From: a virus
Length of the DNA: 36,138 nt
Reading direction: 5' to 3' (one strand)
IMG/VR virus record: IMGVR_UViG_3300008110_000625
Span: 1 to 36,138 of that record
The translations under genes were made by a program, and so were the position numbers. Below, one piece after another: positions 1-36,138 of the stretch. Numbering within the stretch: the first letter of the stretch is position 1; each line of letters starts with the position of its first letter. Under the pieces are notes generated by a model. That model was not told where the DNA came from and made no database searches. It saw nothing but the letters and a program-made list of their open reading frames with translations.

Positions 1-986
1 ACCTCGCACAGGTTACAGAACTGATAAGGACGTAATGCGATTTCACAGCATGGATTAGTTCCCCAGTCTTTATCATTATTGAAATAGATACCTGGTTCGC
101 CTGCACCTGATGCTTTAATTTTCTCCCAGAGATTCATAAAGAACTCCTCTGTTGCCTTGCTGCGAAGTAGAACGGCAGAGTTATTAGCTCTACCTCTTTG
201 AGGATTACGTTCCCACCATGGACCCGACTTAGCAGCAATCATATCTTCGTCATCGGCGCTAAATAGGCTAATTAAAGCAGCCCTACGAATACCTCCGGTT
301 AATACTGCATCTGCAATATGACATACAATGTCGTGAACCTCAATTGGTTTTAATTTATCGTTGTTTTCCTTACTATCTAATACTCCTTGAATCTTTAGTA
401 AACACTCCTTAAGGGGCTGGGGGCCGGGTGCTTTACCGCCTGAAGTAATTAGTTGAGCACCTTTAGGACGAATATCTGAAAAATCAAATACTGGAGTGGA
501 TCCTCCTTCAAAATAAGAGCGTACGAGTACCTTTACCGCATCGGCCCATCCTTCAATACTATCCCCGATGAGAAAACGACGATTTTTCTTTGGATCAGGT
601 TTTCTGATTTCAGGTAATTGATCAACGTGGTGTTTCTGCACTGAATAACCTACCCCAGTTCCTCCAAGTAACAAGAACATAGTCTCACCGAAAGCTCTCC
701 AATCGTCTATAGGTAAGTAAGCGCAATTATATATACGGTTAGGACTAATCTCAATGGGCTTACCGGCAAACTGCATAGAACGCATAGAAGGTAAAGCTTT
801 TTTATCATAGACAAACGTATAAGCATCCTCAATCTCATCTTTTAAATGAGGGAATTTCTTTATGTGCATTTCTTTATTTCTATCAACTAACTCATCCCAA
901 GATTCTCTTCTATTTAAGTCTGGGTTGAATTTTGCGTATTTCATATACACTGTAATATCACTTAGGATGCTCTGGGAGATGTCCAT
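1..986 (-). CDS. Class II (adenosylcobalamin-dependent) ribonucleoside-triphosphate reductase, 3'-truncated by window edge
   Basis: Reduces ribonucleotides to deoxyribonucleotides for phage DNA synthesis. The first 328 residues are in the window; the gene continues beyond base 1. The start is the ATG at 986, the first possible one because an in-frame TAA lies 18 bases upstream. Visible family features are YNCAYLP near residue 90 (the N-terminal redox Cys), LLLGGTGVGYS, NNSAVL and NPCCEIALRPYQFCN at the end. In the last, the Cys-x-Glu pair and a second Cys 11 residues after the first match the spacing of Cys408, Glu410 and Cys419 in the Lactobacillus monomeric RTPR. This separates it from the two-subunit class I enzyme of T4. 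It is the last gene of the replication block here. The C-terminal redox cysteines cannot be seen. Confidence 0.9.
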   Translation of the reverse strand, partial: MDISQSILSDITVYMKYAKFNPDLNRRESWDELVDRNKEMHIKKFPHLKDEIEDAYTFVYDKKALPSMRSMQFAGKPIEISPNRIYNCAYLPIDDWRAFGETMFLLLGGTGVGYSVQKHHVDQLPEIRKPDPKKNRRFLIGDSIEGWADAVKVLVRSYFEGGSTPVFDFSDIRPKGAQLITSGGKAPGPQPLKECLLKIQGVLDSKENNDKLKPIEVHDIVCHIADAVLTGGIRRAALISLFSADDEDMIAAKSGPWWERNPQRGRANNSAVLLRSKATEEFFMNLWEKIKASGAGEPGIYFNNDKDWGTNPCCEIALRPYQFCNLCE

Positions 987-1042
987 GTCTCTTAATGTTT
1001 TTTAATAGTTTAAAGATAGGTTTTTCATAACAAATTACTCAA

Positions 1043-1261
1043 TTACTGGCTTAAATTCGAATTTAGCCCGCTTTGGAATTTTTGGGCTAGATAGCTATCT
1101 GAAGCTTGCGGGGGGCGGAAAGTAGGGTCAACCATGTCTCTTTCAACTAGGTCGTTAGTACCATTGCTCTCCATATTAAATACGAACTGCTCGTAAGTAG
1201 ATTGATTCACCGGAGGTGCAAATGGAGTTCTTTTTTCGACGTATAATTCCGCTATGCTCAT
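1043..1261 (-). CDS. Small hypothetical protein, 72 aa
   Basis: Not recognised. A 72-residue soluble, polar protein with no membrane segment and few motifs; the middle carries an acidic stretch (NDLVERDMVDP) followed by a Pro-rich FRPPQ. It sits alone between the helicase gene (29 bases upstream) and the ribonucleotide reductase gene (56 bases downstream). Its start is preceded by an exact copy of the TATTTATTACTA box that also precedes the tail sheath gene, so it may be a late gene inside an otherwise replicative block. It could be a small virion or regulatory protein; nothing in the sequence decides this. Confidence 0.65.
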   Translation of the reverse strand: MSIAELYVEKRTPFAPPVNQSTYEQFVFNMESNGTNDLVERDMVDPTFRPPQASDSYLAQKFQSGLNSNLSQ

Positions 1262-1276
1262 ATCTGATAACTTTTG

Positions 1277-1288
1277 TAGTAATAAATA
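1277..1288 (-). promoter_or_regulatory. TATTTATTACTA box, candidate late promoter element
   Basis: On the minus strand this reads TATTTATTACTA, directly after the helicase stop codon. The TATTTAT core ends 21 nt before the ATG at 1261. The identical 12-mer occurs at 22062-22073 and 22536-22547, also just ahead of start codons. Promoter function is inferred from recurrence and spacing. Confidence 0.5.
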
Positions 1289-1290
1289 GC

Positions 1291-2664
1291 TTATTTCCCT
1301 AATTCAAAAAACCTTTGTTGTAGAAAATTTTTCTCTTCTGCACTGAAACCAGTTACCGGCTTTCCGGGTATCGGAGCTCCTTCTTGAACGAATTCATCCT
1401 CACCCATTTCGCGTGCTGTTATTTCAATATTACCGTTTTCGGTATTGATTTTCACAGGGTAAGTCATACCATCACCGCCATAACGGTTTTTCATAATATG
1501 TGCTCTACCAGTACCGTTAACTTTATCTAACCTCTTTCTAGACAACGACATCGCAAAGTCAGCAATCATAATCTTATTGTAAGATCCGGCTGCTTTATCT
1601 CCTTCGATAACATCGTCCTTTGCACCTGCTCTATTTACCTGTGATACAGTCCAAATTGGTATCTTGAGATCACGGGCCAGGGCCTTGGTGGAGACATAAA
1701 TATCATCTATCTCATCTTTTCTGTCAATAGATTTTCTCTTAGATTTAAGAAGATCAACATAGTCGATAATAATAAGATCTGGTCTATGTCCGAGATCGGT
1801 AATCTTCTGTATATGACTCTCAATAGTTGATATAGATGCTTTACCCATTGAAAATTCTTTGATAATAAGCTTACCAGGTAATTTACTCACTGCTTCATCT
1901 ACCTCTTTTCTATGCTTACCTAGATCTTGAATTCTAATACCGGTAAAAATAGAATCGTATCTCTTACCCATATACGTTTCTGATAGTTCAAGGGTGTAAT
2001 GAGCTACAGTACCGCCGCCTGATACAATCATTGCACCTAATGCAACGAGCATCCAGCTCTTACCGCCGCCTGGATTCCCGAAGATAATACCTAAATCACC
2101 TGAACCTAAACCTCCTTGCAGTAGTTCGTTAATATGTTCCCAAGGTGTAGGCTGTGGAGCTCTTTCTTCCATTCTATAACGAGTCTCGGCATCCTTTTCA
2201 TACTCGTGACCGATATTTTTATCTTGGCCTGCTTTTAGTGCAGTATCAATTAGGTAACGAATATCATCGTACTGACCTTTTTCAAGTAGCTCGACAGAAG
2301 ATAGTAACGCTTTCTTTAATTGCTGATTTTTACAGAAGTTAGAAAACTCCTGCTCAACAAAGTCTCTATCTTCGTTAGATGCTTTATAGGCTTCTTTTAA
2401 CTGCTCAATTACCGATACTTTTAATACCTCGTTTTCAATTTTCTTCACCTCTACTTGGAGTACGTCGAGGGTAGGTGTAGTATGGTATTTGTAGTGGTAC
2501 TTCAGTATCTCTTCAACAATCCATTTATGTGCTGGATTATCAAAGTAATCTTCTTCTAGTATATCATAAATACTTTGTAAAAATTCTCTATGCTTAAGTA
2601 GGCTTGATAAAACTTTTATTTGAAAGCTTACTCCATACTGCTGTAACTGATTTAATACTCCCAT
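1291..2664 (-). CDS. Replicative DNA helicase, DnaB / T4 gp41-like
   Basis: Hexameric 5'-3' replicative helicase that unwinds the fork ahead of the polymerase. An N-terminal helical domain (about residues 1-150) is followed by a RecA-type motor: Walker A GNPGGGKS at about 196-203, a LELSE segment at about 225, and Walker B LIIIDYVDLL near 300. TVSQVNRAG is typical of the DnaB/gp41 H3/H4 region, and near the C-terminus KNRYGGDG resembles the arginine-finger loop. Its length, 457 residues, is close to T4 gp41 (475) and DnaB (about 470). The gene follows the 5'-3' exonuclease by 22 bases. A primase partner is not in the window. The family is clear; assignment as gp41 rather than DnaB depends on the T4-like context. 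Confidence 0.93.
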   Translation of the reverse strand: MGVLNQLQQYGVSFQIKVLSSLLKHREFLQSIYDILEEDYFDNPAHKWIVEEILKYHYKYHTTPTLDVLQVEVKKIENEVLKVSVIEQLKEAYKASNEDRDFVEQEFSNFCKNQQLKKALLSSVELLEKGQYDDIRYLIDTALKAGQDKNIGHEYEKDAETRYRMEERAPQPTPWEHINELLQGGLGSGDLGIIFGNPGGGKSWMLVALGAMIVSGGGTVAHYTLELSETYMGKRYDSIFTGIRIQDLGKHRKEVDEAVSKLPGKLIIKEFSMGKASISTIESHIQKITDLGHRPDLIIIDYVDLLKSKRKSIDRKDEIDDIYVSTKALARDLKIPIWTVSQVNRAGAKDDVIEGDKAAGSYNKIMIADFAMSLSRKRLDKVNGTGRAHIMKNRYGGDGMTYPVKINTENGNIEITAREMGEDEFVQEGAPIPGKPVTGFSAEEKNFLQQRFFELGK

Positions 2665-2686
2665 ATGATAATATAAGAACCTTTCT

Positions 2687-3703
2687 TTATTTTTTCAACT
2701 CGAACTTAGCTAATTTTGAAAATATTTCACTCAACCATAAATGTGGACTTGGCATTGTCTTACCTAACTGGTCTTCGTTGTATAGCTTAACGAAGCTCTC
2801 AGGATTAAACTCGTTATTGTGATTGGCTATAATATGATTTAATACCTCTTTATCCGTTTCAGGAATGTTTGGATTTTGAATATCCATTAATTTCCTATTG
2901 ATCTCTAACTGATTGCGAAAATTATAAACATCGGCATACTTTTTATCCTTCCCTACGCATTCATTTAGTAGTTTCTCTAAAGTAAATTCCTCACTCGACG
3001 TAATAGCAGGAAATAATTTGATTAAGGTTTTAGCTGCAATACCTCTAACACCAGGTACGTTATCTCCCTTATCACCTACTATAACTTTATGGGTTAGAAA
3101 ATTATGGGCAGGTATTCCGTACTCCTCGATAACTGTTGCGGGATCGTAAATGATTTTCTTGATTGGAGAAAAAACGAAAACGTTGTCGTTAACAAGCTGT
3201 AAATAGTCTTGATCGGTTGATAATACAAATACCTTCTCGGTAAATTGCCCTGCAAGATACCCTATAACGTCGTCGGCTTCTATTTTATCTATAATAACTA
3301 AATCAACAGGGAGACACTTGAGATAATCAACTAGACGTACAATTTGTGCAGTTATTGATTCAGATTCTTCTTCTTGGTTGTCGAATGCATCCCAGTTTGA
3401 GATTTTAGTTATATGCCGATTTGCTTTATACTCGGGGTAGAGGTATCTTTTATTTGTAGATCCTCCTTGGCCGTCAAAGACTAGAATAACCCTAGTAGGC
3501 TGTAACTGTCTTATAGCTGCTCCTATAGATTTAAGAAAGCCGCCTAGACCTCCAATGTGCGCCCCGCTTGGATTTATGTGACTAATTGCTGTAAAACTGC
3601 GTAAGAAGGTATTTAGCGAATCGACAATTAAAACTCTACTATTCTTATGTAAGTCTACCGGCTCTTGTTTCTCCATCTGCTCGAACATCTTTCTGTAATC
3701 CAT
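2687..3703 (-). CDS. 5'-3' exonuclease / flap endonuclease (T4 RNase H-like)
   Basis: Removes RNA primers and 5' flaps from lagging-strand fragments. Metal-binding acidic motifs appear in FEN order (numbering from the ATG): IVDSLN (Asp28), LVFDGQGG (Asp77), IEADDVIGYLA (142-145), LSTDQDYLQL (164-166), and GDKGDNVPGVRGIAAKTL (210 onward), the last being the helix-hairpin-helix DNA-binding region. I use the ATG at 3703 (338 aa). The frame stays open to a TTG at 3721, and two further in-frame ATGs follow within 30 bases. The start lies inside the 3' end of the upstream endonuclease V gene, overlapping it by 59 bases. T4 RNase H is 305 aa, so this one is slightly longer. Confidence 0.9.
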   Translation of the reverse strand: MDYRKMFEQMEKQEPVDLHKNSRVLIVDSLNTFLRSFTAISHINPSGAHIGGLGGFLKSIGAAIRQLQPTRVILVFDGQGGSTNKRYLYPEYKANRHITKISNWDAFDNQEEESESITAQIVRLVDYLKCLPVDLVIIDKIEADDVIGYLAGQFTEKVFVLSTDQDYLQLVNDNVFVFSPIKKIIYDPATVIEEYGIPAHNFLTHKVIVGDKGDNVPGVRGIAAKTLIKLFPAITSSEEFTLEKLLNECVGKDKKYADVYNFRNQLEINRKLMDIQNPNIPETDKEVLNHIIANHNNEFNPESFVKLYNEDQLGKTMPSPHLWLSEIFSKLAKFELKK

Positions 3704-4082
3704 TCTTTTTTTGTTTTGCAATCGGATTAGCCAATCTTTCAGCTATCCTTTCACGGATTATACAAATATCCTTATCTGTTGGAGTATAACTATTCATTAA
3801 CTCTTGCGGTACACCGTCCCATGACGCTAAATAACTCTGTACTTGAAATCCCCTAAATATACATTCGTTGTAGAGGTCAATGTATCTCTCTTTTAAATAT
3901 CCTAGCTTGTCGTAAAAAAATGATACATGACCTTTACCCAGGGTAAACTCTTGAGGAACGCTCTTGAGATTATATTTACCCTTTGCTACAACGTTTGGTA
4001 TGCGCTTTAACTCTCTATGTTCAGCAATTAAATGCTTATTAGTTAACTCCTTAGGTGGAATACCTATGTTAATTCTCGTCAT
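3645..4082 (-). CDS. denV: Pyrimidine-dimer DNA glycosylase / endonuclease V
   Basis: Base-excision repair enzyme that cuts at UV-induced cyclobutane pyrimidine dimers. The N-terminus MTRIN is identical to T4 endonuclease V, whose Thr2 supplies the catalytic amine. His17, Arg23, Glu24 and Arg27 (in HLIAEHRELKR) match T4 His16, Arg22, Glu23 and Arg26 with a one-residue offset. LGKGHVSFFYDKLGYL matches the T4 LGAGHVTFFYDKLEFL segment. Its length of 145 aa is close to T4's 138. The C-terminus differs: the T4 WYKYYGK tail is absent, and the last 20 or so residues come from the frame overlapping the exonuclease start and look low-complexity and polar. Starts 15 bases after the recombinase gene ends. 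Confidence 0.93.
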   Translation of the reverse strand: MTRINIGIPPKELTNKHLIAEHRELKRIPNVVAKGKYNLKSVPQEFTLGKGHVSFFYDKLGYLKERYIDLYNECIFRGFQVQSYLASWDGVPQELMNSYTPTDKDICIIRERIAERLANPIAKQKKNGLQKDVRADGETRAGRLT

Positions 4083-4097
4083 ACTCTTAAAGATATA

Positions 4098-5174
4098 CTA
4101 TTCCTCGGTAGGATCAAATACATCTTTGTTGTCTTCATCGGTTTCAATTACTACATCAAAATCGACTGAGCCGAGAGTTTTTAACCAGTCTTTAGAGTAT
4201 TGTTTCTTATAAGCATCGATTGCTTGCTTAGTATCATCGATAAACCCGTGTGCAGTCATAATAACCCGTCCGGTCGATGTAACATCGTTAACGTGATTCT
4301 TATCGCAGCTAACCTTAGTACGCTTTGCAAACTCTACATCCTTTCCATTCTTAGTTGCTTTAATCTTATTAGTTCCGGAATTAGTTACATTTCCGAAAGT
4401 AATAATTAAGGAAGCATCGAAGTACATAGTATCACCGCCCTTGTTCTTCATCTTAGGCTGGGCCATAATGTTCTCTGCTTTAGCTACCCAGATTTTATTT
4501 ACAGCAAGCATAGTATTAGTATAAGGTTGACTTTGCTTACGGGACAAAACAATCTTCTGGTTGATAAAGTTACCAAACTGTTGAGACATTGCGCCTGCGT
4601 TCCACTCGTTATTGTTCTTGTTTGACTCAACAGATAGACGGCAAGGAATAGATCCTACAGAATCCCAAAGGAATAATAGGTTGTAGGGAAGATTACCTTT
4701 TTTCTGTTCGTCGAGAAGATCGGCGATAAATGCTGCTACATCCTCAATAGTATTAAGTCTTTCTCTATCTACATAGATAAAAAATCCTTTGTAGTCAGCA
4801 ACCTCGCCTTCTTCGTTAGGTACTTCTTCGAACACGAGTCCCATTTGCTTGGCGTGTTCCCAATTCCACTTCATCTCAGTAATAATGAATACAGGTAAAA
4901 AACCGATCTTCTGTGCGCTAACTGCAGCCTCGAGGAGAGCAGTAGTCTTACCGGTATCAGAATGTCCGCGAAGTAGCGTGATATGTCCTACTGGAATGCC
5001 TGGAATAGATAGGCAATCTTGAAAGGCCTTAGATAAAGGAATCCAAGTCTGCTCTTTCATTTTTATCGAAGTACTTGAGAGGTTTTTTGATTGAATAAAC
5101 TTCTCTAAGTTAAAAGTACCCTTGACAGCTCCCGCTACACTTTCGTTTAACGAGGCTTTAGCTAGTTTAGCCAT
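4098..5174 (-). CDS. uvsX: UvsX-like RecA-family recombinase
   Basis: Strand-exchange protein for recombination-dependent replication and repair; it forms filaments on ssDNA cooperating with the gp32-like protein encoded just upstream. Walker A GHSDTGKT lies at residues 70-77, preceded by IPVGHITLLRG, typical of UvsX and RecA. Walker B-like LLFLWDSVGSIP is near residue 165, and a Gly-rich MKNKGGDTMYF segment near 245 could be a DNA-binding loop. Length 358 aa versus 391 for T4 UvsX. The C-terminus is acidic (TDEDNKDVFDPTEE), as in many UvsX proteins. It follows the SSB gene by 7 bases, a typical T4-like recombination pairing. Confidence 0.88.
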   Translation of the reverse strand: MAKLAKASLNESVAGAVKGTFNLEKFIQSKNLSSTSIKMKEQTWIPLSKAFQDCLSIPGIPVGHITLLRGHSDTGKTTALLEAAVSAQKIGFLPVFIITEMKWNWEHAKQMGLVFEEVPNEEGEVADYKGFFIYVDRERLNTIEDVAAFIADLLDEQKKGNLPYNLLFLWDSVGSIPCRLSVESNKNNNEWNAGAMSQQFGNFINQKIVLSRKQSQPYTNTMLAVNKIWVAKAENIMAQPKMKNKGGDTMYFDASLIITFGNVTNSGTNKIKATKNGKDVEFAKRTKVSCDKNHVNDVTSTGRVIMTAHGFIDDTKQAIDAYKKQYSKDWLKTLGSVDFDVVIETDEDNKDVFDPTEE

Positions 5175-5181
5175 AAATTAA

Positions 5182-5988
5182 TTACTTAAATAGGTCATCA
5201 AATTCCTCGTCAATGCTTGGTTTAGCCTTCGGAGTATTTAGGGAAAGAGAAGCAGGCTTTTCAACTGGTGCAGCTTCTTGTTTAGGTGTAGCAGGAGCAG
5301 GCTCGTCAGTAGTCTCTTCTGGATTCAACCAGCCAAGAAGTGCTTCTTTCATTTCGTCGTAAGGGTACTTCTTAAAGATAGAAAATACATCTGGTTGATT
5401 ATTTAACCACTTTTGTACCTCGGCTGCATCTTCGGACAAAGGAGTAGTTTTGGTACGAACACGTACCTTGGATTGATTAAAGGAAGTACCGTTAGTTTCA
5501 GGTCCAGTAGTTTCGATAGTGATATCGCGACCCTGAATAACATCGGTATAATCTCCGATATCCGGATCATCAGCAAGACTTAAAAGTTCAGCGTAAATCT
5601 GCTTACCGAATTCCCAAAGGCGAACACCCTTCTCTTCTTCCCCGCGAACAATCACAGGTGTGAAAACGCGCATTTTTGGTTCGAGCTTACGAGACATCAT
5701 CCAATTTTCCTTGTCCCCGCTTGATGCAAGCTGCTTGGCGAACTCAACGATTGGATCTTTCTCCCCGAAATTAACGAGAGAAATCATAGTACGGTTACCG
5801 ATACCGTAGTGAACTAAAATCTCCTTAAAAGGATTTGCCTTGTCCCACAACGCAGGTACAATACGCACAGAATGCTTACCTACTGTAGGTTTCCAGAGAA
5901 TGAGAGACATATCTCTCTTTTGACCGCCTTGCTTTTGGCTTTGCAAGGCACTTAGTTTAGACTTGATTGCGCCTAAATCCATACCCAT
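5182..5988 (-). CDS. 32: Single-stranded DNA-binding protein, T4 gp32-like
   Basis: Coats ssDNA during replication and recombination. The N-terminus is basic (KSKLSALQSQKQGGQKRD), as expected for the cooperativity domain. A core of about residues 30-210 includes a SLILWKPTVGKHSVRIVP strand pattern common to gp32 homologues of marine T4-like phages. A Pro/Ala linker then leads to an acidic, aromatic tail ending DEEFDDLFK, the expected protein-interaction tail. I see no Cys-rich zinc motif like that in T4 gp32, so the core is the zinc-less type. Length 268 aa (T4: 301). Located directly upstream of uvsX, which supports the call. Confidence 0.82.
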   Translation of the reverse strand: MGMDLGAIKSKLSALQSQKQGGQKRDMSLILWKPTVGKHSVRIVPALWDKANPFKEILVHYGIGNRTMISLVNFGEKDPIVEFAKQLASSGDKENWMMSRKLEPKMRVFTPVIVRGEEEKGVRLWEFGKQIYAELLSLADDPDIGDYTDVIQGRDITIETTGPETNGTSFNQSKVRVRTKTTPLSEDAAEVQKWLNNQPDVFSIFKKYPYDEMKEALLGWLNPEETTDEPAPATPKQEAAPVEKPASLSLNTPKAKPSIDEEFDDLFK

Positions 5989-6057
5989 AACTTATAGTTT
6001 TTAGTTTAAAAATTACGTTAATAAAAGAATGTAAGGAGTAATTTACAAATTATCAAC

Positions 6058-6477
6058 TTATATGTTGACTATTTTGTGAATTTTTGTGGAAAGCTTCTTA
6101 AGCTCATCTCCTTGCGAGAGGAGGACTGTGTTCTTGTAATCGTGCCAATTAATCCGGAAGGAAGTATCGAGAACTCCTTCATTAAGTGTTTTAATAAGCA
6201 GATTAAGGCTATTAATAGTGTAAAGAGTGTTTGTCTCTTTTTTTCTATGTAGTAGGATGGTATTCGGTAATACTCTTGTAGTACTACCTTCAATCTCAAT
6301 ATTATAAGTACAGAGAAGCTCTTCTGAATCGATTGACTCTAACACAAAAATCTTACCGTACATGATAGAGTATTCCCCCTGTATCAAGTTAAGGGTGTCA
6401 TCCAGCCGGTCTTTAGGAGAAAATGTGCAAAATAACTTATTCTTCAATTGGTCTTGCGTTAGTTCAATGTATGCCAT
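6058..6477 (-). CDS. Hypothetical protein, 139 aa
   Basis: Not recognised. A soluble 139-residue protein with a regular mix of beta-type and helical stretches. It lies between the polymerase-like gene and the SSB gene in the replication block, so a role in DNA metabolism or translational control is possible, but no RegA, clamp or clamp-loader motif is visible. A second frame inside it is also open for 76 codons, but I regard that as a shadow because it is interior to this gene and has no leader of its own. Confidence 0.7.
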   Translation of the reverse strand: MAYIELTQDQLKNKLFCTFSPKDRLDDTLNLIQGEYSIMYGKIFVLESIDSEELLCTYNIEIEGSTTRVLPNTILLHRKKETNTLYTINSLNLLIKTLNEGVLDTSFRINWHDYKNTVLLSQGDELKKLSTKIHKIVNI

Positions 6478-6498
6478 AATAAATATCTATAATTTCTT

Positions 6499-7794
6499 CT
6501 AAAAGTTGTAGTTATCGCCTTTTTGTGCTTTCACCCTATATCTGTCCTTTTCCAAAACATCTTTGATCTGCTTTAAAAATCCTTTTCCGTCTTCAGTTGA
6601 ATAATCAATAAGAATTGAATCGTATACTACCAGGATGACTTTACTCTTTTTCCCTTTAAATAACTCGCGTAAATCAATTAACTTTTTTACATTGTTTACG
6701 GTCTCTAGACATTGAACATAGTAATTAAAAAGCTTCTGCGGATTGGCGTTTTCTATCTTTATTTTTCGCTTGTTTGGTAATTCAAGAAAGCCTTTCCTTT
6801 TATATTCAGCCCATCCTGCCTCGAGTAGCCAGTTAACCTTATCAAATAATTCTATATGCTTATATTTTTCTTCAATCCCGTTGTAGAGCTGCCGGAAAGT
6901 TATTTTTTTAGATTCTTGATATTCTTCCGAACTTAATTCTTCCTTTCCAAAATACTGTCTACCTAAAATAACGTGAATAGATTCATCAGAAGGTAGGGAT
7001 ACGTTTAACATATTTGCAATCAATCTCAAATGGTACCCATCAAAATCAAACTCTACAAGAACATCGTTTTGAGGTACAAAAGCCGTCTTAGATCCGTTCT
7101 CTTTATTGAAGGCTAAAAAGTTAATTCCATTAAATGCATTGGTAGGCCTAGAGGTTATGTTGTAAAGGTTATAGCTTGTGTAGATTCGGTTATCTTTCAC
7201 AGATCTAGCCTTCCATGTAGGCTCAAAAAACTTATCGAAAACCCTTTCATTTACAGTCAGACCCTGTTCTTCTACCCATTTATACGCTTTTATATACTCA
7301 TTTTGCCATTCTACATTACTTTCCCTTCCGGCATAGTCTTTTACCGCGTTAAACATACATTCACACTTTTCGTAATGCTTAGATATTGGTATTAGAGTAT
7401 TTACTTCTTCTGAGTACTTGAACTTATTATAGAAGTCTAGATGAACAGGTGTGTAGCATTGAATATCTTTGATTTCTCCATCTTTATCTAGAATATTGAA
7501 GTATAGGTCTACGGCTTGCGGCAAATAGAGAAAGTAGGAATGCCATTTTTTATCTAGCAGGTAAACTTTGTCGATCTCAAACAGAAAATTCTGTATATCG
7601 TCTAGACTTAGAGAAAATCCTTCTGAGTGATTAATTGGTATAATATACCCTTTTTCGAAGTCGTTGTAATAGAGTGCGGAAGGGACAGTAAGAAGAGGAT
7701 GTGATTCTTCGGAAAGTGCAACTAAATCAACAAAGCATTTATCCGTTTTAGGTAACTTTGCAAGCTGTTCTTTAGTCTCAACTATGTAATACAT
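6499..7794 (-). CDS. Divergent, short family-A DNA polymerase-like protein
   Basis: Polymerase palm/fingers motifs of the Pol I family are recognisable. Residues 205-230 resemble the TGR-type primer-binding region (ITSRPTN). Motif A is DFDGYHLRLIA with Asp250 at the catalytic position. Motif B/O-helix, SKKITFRQLYNG, keeps the Lys296, Phe300 and Tyr304 equivalents of Lys758, Phe762 and Tyr766. Motif C is VYDSILID with Asp392. Changes from Pol I: motif A Glu to His255, motif C His-Asp-Glu to Tyr-Asp-Ser, and the O-helix Arg754 position is Tyr. The N-terminal 100 residues resemble a decayed 3'-5' exonuclease: it opens YYIVETKEQL, but the first metal motif is Asp-Leu-Val instead of Asp-x-Glu. At 431 aa it is much shorter than usual phage PolA. 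It may be the replicase, an accessory polymerase, or inactive. Confidence 0.78.
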   Translation of the reverse strand: MYYIVETKEQLAKLPKTDKCFVDLVALSEESHPLLTVPSALYYNDFEKGYIIPINHSEGFSLSLDDIQNFLFEIDKVYLLDKKWHSYFLYLPQAVDLYFNILDKDGEIKDIQCYTPVHLDFYNKFKYSEEVNTLIPISKHYEKCECMFNAVKDYAGRESNVEWQNEYIKAYKWVEEQGLTVNERVFDKFFEPTWKARSVKDNRIYTSYNLYNITSRPTNAFNGINFLAFNKENGSKTAFVPQNDVLVEFDFDGYHLRLIANMLNVSLPSDESIHVILGRQYFGKEELSSEEYQESKKITFRQLYNGIEEKYKHIELFDKVNWLLEAGWAEYKRKGFLELPNKRKIKIENANPQKLFNYYVQCLETVNNVKKLIDLRELFKGKKSKVILVVYDSILIDYSTEDGKGFLKQIKDVLEKDRYRVKAQKGDNYNF

Positions 7795-7800
7795 AACATT

Positions 7801-7808
7801 TATTTATA
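7801..7808 (-). promoter_or_regulatory. TATAAATA box, exact T4 late-promoter consensus
   Basis: The minus strand reads TATAAATA six bases before the ATG of the polymerase-like gene, in the 55-base gap that separates the tail and replication modules. T4 late promoters use this octamer as the -10 element. So close to the ATG, transcription would be nearly leaderless for this gene. In AT-rich DNA it may be chance. Confidence 0.25.
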
Positions 7809-7849
7809 ACCTTTATTTAAAATAAGACATTCTACAGGTTCAACCAACT

Positions 7850-8518
7850 CTAAGGAGTGATCCTTGCAAACTTAATATAATCGCCTCCGATAAATTCTAG
7901 CAATCCCGTAAACACTCTACTTTTACTTTCTGTGACACGTTTGTTAGTAGTTGCTACACCGCCTTTAATCTGATATTGAGAAATTCTCGTATCGTTTAAA
8001 GGACCTGTTAGTTGCCATAGCATATCTATACTCTCATAGCCCAAAATATTTTCCACTTCGATATCTCCATTCTGGATCTTAGTCCAATCTATTTTTGATA
8101 TTTCAAATACATACCCCGGTCCACTGACAGTTTTTGCAAAGTATCTAGTGAAGTAACCTCTAGCATAATCTTCTTCTGTCGGAGAAGGGAAGAAGGGGAC
8201 TAACTCTGTTAGCCTTAATCTTCCTCCTTGGCTGTTTTGTACTCTTGATAACGCGTAAGGTTCAACTATACTAGGGACTTGCCCGGGTAACAGGGGGCGT
8301 CCTGAAATTAATAAGGAAGCATCTGTAGACTCTCTTTCTACTACAGGAGTTAAAGGGATGTTTGTGCCTAATACAGGGTTGACTCCGGTAAACGAGCTTC
8401 CGTCATAAATTGTATAGTATCTTCCGGTGTAGGGTTTTTTATCAGGCAATAAGTATTCATTACCAGAAGTGTACTTATTCTCGTTTATAGCTGCTGATGG
8501 ATAGTATCTCAATGCCAT
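7850..8518 (-). CDS. Putative virion/baseplate-associated protein, 222 aa
   Basis: Not recognised by sequence. It is rich in Tyr, Gly, Pro and beta-type segments, with no signal peptide or membrane segment, which fits a structural protein. It ends the tail module and starts 2 bases after the hub-like gene stops, so it is almost certainly co-expressed with it. The nearest analogy by position is a baseplate accessory or spike-adjacent protein, but no apex (PAAR) or lysozyme motif is visible, so I leave it as a structural candidate. Confidence 0.6.
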   Translation of the reverse strand: MALRYYPSAAINENKYTSGNEYLLPDKKPYTGRYYTIYDGSSFTGVNPVLGTNIPLTPVVERESTDASLLISGRPLLPGQVPSIVEPYALSRVQNSQGGRLRLTELVPFFPSPTEEDYARGYFTRYFAKTVSGPGYVFEISKIDWTKIQNGDIEVENILGYESIDMLWQLTGPLNDTRISQYQIKGGVATTNKRVTESKSRVFTGLLEFIGGDYIKFARITP

Positions 8519-8520
8519 AC

Positions 8521-11500
8521 TTATATGAATATATTAACAGTATTGTAGTAAAGCCGCAAAGTTGGAATCGCAGCAACTGTCGACTCAACCCATCTTTGCG
8601 ATGTCCATAATTCGTACTCTCTATTAGCTACATCTACTATTGCCTGTACGAAGCTAGCAGGAGGTCTCAAAATAACGAAAAAGTTTGGAGCAGCACTTGT
8701 ACCTGTGGCTAATAGTCCGTTCGTTAAGGGAATGTTAGATTTGAATACCGTACTACTTACGTTGCCTCCTATAGCTGCTATAATATTATTATTTACACTT
8801 ACTACAATATCACCGTGAGTTGCTCCGTCCCAGGGATTAGTGTTGAAAGTTAAGGTATTTGAAACTCCTTGAGTATTTCTTCTATTCTTTACTACTATAT
8901 CCCCTACCTTAACTTGTGTTCTAGCAGGATCTAAGATCTCGAATCCCCTGCTATTAGTTCTCAACGATTGCGCATATCCAGCATGACTTGCATTCGAAGG
9001 AAATGACACTCCGGCCTGGCGCATGACGTAACTAATAAATGCAGCACTCCAAGGTGTATTTGTGATAGTAGTAGATGCAGCTGTACCGGCTGGGGGTGCA
9101 AATTCGCTCTGATTTCTATTGAAAGTAAATATTCGATTTCTTAATAGTGAATCCTCTCTTAGTTTTATCATTTGCCCCTTAATCCTAGTCAGCCACTGAT
9201 TATTTTCGACAGTATGTGATAACCCGGTTATAATAAAACCCACCTTTGTATACCCGTCTTCCGCTCTTAACGACAATGGTAATCTACTTTCGGGGATGGT
9301 AAACGCATTAGTCATTATTATACCGCTGATACCGTCGATAGTTATTTCTAGATCGGCTGGGATGAAAGGGGCTGCTGTAGTTGTACTACTCGTAGACTTT
9401 ACTTTTGACATTCTCTCTATGTAGTAATTCTTGGCCATATCGATCCTCTCTTCAGTTAATTGAAGATTTGAATATATACTCGCCACATGGGTGTTAAAAG
9501 TATCTGCTGCTTTTTGATCGTTAGATGTCTCGTTAACATTACCTACGTTTCCGGCTGTGTTACTATTTGTACCTTTGTTCTTGTTTGGAGGATCCTGTAC
9601 GTAAGGTTTATACCTGTCTTGATAATTTTTATTAAGCCAACTGTAAGAAGAATGGTCTGTAGCGTTTACAGAACCGGTAGCAGCTTGAGCAGAAATAGCA
9701 ATAGTACTTGCTAGTTTAGTAGACAGTGTAGTTTTAAATTGAAATTCTCTAGCTATACTAAAAGTTCCGTTTGGTTGATCTAATCCGAGACTCGGGGCTT
9801 CGAACACTGGCAGCTGTCCGGATAAAATCGGATCTTTTGATTGGTTTAGACTATCTAGATATTTAGGTCTATCTATTAGTGATTTCTCTTCGTCTAAATT
9901 AGGTACCCACTGATCATCGATTATCTGTATCGTATTTGCATCGTCTCTATAAGCGACCCTTAATGAGTTTATATTACCAAGAGACTTGTTTATATCTACA
10001 GTTATTCTTTCTAAAAACGGCTGTAAATTAACAGCATGTTCTTTATCTGCACCTGCATACTGTTTAATTAGCCCTAATAAATAATCAATATTCAAGAGAA
10101 CATTCATTATCTTTCCTTGATAAACGTTGGTGATTGACTTATAAGATAAACCAAAATTATTTAATGCAGCACTAACCCGGTTTTGATTCTCTGGATTAAA
10201 AAAATTATCAGTCTTTATTCCTTCTGCAAAAAGTTCTCTATACTCGGTACTTGTAGAATTAAAGGGAATTAAACAAGTGTAAGGATCCACAGTTAGCTGC
10301 TGAGGTGAGCTCAAACAGAAATTAGTTTCAGGATTAAAATCTAAGTAAACATAAGGACGTTTTTCAGTGCCTACCGACTCCTGCAAGGAATCAGTCTTTT
10401 GCTTTGAATCGTAAATAAGGCACATATTGTTGAGGAACGCGAGCAAATATCCAAACGTTATATACACCGGAATATGGACGGTATCAAGTGACCCGTCGGG
10501 ACGAACTTTCGGATATCTTACAACATAAGCTTTACAGAGATCTGCAAAATTTACAACAGGAACATTTGCGGCTATTGTTGATTGAGCTGATGTTCCGTTA
10601 TTGATCTTATCATCAGGGTATGCGATAAAATCGCTATTGAAGCCTCTTAGTGCGTACTGAGTTATATCAAATTGATTACTCTGTATCTGATTACTCTGTG
10701 TAGTGAGAAGTACTTTTTCAAAAATACCTCCTTTATAAAAGTCGTTAGTTATTTTTGTAATATCTACTCGAATTACAGGTTTATTTAACGATTCATTCTT
10801 TGCTTCAATCTGGCTTTCTACTTGTACAATCGCTAACATAGCGTGCAGTGCAGATTGAAAACTCTCTGCAGAATCGATCTGTTGAGTGTCAGGTTGATTT
10901 AGCTGTCCGTTATTATCACCTGTGTTAGCCTCTTGTGTAACCTGGGTGATAACAGGCTGAGGTGTTTGAGCTTCAGCAGAAGATAATATAAACCCGGGGT
11001 TATTAGTTTCAAAGTACCAGTTGATTATTTTAGTAGTATTTTGTACTGTTACTGGTGTTTGAAAACTACCTTTTATCGTCACTAACTCGCTTTCTGGGGC
11101 TTCAACTTCTGATACTGTAGCTGTACCGTCACTGGTTATCCATTTATCTAAGGCTTCGATTGCGATTTTTCTAGTTACCGGACGATTTACGTCCGGGCTA
11201 TCAACTACGCCTTGTAAATTAAAATAAATTTCTTTGTCTCTATTTGCAGGAGCACCTAATCTAATACTGTATCTTAGTATTAAATCTCCTTGGTTTTCTA
11301 CTTTATCATTACCGCCCACACGAGATGCTTCAGTACTGATGAGAATACTGTCTAACGGGACGGTCTGTACTTGTCCGTTAGTTCCAGAAAGAACGTAGTC
11401 TTTAGTTTGGAGTTGAAATAGCAGGGCTAGGGCTTCGTACGATACGGCTCCTTCCTTATATGCTTCTGTTAATTGATTTGGATTAAGTCTGAAATACTCG

Positions 11501-12783
11501 TCTACGAAACTTGTAATCGAACTCCCGTTTTTACTCTTTACATTTAAGGTTACTGACGTAGAAGTTGCAGGATTTAAATTGTAGTATACGTTTCCTCTTG
11601 GTACCCATAAACCTCCAAATTTTTGATTAACTGCTTCTAAAGTTTGTAAGTCTTGATTAGTTCTTGATTGATCAAAAATTACATATTGCGTATCAAAATA
11701 TTTACCGGTCTGAAAATTATCTATTCCTATAGCTAAATAATCTTGAATGAATTGCTGATAAGTGAGGTTTTGAGGACCTTTATACTTTGCTACTAATGCA
11801 AAAAGTTCAGCAGGATTTTTAGGTAACGGTTCTAAATTAAATTGTTCAGTACCGCCTGCCTCAGCTTGAGTTTGCGCTGCTAAATTACTTTGCGCTAACC
11901 TTTCTAATGCACTCTGATTTTCTTTGAATTTTTTAATTTCTCCTTGCGGTAAGGTATAAGCTTGGTTTATTCTCAATGAATCCATTATAGCTCCAAGACC
12001 TATTAACCTTATATTACAGTCGTAACCTCCTTCTTGATTGAAAGACCAGTTAAAATTAGAAACAATACCAAGCATTCCATCGTAGTTTCCAGAAGTCTTT
12101 CTTACTTTTCTAGCGATATCTTGCTGAATTATTTCTTTTGTTCTACCCGAACTGAAAGGGTTATCGATTCCGTAAATGCCGTTTGAAACGAAAATACCGC
12201 CTGGAATATCGTTGTTGTTAGAATCCTTATTAGAGAAGTATTGAGTATGTCCCCACTCAAGTAGCATAGAGTAGCCTAGGCGGAAATATAAAGCTTCAAT
12301 AATATTAAGCTGGTTCATATTCCAGACCTTAAAGTTTATAGTCGCTTGCCTGAGGGATCCTAAACGTCCAGTAGTTTCGATTTGCACCGATACTAAACCG
12401 GGCATAGGTCTGTATCCTAACTCGTCTGTACCTCCGAGGCCGTATGCTCCGTTTGCTCCTATTCCTTGTCTTATCGTAATACCGTTACCATTTTGTATTG
12501 ATGTTCCTGCCTCTAGTATCCAATTTCGGGCTAATGAATCAGGGGTAGGATATTCACCAGGACTTAGATTCAATCTAGAGAAAAAAGAAGTTCTGTCATT
12601 CTCTGTCAAGGTAACTATATTAACAGACGAAGTAAGACGTGCCCATGCTGTTTTATTGGCTAGAAATAAAACATCTTCCCCAGACCTACTTAAAGTACTA
12701 TTACGACGTGCTCTGATTGCTATCTGTCTTAGTACGTCGTCACTAAACGGGGCACCAATAACATTTGATAACTTAATAGCCAT
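8521..12783 (-). CDS. Very large baseplate hub-like protein with C-terminal DUF2272-like domain
   Basis: 1420 residues, the largest gene here. Residues about 110-290 (VSVQIETTGRLGSLRQATINF, then LEWGHTQYF) and a stretch before residue 1220 (VGFIITGLSHTVENNQWLTRIKG) look like phage tail-hub beta domains. The middle is long, Gln/Asn-rich and low in recognisable motifs. From about residue 1244 the PWSAAFISYVMRQAG, SHAGY, ATHGDIVV and IAAIGGNVS segments match the pattern I know for DUF2272, an amidase-like fold. The position that is Cys in related NlpC/CHAP enzymes is Ser here. Gene order (tube, chaperone, tape measure, LysM-like protein, then this) is that of hub proteins in contractile systems. 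Hub role is inferred; a peptidoglycan-active tip is possible. Overlaps the upstream gene by 11 bases. Confidence 0.68.
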   Translation of the reverse strand: MAIKLSNVIGAPFSDDVLRQIAIRARRNSTLSRSGEDVLFLANKTAWARLTSSVNIVTLTENDRTSFFSRLNLSPGEYPTPDSLARNWILEAGTSIQNGNGITIRQGIGANGAYGLGGTDELGYRPMPGLVSVQIETTGRLGSLRQATINFKVWNMNQLNIIEALYFRLGYSMLLEWGHTQYFSNKDSNNNDIPGGIFVSNGIYGIDNPFSSGRTKEIIQQDIARKVRKTSGNYDGMLGIVSNFNWSFNQEGGYDCNIRLIGLGAIMDSLRINQAYTLPQGEIKKFKENQSALERLAQSNLAAQTQAEAGGTEQFNLEPLPKNPAELFALVAKYKGPQNLTYQQFIQDYLAIGIDNFQTGKYFDTQYVIFDQSRTNQDLQTLEAVNQKFGGLWVPRGNVYYNLNPATSTSVTLNVKSKNGSSITSFVDEYFRLNPNQLTEAYKEGAVSYEALALLFQLQTKDYVLSGTNGQVQTVPLDSILISTEASRVGGNDKVENQGDLILRYSIRLGAPANRDKEIYFNLQGVVDSPDVNRPVTRKIAIEALDKWITSDGTATVSEVEAPESELVTIKGSFQTPVTVQNTTKIINWYFETNNPGFILSSAEAQTPQPVITQVTQEANTGDNNGQLNQPDTQQIDSAESFQSALHAMLAIVQVESQIEAKNESLNKPVIRVDITKITNDFYKGGIFEKVLLTTQSNQIQSNQFDITQYALRGFNSDFIAYPDDKINNGTSAQSTIAANVPVVNFADLCKAYVVRYPKVRPDGSLDTVHIPVYITFGYLLAFLNNMCLIYDSKQKTDSLQESVGTEKRPYVYLDFNPETNFCLSSPQQLTVDPYTCLIPFNSTSTEYRELFAEGIKTDNFFNPENQNRVSAALNNFGLSYKSITNVYQGKIMNVLLNIDYLLGLIKQYAGADKEHAVNLQPFLERITVDINKSLGNINSLRVAYRDDANTIQIIDDQWVPNLDEEKSLIDRPKYLDSLNQSKDPILSGQLPVFEAPSLGLDQPNGTFSIAREFQFKTTLSTKLASTIAISAQAATGSVNATDHSSYSWLNKNYQDRYKPYVQDPPNKNKGTNSNTAGNVGNVNETSNDQKAADTFNTHVASIYSNLQLTEERIDMAKNYYIERMSKVKSTSSTTTAAPFIPADLEITIDGISGIIMTNAFTIPESRLPLSLRAEDGYTKVGFIITGLSHTVENNQWLTRIKGQMIKLREDSLLRNRIFTFNRNQSEFAPPAGTAASTTITNTPWSAAFISYVMRQAGVSFPSNASHAGYAQSLRTNSRGFEILDPARTQVKVGDIVVKNRRNTQGVSNTLTFNTNPWDGATHGDIVVSVNNNIIAAIGGNVSSTVFKSNIPLTNGLLATGTSAAPNFFVILRPPASFVQAIVDVANREYELWTSQRWVESTVAAIPTLRLYYNTVNIFI

Positions 12784-13081
12784 TATTTACTAAGTTATAA
12801 TTATTTAGTACGGTCTGAATGTTGGTAGGAATTCTCAGCTGAACACCTATAGGCGGGTAGATTGAATCTCCTGGTAATGCATTTGCGGAAGCAATGATCC
12901 ACCAAAGACTTGAATCTTGATAAAAGTCAAAAGCAATTAAGTCTAGCCTGTCGTTTACAGTTGTAATAACATAGTAATCACTATCGGTTGGCTGTATTGT
13001 CGGATATACGTTAGTTTGATAGTAAGCGCTTCCGGTTACATCTAACTTAGTTACTGGTATGTTTTGATATCTCGATTGCAT
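12773..13081 (-). CDS. Baseplate wedge protein, gp53 / LysM-like
   Basis: A 102-residue protein whose centre, NDRLDLIAFDFYQDSSLWWIIASAN, followed by PIGVQLRIP, is the pattern of the small LysM-type baseplate proteins: a D-x-L-D-x-I-A motif, paired Trp, then the L-R-I-P closing strand. T4 gp53 and the LysM proteins of phage-like injection systems share this. It would join wedges to the hub. The start ATG overlaps the stop of the 649-residue gene as TAATG, and its own end overlaps the hub-like gene, indicating translational coupling and a stoichiometric complex. Confidence 0.78.
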   Translation of the reverse strand: MQSRYQNIPVTKLDVTGSAYYQTNVYPTIQPTDSDYYVITTVNDRLDLIAFDFYQDSSLWWIIASANALPGDSIYPPIGVQLRIPTNIQTVLNNYNLVNNGY

Positions 13082-15030
13082 TATCCTCCAATTAATACTG
13101 AGTTACTTAGATTGAAATCTTCTACACCTAAGCCGCCTAAACCGCCTCTCCTAGGTTGAACTTGTGAGGCGGGAAGGGGTGTTGTCTGTCCCTGGTTAGC
13201 ATTCTGTACACCTGTAGCAAGACCAGTAGAATTCGAATTATTTGTAGAAACGAGAGTTCGTCTATCTGCAGGTGTTGTTGCAGTTGGATCAATGAAACGA
13301 TCTTTATTTGCAATCAACGGCACAAAAGGATTTTCTTTATTAACCTTTCTAGGTAGTATGTCCATTATTGGTTTGAATGAACACTGTATTGTTACCATGT
13401 GTGGAAGCTGTCTTACATCATCTTCGGCACCGAATTGATTTAGTAATATTTCCCATGGGGTAGTATTGTTATCAATAGTTACGTTTACGTTTTCAAGGAA
13501 ACCAGGCATTCTATAAAGATAATCACCGATAGTTAATTTTACAACATTACCCCGCATTAAATTATAATTGGGAGAATAGTCTGGATATACCTGTGATATT
13601 AATTGATTTATCTTAGTGTACATTGGTAACATTTCTTGCCTGCTTTGAACAAAAGCCTTGAATGTGAATCCAATCGTTCTATCAAATCCTTGATAGGTCC
13701 TAAAAGTCTCCCCTCTACCTAAATACTTAAAAGTATTATATTCTGCGCTATTACTATCGGAAATTTGACCCTCTAAGAAAGCTCTAAAAATAAGTGCTGT
13801 AGAAAAGTTTAAATTATCGTTATCTATGCACTCGAAAGCAAACTTGATTATATCCTTTGATTCATTGCCTGCAACCTCCCACGGGTCCTTCTGGTAAGGA
13901 TTATAAAAAAACTGATTAGGATTCTCTACTCCTTTTGCTAAAAGGTTTAGCATATTTAACGAATCTTGTCCGTTATTAGTAGTGTCAATGTATCTAGCTC
14001 TTACTCTAGCCGCTCCTGGATTACCTATACCTAAACCGCCAGTACCGTTAAAAGGGTTTGCAATATTCAAATCGCTGTAGTTAGATCTTGGAGTTCCAGC
14101 AGGTAATAAATTTCTAAAATCTCTAATCGGTTGATCGATAGGTGTACGCGTATCAGTACCTTGACTAGCAATCTGCTGGTATGTTAATGCAATAGTAGAA
14201 TAAGCTACTCCAGGTTTACCTTCAACAGTAAATTTAGGGTCAGGTCTTGTCTCACTTATCTTAGTTATATTGGTATCAGTATATCTAGATATTCTAGTAA
14301 AACCGATCCCGTATACGGAACCAGGCCCTCCTAAATAATTGAATAACTGATTCTGTACAGGAGATATTCCCAACCTATCTACTAGCGTAGGATCAATTCC
14401 TGTACCTCCTACTATATCAGGATTAGTAATAAAGTCGGTAGACCCAATAAGCTTTAAAGCTCTTAATATCGAAAGTCTATTTGTTGCTTGCGTATTATTT
14501 TGAGGTGCACCTACAATGTAGGCGTAAGTCTGTTGCGGTCTCTCGTAAATGGTAGGACCAACACCATGCCTGTTAAAATGTGCTCCTGTACCCTGAAATT
14601 GTACCTGGGCGAGAGTATTAAGGGGATTATATACGTTGGTTACGGGTAAAAAAGTATTACCTAGGCTTGGACCTGCGAAAGTCAGTGCATTAGGTACCTG
14701 TATTCTCGGATTTGTAAGTTGTAATCCGAGCTGTTTTTCGATAAAAGCAGTCCCTCTAGGGGCATCTTTGAAAAACTTTTGTATTCTCTCTCTATCTAAG
14801 GTTGCCGATACAATACTAGAACCGGCAGTTAGTAATTGAGTTATCGCACCTCCACGTACAGGAAAGTCTAAAGCAGTTCTATTAATTTCATAATAACCTC
14901 TAATTCCTGACGGTGCCTGTTCGTTGTCGATAGGGAATTGCATGTAGGGTTGATTACTACTGCCGCCACCAGGTCTATCTCCGCCAAAGCGAAGACTAGT
15001 TAAATCTGTTCTGAAATTAATTAGAGGCAT
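13081..15030 (-). CDS. Large tail/baseplate structural protein, possibly tube-initiator-like
   Basis: 649 residues with no catalytic motif. The N-terminal third is Gly/Pro/Asn-rich. The C-terminal region (about 390-570) alternates charged helices and beta strands (FRAFLEGQISD, TFRTYQGFDRTIGFTFKAF, DYLYRMPGFLENVNV, MVTIQCSFKPIMDILPRK) and reads like a tail-tube-related or gp48/gp54-type baseplate fold; I base this on pattern and position between tape measure and LysM-like genes, not on a firm match. The final 80 residues are a Thr/Asn/Gln-rich disordered tail. Its start codon sits just past the stop of the small preceding gene. Confidence 0.6.
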   Translation of the reverse strand: MPLINFRTDLTSLRFGGDRPGGGSSNQPYMQFPIDNEQAPSGIRGYYEINRTALDFPVRGGAITQLLTAGSSIVSATLDRERIQKFFKDAPRGTAFIEKQLGLQLTNPRIQVPNALTFAGPSLGNTFLPVTNVYNPLNTLAQVQFQGTGAHFNRHGVGPTIYERPQQTYAYIVGAPQNNTQATNRLSILRALKLIGSTDFITNPDIVGGTGIDPTLVDRLGISPVQNQLFNYLGGPGSVYGIGFTRISRYTDTNITKISETRPDPKFTVEGKPGVAYSTIALTYQQIASQGTDTRTPIDQPIRDFRNLLPAGTPRSNYSDLNIANPFNGTGGLGIGNPGAARVRARYIDTTNNGQDSLNMLNLLAKGVENPNQFFYNPYQKDPWEVAGNESKDIIKFAFECIDNDNLNFSTALIFRAFLEGQISDSNSAEYNTFKYLGRGETFRTYQGFDRTIGFTFKAFVQSRQEMLPMYTKINQLISQVYPDYSPNYNLMRGNVVKLTIGDYLYRMPGFLENVNVTIDNNTTPWEILLNQFGAEDDVRQLPHMVTIQCSFKPIMDILPRKVNKENPFVPLIANKDRFIDPTATTPADRRTLVSTNNSNSTGLATGVQNANQGQTTPLPASQVQPRRGGLGGLGVEDFNLSNSVLIGG

Positions 15031-15031
15031 G

Positions 15032-15262
15032 TTAACGTCCTGTGCTTGATTTAATAAAATCTAAATAAGTTGGTTGAGGTTTTGCACCATACGTAACATC
15101 AATTGGGTTTTCAGATACTGGAACTATAGATGATGCTCTAGGTACAGACCCGCCTCTTATTGTTGCAGTAACATTAGAAGGCACTCCTTCAAAAATACCC
15201 GAAGGATTTGTTCTGCCTTGTTTGCTTAGCTGGGATTGCTCGATTTGATCTAGTAAGTCCAT
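15032..15262 (-). CDS. Small hypothetical tail-module protein, 76 aa
   Basis: Not recognised. 76 residues beginning with a Gln-rich helix (DLLDQIEQSQLSKQG), then a Ser/Pro/Gly-rich extended region and a closing TYLDFIKSSTGR. No membrane segment. It is wedged 3 bases after the tape measure gene and 1 base before the 649-residue structural gene, so it is surely translated with them. A small baseplate or tape-measure-associated protein is likely; I cannot say more. Confidence 0.65.
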   Translation of the reverse strand: MDLLDQIEQSQLSKQGRTNPSGIFEGVPSNVTATIRGGSVPRASSIVPVSENPIDVTYGAKPQPTYLDFIKSSTGR

Positions 15263-15265
15263 ATT

Positions 15266-17641
15266 TTATGCTTTATCTAGTCCGTATAACTGGTTAGCAT
15301 TATTTCCTAGTATAATGTAACCTACTTTCTGACCGTCTAAATAAACGTCCCCTGTATTACGAGTTCCATTTACACTACCTGTTTCTTTTCCTGTTACTTT
15401 AGTAGCACCGCCTACGTTTACATTTTGTTGTTTAGTACCTTGCTCTACAGTTGTACCGATAGAAGGAGCAGCTTCGCCAAAGTTCATTCCGCCTATGGTG
15501 TTGGCAGCGCCTCTCAATCCTCCTGCAAATCCTGCAGTACCTGCTCTTACAGAGCTTGCAAGACCTTTGAACTTATTTGCATTACCGCCAAAGAACCCGG
15601 CTACGTTACCTATGAGATCCAATATACTTGCTACAATATCCCCTATCATTTGAACGGCTCCAGCTAATCTGTTTATAAGCCCGGTAACAAAGCCTTGAAT
15701 TTTTTGAGGGTTAGTGATAAAATCTAAGATACCAGATTTTTCAATGAACTCAATAAAGATAGTCTTGATTCTGTTCATTGTCTCAGTAAGACGTTCGGCA
15801 GTAGAAGTTTGCGTAATATAGTTATATGCATCTTCTCCGATCTTTTTGCTTATTTCTGCCTGTGTTAAACCTCTTTGCTTTAGTATTCTTAACTCTTCTT
15901 GAGCCTGTTTTAAATTGGTTGCGCCAAGTTTTCTATAATAGTCTTGCTGCTTAAGAACATCAGCTAAACCGTCTCTAGTCATACCTACGGATTCTGCGAT
16001 TGCTTCTTGCTGTATTCTATTCATCCGTAAATACTCATCAGTACTTCCTACCTGAGTATTAATCTCTTTTGCAAGAGTTACGAGATCGTTATTAAGAGCT
16101 GCTTCACGAGCTCTAGTAAGATTAAGCTCCTTGCCGGTTAATACTTGAGCTTCCATCTCTTTACTAATACTACCTTCAAAGTCTAGGAAACTACTAGCGA
16201 TTCCGTCGAGCTGTTTCATCTCGTAGCCCATTGCTTTAGTTATCATCAAAGACTTAGCAAGCTTTTCAGGGTATTTTGTAAAGGTCAGTCCAAGAACGCC
16301 GGCTTGTTTACTGGCTTGAGTCAGTACCTCTCTGAATTCAAATGCAACACCAGTCTCGAATTCAAATGCTTTGGATTGAGCTAAAATACTCTTTGTAAGC
16401 TTTTCAGCGTTTCTGCCCGTCGTAACACTAGTTTGTGCTATAGCTTTTCTCGTTTCTAGTTCAAGGCCTGCAATCTCTTTTAGCTTGATATTATTCTCGA
16501 GAATACTGCTAGTAAACTGACTTCTGACACCGAGTGCTTTTGTGAGTTCAGCTTGAGACTCCATCAATCTAGTCTCGTTAACTACTATATTATCGCTAGC
16601 CTTAGCTATAGCTCTAAACTCTTCTTTTACTCCTTTAGCTCTATCTTTTGAGATACCTACATTACGGGCAAAATTAGTTAATCCTTGATCGATACCTAAT
16701 ACTAGATCAACAACCCCTTTAAGTATACCGACTAATCCACCAAGTAGACCTCCTATGATAGGGATTTTGCTGATTATGTCTTGAAAGCCTCCAAGGAGAC
16801 TTGTAGCGCCGGTACCGGAAATACCTCCACCGCCTACCCCGTAGCCTCCTCCAATTCCTCCTGATACTAGACCTGATGCTTGAGCTAATGGAGCTGCAAC
16901 ACTACTCTTTATTAATCCTCCTATAGCTTTAAAAGGGGCAGATAACTTATCTAACCCTGCTTTAATACCAGCTACGAGTCCAGCTATTCCCAGTACCCCT
17001 AATATTCCGGCTGCTGCGCCTTTACCTCCACCGCCTCCGCCTGCGCCTGCTGCGCCTGCTGTGGTTCCGCCTCCACCAGGCGGTATATTTGCTCCTCCGC
17101 CTGCTCTAGCTCGAGCAATATCGATTTGTCGCTGTCTTTCTTCTTTTGTTCTAAAGAGATTTGCAAGTCTACCGCCAACTCCTCTTTCTTTATTTATGTC
17201 TGCAATCAACTTCTTTTCAGTAATAAGAGCATCTTTCTTTTTCTTTGCCTCCATTTCCATAGCTCTTAACTGTCCGCCTGCGGTACGTTGAAGAGCTGCT
17301 TGCTTCTTTCTTTCAGCACCCAATTCTCTTTCGATCTGTTTAATTAGGTTTTTATTTGCTGTAGTAGAATTAGCTTTTTTTCTTTCTGCTAATTCTTCTT
17401 CTAACTTCTTAACCTCTGTAGTAACCTTACTGTACTTGTTTGCATCAATAACGGCCTTTCTCCCTAATTCTTTGATTTCTTTTTGTAATCCTAACTCTTC
17501 TTGCTTAGCCTTTCTAATCTTCAAAGACATAGCAAGATACTGGTTCATAAGGCTAAGATCTTCTTCCCTTATTGCACCTACCTGGCTCCTAGCAAGAGCT
17601 TCTTGCTCTTCTCTTTCTTTTTTTGTCATTCTATCGGCCAT
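15266..17641 (-). CDS. Tape measure protein (tail length determinator)
   Basis: 791 residues, inside the tail tube during assembly, setting tail length. The N-terminal 150 residues are a long Lys/Glu/Gln coiled coil. A Gly/Ala-rich linker (about 190-210) precedes several hydrophobic Gly-rich segments (about 210-330), then alternating helices and a further hydrophobic segment near 670-700 (AGAVQMIGDIVASILDLIGNVAGFFGG), the usual layout of tape measures. The gene lies immediately downstream of the slip-dependent chaperone pair, the conserved position in nearly all long-tailed phages. At about 1.5 angstroms per residue the length would suggest a tail of roughly 100 nm, comparable with T4. Preceded by a TATTTATT box. 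Confidence 0.88.
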   Translation of the reverse strand: MADRMTKKEREEQEALARSQVGAIREEDLSLMNQYLAMSLKIRKAKQEELGLQKEIKELGRKAVIDANKYSKVTTEVKKLEEELAERKKANSTTANKNLIKQIERELGAERKKQAALQRTAGGQLRAMEMEAKKKKDALITEKKLIADINKERGVGGRLANLFRTKEERQRQIDIARARAGGGANIPPGGGGTTAGAAGAGGGGGGKGAAAGILGVLGIAGLVAGIKAGLDKLSAPFKAIGGLIKSSVAAPLAQASGLVSGGIGGGYGVGGGGISGTGATSLLGGFQDIISKIPIIGGLLGGLVGILKGVVDLVLGIDQGLTNFARNVGISKDRAKGVKEEFRAIAKASDNIVVNETRLMESQAELTKALGVRSQFTSSILENNIKLKEIAGLELETRKAIAQTSVTTGRNAEKLTKSILAQSKAFEFETGVAFEFREVLTQASKQAGVLGLTFTKYPEKLAKSLMITKAMGYEMKQLDGIASSFLDFEGSISKEMEAQVLTGKELNLTRAREAALNNDLVTLAKEINTQVGSTDEYLRMNRIQQEAIAESVGMTRDGLADVLKQQDYYRKLGATNLKQAQEELRILKQRGLTQAEISKKIGEDAYNYITQTSTAERLTETMNRIKTIFIEFIEKSGILDFITNPQKIQGFVTGLINRLAGAVQMIGDIVASILDLIGNVAGFFGGNANKFKGLASSVRAGTAGFAGGLRGAANTIGGMNFGEAAPSIGTTVEQGTKQQNVNVGGATKVTGKETGSVNGTRNTGDVYLDGQKVGYIILGNNANQLYGLDKA

Positions 17642-17657
17642 ACTGTACTATTCTCTA

Positions 17658-17665
17658 AATAAATA
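17658..17665 (-). promoter_or_regulatory. TATTTATT box ahead of tape measure gene
   Basis: Reads TATTTATT on the minus strand with its TATTTAT core 18 nt before the tape measure ATG at 17641, inside the short gap after the chaperone extension. It shares the spacing of the boxes ahead of sheath, tube and other genes. Confidence 0.4.
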
Positions 17666-17670
17666 GCTAT

Positions 17671-17943
17671 TTACCTCTTTTTTGTAGGAGGTTCTACCTT
17701 AGATTTGATATCTGGCTTAGAAATCAAAGGTTTATCGGCAGTAACGGTCTGGCGCTCGTTCTGTATTTCTTGGAGCTTTTCTAGATGCTCGTTGATAAAC
17801 CTGATATTGAGACGGCGTTCGTTGACCGGCATATCCATGACTTCAGACCATGAAAAGCCTCCACCGCCATGGTAAGTAAGTTCGAAAACCTCTCTTTTAT
17901 AGATTTGACGATACTCAACTCCCGGGAAAAAAAAATTCCGCTG
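17671..17943 (-). CDS. C-terminal extension of tail assembly chaperone, reached only by a frame slip
   Basis: An open frame with no ATG, GTG or TTG at its 5' end; the first ATGs fall in mid-domain. It opens after a TGA at 17944-17946, overlaps the last codons of the 250-aa gene and continues 82 codons to TAA at 17671. It encodes VEYRQIYKREVFELTYHGGGG followed by FSWSEVMDMPVNERR and a charged helix, the pattern of chaperone C-terminal domains in T4-like phages. A shift of +1 (or -2), or an mRNA with 8 or 11 instead of 9 U residues, joins the frames to give about 331 residues. It lies directly before the tape measure gene, as lambda gpGT does. An assembly error in the homopolymer would make it a plain fusion gene. 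Confidence 0.8.
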   Translation of the reverse strand, partial: QRNFFFPGVEYRQIYKREVFELTYHGGGGFSWSEVMDMPVNERRLNIRFINEHLEKLQEIQNERQTVTADKPLISKPDIKSKVEPPTKKR

Positions 17944-18667
17944 TCAGCGGCAGGCTCTCCTCGACCTCTTTTCCGGATGATAGTGTAAAATTGACTGTTA
18001 GATCAATATCTGGCGTAATTGATCCAATATAGGATCTTAGCGGATTAGAATCTTTAGCAATTAACGCATTATCAACGAATTCTCTTACTGTCTTAGGTTC
18101 GTAATCACCGTTAACTGAAAGAATTTGTCTCTTAAGTCTAGTGGTAATTTCGCCGGCAGAAAGATTAACTTTCTTTAAACTCTTAATTTCGGCATCGATT
18201 GCTTTTTCGTCCTCTACAGTAAAGAGTTTGAACGTTACTGTATTTTTGGAATGAGGTAGCTGATAGGTAAATTCGTTCTTATTCTTAAAGATACTGAAAT
18301 CTACTGTTTTGTTTTTTAAAGTCTGCAAGTCAATAGTAACAGTCTCTTTTGTTTCAGTTTCTGCGTCCGTATACTCAAAGCTATACTGGGAGCCATAAGC
18401 GAGAATACGTGCAGCAATCAACAAAGCGTTTCTATCACCTAATAAAAGATCCTCAAATTTTATTGGGGATTTAATGAGAGACTGTAGCATTCTTTCGATT
18501 GCTATACCTTGCTTCAATAAATTGACATTCGTAAGAATATCCTCCTCACGAGCAGTCATATACTTCATTTCGACGGCTCCGGAAGAAAGGGGATTTGTTG
18601 TTTCGTAAATTTTACCTTGAGAAGGTAACTCAATAGTTTCAGTAGGAATTGTAAACTTTTCAGACAT
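17915..18667 (-). CDS. T4 gp26-like tail assembly chaperone / baseplate protein, short form
   Basis: 250 residues. IPTETIELPSQGKIY at the N-terminus and the VEMKYMTAREEDILTNVNLL block (about 32-51), followed by MLQSLI and LLLGDRNALLIAARILAYG, are the pattern I know from the T4 gp26-like baseplate protein family of marine T4-like phages. The family is annotated as a baseplate hub subunit, but its location before the tape measure gene and the slip-dependent extension mark it as the equivalent of lambda gpG, a chaperone that coats tape measure during tail assembly. The last codons read Glu-Phe-Phe-Phe-Pro-Gly-Ser across the T tract. It starts at the ATG at 18667, with a TATTTAT box 24 nt upstream. 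Confidence 0.83.
   Translation of the reverse strand: MSEKFTIPTETIELPSQGKIYETTNPLSSGAVEMKYMTAREEDILTNVNLLKQGIAIERMLQSLIKSPIKFEDLLLGDRNALLIAARILAYGSQYSFEYTDAETETKETVTIDLQTLKNKTVDFSIFKNKNEFTYQLPHSKNTVTFKLFTVEDEKAIDAEIKSLKKVNLSAGEITTRLKRQILSVNGDYEPKTVREFVDNALIAKDSNPLRSYIGSITPDIDLTVNFTLSSGKEVEESLPLTAEFFFPGS
17924..17950 (-). promoter_or_regulatory. Slip site: GC hairpin followed by nine T residues
   Basis: On the minus strand the palindrome CCGCTGACAGCGG (17950-17938) is followed two bases later by nine T residues (17935-17927) and CCC. The 0-frame stop is the TGA at 17917-17915. A short GC hairpin next to a U tract is the arrangement known to stimulate transcriptional slippage; U-U-U-rich codons could also allow ribosomal slippage. 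Either could yield the extended chaperone. It also resembles a weak intrinsic terminator. Confidence 0.65.
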
Positions 18668-18690
18668 AATCTTGATTTAGTTATATATTG

Positions 18691-18697
18691 ATAAATA
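18691..18697 (-). promoter_or_regulatory. TATTTAT box ahead of tail assembly chaperone gene
   Basis: Minus strand TATTTAT within TTGATATATTTATCAATATA, 24 nt before the ATG at 18667. The flanks also form a short imperfect inverted repeat (TTGATA...TATCAA). It fits the family of boxes ahead of late genes. Confidence 0.35.
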
Positions 18698-18715
18698 TAT
18701 CAAATATAACTTTTC

Positions 18716-19024
18716 TTACTTGATCTTAAAAATATCTCGTACAAAACCTACACCATACTTGTAAAGATCAAAGATGATAACTAAAATAATTCCTAGGATA
18801 GTTGAATAGAGTATAAAAAAGAATATCCAAGTTTGCTGCCAACCGTCAGTCTTACCTTCGATAAATGCAAGCCAGAATACAGTAGATGCTCCTGATATAG
18901 TAGTCAAAACAAGAATAGTACGAATAATGATTAGGATAAAGGCAATTTCAAGCCAGAATCTAGCAATTAAATACCCTAAAGCAACTACCGTTAAAGAAAC
19001 GATGAATAATGTTAACCAGCTCAT
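18716..19024 (-). CDS. Small membrane protein, about 102 aa
   Basis: Three strongly hydrophobic segments: roughly residues 3-22, 25-53 and 70-91 (numbering from the ATG at 19024), separated by a polar loop EGKTDGWQQ; the C-terminus is basic and aromatic (YKYGVGFVRDIFKIK). I prefer the ATG at 19024 over an in-frame start at 19105, because the extra 27 residues are basic and unlike a membrane-protein N-terminus and a TATTTAG box lies between them. Located between the tube and chaperone genes. A holin-like role is conceivable from size and topology but nothing in the sequence proves it. Confidence 0.65.
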   Translation of the reverse strand: MSWLTLFIVSLTVVALGYLIARFWLEIAFILIIIRTILVLTTISGASTVFWLAFIEGKTDGWQQTWIFFFILYSTILGIILVIIFDLYKYGVGFVRDIFKIK

Positions 19025-19040
19025 AACTTTTATTTTATAC

Positions 19041-19047
19041 CTAAATA
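19041..19047 (-). promoter_or_regulatory. TATTTAG box, variant of the late-gene box
   Basis: Minus strand TATTTAG, 17 nt before the ATG at 19024 and downstream of the terminator at 19140-19166. Differs from the other boxes by its final base. A promoter here would restart transcription after the terminator. Confidence 0.25.
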
Positions 19048-19139
19048 TACATATTCTCCGCTTTGGAAACAACTTTTTACAGTAAAATAACCTATTGAGA
19101 ATCAATAAGTTATGAACATTAAGATTTCCGTAATACTAT

Positions 19140-19166
19140 AAAAAAAGCCGCTTTTTAGGCGGCTTT
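19140..19166 (-). terminator. Rho-independent terminator after the tail tube gene
   Basis: On the minus strand AAAGCCGC and GCGGCTTT form an 8-bp GC-centred stem with a 7-base loop (CTAAAAA), followed by a run of seven T. It lies 26-52 bases after the tube stop codon. It would end the sheath-tube transcript, which must be the most abundant tail message, and separate it from the chaperone and tape measure genes. On the plus strand the flank is less T-rich. Confidence 0.85.
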
Positions 19167-19191
19167 CTAACTCATTGAAAATCAAGTAGTT

Positions 19192-19677
19192 TTAGTAGTT
19201 CAGGATACAGTAATCCATTCCGATACCTAGTTCTATTGTAATTGCGTCTTGATTTGACCAATCGTAAGATCCGAAGTTTGCAGTCTTAACGAAAGCTCCT
19301 TTGATAATCCACTCAGAAACTACATCTCCTACAGGTCCGAGAATTGATAGATTCAGGTCTTTCTTATAGAAATCAGAATATCCGTCACGTCCGGTTACAG
19401 ATTCGTGTGATAGACGAATCCACTCCATACAAGCCTGTTGTCCGGAAGGTGAAATTGGATTATAAAGATTCAAGGTCATGTCCTGCCATTCGGCCTTACC
19501 TTTGATCTTACGGTATACGTTGATATGGTCAAGCTTTACTTCATTCAAGTTAATATTGGGTGCAGTAGCACTCTTAATCATGAAAGAAGGAATGCCGTCG
19601 ATATACATGATAAACCGGTTCTGAACGGTAGGTTCATAGGCCGTAAACATTATTTCATTTGGATCTAGTACTGGCAT
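19192..19677 (-). CDS. 19: Tail tube protein, T4 gp19-like
   Basis: Forms the inner tube of the contractile tail by stacking hexamers. The 161-residue length equals that of T4 gp19 within a few residues (163). The order of motifs fits the Phage_T4_gp19 family: N-terminal EPTVQNRFIMYIDGIPSFMIKSA, then the long VKLDHINVYRKIKGKAEWQDM strand-loop, the AWxxLSHE-like ACMEWIRLSHE helix, and a closing YDWSNQDAITIELGIGMDYC. It lies between the 179-residue gene and the terminator, downstream of sheath. It is preceded by a TATTTATA box 18 nt before the ATG. Confidence 0.92.
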   Translation of the reverse strand: MPVLDPNEIMFTAYEPTVQNRFIMYIDGIPSFMIKSATAPNINLNEVKLDHINVYRKIKGKAEWQDMTLNLYNPISPSGQQACMEWIRLSHESVTGRDGYSDFYKKDLNLSILGPVGDVVSEWIIKGAFVKTANFGSYDWSNQDAITIELGIGMDYCILNY

Positions 19678-19694
19678 TTTATTCTATGTTTTAT

Positions 19695-19701
19695 ATAAAT
19701 A
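19695..19701 (-). promoter_or_regulatory. TATTTAT box ahead of tail tube gene
   Basis: Minus strand GATATTTATATAAAAC with the TATTTAT core 18 nt before the ATG at 19677. It lies in the 40-base gap after the 179-residue gene. The reverse complement of this octamer is the T4 late consensus TATAAATA, but in the opposite orientation to the genes. Confidence 0.45.
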
Positions 19702-19717
19702 TCTGTTAATACAAAAC

Positions 19718-20257
19718 TTATTTTCCGAGGAATCCACCTTCGCCTGAACCGCCAGCAGATTTTTGAACCTTACTTGTAGCAGAGCTTCCCATCTCCTTAG
19801 CTACCTGGTCAACTGTCTTACCTTTGAAAGCCTCAGGATCTTTGTCCATTGCTTTTTTAGCAAGAGCTTTCATACCTTGTGTAACAGCTACAGCTAGCGT
19901 TGCACCTCCTCCTAGAAGTTTAAGAACACTCATTCCAAACTCTTTTGCAATCGCAGGATCGTTTATTAGTTGTTGAATAGGTTCAGCTAACTCAAACTCT
20001 TTAATCTGCTCTGTGTCTTTCTTTGTAGGAGCTTCTGCTACCTTAGTCTCCATTTCTTCTACTCCCTCTTCTTTCATTTTGCCGGTAGCTTTTACTTCAG
20101 GAGCTTTTTTCTCTTTCTTTTCTTTTGGCATTTTAACAGCCTCGGTATAAGCACCGCCTGACATATCTCCTTTTTTAGCCTCGGCAAGTACTTGCTTGGC
20201 AAGAGATTCAAACAATTGCTTGGATAAATGCAATCTAACTTTTGTATTATTTTTCAT
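19718..20257 (-). CDS. Hypothetical tail-module protein, 179 aa, Lys/Glu-rich with Ala-rich helix
   Basis: Not recognised. The N-terminal half (residues 1-85) is charged and probably disordered, with runs of Lys/Glu (KMPKEKKEKKAPE, KMKEEGVEEMETK). The second half carries a helical, partly hydrophobic stretch (FGMSVLKLLGGGATLAVAVTQGMKALAKKAM, about 107-137) and ends Gly/Ser-rich. It sits between sheath and tube, 18 bases after the sheath stop. The charged part could be a scaffold-like or nucleic-acid-neutralising segment. A structural or assembly role is inferred from position only. Confidence 0.65.
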   Translation of the reverse strand: MKNNTKVRLHLSKQLFESLAKQVLAEAKKGDMSGGAYTEAVKMPKEKKEKKAPEVKATGKMKEEGVEEMETKVAEAPTKKDTEQIKEFELAEPIQQLINDPAIAKEFGMSVLKLLGGGATLAVAVTQGMKALAKKAMDKDPEAFKGKTVDQVAKEMGSSATSKVQKSAGGSGEGGFLGK

Positions 20258-20275
20258 CTAGAGTTATTTTTTAAA

Positions 20276-22045
20276 TTATGCTCCAAAAGTTACACCAGTT
20301 GGTAAGATGTTGAAGTCAAGTTGGATGAATTCTGCAGTTCTAGTAGGCTGTAAGTAAATAGCACCTACAAGAAGATTGCGATCTATCACATCAGGTGTGT
20401 TATTGGTCTCGTCCATTACTACGCGGAAGGCATAAAGACCTTGACGCTGTTGAACGTAATCAAGATATGGGTTAACTTGAGAAAGGAAGCGATTACGTGT
20501 AACGGCTGTATTCTGCTCGAATACAAGAGTCTGTGCAATTTGACCAATATACCCTTTAAGAGCGATCAATAGACGACGTACGTTTACTCTATCAAGTGCA
20601 GAAGCACGAGCTTGTAAAGTTTTTTGTCCGTATACTACTGTACCTTGGCCTGGGAATACTGCAATTGGATTTACTCTTCCAGTATATAATGTATTGCGCT
20701 GAGCTACAGTAAGACGTCTTTCAGGCTGAATCACAGTTGGAAGACCTCCACGGTTAAGACCTGCTGGTGCAAACCACTCGGCAGATACTTTATCATTGTA
20801 TTCGTATACTCCAGGAATAATCACAGAAGCAGGTACGAAATTTAAGCGACCAGTTTCGATTGAACGAACCTGAACCCATGGCCAATAAGTAGCACCGTAG
20901 CTGTTGTCGTAAGACTGAGCAGCAGTTGTTACTGAATTGATGGCTTGATTGTATCCAACCATATCTACTACTGCAATAGCATCTCCACGGTTCTGAACCA
21001 TGCTAAGAAGGCTACTAACAATAGATGTTGCATTCTGATTTGTGATACCAGGTGCATAAATTGAGTCGTATACGTACTGATCTTGGTTAGCTAATAGATT
21101 GATTGCAGTAGCGTAGTTATCAGGGAATACACCTTGAATATTTGTGGCTGAGTTAGAACCTACAGAAGCTACAGTTGGGATTTGCTCAAATAAATTTAAT
21201 GCAGCTAAACCAAAGCATCCATACAAAGGACCTACTGCACCACCAAAGGCACCGTTTTGAGATCCGCTTCCGTTTTGAGGAATAGAAGCTGTATAAGCAG
21301 AATATGCCTGACCTTGTGGATTTAAGTAGTTAGGTGTAGGCAGGTTAACATTCTTAACGCGTACATACAGAGATGAGTTAGGATAGCTACCTGTAATCTC
21401 TAAATACTGCTGTCCGTCGCTATCGGTTGCTACAGTCTGTGTTTGATCACCGATTACGTAAGCAATGTAGTTATTTTGATTTGGATCTAAAGATAGATTA
21501 GTCCAAGTCTCAAGTACTGTTTGGTTTGAAGTATAGTCATCACCTCTTCTAATAAGGAGTGTAAATACGCCAGAAGCAGAATCGGCTTGAGTTACTTGCC
21601 ATCTAACATTGTTTGCGGATCCGGAAGGAAGTATTCCGTTAGTTGCTGTAGTTGCACCTGCGTTATTGTTCATGATGGTACCTACTGAAAGGGTCTCAAG
21701 AACAAATGGGCATTCACCGGAAATGCCGCAAGGGATGAGTGAGGATGAAGCTGCGCTATATGAGCCGCTAGCAACTCTTGTCACTAAAAGGGAAGTACCT
21801 CCCTGCTGGAAATAGTTATAAGCAGCTTGAGAGGTCAAATATTCGTAAGTATTGCTGTTGGAAACAAATGTAGTTCCAAACTTAGCTTTATACTGAGAAT
21901 ATGAAGTTACGAGGGTTGGGATATTAGGCTTTCCTACTACAGTTGGGCCGATTAAGGCGGCTCCTACTGTTACCGGACCTGCTGTTACCTGGGAAAGGTC
22001 GTTTTCTCTTAGGAATACACCTGGTGAAATTAATGCTTCTGCCAT
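20276..22045 (-). CDS. 18: Contractile tail sheath protein, T4 gp18-like
   Basis: Builds the contractile sheath around the tube. The N-terminus ALISPGVFLRENDLSQV and the following VGAALIGPTVVGKPNIPTLVTS are the typical sheath start with the P-G-V-x-x-E motif. The C-terminal domain has RRLLIALKGYIGQIAQTLVFEQN and an interior VNPYLDYVQQRQGLYAFRVVMDETNN segment, the usual gp18/sheath C-terminal handshake region. At 589 residues it is shorter than T4 gp18 (659) and longer than P2 gpFI. Its leader contains one of the three identical TATTTATTACTA boxes. Followed by the 179-residue gene and tube. Confidence 0.94.
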   Translation of the reverse strand: MAEALISPGVFLRENDLSQVTAGPVTVGAALIGPTVVGKPNIPTLVTSYSQYKAKFGTTFVSNSNTYEYLTSQAAYNYFQQGGTSLLVTRVASGSYSAASSSLIPCGISGECPFVLETLSVGTIMNNNAGATTATNGILPSGSANNVRWQVTQADSASGVFTLLIRRGDDYTSNQTVLETWTNLSLDPNQNNYIAYVIGDQTQTVATDSDGQQYLEITGSYPNSSLYVRVKNVNLPTPNYLNPQGQAYSAYTASIPQNGSGSQNGAFGGAVGPLYGCFGLAALNLFEQIPTVASVGSNSATNIQGVFPDNYATAINLLANQDQYVYDSIYAPGITNQNATSIVSSLLSMVQNRGDAIAVVDMVGYNQAINSVTTAAQSYDNSYGATYWPWVQVRSIETGRLNFVPASVIIPGVYEYNDKVSAEWFAPAGLNRGGLPTVIQPERRLTVAQRNTLYTGRVNPIAVFPGQGTVVYGQKTLQARASALDRVNVRRLLIALKGYIGQIAQTLVFEQNTAVTRNRFLSQVNPYLDYVQQRQGLYAFRVVMDETNNTPDVIDRNLLVGAIYLQPTRTAEFIQLDFNILPTGVTFGA

Positions 22046-22061
22046 TTTAATGATTTATTTC

Positions 22062-22073
22062 TAGTAATAAATA
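22062..22073 (-). promoter_or_regulatory. TATTTATTACTA box ahead of tail sheath gene
   Basis: Minus strand TATTTATTACTA, with the TATTTAT core 22 nt before the sheath ATG at 22045. It is identical over 12 bases to the boxes at 1277-1288 and 22536-22547. The sheath gene is expected to be among the most strongly expressed late genes. Confidence 0.55.
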
Positions 22074-22119
22074 TCAGTCCGTAAAGGCAAAACCTAATTT
22101 ATTCCCAAGGAGTACTCTA

Positions 22120-22374
22120 TTAAACAGATAGCAGAGTTATTTCGCCGTTTTCTGGGTTAATAGTACCATCTCCGTACTTTGCTCCAAGTTCTTTTAACTG
22201 ATCGCGCTGTTTGAGAGCATTAGCTTTGATAGCTTCTTTTATGTTTTCTAACTCAAGATCTAATAGGGTTCTCTGAAAATGCAATTCACCGAGAACGGCG
22301 GCAAGACGTGTAGCATCTTGTCTGTTGTTTTGAAATTCTTGTAACTCTTCTGGAGTAAGTTTTTTGATATCCAT
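22120..22374 (-). CDS. Small coiled-coil protein, 84 aa
   Basis: Not recognised. Residues 6-65 form one predicted amphipathic helix rich in Leu, Gln and Glu (LTPEELQEFQNNRQDATRL, then LDLELENIKEAIKANALKQRDQLKELG) and likely a coiled coil. The end, KYGDGTINPENGEITLLSV, looks like a small beta hairpin. Similar short coiled-coil proteins are common near structural genes of large marine phages. It sits 74 bases upstream of the sheath gene and 8 bases after the small basic protein. Confidence 0.7.
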   Translation of the reverse strand: MDIKKLTPEELQEFQNNRQDATRLAAVLGELHFQRTLLDLELENIKEAIKANALKQRDQLKELGAKYGDGTINPENGEITLLSV

Positions 22375-22382
22375 GTGTTTAT

Positions 22383-22523
22383 TTATTTTGTAACTTTTTT
22401 AGTCGCTTTTTTGCGTGGCTTTTTAGCTTCGGCAGGCTGTACTTCAACAACAGGAGTCTCTACTTTAGGCTCAGGCTTTACGAAAAGACTCTTTAACTTT
22501 GCAAGGATGGTTGCGAGTATCAT
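22383..22523 (-). CDS. Tiny basic protein, 46 aa
   Basis: Not in databases as far as I recognise. The frame runs from ATG at 22523 to TAA at 22383 and encodes 46 residues. It starts with a short hydrophobic-basic helix (MILATILAKLKSLFVK), has a Pro/Glu/Val linker (PEPKVETPVVEVQPAE) and ends in a Lys/Arg-rich tail (AKKPRKKATKKVTK), like small histone-like or nucleic-acid-binding tails. Two TATTTAT boxes lie upstream, at 22541-22547 and 22573-22579. The clear gap it fills, its good box and its biased composition support a real gene. Confidence 0.6.
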   Translation of the reverse strand: MILATILAKLKSLFVKPEPKVETPVVEVQPAEAKKPRKKATKKVTK

Positions 22524-22535
22524 ATTTTAGCTGTT

Positions 22536-22547
22536 TAGTAATAAATA
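22536..22547 (-). promoter_or_regulatory. TATTTATTACTA box at the downstream end of the accessory operon
   Basis: Minus strand TATTTATTACTA, core 18 nt before the ATG at 22523. A second core, TATTTATA, lies at 22573-22579. The 74-base gap is the first sizeable one after the 8.5 kb accessory operon, so a promoter here would restart transcription into the tail genes. Confidence 0.5.
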
Positions 22548-22597
22548 GTACCGTATTTATGGGATCTAATATATAAATATCGAATAAACCTGCAGAA

Positions 22598-22825
22598 CTA
22601 TGTCTTTATATCTTCTTCTTTCTTAAGACCGTATGTAACCCATCTATACCATATTCGTTCGTGTATATAGTACTGAATTGGTTTGTAAACGAGTTCGGCA
22701 ACACCAAACGCAGCACCGATTTTAATTGACCCAGAAACTCCCCACATTATTACGAATCCAATCAAGGTACTCAAAACGCGATAACTGATGGTTTTCGCTA
22801 TATGTCGTTTTTTCTCTACTATCAT
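22598..22825 (-). CDS. DUF2061-type small membrane protein
   Basis: 75 residues with KTISYRVLSTLIGFVIMWGVSG at the N-terminus, an IGAAFGVAELVYKPIQYYIHERIW segment and a charged C-terminus. The pairing of K-T-I-S-Y-R-x-L with A-E-x-V-x-K-x-x-x-Y-Y-x-H-E-R-x-W matches the DUF2061 pattern as I know it, two membrane helices. Function unknown; homologues occur in Bacteroidota and Proteobacteria and as phage accessory genes. Its first bases overlap the stop of the preceding gene (ATGA). Confidence 0.75.
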   Translation of the reverse strand: MIVEKKRHIAKTISYRVLSTLIGFVIMWGVSGSIKIGAAFGVAELVYKPIQYYIHERIWYRWVTYGLKKEEDIKT

Positions 22826-23055
22826 CTTATTAATACTACGTCACCTTTCCAAATAACTTCAGTTGCTTGGCAACTTATGTGGTGTTTATCTACTTCTTGG
22901 TTTCTTAATGAATCCCAAACCGTATCTCGAGTCGTATGTACAGGTAGTTGAAATATAACATTACAACAAATGCGCTCCTCTCCATCAATCAATATTCTCC
23001 AAAAGTTATGATTATCTTTACATTGAGTGTTCCACCTTACCTTAACGTCTATCAT
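22822..23055 (-). CDS. Hypothetical phage protein, 77 aa
   Basis: Not recognised beyond similarity of pattern to small proteins I have seen in marine T4-like phages (VRWNTQCKDNHNFWRILIDGEE). It is a soluble, beta-rich 77-residue protein with three Cys (ICCNVIF and HISCQ) and several Trp. Starts and stops overlap both neighbours by four bases, so it is translated as part of the operon. No catalytic motif. Its place between the HAD phosphatase and the DUF2061 protein gives no clue to a role. Confidence 0.7.
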   Translation of the reverse strand: MIDVKVRWNTQCKDNHNFWRILIDGEERICCNVIFQLPVHTTRDTVWDSLRNQEVDKHHISCQATEVIWKGDVVLIR

Positions 23056-23393
23056 ATACCTGAATTTCTATTTAAATTTATTGCAACAGCTCTATCTACG
23101 TTTGGCTGTTCAGGATCACGGTCATTTATAAGATAACGAGTTCCTCTACCGATTCCAAAAACTATTTGATGATATTTTACCCCTAGCTTTTCTAGTTCTT
23201 GTTTTGTAAACACCTCTAGTTCAGGAGGACGAGCAGTTGTTATTACTATATGTGCACCTTTATTATACTCTTTGTTCACTAAATTGATAACGCTCTGTAT
23301 AGGTTCAGGTTCTGCTGTCTGAAGCACATCAAAAGGTCTATACTTTATAAGAGTACCATCGATGTCAACAAAACACGTAGGAAACTTCTTCAT
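23052..23393 (-). CDS. HAD-superfamily phosphatase
   Basis: 113 residues without a cap domain. Motif I is DIDGTL (Asp10, Asp12), motif II is VITTARPPE (Thr52-Arg55) and motif III is LINDRDP (Asp91 and Asp93), so all phosphatase signature residues are present. The size and the DxDGTL/TxAR/NDRD set fit small phage-encoded HAD phosphatases, which are often annotated with sugar-phosphate or polynucleotide phosphatase names. Adjacent nucleotidyltransferase and GT9-like genes point to a sugar-phosphate or activated-sugar substrate, as inference. Overlaps both neighbours by four bases. Confidence 0.85.
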   Translation of the reverse strand: MKKFPTCFVDIDGTLIKYRPFDVLQTAEPEPIQSVINLVNKEYNKGAHIVITTARPPELEVFTKQELEKLGVKYHQIVFGIGRGTRYLINDRDPEQPNVDRAVAINLNRNSGI

Positions 23394-23776
23394 AGCTTAC
23401 CTTCAGCTTTCATTTGCTCGCGGATCTTAGTTGCGGATATATCGTGAATGTCTTGAGGGGGTACGTGTTCAATAACATCGTAACCTACTCCACGGCCTAT
23501 ATTAATTGATTCAATATCTGGAATCTTCATGATATTTAGCTTACCCTCTTCTACAAGATCTTTTAACTCGATAGATAGATTCATTAGAATTTCTTGAGCC
23601 GTCCACGGGTTCTTTTCACTTACAGGGACGTCGCGAATACATAGCAACACTTTCTTTCCTTCTTCGAGGGCTTGATCAATAAGCCAACGATGTCCAGGAT
23701 GCCAAGGTTGCCATCTTCCGATAAACATAGCCCACTCCCCTGATTTACTTTGTGCTTTAGCTAGGTAGTTCTTCAT
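23390..23776 (-). CDS. HxGH-superfamily nucleotidyltransferase (cytidylyl/adenylyl type)
   Basis: 128 residues. FIGRWQPWHPGHRWLIDQAL carries the HPGH motif (residues 26-29), and ISATKIRE near the C-terminus is the ISTTKI-type motif of the TagD and PPAT/NMNAT superfamily. It transfers a nucleotide monophosphate from NTP to a phosphorylated acceptor. The size is that of glycerol-3-phosphate cytidylyltransferase (TagD), but the G-R-W-Q-P start is more like NMNAT/adenylyltransferases. The acceptor is unknown: a sugar phosphate is favoured by the HAD and GT9 neighbours; sulfate activation is unlikely because ATP sulfurylase is far larger. Overlaps the kinase gene by 20 bases. Confidence 0.85.
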   Translation of the reverse strand: MKNYLAKAQSKSGEWAMFIGRWQPWHPGHRWLIDQALEEGKKVLLCIRDVPVSEKNPWTAQEILMNLSIELKDLVEEGKLNIMKIPDIESINIGRGVGYDVIEHVPPQDIHDISATKIREQMKAEGKL

Positions 23777-24212
23777 TAGTATAACGCTTTATTGCATCAA
23801 CACATTCTGATATTGATAGTTTAGACGTGTCTAAATGTAATATACGTTCTTTTTCTGGTAATTCAAAATCTTGAACGTGAAATTTTTCTCTACCTCTTTC
23901 TCCTTCGTAGGTTAAATACACCCATTTAACATCGTCGGTTAAACTATTAAGGTAGTTGCGAGCCTCTCTATACGGATATACCAGTGATAGAATAATACCG
24001 TCGCTTCCTATACTATTTAGGTAGTGCGCAATGTCGCTAGCCCTGTTCAGGTTCTGAATACGCCCTTTCCTGTTGAAGCTTTTATTTTTAAAAATTTCAC
24101 GTAGCTCATCTCCGTCAATATTCCAGTATTGACTGAAGCATTCCTCTCCTATAAGCTTTTTTGCAAGCGTTGATTTACCGCAATGCGGTTGTCCAAATAA
24201 AACTATAATCAA
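23757..24212 (-). CDS. Adenylylsulfate (APS) kinase-like protein
   Basis: 151 residues, P-loop kinase that would phosphorylate APS to PAPS, the sulfuryl donor of sulfotransferases. Walker A is GQPHCGKS (7-14). The DGDELR motif (33-38) and the later RIQNLNRASDIAHYL and LVYPYREAR segments match the APS-kinase LDGDNxR, NIxRxxEVA and SPYRxxR signatures. The start is TTG at 24212, overlapping the sulfotransferase TGA as TTGA; no ATG is possible. The sulfotransferase gene directly before it is the natural user of its product. I see no ATP sulfurylase, so APS would come from the host. Confidence 0.87.
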   Translation of the reverse strand: MIIVLFGQPHCGKSTLAKKLIGEECFSQYWNIDGDELREIFKNKSFNRKGRIQNLNRASDIAHYLNSIGSDGIILSLVYPYREARNYLNSLTDDVKWVYLTYEGERGREKFHVQDFELPEKERILHLDTSKLSISECVDAIKRYTNEELPS

Positions 24213-25030
24213 TGTTTGTAATTGAAAGTATCAAAAAACCAATTAAAATTGTTGTATATCCATTCAGAGGTATAAGTACCTAGTATCTCTTTTGAATCGT
24301 CAGGTAGTGCTCCTAATTTATTTCTGATGGTATGATCTCCGTAGATACCGTGAACGGTATCGTCTTCGACTGTGATTTGAGGTATGTGATTAAAGTTATG
24401 TTGAAAATAAGGTATTTCAAGATATCGGTAGATACTCTGCATCATACCTTCAGGATTGGTACAGAGGTCTTCATACCTAATGATTAAAAAGTTTCTAGCT
24501 GTCTTATCAAGGATTGCTTGATATAATTTTGGTATAGCATGTCCAATTGGGTGACTTACGGCCCACTGTTCGACTCTCTGCTGTGTAGTTAGTCCTTTTA
24601 GTTTAGCATTATCTATCTCGCCCATGTCTCTATCGGGATTAGCTCTAAACTTTTTTTCCATAGAAGCAAATACTGCTCGTAAGTCTCTAACCATGTAGAG
24701 TACCTTTGGATTGGGGTAGATATTATTTACTAATGAGTAAATAGATCCCCAGTTTCTATTTTTGTCTAGAATGTAAGGTTTATCAGTAAGATTCTCTACA
24801 TACCCTCTTAATCCTTCTCTGCAAAAAGCATAGAATCCATCACGCCACATATCCTTATCTCCTGCGTATGCCTCTTTGTTGCCGTTATAACCTATTCTAG
24901 CGCCTAGAACTAAATCAATCATTCCTGATGTAGGTGTTACGTGGAAGTCGGAATTTTGGCCTATAAGGTTTTGTAGAAGCGTAGAGCCTGCTCTCGGTAA
25001 AGAGCTTTGATAAAATATTGTCTGTTTCAT
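24209..25030 (-). CDS. PAPS-dependent sulfotransferase
   Basis: 273 residues. The 5'-phosphosulfate loop SSLPRAGSTLLQNLI (9-23) and the 3'-phosphate-binding YMVRDLRAVFASM (112-124) are the two PAPS-binding signatures of the Sulfotransfer family, with Arg115 and Ser123 in place. An RYEDLCTNPEGMMQSIYRYLEIPY segment (about 195-218) is also typical. It transfers sulfate to hydroxyl or amine groups of glycans, proteins or small molecules; the acceptor cannot be read from sequence. It neighbours the APS kinase downstream and a GT9-like glycosyltransferase upstream, so a sulfated glycan is a sensible inference. Confidence 0.88.
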   Translation of the reverse strand: MKQTIFYQSSLPRAGSTLLQNLIGQNSDFHVTPTSGMIDLVLGARIGYNGNKEAYAGDKDMWRDGFYAFCREGLRGYVENLTDKPYILDKNRNWGSIYSLVNNIYPNPKVLYMVRDLRAVFASMEKKFRANPDRDMGEIDNAKLKGLTTQQRVEQWAVSHPIGHAIPKLYQAILDKTARNFLIIRYEDLCTNPEGMMQSIYRYLEIPYFQHNFNHIPQITVEDDTVHGIYGDHTIRNKLGALPDDSKEILGTYTSEWIYNNFNWFFDTFNYKH

Positions 25031-25032
25031 GA

Positions 25033-25977
25033 TTAAATATTACTAATTACTTCCTTGATATCAAATACATCTTCTAACTCCATATAAGGACATTCGTGTA
25101 TATTGTTTTCAAATTGAAAATCAAAAAGGTAAGATCCTATAAGCTGGTTTGCTCTTTTAGGTAGTTTAGCAGTAATATTGTTATGTAGGTTATACCCGAA
25201 TACAGTCGGTGAAGTACCTATCCAAAATACTGTAGAAGGTAGTTTAAAAGCAGCTGCAGCATGTTGAAGACATGAGTCGATTAAAATACGTTTTTGCGCA
25301 TTAATTAATATAGCAAATAACTCAATACCGGAGTACTGCTGATCAATCCTCTCTACTCCTTCAAGTCGATACCCGTCAGGTCTAGTTATCTGGAAGATAT
25401 GATATTGATCTTTGAATTTGTTAACAATAGTTTGCGCTAAATCTTGGGGAATATCTCGGGTCCAAGAATAGCTATATTTCTGTCCCTGTAGAGGTCCTCC
25501 ACTAGTTTGTATGACGATTGTTGGTTTTTGCCTTAACCAAAGACCGATTAGTTGTCTCTGCACAAAGTTAACATATACACTTGGTTGCTGTTCTGTATAA
25601 GTGATCTCTAAAAGATCGCACCAGTTTTCAATAAGATGTTTTGATTTAGTAATATGACCGGTTTGATTATAAGGTTCATGTCTACAGACAATTACATCCT
25701 TATTTTCTATATAATCCTCATAGAAATAAGGCGCTTGAGCTAGATTATAAACCCTATCAATGTATGGATTGTTTAGAAAGACTTCCGGATAGGATACTAC
25801 CATTATGAGTTTACGATCAGGATAAGCTTCTTTCAAGTCTTTACATAAAGCTGTGGCTGCTATATTTTTACCTAGTCCGCCCTGAATATGCCAAATAAAA
25901 TATTTATTTGATTTTTTAGATTTAAACTCTACTACGCTCTCTTCATGTTCAGGATTGTATACGTAACCTTGTTGCAT
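25033..25977 (-). CDS. GT9-like glycosyltransferase (heptosyltransferase-related)
   Basis: 314 residues with two Rossmann-like halves. The first half starts IWHIQGGLGKNIAATALCKDLK (27-48), the second contains IVIQTSGGPLQGQKYSYSW and closes with LIDSCLQHAAAAFKLPSTVFWIGTSP (232-257), where D-S-x-x-x-H-A-A-A is the GT9 donor-site signature. Similar proteins transfer heptose or related sugars to lipopolysaccharide, but many phage and bacterial members have other acceptors. Gene ends two bases before the sulfotransferase starts. No membrane segment, so it is probably cytoplasmic. Confidence 0.8.
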   Translation of the reverse strand: MQQGYVYNPEHEESVVEFKSKKSNKYFIWHIQGGLGKNIAATALCKDLKEAYPDRKLIMVVSYPEVFLNNPYIDRVYNLAQAPYFYEDYIENKDVIVCRHEPYNQTGHITKSKHLIENWCDLLEITYTEQQPSVYVNFVQRQLIGLWLRQKPTIVIQTSGGPLQGQKYSYSWTRDIPQDLAQTIVNKFKDQYHIFQITRPDGYRLEGVERIDQQYSGIELFAILINAQKRILIDSCLQHAAAAFKLPSTVFWIGTSPTVFGYNLHNNITAKLPKRANQLIGSYLFDFQFENNIHECPYMELEDVFDIKEVISNI

Positions 25978-25978
25978 A

Positions 25979-26617
25979 TTAAAATATTAATTCTGTTAAA
26001 TTTCTTTCATCTCCGAAACCTACTGTAGGTACTATGTTGAATGCAAGACTATGTCTGGGTTTATCTGTTTTATTTATAGGTACCGAATGGTTAAGATAGG
26101 AAGGGAAAAGAAGTAAAAGACCGGGTTCGAATATTATTGAAAATTCATTCTGAGAGTATTTCAGATTTTTTTTCTTGTCTACCGTTTTAGGTAGAATATA
26201 CGATACGTTAACTGCAGCGGCGATCTTGTGAAACTTGATAGCTGGTGTTTTTTCTACTGTAGGTCCGTAATAGAATACTCCTGAGATCAGTCCGTTAGGA
26301 TGGGTGTGCATCGTATGATGTTGCCCTGGTGCTTTTACTGAGATCCACGACTGTCCGAATCTATACTCGGAGTAATCGTATCCAAGTTGATCGGCATACA
26401 TCTTAACGTTACCTAAAATAAACTGCGCTAATTCTTTACTTTCTGGTCTATCTAAAATATAACTGTCTTTAGACCGGTAACCGTAATTATCATAATCAGC
26501 GTCTGTACCCATATCTTGCTTATCAAAAAACGATATTACCTTGGAAAAACCAGGCGGTATCATTGTTGTGTAAACAGGGATCGGGAATAGTTCTAGGATT
26601 TCATACTTAACTTGCAT
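25979..26617 (-). CDS. 2-oxoglutarate/Fe(II) oxygenase-like protein (TIGR02466 type), copy A
   Basis: About 212 residues from the ATG at 26617; an in-frame TTG three codons further upstream is less likely. HTHPNGLISGVFYY (104-117) supplies the conserved H-x-H-P motif, NHSVP (176-180) the distal His, and PRHSLAFN (187-194) the Arg that binds 2-oxoglutarate. The layout equals the TIGR02466 / 2OG-FeII_Oxy_5 family of phage oxygenases. The substrate is unknown; such enzymes hydroxylate amino acids, nucleobases or small molecules. It is a diverged paralogue of the next gene and overlaps it by 11 bases, suggesting a recent duplication. Confidence 0.85.
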   Translation of the reverse strand: MQVKYEILELFPIPVYTTMIPPGFSKVISFFDKQDMGTDADYDNYGYRSKDSYILDRPESKELAQFILGNVKMYADQLGYDYSEYRFGQSWISVKAPGQHHTMHTHPNGLISGVFYYGPTVEKTPAIKFHKIAAAVNVSYILPKTVDKKKNLKYSQNEFSIIFEPGLLLLFPSYLNHSVPINKTDKPRHSLAFNIVPTVGFGDERNLTELIF

Positions 26618-27254
26618 AACGCCCAAATATTATCTCTGAAATTGTTTCTTTGTCTCCTAGTGTTCCTTTTGTTAAGGCATTTATGCCTAACGCTTTCCTT
26701 GTTTTACTAGTTCTATTAGGGGGTACACCGTGAGTAACATAGGATGGAAATATAATAAAATTATTTCGTTGTGGTATAAAATAGATTTCTTCCTGAGAAA
26801 ATGGATGCTCCTGGTAATCCTCCTCTAAGGAAGGTTCCATATAAGTTCTATATTGAGATCCTGCTTTCTTACTAAAACATATTGCAGCATCTCCTGGTTG
26901 ATGATCAAAATAGAATACTCCTGCAAGGAGCGTATTTGGATGGGTGTGCGCTTTATGAAATTGACCTGGTTCTTTATAGGTAAGCCACGACTGAGCAAAC
27001 TGTAATTCTTTATACCGGTATCTCATTATATTAGTTGCAAACTCTCTAAAATGAAACATGAAAAAGTCTGCAAGAGGCTTACATATAGGATGATCTATAA
27101 TATAACTATTTTTTGAAATCCAACCATAAGGACTGTTTCTTCCGTCATTCATCTCACAGCTATCGAAGTACTTTACTATCTCAGTAGTATCTTCTTCATA
27201 AGTTGTTACGTAGAGCGGAATTGGAAAGAGAGGAAAAACATGTGATTTACTCAT
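26607..27254 (-). CDS. 2-oxoglutarate/Fe(II) oxygenase-like protein (TIGR02466 type), copy B
   Basis: 215 residues, starting at ATG 27254, two bases after the halogenase stop. FPIPLYVTTYE near the N-terminus and HTHPNTLLAGVFYF (103-116), THGVPPN (174-180) and RKALGIN (186-192) align with copy A. Spacing between the H-x-H-P and distal His, about 70 residues, agrees. The order of motifs fits the Jelly-roll oxygenase family. Side-by-side paralogues in one operon imply related but non-identical substrates. Substrate unknown. Confidence 0.85.
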   Translation of the reverse strand: MSKSHVFPLFPIPLYVTTYEEDTTEIVKYFDSCEMNDGRNSPYGWISKNSYIIDHPICKPLADFFMFHFREFATNIMRYRYKELQFAQSWLTYKEPGQFHKAHTHPNTLLAGVFYFDHQPGDAAICFSKKAGSQYRTYMEPSLEEDYQEHPFSQEEIYFIPQRNNFIIFPSYVTHGVPPNRTSKTRKALGINALTKGTLGDKETISEIIFGRYAS

Positions 27255-27255
27255 A

Positions 27256-28731
27256 CTACTTTAATCTATGAAAACTTTCAATATAATCAAAATGATGCAT
27301 AGCTGTTGGTACTGTCTCTGGTAATTTTATAGGTCTTATTTCTTTAGATACCGGGGTATAATATTGAATATTTCGTGCTGCGGTAGTTTGAGCAAGCATC
27401 ATCACGTCGTAATCGTTTTTGATTAAATCACAGTAAGCATTAAGGTCTTTCATTGCTAAAGTCCAATCATCCCACTTTACCTGTTTTTGATCTATCCAAA
27501 ATGGAGTATCAAACCTATGACAGGTTTTATACTGATTTAAAATAAAAGTTGTCCAGAATTTATAAGCTTTTTTAATTTCACTGTTTGCAAAAATTAGAGC
27601 ATTATTATTATAATTTCCGTTATACTTTACACTCTTATCTTTGAATGCCTGGTGGTAGGTTTCAAGAACTCTCTCTAATACTACGGTAACTGTACTAGTT
27701 AAAGCTAAACCGGGGGCATCTAGAGGTTCTAAAAATCCGTTAGCCATTCCAATTGAACAACTATTAATTTTAAACGTCTGCCTGTTAACCCGAGGTCTAA
27801 AATCAACTACACTAGGTATAATAGATTCATCCCCTATATCCGTTATAAATTCATTTATCGCTTGATCTACGCTTACATGGTTTTCAGAAAAAGTATAGCC
27901 TGTCCCTATTCTTTCCCATGTTGGAGTAATCCATCTCCACCCGTATTTCATGGTCTTCGCTACCGTGTAAGGGTGAAACTGCTCTCTTTTATTTGTATAA
28001 GGAAGTGGGTAAACGACAGCTTTAGTTGTCAGCAAAACATCTCCTATACTATCGTACTGTTCGTTAAATACATTCTTTACTTTTAAATTCTGGCCTGTTG
28101 TATTTATATAATAATCAGCCTCTACTATTCTCCCGCTTTCCAACATCAAATTTGGAATATACCCTTGTTCTATAAAATTAACCCGGTCAACAGTATCTGC
28201 TATAAACTCTACTTTAGAGGATTTAAATGCTTGCTTTTTTAAAAATTCTATATACTGACCTGCATCAAAATGGTACGTATTCGGATATTCGTTTTCTAAC
28301 TCCATTCCATAGTTCTCTGGAAATACGTTATTTTTACCAACTACTTCATTCCATATTGTGGAACCGTAGATATCGTGTATGAATGTTTCAGGGTCTTTAT
28401 TACCTAGTAACATTATATACTTTCTTGCAGATAATTTAGTTTTTTTAAAAGGTATCTCAGACTTAAAAAAATGAATCCAGTCGTGCTTACTCCATCCTTT
28501 ATAATATACTCCGTATTTTACAGCTGCATGCGATTCTCTTATAAAATCTTCAAGTTTAACATTAAATTTTGTATGTGCCATAGGTAATGTCAATGTAGTT
28601 GACTCACCTACCCCAATGTGTGGTATTTTAGGGGAACCTATTATCGTTACTTTCTCTACAAAAGAAAGTTCTTTTAACTGATTACCTACCAGCCATCCAC
28701 TAGCTCCTGAACCTACTATGCAAATATGCAT
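27256..28731 (-). CDS. Flavin-dependent (tryptophan-type) halogenase
   Basis: 491 residues. An N-terminal FAD dinucleotide site GSGASGW (7-13) and GVGEST (40-45) are followed by AAVKYGVYYKGW, with Lys72 at the catalytic lysine position of PrnA (Lys79), and by WRWITP (265-270), a close variant of the WxWxIP motif that separates halogenases from other flavin monooxygenases (Ile to Thr). A FLEPLDAPGLALTS segment (345-360 region) matches the halogenase FLEPLEATS motif. Chlorinates or brominates an aromatic substrate with FADH2 and O2. Substrate unknown. Flanked by 2-oxoglutarate oxygenases on both sides, which is the unusual context. A reductase partner is not in the window. Confidence 0.9.
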   Translation of the reverse strand: MHICIVGSGASGWLVGNQLKELSFVEKVTIIGSPKIPHIGVGESTTLTLPMAHTKFNVKLEDFIRESHAAVKYGVYYKGWSKHDWIHFFKSEIPFKKTKLSARKYIMLLGNKDPETFIHDIYGSTIWNEVVGKNNVFPENYGMELENEYPNTYHFDAGQYIEFLKKQAFKSSKVEFIADTVDRVNFIEQGYIPNLMLESGRIVEADYYINTTGQNLKVKNVFNEQYDSIGDVLLTTKAVVYPLPYTNKREQFHPYTVAKTMKYGWRWITPTWERIGTGYTFSENHVSVDQAINEFITDIGDESIIPSVVDFRPRVNRQTFKINSCSIGMANGFLEPLDAPGLALTSTVTVVLERVLETYHQAFKDKSVKYNGNYNNNALIFANSEIKKAYKFWTTFILNQYKTCHRFDTPFWIDQKQVKWDDWTLAMKDLNAYCDLIKNDYDVMMLAQTTAARNIQYYTPVSKEIRPIKLPETVPTAMHHFDYIESFHRLK

Positions 28732-28732
28732 A

Positions 28733-29065
28733 CTAAAGTATGTTTCTAAGTATAATTGTTAATGAAATTCCTATCCAAAGAGTATTAAAAGCAATTAAGG
28801 TAGGTAAAGATTTTCGCATACTAGCCCAAATAAGAAGAGAAGAGGTTATAAGTGTAAAGAAATGTAACCACCAAATCTCCTTACCGAAAACTAGTCCCGG
28901 TACGATAATTAAAGCTTTAGCCATCCAGGCTGCAAACTCTACTGTATTATAGTCTGTCCAATATTCTTTTTTAAAGAACATTAAATATCTTTCTAATATT
29001 CTTCTATAGCCTATAAGCCAGTATAAAAATCCTACAGTGAGTACAAATACAGTTATTAATATCAT
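28733..29065 (-). CDS. Small membrane protein, 110 aa
   Basis: Not recognised. Three or four hydrophobic segments: about residues 2-20, 47-60, 66-82 and 90-108, with a charged basic loop RRILERYLMFFKKEYW between the first two. No catalytic or transporter motif visible. It overlaps the stop of the DUF2892-like gene by four bases and is followed by the halogenase after one base, so it is translated with them. A membrane anchor or scaffold for the operon's enzymes is possible but speculative. Confidence 0.7.
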   Translation of the reverse strand: MILITVFVLTVGFLYWLIGYRRILERYLMFFKKEYWTDYNTVEFAAWMAKALIIVPGLVFGKEIWWLHFFTLITSSLLIWASMRKSLPTLIAFNTLWIGISLTIILRNIL

Positions 29066-29271
29066 TTTTTAAAGCCTAACTTTTCCCAAATAATTTTGAA
29101 AGGACAGATTCCGGTTAAAGCAGCAAGTGGCAGTAAAGTTGGCGGTAACCACAGTACCCAACTAACATTGCTGAATCCTGTTAGCCAATTACCGAGGAAA
29201 ACAACAAGTCCAATTGATAAAAAAGTCATTCGTGCTGATGGAGAAGCATCTCCGAGATTGAATAGTTTCAT
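29062..29271 (-). CDS. DUF2892-like small membrane protein
   Basis: 69 residues with two hydrophobic segments (about 16-31 and 36-55). The N-terminal R-M-T-F-L-S-I-G and the LPLAALTGICPFKIIWEKLG closing segment fit the DUF2892 pattern, in which L-T-G-x-C-P is the signature; the family occurs alone or fused to rhodanese domains in bacteria. The function is unknown in phages. Overlaps the next gene by four bases. Confidence 0.7.
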   Translation of the reverse strand: MKLFNLGDASPSARMTFLSIGLVVFLGNWLTGFSNVSWVLWLPPTLLPLAALTGICPFKIIWEKLGFKK

Positions 29272-29284
29272 GTGATTTTATATT

Positions 29285-29890
29285 TTATTTGTTAATAAAC
29301 TCTTTAGGTACAAAATTGAAGGCTATTGAAATTCTCTCTTGATTTGATTCGTTTCTTTCGACGTGATGCTTGACCCAGCTCGGAAATAGGTAAAAAGTAG
29401 ATTCTTGAGCCGGCTTGGTAACCGATAGAGCATTAGACATTGTCTGTTCTCTTTCGACTTTACCTGTCATAAAGAATTCCATGTTGTCTCCCCTATGTAG
29501 CACTAAATCTCCCATGTTACTCTGGGGAACTGATACGTAGTATACTCCTGATAAAACACTGCTTTGATGATCGTGTATTAGGTTATAATCGTGATGTCCG
29601 TTAATGTTAATCCAAAAATTACCTAATTGCAGATCTTTGATTCCAGTATATCGAGCACAAACATCATTTGCAAATACTGTGAGATCGTTAAATAACCTTT
29701 CAAGAGCTGTAGGTATAGGGAATAGCAGTTCGCCGCTATGCCATCCTCCCCTATTTGAGATAGTAACTCCTGGTTTCTGTCTACGTGTCTCTAAACAGTA
29801 CTGCTTGATAGATTGATTGTCGATTCCTGATACGGGACACTCCCATACAGGGGTTGTAAACCAGAGTTGTTCATAAACTTTAAATTCCAT
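29285..29890 (-). CDS. 2-oxoglutarate/Fe(II) oxygenase-like protein (TIGR02466 type), copy C
   Basis: 201 residues. LIHDHQSSVLSGVYYVS (104-120) carries the family's H-x-H motif and the S-G-V-Y-Y strand; VKHHVERN (173-180) gives the distal His and ERISIAFNFVP (185-195) the 2-oxoglutarate Arg. It is clearly related to copies A and B but separated from them by the halogenase and two membrane proteins. It lacks the H-T-H-P wording of the other two, so it is a distinct subfamily. Substrate unknown. Confidence 0.83.
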   Translation of the reverse strand: MEFKVYEQLWFTTPVWECPVSGIDNQSIKQYCLETRRQKPGVTISNRGGWHSGELLFPIPTALERLFNDLTVFANDVCARYTGIKDLQLGNFWININGHHDYNLIHDHQSSVLSGVYYVSVPQSNMGDLVLHRGDNMEFFMTGKVEREQTMSNALSVTKPAQESTFYLFPSWVKHHVERNESNQERISIAFNFVPKEFINK

Positions 29891-29901
29891 AAAATATTTT
29901 T

Positions 29902-30513
29902 TTACCTAAATGGGCGTCCGCCTGTCCAAAATACCATACACTTACGTTCTCCTCTAGTAATTGGTCTCACCCTATGCATACAAAATGCTGGAAAGCAAAT
30001 AACATCTCCTTTTTCTCGCGGGACAATAATAGATTCTTTTCCGCCAAACCAAATTTCAAAATCACCGCCTTCGTAGTCTTTAGAATCAGAAAGTTGAATA
30101 GTGGTGGCAATTTTTCTCTTATTAACCCCTAATGCTCCAACATCCATATGCCAATCAAGGTGTCCGCCATCGGTTGGATAGATGACATAATGAATAGGGT
30201 CGGTTACAGTATCAATATCAAAGTGAAATAACTTACTATTTGCTTCTAATACTAAAGGAAATAAAATATCGTAAAGCCATTTTGTATGTGGGGCTGGATT
30301 TAGATAGGCAATATCTCTGTTATTAGTCTTGTAAGAATCCGTATCACTTCCTAACTCTCTAACCCCTGTTCTACCTTTAGAAAATTTATAATTCGATTTT
30401 ACCATCTCATCTAACTCTTGAATCATTTGATCGTTAAATACGTTCTTGAAATAGTAAAAAGTACTCCAGTTAGACTGAGGTTTAAAATCATTATACGGTT
30501 TTAATGGGAACAT
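29902..30513 (-). CDS. Prolyl-4-hydroxylase-like 2-oxoglutarate/Fe(II) oxygenase
   Basis: 203 residues. GGHLDWHMDVG gives the facial-triad His122-x-Asp124, the distal His is in CFPAFCMHRVRPITRGER (His180), and Arg190 ten residues later is the 2-oxoglutarate contact. YEGGDFEIWF between them is the usual GGEL strand. This is the PKHD/P4H branch, distinct from the TIGR02466 branch of the three neighbours. T4-like cyanophages commonly encode related genes. Target could be proline or lysine in a protein, or a free metabolite. Confidence 0.88.
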   Translation of the reverse strand: MFPLKPYNDFKPQSNWSTFYYFKNVFNDQMIQELDEMVKSNYKFSKGRTGVRELGSDTDSYKTNNRDIAYLNPAPHTKWLYDILFPLVLEANSKLFHFDIDTVTDPIHYVIYPTDGGHLDWHMDVGALGVNKRKIATTIQLSDSKDYEGGDFEIWFGGKESIIVPREKGDVICFPAFCMHRVRPITRGERKCMVFWTGGRPFR

Positions 30514-30517
30514 ATAT

Positions 30518-31105
30518 TTATTTTTCTTGTCTATCGATCATAGTATACCATCCGGTTAGTATATACTTTGTTTGTGAAGGCGAAGGAACACCGCGATGTA
30601 AATACATCCAGTCGGAAGGCCAAATAACCAATTTACCTTGTATAGCAGATTCAAAGTGATGTTGATAGTAGAACTCTGTTTCACCTCTGTCCGTGATAGT
30701 GTTTAGGTATAAGATCCAAACTAGATACCTAGTATTACACCTGTTAGTAGCTCTTTCACAATGCCATCCATAAAAACCTTCACCTGGATCATAACGTTGT
30801 AGATTGAATAACGAACTTATTTGTAATGGATCTAAATTAGAAAAAGCTAAAGAATGCCTATCTCTATAATCTCTAAGTCCTCTTTCTAAGACATCTACTA
30901 ACGAGCCTAACAAGGTACCCCATACAGGGTGATTCCGGTATTGGGGGTGGAAGGTAATATCAGTAGACTTTTTAGCTCCCGTTGAAGCGGTACCATCAGG
31001 GCCGTAGGATACTCCAGGGCGCTTGTCTTCTGATGCTTCAAAGGAATCTATAAAAGACTTACATAATTCCGGGGAAAGGGCATTTTCTTTTCTGTAGAAA
31101 AACAT
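30518..31105 (-). CDS. 2-oxoglutarate/Fe(II) oxygenase-like protein with His-x-Glu site
   Basis: 195 residues. YDPGEGFYGWHCERA carries His115-Cys-Glu117 where most relatives have His-x-Asp; LHRGVPSPSQTKYILTGWY gives distal His170 and Lys180 where the 2-oxoglutarate Arg normally sits. GETEFYYQ and LVIWPSDW supply the usual strands. The His-x-Glu variant is rare but known in active enzymes such as clavaminate synthase and AsnO. The Arg to Lys change is also seen in some families. It is first of the oxygenase genes in the operon, 20 bases after the 234-residue gene. Confidence 0.82.
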   Translation of the reverse strand: MFFYRKENALSPELCKSFIDSFEASEDKRPGVSYGPDGTASTGAKKSTDITFHPQYRNHPVWGTLLGSLVDVLERGLRDYRDRHSLAFSNLDPLQISSLFNLQRYDPGEGFYGWHCERATNRCNTRYLVWILYLNTITDRGETEFYYQHHFESAIQGKLVIWPSDWMYLHRGVPSPSQTKYILTGWYTMIDRQEK

Positions 31106-31125
31106 AACTGTTAGGTATTTTTACT

Positions 31126-31830
31126 CTATTGCTGGGAATCGGCTTGTTGAGTTAGTTGTTGACGAGTCTGTTCAAAGGTAAGTAACGTATTACCTTCTGT
31201 TTTTAGTCTCTGAAGAGTCTGTAGAGGACCTACAGCATTAATAACTTCACTGGGTTCGCTATTAGGGCTTAATGCCTTAACTCTATTTTCAAGTCTCAAT
31301 CCCAGACTTTCAGCCTGATGTGTATTAACATTTCTATCATCGAAACTTCCGTCGTTAAGTTCGGTCTTAATTTTAGACCAAGTCTGAATTTCTCTTACAC
31401 GATCGTGAGCTACTTGTTCCATACAGGCTTTTCCATAAAGATTCTGATCGAGATCAATCTGAATTTCCATGATTTCTAGCATATCTCCTTTTAACTCTGC
31501 TTCTTTCATTTTACGCTCGAGCTTAAGTCTTTCAACATCGGCCCTACGCATATCAAAAGAGAGATTCATCATTGCATCAAAGTGCGCAGACATCTCTCTA
31601 ACAGATTGCCAGTATTTAGAAGCAGGAGTTGGGTGCTTGGCATCATTGAGAACTGATACACGCATTTCCGTTTCGGTACGGAAAATTTGCTTTTTATTCC
31701 AGTTATCAGCCAGTTCTTCTTTTAATCTTAAAACTTCTTTTGCATCTTCCGGTTTGAGAACCGCTAGAATATTCTGTAAATCACTAGGGATAGCTAATTC
31801 GTAACTCTGTTTTTCTTGATTTTCACTCAT
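31126..31830 (-). CDS. Conserved-looking hypothetical phage protein, 234 aa
   Basis: A largely helical, charged, 234-residue protein. The KHPTPASKYWQSVREM segment (about 66-81) and DRVREIQTWSKIKTEL (about 147-162) resemble proteins I have seen in T4-like marine phages next to structural genes, with unknown function. Coiled-coil probability looks high for residues 90-130 (RADVERLKLERKMKEAELKG). The Gln-rich C-terminus is probably disordered. Lies between the small 78-residue gene and the oxygenase cluster, so it may belong to the structural side rather than the modifying operon. Confidence 0.68.
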   Translation of the reverse strand: MSENQEKQSYELAIPSDLQNILAVLKPEDAKEVLRLKEELADNWNKKQIFRTETEMRVSVLNDAKHPTPASKYWQSVREMSAHFDAMMNLSFDMRRADVERLKLERKMKEAELKGDMLEIMEIQIDLDQNLYGKACMEQVAHDRVREIQTWSKIKTELNDGSFDDRNVNTHQAESLGLRLENRVKALSPNSEPSEVINAVGPLQTLQRLKTEGNTLLTFEQTRQQLTQQADSQQ

Positions 31831-31885
31831 AACAATATTTCAATTAATTTAATATAATAACTATTTTTCAATATTACAACTCTTT

Positions 31886-32122
31886 TTATGGAAGAGTTAT
31901 AACTATTTGTTTTCCTTCAGGATCAGTTACTCCAGCGATAGCTGCGTCGATGAGAGCTTGAGCCTCATCTCTGGTCTTTTCTACAGCATTAGTGCGTGAT
32001 GCCCAGGCTTCATTACTTTCAGTAGCCCAGACATTACCTGGATAGCCTGCAATATGTGATCTTTCGCTGTCTTGGTGAGTAATGAACCCTTTTCCGGTGT
32101 TTTCTGCTACAAAGTATTTCAT
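31886..32122 (-). CDS. Small hypothetical protein next to fibre gene, 78 aa
   Basis: Not functionally recognised. The pattern YFVAENTGKGFITHQDSERSHIAG, then AWASRTNAVEKTRDEAQALIDAAIAG, is one I associate with small genes beside tail-fibre genes in marine phages. A beta-rich N-terminus is followed by one helix. The stop codon lies in the loop of a 7-bp hairpin. A fibre-associated chaperone or adaptor is a guess based on position, 30 bases after the kelch-repeat fibre. Confidence 0.65.
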   Translation of the reverse strand: MKYFVAENTGKGFITHQDSERSHIAGYPGNVWATESNEAWASRTNAVEKTRDEAQALIDAAIAGVTDPEGKQIVITLP

Positions 32123-32152
32123 TTTTTTTGCTTTATCAGTTGTTAAAAGTAG

Positions 32153-35100
32153 TTAACTTAATCTTATTCTAATGAGGCTTCCACTTCTATAAAGCCCTCC
32201 GAGCGGTATTCCTCCGGTTGCTGCTTCGGTATCGTCTGCAAAATTTAAGCTAGCGGATACAGCGGATAGAATTACGGCTCCTGATGAAGAAGAATAGTCG
32301 AAAGTTTTGTTAAAAGCGAAGACAGTAGCTGCAGTAAATTCTTCTGTACAACTACATTGACCTGCTGGTACATCTCCTCCCATAGCAAGAGCACAGGATG
32401 TTATACCTGCTCCACCTGGATTTCGTCTAGCTGTAATCATAGCAGCTTTCGCCGACCACGATGTTCCGTTGTACTCTTCTGTACAAGTTCGTGCGACTGA
32501 ACCATCGTAACCTCCAAAAGCGAGGCCTGCATTCTGCGTACCTGCACCTCCGAGGCTATTTCTAGCAGTAATCATTGCACCGCCTGCTGCCCAGGATGTT
32601 CCATTATATTCTTCTGTACATGTAACGCGAGCACCAGTAAAACCTCCCATCGCAAGTCCGGCGTTTTGTGTTCCTGCTCCGGCTAGACTAGTTCTTGCTG
32701 TAATCATTGCACCGCCGGCTGTCCAAGAGGTACCATCATACTCTTCCGTACAAGCTAGTAGTGCAAAAGGGGAAGCTGCTAAGGATCCTCCCATCGCAAG
32801 TCCGACGTTTTGTGTTCCTGCGCCTGCAGGGCATTGTCTAGCACAGATTAAATTACCTCCTGCAGACCAGGATGTCCCGTCGTACTCTACTGTACAACTA
32901 CTGACTCCGCCTGGCGTATTTCCTCCGAAGGCTGATGCAGCATTTTGTGTTCCTGCTGCTGCCATACTGGTGACTAAGATTGGTAGTCCGCCGCCTCCTG
33001 ACCAGGACGTACCGTTATATTCTTCGGTGTTTGTAGTGAATGGATTTCCTCCAGCTAAAAGACCGGCATTCTGCGTTCCGGCTCCTGCACCAGCACCTCG
33101 GGCCGTGATTAAAGCACCGCCTGCAGACCAAGCGGCAGGTCCTGTTGGGCTACCGGCGAGATAGCAGAATCCTACACCTCCTGTATGAGTTAGAGAGCCG
33201 GAGAAAGTTACGGATCCGGTATTTATAAAAGGGCCTATGTTGGTTTTAGATCCGGATGTATTTAAAGAGCCGGTAACTATCAGGCTTCCGTTTACAGATC
33301 CAGTACCTGTGAAAGGAAATATTGTTATCGCGCTAGATGCACTGGTGGCAAATGAAGCGCTTAAAGCTATCGAAGCGGTACCGAATAAAGAACCGGTTGC
33401 TGATATCGCTCCATTTGTATTACAGTAGTTAAAAGTTCTAACTGCTTCAAAGTAAGGAAGTATGAATTCTTCTGTACAAGAAAATTGTGGAGCATTACTA
33501 CGACCTCCAAAGGCTAACCCTAATGCTTGTGTTCCAGCTCCTGCAAGTTGATATCTAGCAGTAATTAATGCAGCGCTCGTAGTCCAAGAAGTTCCGTTAT
33601 ATGTTTCTGTACAGCCTGCATTTCCTCCTCCCATAGCTAAACCTGCGTTTTGTGTACCTGCGCCAGCGAGATCAGCTCTTGCTGTGTTTAAAGTACCTCC
33701 TGTCGCCCAAGACGTACCGTCGTATTCTTCAGTTACATTTGTTGCACTAGGGTTAACACCGCCAAAAGAAAGACCGGCGTTTTGTGTACCAGCTCCTGCG
33801 AGTTGACGAACAGCAATAATTAAAGCACCGCCTGATGTCCATGTTGTACCGTCATACTCTTCTGTAATCGACTGTCTGGGATACGAACCTCCAAATGCTA
33901 GAGCTGCGTTCTGACTTCCTGCTCCTGCTCGTTGGCTGCAATCACTAATCATAGCACAGCCTGCTGTCCATGTGTTTCCATCGTATTCTTCTGTACAAGT
34001 AGTATAACTTCCTCCAGCAGCAAGACCGGCGTTCTGTGTACCTGCTCCTACTGGGTAGGTTCTGGCGGTGATTAATGCACCGCCTGCTGTCCACGATGTT
34101 CCATTATATTCTTCTGTACACGCTCGAATTGTAGGGGCACAGTAACCGCCGAAGGCTAAGCCGGCGTTTTGTGTGCCTGCTCCTCCCAAGATCCATCTAG
34201 CAGTAATTAATGCACCGCCTGCAGACCAGCCTCCGAATGTACCGAGGTAACTGAACTGTGCGCTTCCTGTTACTATAAGGCTTCCGCTAGTAACAAGTGA
34301 TCCGGTTAATATACCTACATTTGTTGCAAAAGAAGCTGTTCCTAGAAGAGACCCGGTAGCTGATATCGATCCTGATAAATTATCGTAAATAAATGTTGAT
34401 GTCATTGCTACTGTCGGGTCGGTCACACTAAATTCTTCAGTACACGATAATACAGCAAAAGGGCTTATTTTATATCCTCCAAATGCTAGAGCTGAAGTTC
34501 CTGATGCTCCTGCACCCCTTACGTAAATTCTTCCACAAATCATAGCAGAAGTGCTCGACCAGGTTGTTCCGTTATACTGTTCGGTACAGTTAGAAGTTGT
34601 ATAGCCGGGAAAATTACATCCTCCAAATGCAATAGCATCATTTTGTATACCTGCACCTCCTAGCGTATATCTCGCTTGACTTAATGCACCGCCTACTGCC
34701 CAGGATGTTCCGTCATATTCTTCAGAACAAGCCATAATAGCAAACGAAGGACTAGGTGAAGCGCCAGCAATCGATAGTGCGGCGTTTTGCGTACCAGCTC
34801 CGGCTGCTGCAGATCCACCTATAATCATTGCTCCGCCCGCCGTCCACGATGTCCCATCGTACTCTTCTGTGCATTGATATGCACCAAATCCACCGAACGC
34901 TAAACCGGCGTTTTGTGTCCCTGCACCTGTACGTAAGCACGACACGTCAATCAAAGTACCGCCCGCTGTCCACGATGTTCCGTCATACTCTTCAGAACAT
35001 TGTTTTGAAGGGTTCCTACCTGCGAAAGTAAGACCGGCATTTTGTGTACCTGCTGCTGCGTTTGCACACATGAGGCCGATCATTGCTCCGCCCGCCGTCC

Positions 35101-35587
35101 ACGATGTTCCGTCATACTCTTCTGTACACTGGTAGACAGCACCAGGAGGTCCGTAACCTCCAGCGGCTAGACCGGCATTTTGTGTTCCTGTTCCAGCACC
35201 ACAGCTTCTGGCTACAATTAAAGATCCGCCTGTTGACCATCCGGAGAGGCCCGGTATAAGTCTGTTATAAGCAAGTAGCATGCTTCCTGTAACTACTACA
35301 GATCCGCTCACAATCGCAGAACCTGTAAAAGGGAATGGATTGACATTAGCGACATACGATGCAGTAGCGGCAAATGAGGCGGTCGTAGCGTTAACTGTAT
35401 ATGATGCACTAGTGGCAAATGAGGCGGTCGTAGCGTTAACTGTATATGATGCACTAGTGGCATATGAGGAGCTTCCAAACAGAGAGCCTGTAAGTTGAGC
35501 AGAGCTACCGGAAGTTATTAACTGTCCGGATATAGTTACGGAATTCCCTGTAAAAGGTGTAATATTATTTACCTTAAGAGTACTCAT
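32153..35587 (-). CDS. Tail fibre with three successive six-bladed kelch-like propellers
   Basis: 1144 residues. The N-terminus STLKVNNITPFTGNSVTISG is a fibre start seen in marine phages, followed by two 15-residue TVNATTASFATSASY repeats (about 49-78) and Thr-Gly-Ser-rich linkers. Three arrays (about 115-386, 452-708 and 818-1085) each contain six units of the kind AGAGTQNAGLAFGG, then CTEEYDGTSWTAGGAMITAR, a kelch/galactose-oxidase-like blade with conserved Gly-Gly and Trp. The C-terminus (NFADDTEAATGGIPLGGLYRSGS) is a short module common on marine fibres. It probably binds host surface glycans. The divergence among blades and the near-identical linkers suggest recombination. No S74 domain is present. 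Confidence 0.85.
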   Translation of the reverse strand: MSTLKVNNITPFTGNSVTISGQLITSGSSAQLTGSLFGSSSYATSASYTVNATTASFATSASYTVNATTASFAATASYVANVNPFPFTGSAIVSGSVVVTGSMLLAYNRLIPGLSGWSTGGSLIVARSCGAGTGTQNAGLAAGGYGPPGAVYQCTEEYDGTSWTAGGAMIGLMCANAAAGTQNAGLTFAGRNPSKQCSEEYDGTSWTAGGTLIDVSCLRTGAGTQNAGLAFGGFGAYQCTEEYDGTSWTAGGAMIIGGSAAAGAGTQNAALSIAGASPSPSFAIMACSEEYDGTSWAVGGALSQARYTLGGAGIQNDAIAFGGCNFPGYTTSNCTEQYNGTTWSSTSAMICGRIYVRGAGASGTSALAFGGYKISPFAVLSCTEEFSVTDPTVAMTSTFIYDNLSGSISATGSLLGTASFATNVGILTGSLVTSGSLIVTGSAQFSYLGTFGGWSAGGALITARWILGGAGTQNAGLAFGGYCAPTIRACTEEYNGTSWTAGGALITARTYPVGAGTQNAGLAAGGSYTTCTEEYDGNTWTAGCAMISDCSQRAGAGSQNAALAFGGSYPRQSITEEYDGTTWTSGGALIIAVRQLAGAGTQNAGLSFGGVNPSATNVTEEYDGTSWATGGTLNTARADLAGAGTQNAGLAMGGGNAGCTETYNGTSWTTSAALITARYQLAGAGTQALGLAFGGRSNAPQFSCTEEFILPYFEAVRTFNYCNTNGAISATGSLFGTASIALSASFATSASSAITIFPFTGTGSVNGSLIVTGSLNTSGSKTNIGPFINTGSVTFSGSLTHTGGVGFCYLAGSPTGPAAWSAGGALITARGAGAGAGTQNAGLLAGGNPFTTNTEEYNGTSWSGGGGLPILVTSMAAAGTQNAASAFGGNTPGGVSSCTVEYDGTSWSAGGNLICARQCPAGAGTQNVGLAMGGSLAASPFALLACTEEYDGTSWTAGGAMITARTSLAGAGTQNAGLAMGGFTGARVTCTEEYNGTSWAAGGAMITARNSLGGAGTQNAGLAFGGYDGSVARTCTEEYNGTSWSAKAAMITARRNPGGAGITSCALAMGGDVPAGQCSCTEEFTAATVFAFNKTFDYSSSSGAVILSAVSASLNFADDTEAATGGIPLGGLYRSGSLIRIRLS
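32333..33136 (-). repeat. Third six-unit kelch-like repeat array in fibre
   Basis: Six units of about 45 residues, each holding a QNAGLA(F/M)GG and a (T/S)(E/V)EYxGTSW element, occur at about residues 818-1085. The last unit ends with CTEEF. Divided from array 2 by a Thr/Gly/Ser linker of about 110 residues. Confidence 0.8.
33464..34234 (-). repeat. Second six-unit kelch-like repeat array in fibre
   Basis: Six units in residues about 452-708, starting WSAGGALITARW and ending SCTEEF. The blade core (E-E-Y-x-G-x-x-W) is retained in five; unit 5 has T-E-T-Y. Closed by a linker with SATGSLFGTAS, nearly the same as the one after array 1 (SATGSLLGTAS). Confidence 0.8.
34430..35245 (-). repeat. First six-unit kelch-like repeat array in fibre
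   Basis: Six units in residues about 115-386, the first starting WSTGGSLIVARS. It is the most diverged of the three arrays: loops of 4-14 residues with extra Cys (LMCANA, VSCLRT, FGGCN) and unit 6 has SGTSALAFGG without the Gln-Asn. Confidence 0.8.
35369..35458 (-). repeat. Exact 45-bp tandem duplication in fibre N-terminal linker
   Basis: Two identical copies (35369-35413 and 35414-35458), in frame, each coding 15 residues of the TVNATTASFATSASY type. Partial copies flank both ends, so it is part of a longer array. Being identical at the DNA level it looks recent. Confidence 0.9.
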
Positions 35588-35638
35588 TATAGATTTGTTT
35601 TATCAGCTAGAATATTAAAGAAATAAACAATCGTATCT

Positions 35639-35645
35639 ATAAATA
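35639..35645 (-). promoter_or_regulatory. TATTTAT box in the gap ahead of the kelch fibre gene
   Basis: Minus strand GGTACTATTTATAGATAC, 52 nt before the fibre ATG at 35587, so further away than the other boxes. The flank GGTACTATTTAT is shared with the box at 22536-22547. A perfect 10-base palindrome, ATCTTAAGAT, lies at 35651-35660, just upstream. The 119-base gap holds no gene. Confidence 0.35.
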
Positions 35646-35706
35646 GTACCATCTTAAGATAGAAATCTAAGAACGAGTAATGTTATTTCTAATATATAAC
35701 TGAGTA

Positions 35707-36138
35707 TTATGTATTCTTTAAATCATTGATTTCTTTAGTCAATCTAGTGACTTGCTCTTGCAATTCTTTGATTTGTTTTTCCTGGGATTGCAAGGCTTTA
35801 ACTACAAGGGTAGATATCTTAGAATACTTGATGCCTTCTACTTCGCCGTTTTCATTCAATTCTACTAATTCTGGAATTATACCCTGTACTTCTTCTGCTA
35901 TAAAACCTATATCATACTTTGGTGTATTTTTCCAATTGAAAGTTACAGGACGTAATTTATAGATAGCGTCTATTGGTTGCAAATCTTTAATATTTTCTTT
36001 ATACCTTAAAGCAGACGTCTCAACAATACTCTGTGCAGTTAAAGTTGTACTAATACTTGCAGATCCTGTAATAATCAAGCTACCGCTAATAATAGCCGAT
36101 CCTGTAAATGGAAATATTGTTTCTGCCCTAGATGCTGA
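35707..36138 (-). CDS. Tail fibre C-terminus with Peptidase_S74-type chaperone domain, 5'-truncated by window edge
   Basis: The frame is open to the window end, so the true start lies outside. Visible residues begin with Thr-Gly-Ser repeats (FPFTGSAIISGSLIITGS) nearly identical to linkers of the next fibre. ALRYKENIKDLQPIDAIYKLRPVTFNWK, followed by DIGFIAEEVQGIIPELV and a C-terminal coiled coil (SQEKQIKELQEQVTRL), is the Peptidase_S74 / endosialidase intramolecular chaperone pattern. This domain trimerises the fibre and is then cleaved off. The Ser of the cleavage site is presumably the S-A-L-R-Y-K-E start. The domain is 110 residues or so. Confidence 0.88.
   Translation of the reverse strand, partial: SASRAETIFPFTGSAIISGSLIITGSASISTTLTAQSIVETSALRYKENIKDLQPIDAIYKLRPVTFNWKNTPKYDIGFIAEEVQGIIPELVELNENGEVEGIKYSKISTLVVKALQSQEKQIKELQEQVTRLTKEINDLKNT

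Follow-up and report, generated by a model that had tools for sequence, protein, structure and literature searches.

A modular cassette of oxygenase, glycosyltransferase, sulfation and halogenase genes linked to a kelch-type tail fibre in a probable flavobacterial phage

Chemically modified phage receptor-binding proteins are, to our knowledge, poorly known. The autotransporter heptosyltransferase TibC acts on an adhesin protein, and bacterial flavin halogenases are found mostly in natural-product pathways. For the 2-oxoglutarate (2OG)-Fe(II) oxygenases carried by T4-like cyanophages, a role connected with 2-oxoglutarate has been proposed (Sullivan et al. 2010, PMC3037559). Such oxygenases are common in cyanophages. 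In the literature searched, no paper dealt directly with phage PAPS and sulfation, with DUF2061 proteins or with the decoration of fibres.

The window analysed here is an entire viral sequence of 36,138 nucleotides (IMGVR_UViG_3300008110_000625), and all features described below lie on its minus strand. Positions 22,598-31,105 hold 15 open reading frames (g1-g15) that are separated by gaps of 1-13 nt or overlap by 4-20 nt, as a first-pass annotation of the letters had proposed. That annotation counted at least ten modifying enzymes; Pfam matches, and a model fold in the case of g9, identify 11 probable enzymes. These comprise five 2OG/Fe oxygenase-family proteins, a flavin halogenase, a GT9-fold glycosyltransferase, a sulfotransferase, an APS-kinase-like kinase, an HxGH adenylyltransferase and a HAD phosphatase, so that the halogenase, oxygenase, sulfation and sugar genes named at first reading are all represented. 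The three small membrane proteins are also recovered, with at least one hydrophobic segment each in g4, g5 and g15 (Kyte-Doolittle; marginal for g4 and g15). The motif TATTTAT occurs 12 times on the gene strand of the window, and six copies lie 18-24 nt 5' of a start codon, compared with 0.28 expected and with none of 5000 random placements. It is absent from this strand between 22,580 and 35,638, and the operon is thus uninterrupted by such a box. The closest upstream copy (35639..35645), a putative promoter, lies 52 nt upstream of a fibre gene, and therefore the fibre gene and the operon may share one transcript.

This fibre gene (32153..35587) encodes a kelch-type beta-propeller protein of 1144 aa (phrog_27227) with about 18 repeats of the EEY[DN]GTSW type, and its homologues are linked to the operon in relatives. 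It is adjoined by a gene for a small conserved protein of 78 aa (31886..32122), also linked in relatives, and a conserved 234-aa protein (31126..31830) encoded just upstream of oxygenase gene g1 belongs to the same linked block. A fibre gene is present in 19 of the 23 cassette contigs of at least about 14 kb. In several relatives (L129, L148, L159, L166 and others) 315-aa propeller genes even lie inside the operon, and in L153-L173 the oxygenase-glycosyltransferase-sulfotransferase block accompanies fibres with no sheath gene within 10 kb. Oxygenases and the glycosyltransferase co-occur with kelch-propeller fibres: among glycosyltransferase-bearing loci, 16 combine at least two oxygenases with a kelch fibre, the other cells of the table being 3, 4 and 8 (Fisher p = 0.007). 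In a set of loci fetched by tail sheath, sulfation cassettes also occur without kelch fibres or oxygenases. The linkage may reflect co-inheritance of the late structural region. Three targets had been suggested at first reading, namely the virion surface, host lipopolysaccharide and a small halogenated metabolite; the linkage clearly favours the phage's own fibre, short of proof, and nothing points to a small metabolite.

Relatives retain the linked order. Among 40 non-redundant environmental contigs, 19 keep at least five operon families in the window order on one strand (for example, L129/L130 and L145), and the conserved order reaches ten families. This bears out the earlier impression of an unusual, co-ordinated chemical-modification operon rather than a random heap, but the genes form modules and not one fixed pathway. 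An oxygenase-glycosyltransferase module, a sulfation module and an optional halogenase make up the locus, whose contents vary between relatives. Next to other types of fibre, the corresponding position is taken by a GT4 glycosyltransferase with an FkbM methyltransferase (L083, L086), GT25 with a PF00685 sulfotransferase (L094), or a carbamoyltransferase (L273). In a separate phage group (L010), OxyA follows the collar fibres, and a tail chaperone gene stands between it and OxyB, after which comes a halogenase. None of the isolated phages searched carries the locus, no catalogued isolate shows it complete, and no DNA-level relative of the window was found among isolated phages. The closest by tail sheath is Flavobacterium phage vB_FspM_immuto_2-6A (54% identity); a cyanophage origin is rejected because of this affinity. 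Relatives point to Bacteroidota, not cyanobacterial, hosts, and the carrier is probably a phage of flavobacteria.

The explanation to which we give about an even chance is that a T4-like Bacteroidota phage uses a modular cassette to decorate its own tail fibre. The cassette would be expressed late with the kelch-propeller fibre and would probably act, ahead of virion assembly, on this fibre or on related kelch proteins. The five oxygenase-family proteins would hydroxylate fibre residues or an attached glycan, and g9 would add a sugar that, by analogy, may be heptose-like. With the supply of PAPS (activated sulfate) raised by g11, g12 and the membrane protein g15, g10 could sulfate the fibre or its glycan. 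In this strain the flavin halogenase would additionally halogenate an aromatic group. The receptor-binding surface would thereby become chemically more diverse and carry negative charge. Several observations described below weigh against this explanation: three of the oxygenases have HxH, g11 and g12 depart from the classical sulfate-activation motifs, the operon shows no recognised flavin reductase gene, and both the g11-g12 pair and the sulfation cassettes are also met in other settings.

The sulfation genes noted at first reading belong to a broader unit of kinase, adenylyltransferase, DUF2061 protein, sulfotransferase and GT9-like gene. The sulfotransferase g10 (24209..25030) matches PF13469 (Sulfotransfer_3) at 66 bits, and among solved structures its profile lies nearest to protein-tyrosine sulfotransferases (TPST1, E 1.6e-11). 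In 12 aligned sequences, P12, R13, G15, T17 and L18 of the 5'-phosphosulfate loop (PRxGSTLL) and R115 and S123 of the 3'-phosphate site are invariant. By profile similarity g10 appears protein-tyrosine-sulfotransferase-like, and sugar sulfation is equally possible because a glycosyltransferase gene lies next door. Given the TPST likeness, tyrosine sulfation at the EEY[DN]GTSW repeats of the fibre was an attractive idea. It was dropped as evidence because the Tyr-Asp...Trp spacing is the canonical kelch blade motif of structural residues, and because tyrosine dominates in the repeats also at loci without g10. Homologues of g10 adjoin a fusion of APS kinase with a CysD/PAPS-reductase domain in L179, and a true APS kinase together with a YadA-like adhesin in L182; in L180, L183 and L184, YadA-like adhesins are again the neighbours of cellular homologues.

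The kinase g11 (23757..24212; 151 aa; PF01583, 38 bits) scores below cut-off against NCBIfam APS-kinase models. Its P-loop, DGD motif and APS-binding Arg/Asn are invariant in 15 aligned sequences. In place of the classical C-terminal lid FTGIDxPYE stands FHVxDFExP or similar. Its partner g12 (23390..23776; 128 aa; PF01467, CTP_transf_like) is an HxGH adenylyltransferase of the NMNAT/PPAT fold class with the motifs GRWQPWHxGH and ISATKIR. It has neither the Sat motif QxRNPxHxxH nor the CysD PP-loop, and no Pfam match to ATP-sulfurylase or PAPS-reductase domains; identity with a known ATP sulfurylase is unsupported by sequence or fold and was rejected. Next comes a variable part encoding a small protein that resembles HAD phosphatases below the Pfam cut-off (g13, 23052..23393), truncated by a deletion in L002, then a 77-aa protein (g14, 22822..23055) found only in the closest relatives, such as L129, and the DUF2061 membrane protein (g15, 22598..22825; PF09834, 58 bits). 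Homologues of g11 and g12 occur together in all 24 cassettes and DUF2061 in 23 of the 24, and the three travel as a set beside different sulfotransferase types. They are best read as sulfate activation because DUF2061 genes adjoin cysC/cysD in Flavobacteriaceae, where CysD and/or APS kinase genes are neighbours in all but one of the loci read. On this reading, g11 and g12 would make PAPS.

The pair might instead serve an NAD-type nucleotide cofactor, as a small-molecule kinase and an NMN-adenylyltransferase-like enzyme, while the sulfotransferase uses host PAPS. This reading, which is compatible with fibre decoration, is possible but somewhat doubtful. The closest curated families and folds of g12 are NMN adenylyltransferases, and HxGH is present, at a best NCBIfam score of 39 against a cut-off of 127. 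Moreover, eight of 50 non-redundant g12 loci have neither DUF2061 nor any recognised sulfotransferase; at least one of these, with both g11 and g12 homologues, adjoins a DNA methyltransferase gene, and in Stenotrophomonas phages a kinase-g12 fusion adjoins a NADAR gene. Such occurrences without sulfation genes are the reason why the pair may serve another purpose. Against this, g11 matches APS-kinase models and keeps the DGD and APS-site residues, and DUF2061 accompanies the pair in the remaining 42 of the 50 loci. No sulfotransferase was recognised within 6 kb in 15 of these 42, some of the loci being short.

The glycosyltransferase g9 (25033..25977) has the GT-B fold of the heptosyltransferase type (GT9), as judged by fold alone. 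By sequence it has no glycosyltransferase match in Pfam or NCBIfam and none among PDB sequences; its AF2 model (pLDDT 80) matches GT9, WaaF/WaaC and TibC in Foldseek (E 6.6e-10, probability 1.0, TM 0.58). The resemblance to an adhesin heptosyltransferase favours fibre decoration, as do the ADP-heptose genes inserted in the cassettes of L254-L256. The same two observations can be turned towards remodelling of host lipopolysaccharide or capsule, in which sulfated or hydroxylated sugars would exclude rivals or stop virions sticking to debris, since the fold is nearest to lipopolysaccharide heptosyltransferases and GT9. The small membrane proteins of the operon would suit this as well, and a 166-kb phage (L123/L204) carries the kinase-nucleotidyltransferase-DUF2061 triad amid sugar epimerase and WavE-like genes. 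We nevertheless consider host-surface remodelling unlikely: the operon accompanies fibre genes and in some relatives encloses them, and the cassettes contain no recognisable gene for an O-antigen polymerase, a flippase or an acetyltransferase.

Two of the five oxygenases belong to PF13640 (2OG-FeII_Oxy_3): oxygenase A (g1, 30518..31105; 40 bits; phrog_61), with an HxE...H triad, and the PKHD/YbiX-like oxygenase B (g2, 29902..30513; 49 bits), with HxD...H and a subthreshold match to NCBIfam PRK05467. The other three belong to PF13759 (2OG-FeII_Oxy_5): C (g3, 29285..29890; 82 bits), which scores above the cut-off of NCBIfam TIGR02466, D (g7, 26607..27254; 64 bits), which is 83% identical to its counterpart in L003, and E (g8, 25979..26626; 72 bits). 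In these three the facial triad has HxH in place of HxD/E, as in the solved PF13759 members 3bvc and 2rg4. The oxygenases could form part of a metabolic accessory heap, consuming 2-oxoglutarate and so affecting host nitrogen signalling while the sulfur genes alter sulfur metabolism, with the fibre site a tolerated insertion hotspot. The cyanophage proposal, the frequency of these enzymes in cyanophages and the differing contents of relatives agree with such a heap. It is quite unlikely all the same, as the order of up to ten families is kept, the oxygenases co-segregate with one fibre type, the swapped-in genes are of surface-modification types, and the NtcA-based proposal concerned cyanobacterial hosts.

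The halogenase g6 (27256..28731) is a flavin-dependent enzyme of the tryptophan type (PF04820, Trp_halogenase, 226 bits) with PrnA and VirX1 among its PDB relatives. The FAD-binding GxGxxG is present as GSGASG. The catalytic Lys/Glu pair (PrnA K79 and E346) corresponds to K72 and E335, and the WxWxIP position reads WRWITP, with Thr for Ile at the fifth position; K72, E335 and WRWITP are invariant in ten aligned sequences. The alignment to PrnA stops at residue 411 of 538, and the C-terminal residues of PrnA that bind free tryptophan were not found in g6, whose substrate is probably something other than free tryptophan. Among the genes of the operon, none was recognised as encoding a flavin reductase. 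Between g6 and g3 lie two small membrane protein genes, g5 (28733..29065), multi-pass, with a homologue that by eye follows the cassette in L308, and g4 (29062..29271), recognised by hydropathy, with a 96% identical copy in L003. Only a few homologous cassettes contain a halogenase, which is a facultative addition distinguishing this strain. The most far-reaching reading is that the phage encodes a system for sulfating and halogenating its virion and, in g12, g11 and DUF2061, a minimal PAPS synthase of its own. The adenylyltransferase g12 would then represent a new type of ATP sulfurylase that has no relationship to CysDN and differs from Sat, and the fibre would be what is sulfated; we regard this reading as distinctly improbable. 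That the product of the operon is a small metabolite, halogenated and sulfated, which acts on competitors or the host, as the usual natural-product role of bacterial flavin halogenases might suggest, is highly improbable, because no scaffold-building enzyme was recognised in it and most homologous cassettes have no halogenase.

If fibre decoration is correct, it would offer a role for the 2OG oxygenases, halogenases and sulfotransferases that are numerous in phages as orphan genes. A swappable cassette would give phages a chemical route to altered host recognition, beyond sequence change, and the locus would be a source of small enzymes that activate sulfate or halogenate large substrates. The kinase-adenylyltransferase pair is abundant (at least 587 confirmed viral contig matches for g12), and assigning its reaction would therefore annotate many genes.

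Known systems resemble the locus in some respects and differ from it in others. Like TPST1/2, g10 has PAPS motifs and finds its best match among solved structures there, but it is remote and adjoins a glycosyltransferase gene. As in the host cysC-DUF2061-cysD sulfate-activation cluster of Flavobacteriaceae, an APS-kinase-like gene keeps company with DUF2061, whereas the phage HxGH adenylyltransferase replaces CysD/CysN. The GT9-type fold of g9 is shared with TibC, at 12-14% identity and without a Pfam GT9 match. Around the sheath gene of vB_FspM_immuto_2-6A (20 kb upstream, and downstream to the record end) no such operon is annotated. The oxygenases of T4-like cyanophages (PMC3037559) belong to the same Pfam/PHROG families and likewise number several per genome; here, in contrast, five form a fixed-order set linked to a kelch-fibre type, in carriers whose tail sheath is akin to that of a Flavobacterium phage. 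Finally, g6 is a phage-borne flavin-dependent halogenase that keeps the catalytic Lys/Glu, like VirX1 of cyanophage Syn10 (a detectable relative, E 4e-32) and the cyanophage prnA genes. It differs in that its identity with phage halogenases in the catalogue reaches about 34% at most, and in its place within an oxygenase-glycosyltransferase-sulfation operon adjoining fibres.

The 15-gene operon at 22,598-31,105 on the minus strand is a real, conserved and modular phage decoration locus. All the reading frames claimed in the first-pass annotation are present and run in one direction, with small overlaps or spacings of only a few bases. Two PF13640 oxygenases (OxyA and OxyB, genes g1 and g2) are transcribed first, followed by a PF13759 oxygenase (OxyC, g3), two small membrane proteins (g4, g5), a flavin halogenase (g6), two further PF13759 oxygenases (OxyD/E, g7 and g8) and a glycosyltransferase-like protein (GT, g9). 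Next come a sulfotransferase (g10), an APS-kinase-like kinase (g11), an HxGH adenylyltransferase (NT, g12), a HAD phosphatase (g13), a 77-aa protein (g14) and, last, a DUF2061 membrane protein (g15). The GT matches no sequence family; its AlphaFold model (pLDDT 80) resembles GT9, WaaF/WaaC and TibC. The near-identical contig L002 has lost about 104 bases that L001 and the window retain, which disrupts g13 (L002:15339-15573) and suggests that this gene is dispensable.

A random heap of accessory genes would show no linked order in relatives, which is the refuting condition that the first-pass annotation set. Halogenase, sheath, GT and sulfotransferase served as queries in scans of viral contigs, and in the loci collected a linked order recurs in two arrangements, so the refutation fails. 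The first arrangement runs fibre, 31886 and 31126 (two small conserved genes), OxyA, OxyB, OxyC, OxyD/E, GT, sulfotransferase, kinase, NT, DUF2061, an optional 84-aa gene and sheath; 19 of 40 non-redundant GT-bearing loci hold at least five operon families in window order, all on one strand. The second (L153-L173) runs OxyA, OxyC, OxyD/E, sulfotransferase, propeller genes and GT; the 10 kb retrieved contain no sheath gene.

One module probably serves sulfation. Kinase and NT occur together in 24/24 cassettes, 23 of which also carry DUF2061. A separate NT scan gave, among the matches listed, 50 non-redundant loci: DUF2061 is present at 42, and at 27 of these a sulfotransferase, recognised by the g10 profile or by a sulfotransferase-loop motif, lies no more than 6 kb away; eight loci have neither. 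A close g5 homologue lies directly 3' of kinase-NT-DUF2061 in L308:6600-6935, and g5 is therefore also a member of this wider set. DUF2061 is found in 51/61 sampled Flavobacteriaceae genomes and, with a single exception among the loci read, has CysD and/or APS kinase as its neighbour; some copies in L201-L237 are two-domain versions of about 140-170 aa. The DUF2061 literature searched describes no sulfate-activation role.

The sulfotransferase retains PAPS-binding motifs, its profile being nearest, among solved structures, to protein-tyrosine sulfotransferases, and the kinase retains APS-site residues. In L094 the kinase-NT-DUF2061 triad adjoins a different sulfotransferase type (PF00685). Outside the cassette, g10 homologues have as neighbour a true APS kinase in L182 and an APS kinase-CysD/PAPS-reductase-domain fusion in L179. 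However, g11-g12 homologues adjoin a DNA methyltransferase without sulfation genes in L301, a fused form adjoins NADAR in Stenotrophomonas phages, and g12 most resembles NMN adenylyltransferases. A PAPS role for g11-g12 is thus likely rather than proven. The methyltransferase in L301 is of N6/N4 type and directly follows the pair, without DUF2061 or sulfotransferase. This is a second context for the pair, and L287, L289, L292-L300, L303, L305 and L309-L311 have a similar layout.

A second module, comprising the oxygenases, GT, 31126 and 31886, co-occurs with kelch-propeller fibres. Sixteen loci have oxygenases and kelch, three oxygenases only, four kelch only and eight neither (Fisher p = 0.007, the events being not fully independent owing to physical linkage). 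Fibre genes adjoin or interrupt the cassette and are present in 19 of 23 cassette contigs of at least about 14 kb. Swapped in at the same place are GT4, GT2-like and FkbM methyltransferase genes (L083, L086), GT25 (L094), a carbamoyltransferase (L273) and an ADP-heptose kinase/adenylyltransferase/epimerase (L255), all surface-decoration types. YadA-like adhesins adjoin cellular g10 homologues in L180, L182, L183 and L184, and the fold class of the GT takes in TibC, an adhesin glycosyltransferase. Fibre modification is the best-supported function of the locus, at roughly even odds.

Many non-kelch cassettes carry a conserved 111-125-aa protein (MIFGQINPVLS...) directly before their GT and sulfotransferase genes (L083:5233-5577, L086:6480-6824, L027:1411-1755, L032:4284-4619). 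L178, a Flavobacteriaceae MAG contig, is probably phage sequence that was placed in a flavobacterial bin; its fibres, which adjoin homologues of g1, g3, g9 and g10, contain both kelch propellers and collagen-like GTQG repeats.

TATTTAT lies on the coding strand 18-24 nt 5' of six gene starts (window positions 17659, 18691, 19695, 22067, 22541 and 1282, minus strand), where 0.28 are expected (0/5000 random placements), and looks like a promoter element of this phage. No box interrupts the operon, and the closest one upstream precedes the fibre gene (32,153-35,587); fibre and operon may therefore be a single transcription unit.

Among isolated phages, none has DNA-level similarity to this 36-kb virus record. 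The nearest relative of its tail sheath, from Flavobacterium phage immuto (54%), has no comparable operon around it, and the linked cassette is absent from the results of all protein searches of the phage collection.

The complete combination including the halogenase is particular to the window's lineage. As a third module, the halogenase occurs in the cassette only in the window with its near-identical copies and in L003 (70%), L109 (65%) and L315 (63%). Of 45 non-redundant halogenase loci in all, 24 show a 2OG oxygenase no more than 8 kb away. One unrelated phage group has a fibre chaperone surrounded by two oxygenases and the halogenase, which come after the collar fibres. The g6 protein has GxGxxG and the catalytic Lys (K72) and Glu (E335), both invariant. 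The C-terminal part of PrnA does not align to it, so its substrate is unlikely to be free Trp. VirX1, the closest viral enzyme to have been characterised, has an open active site that accepts large substrates (PMC8407142); by analogy, such a site would suit an aromatic group linked to protein or glycan.
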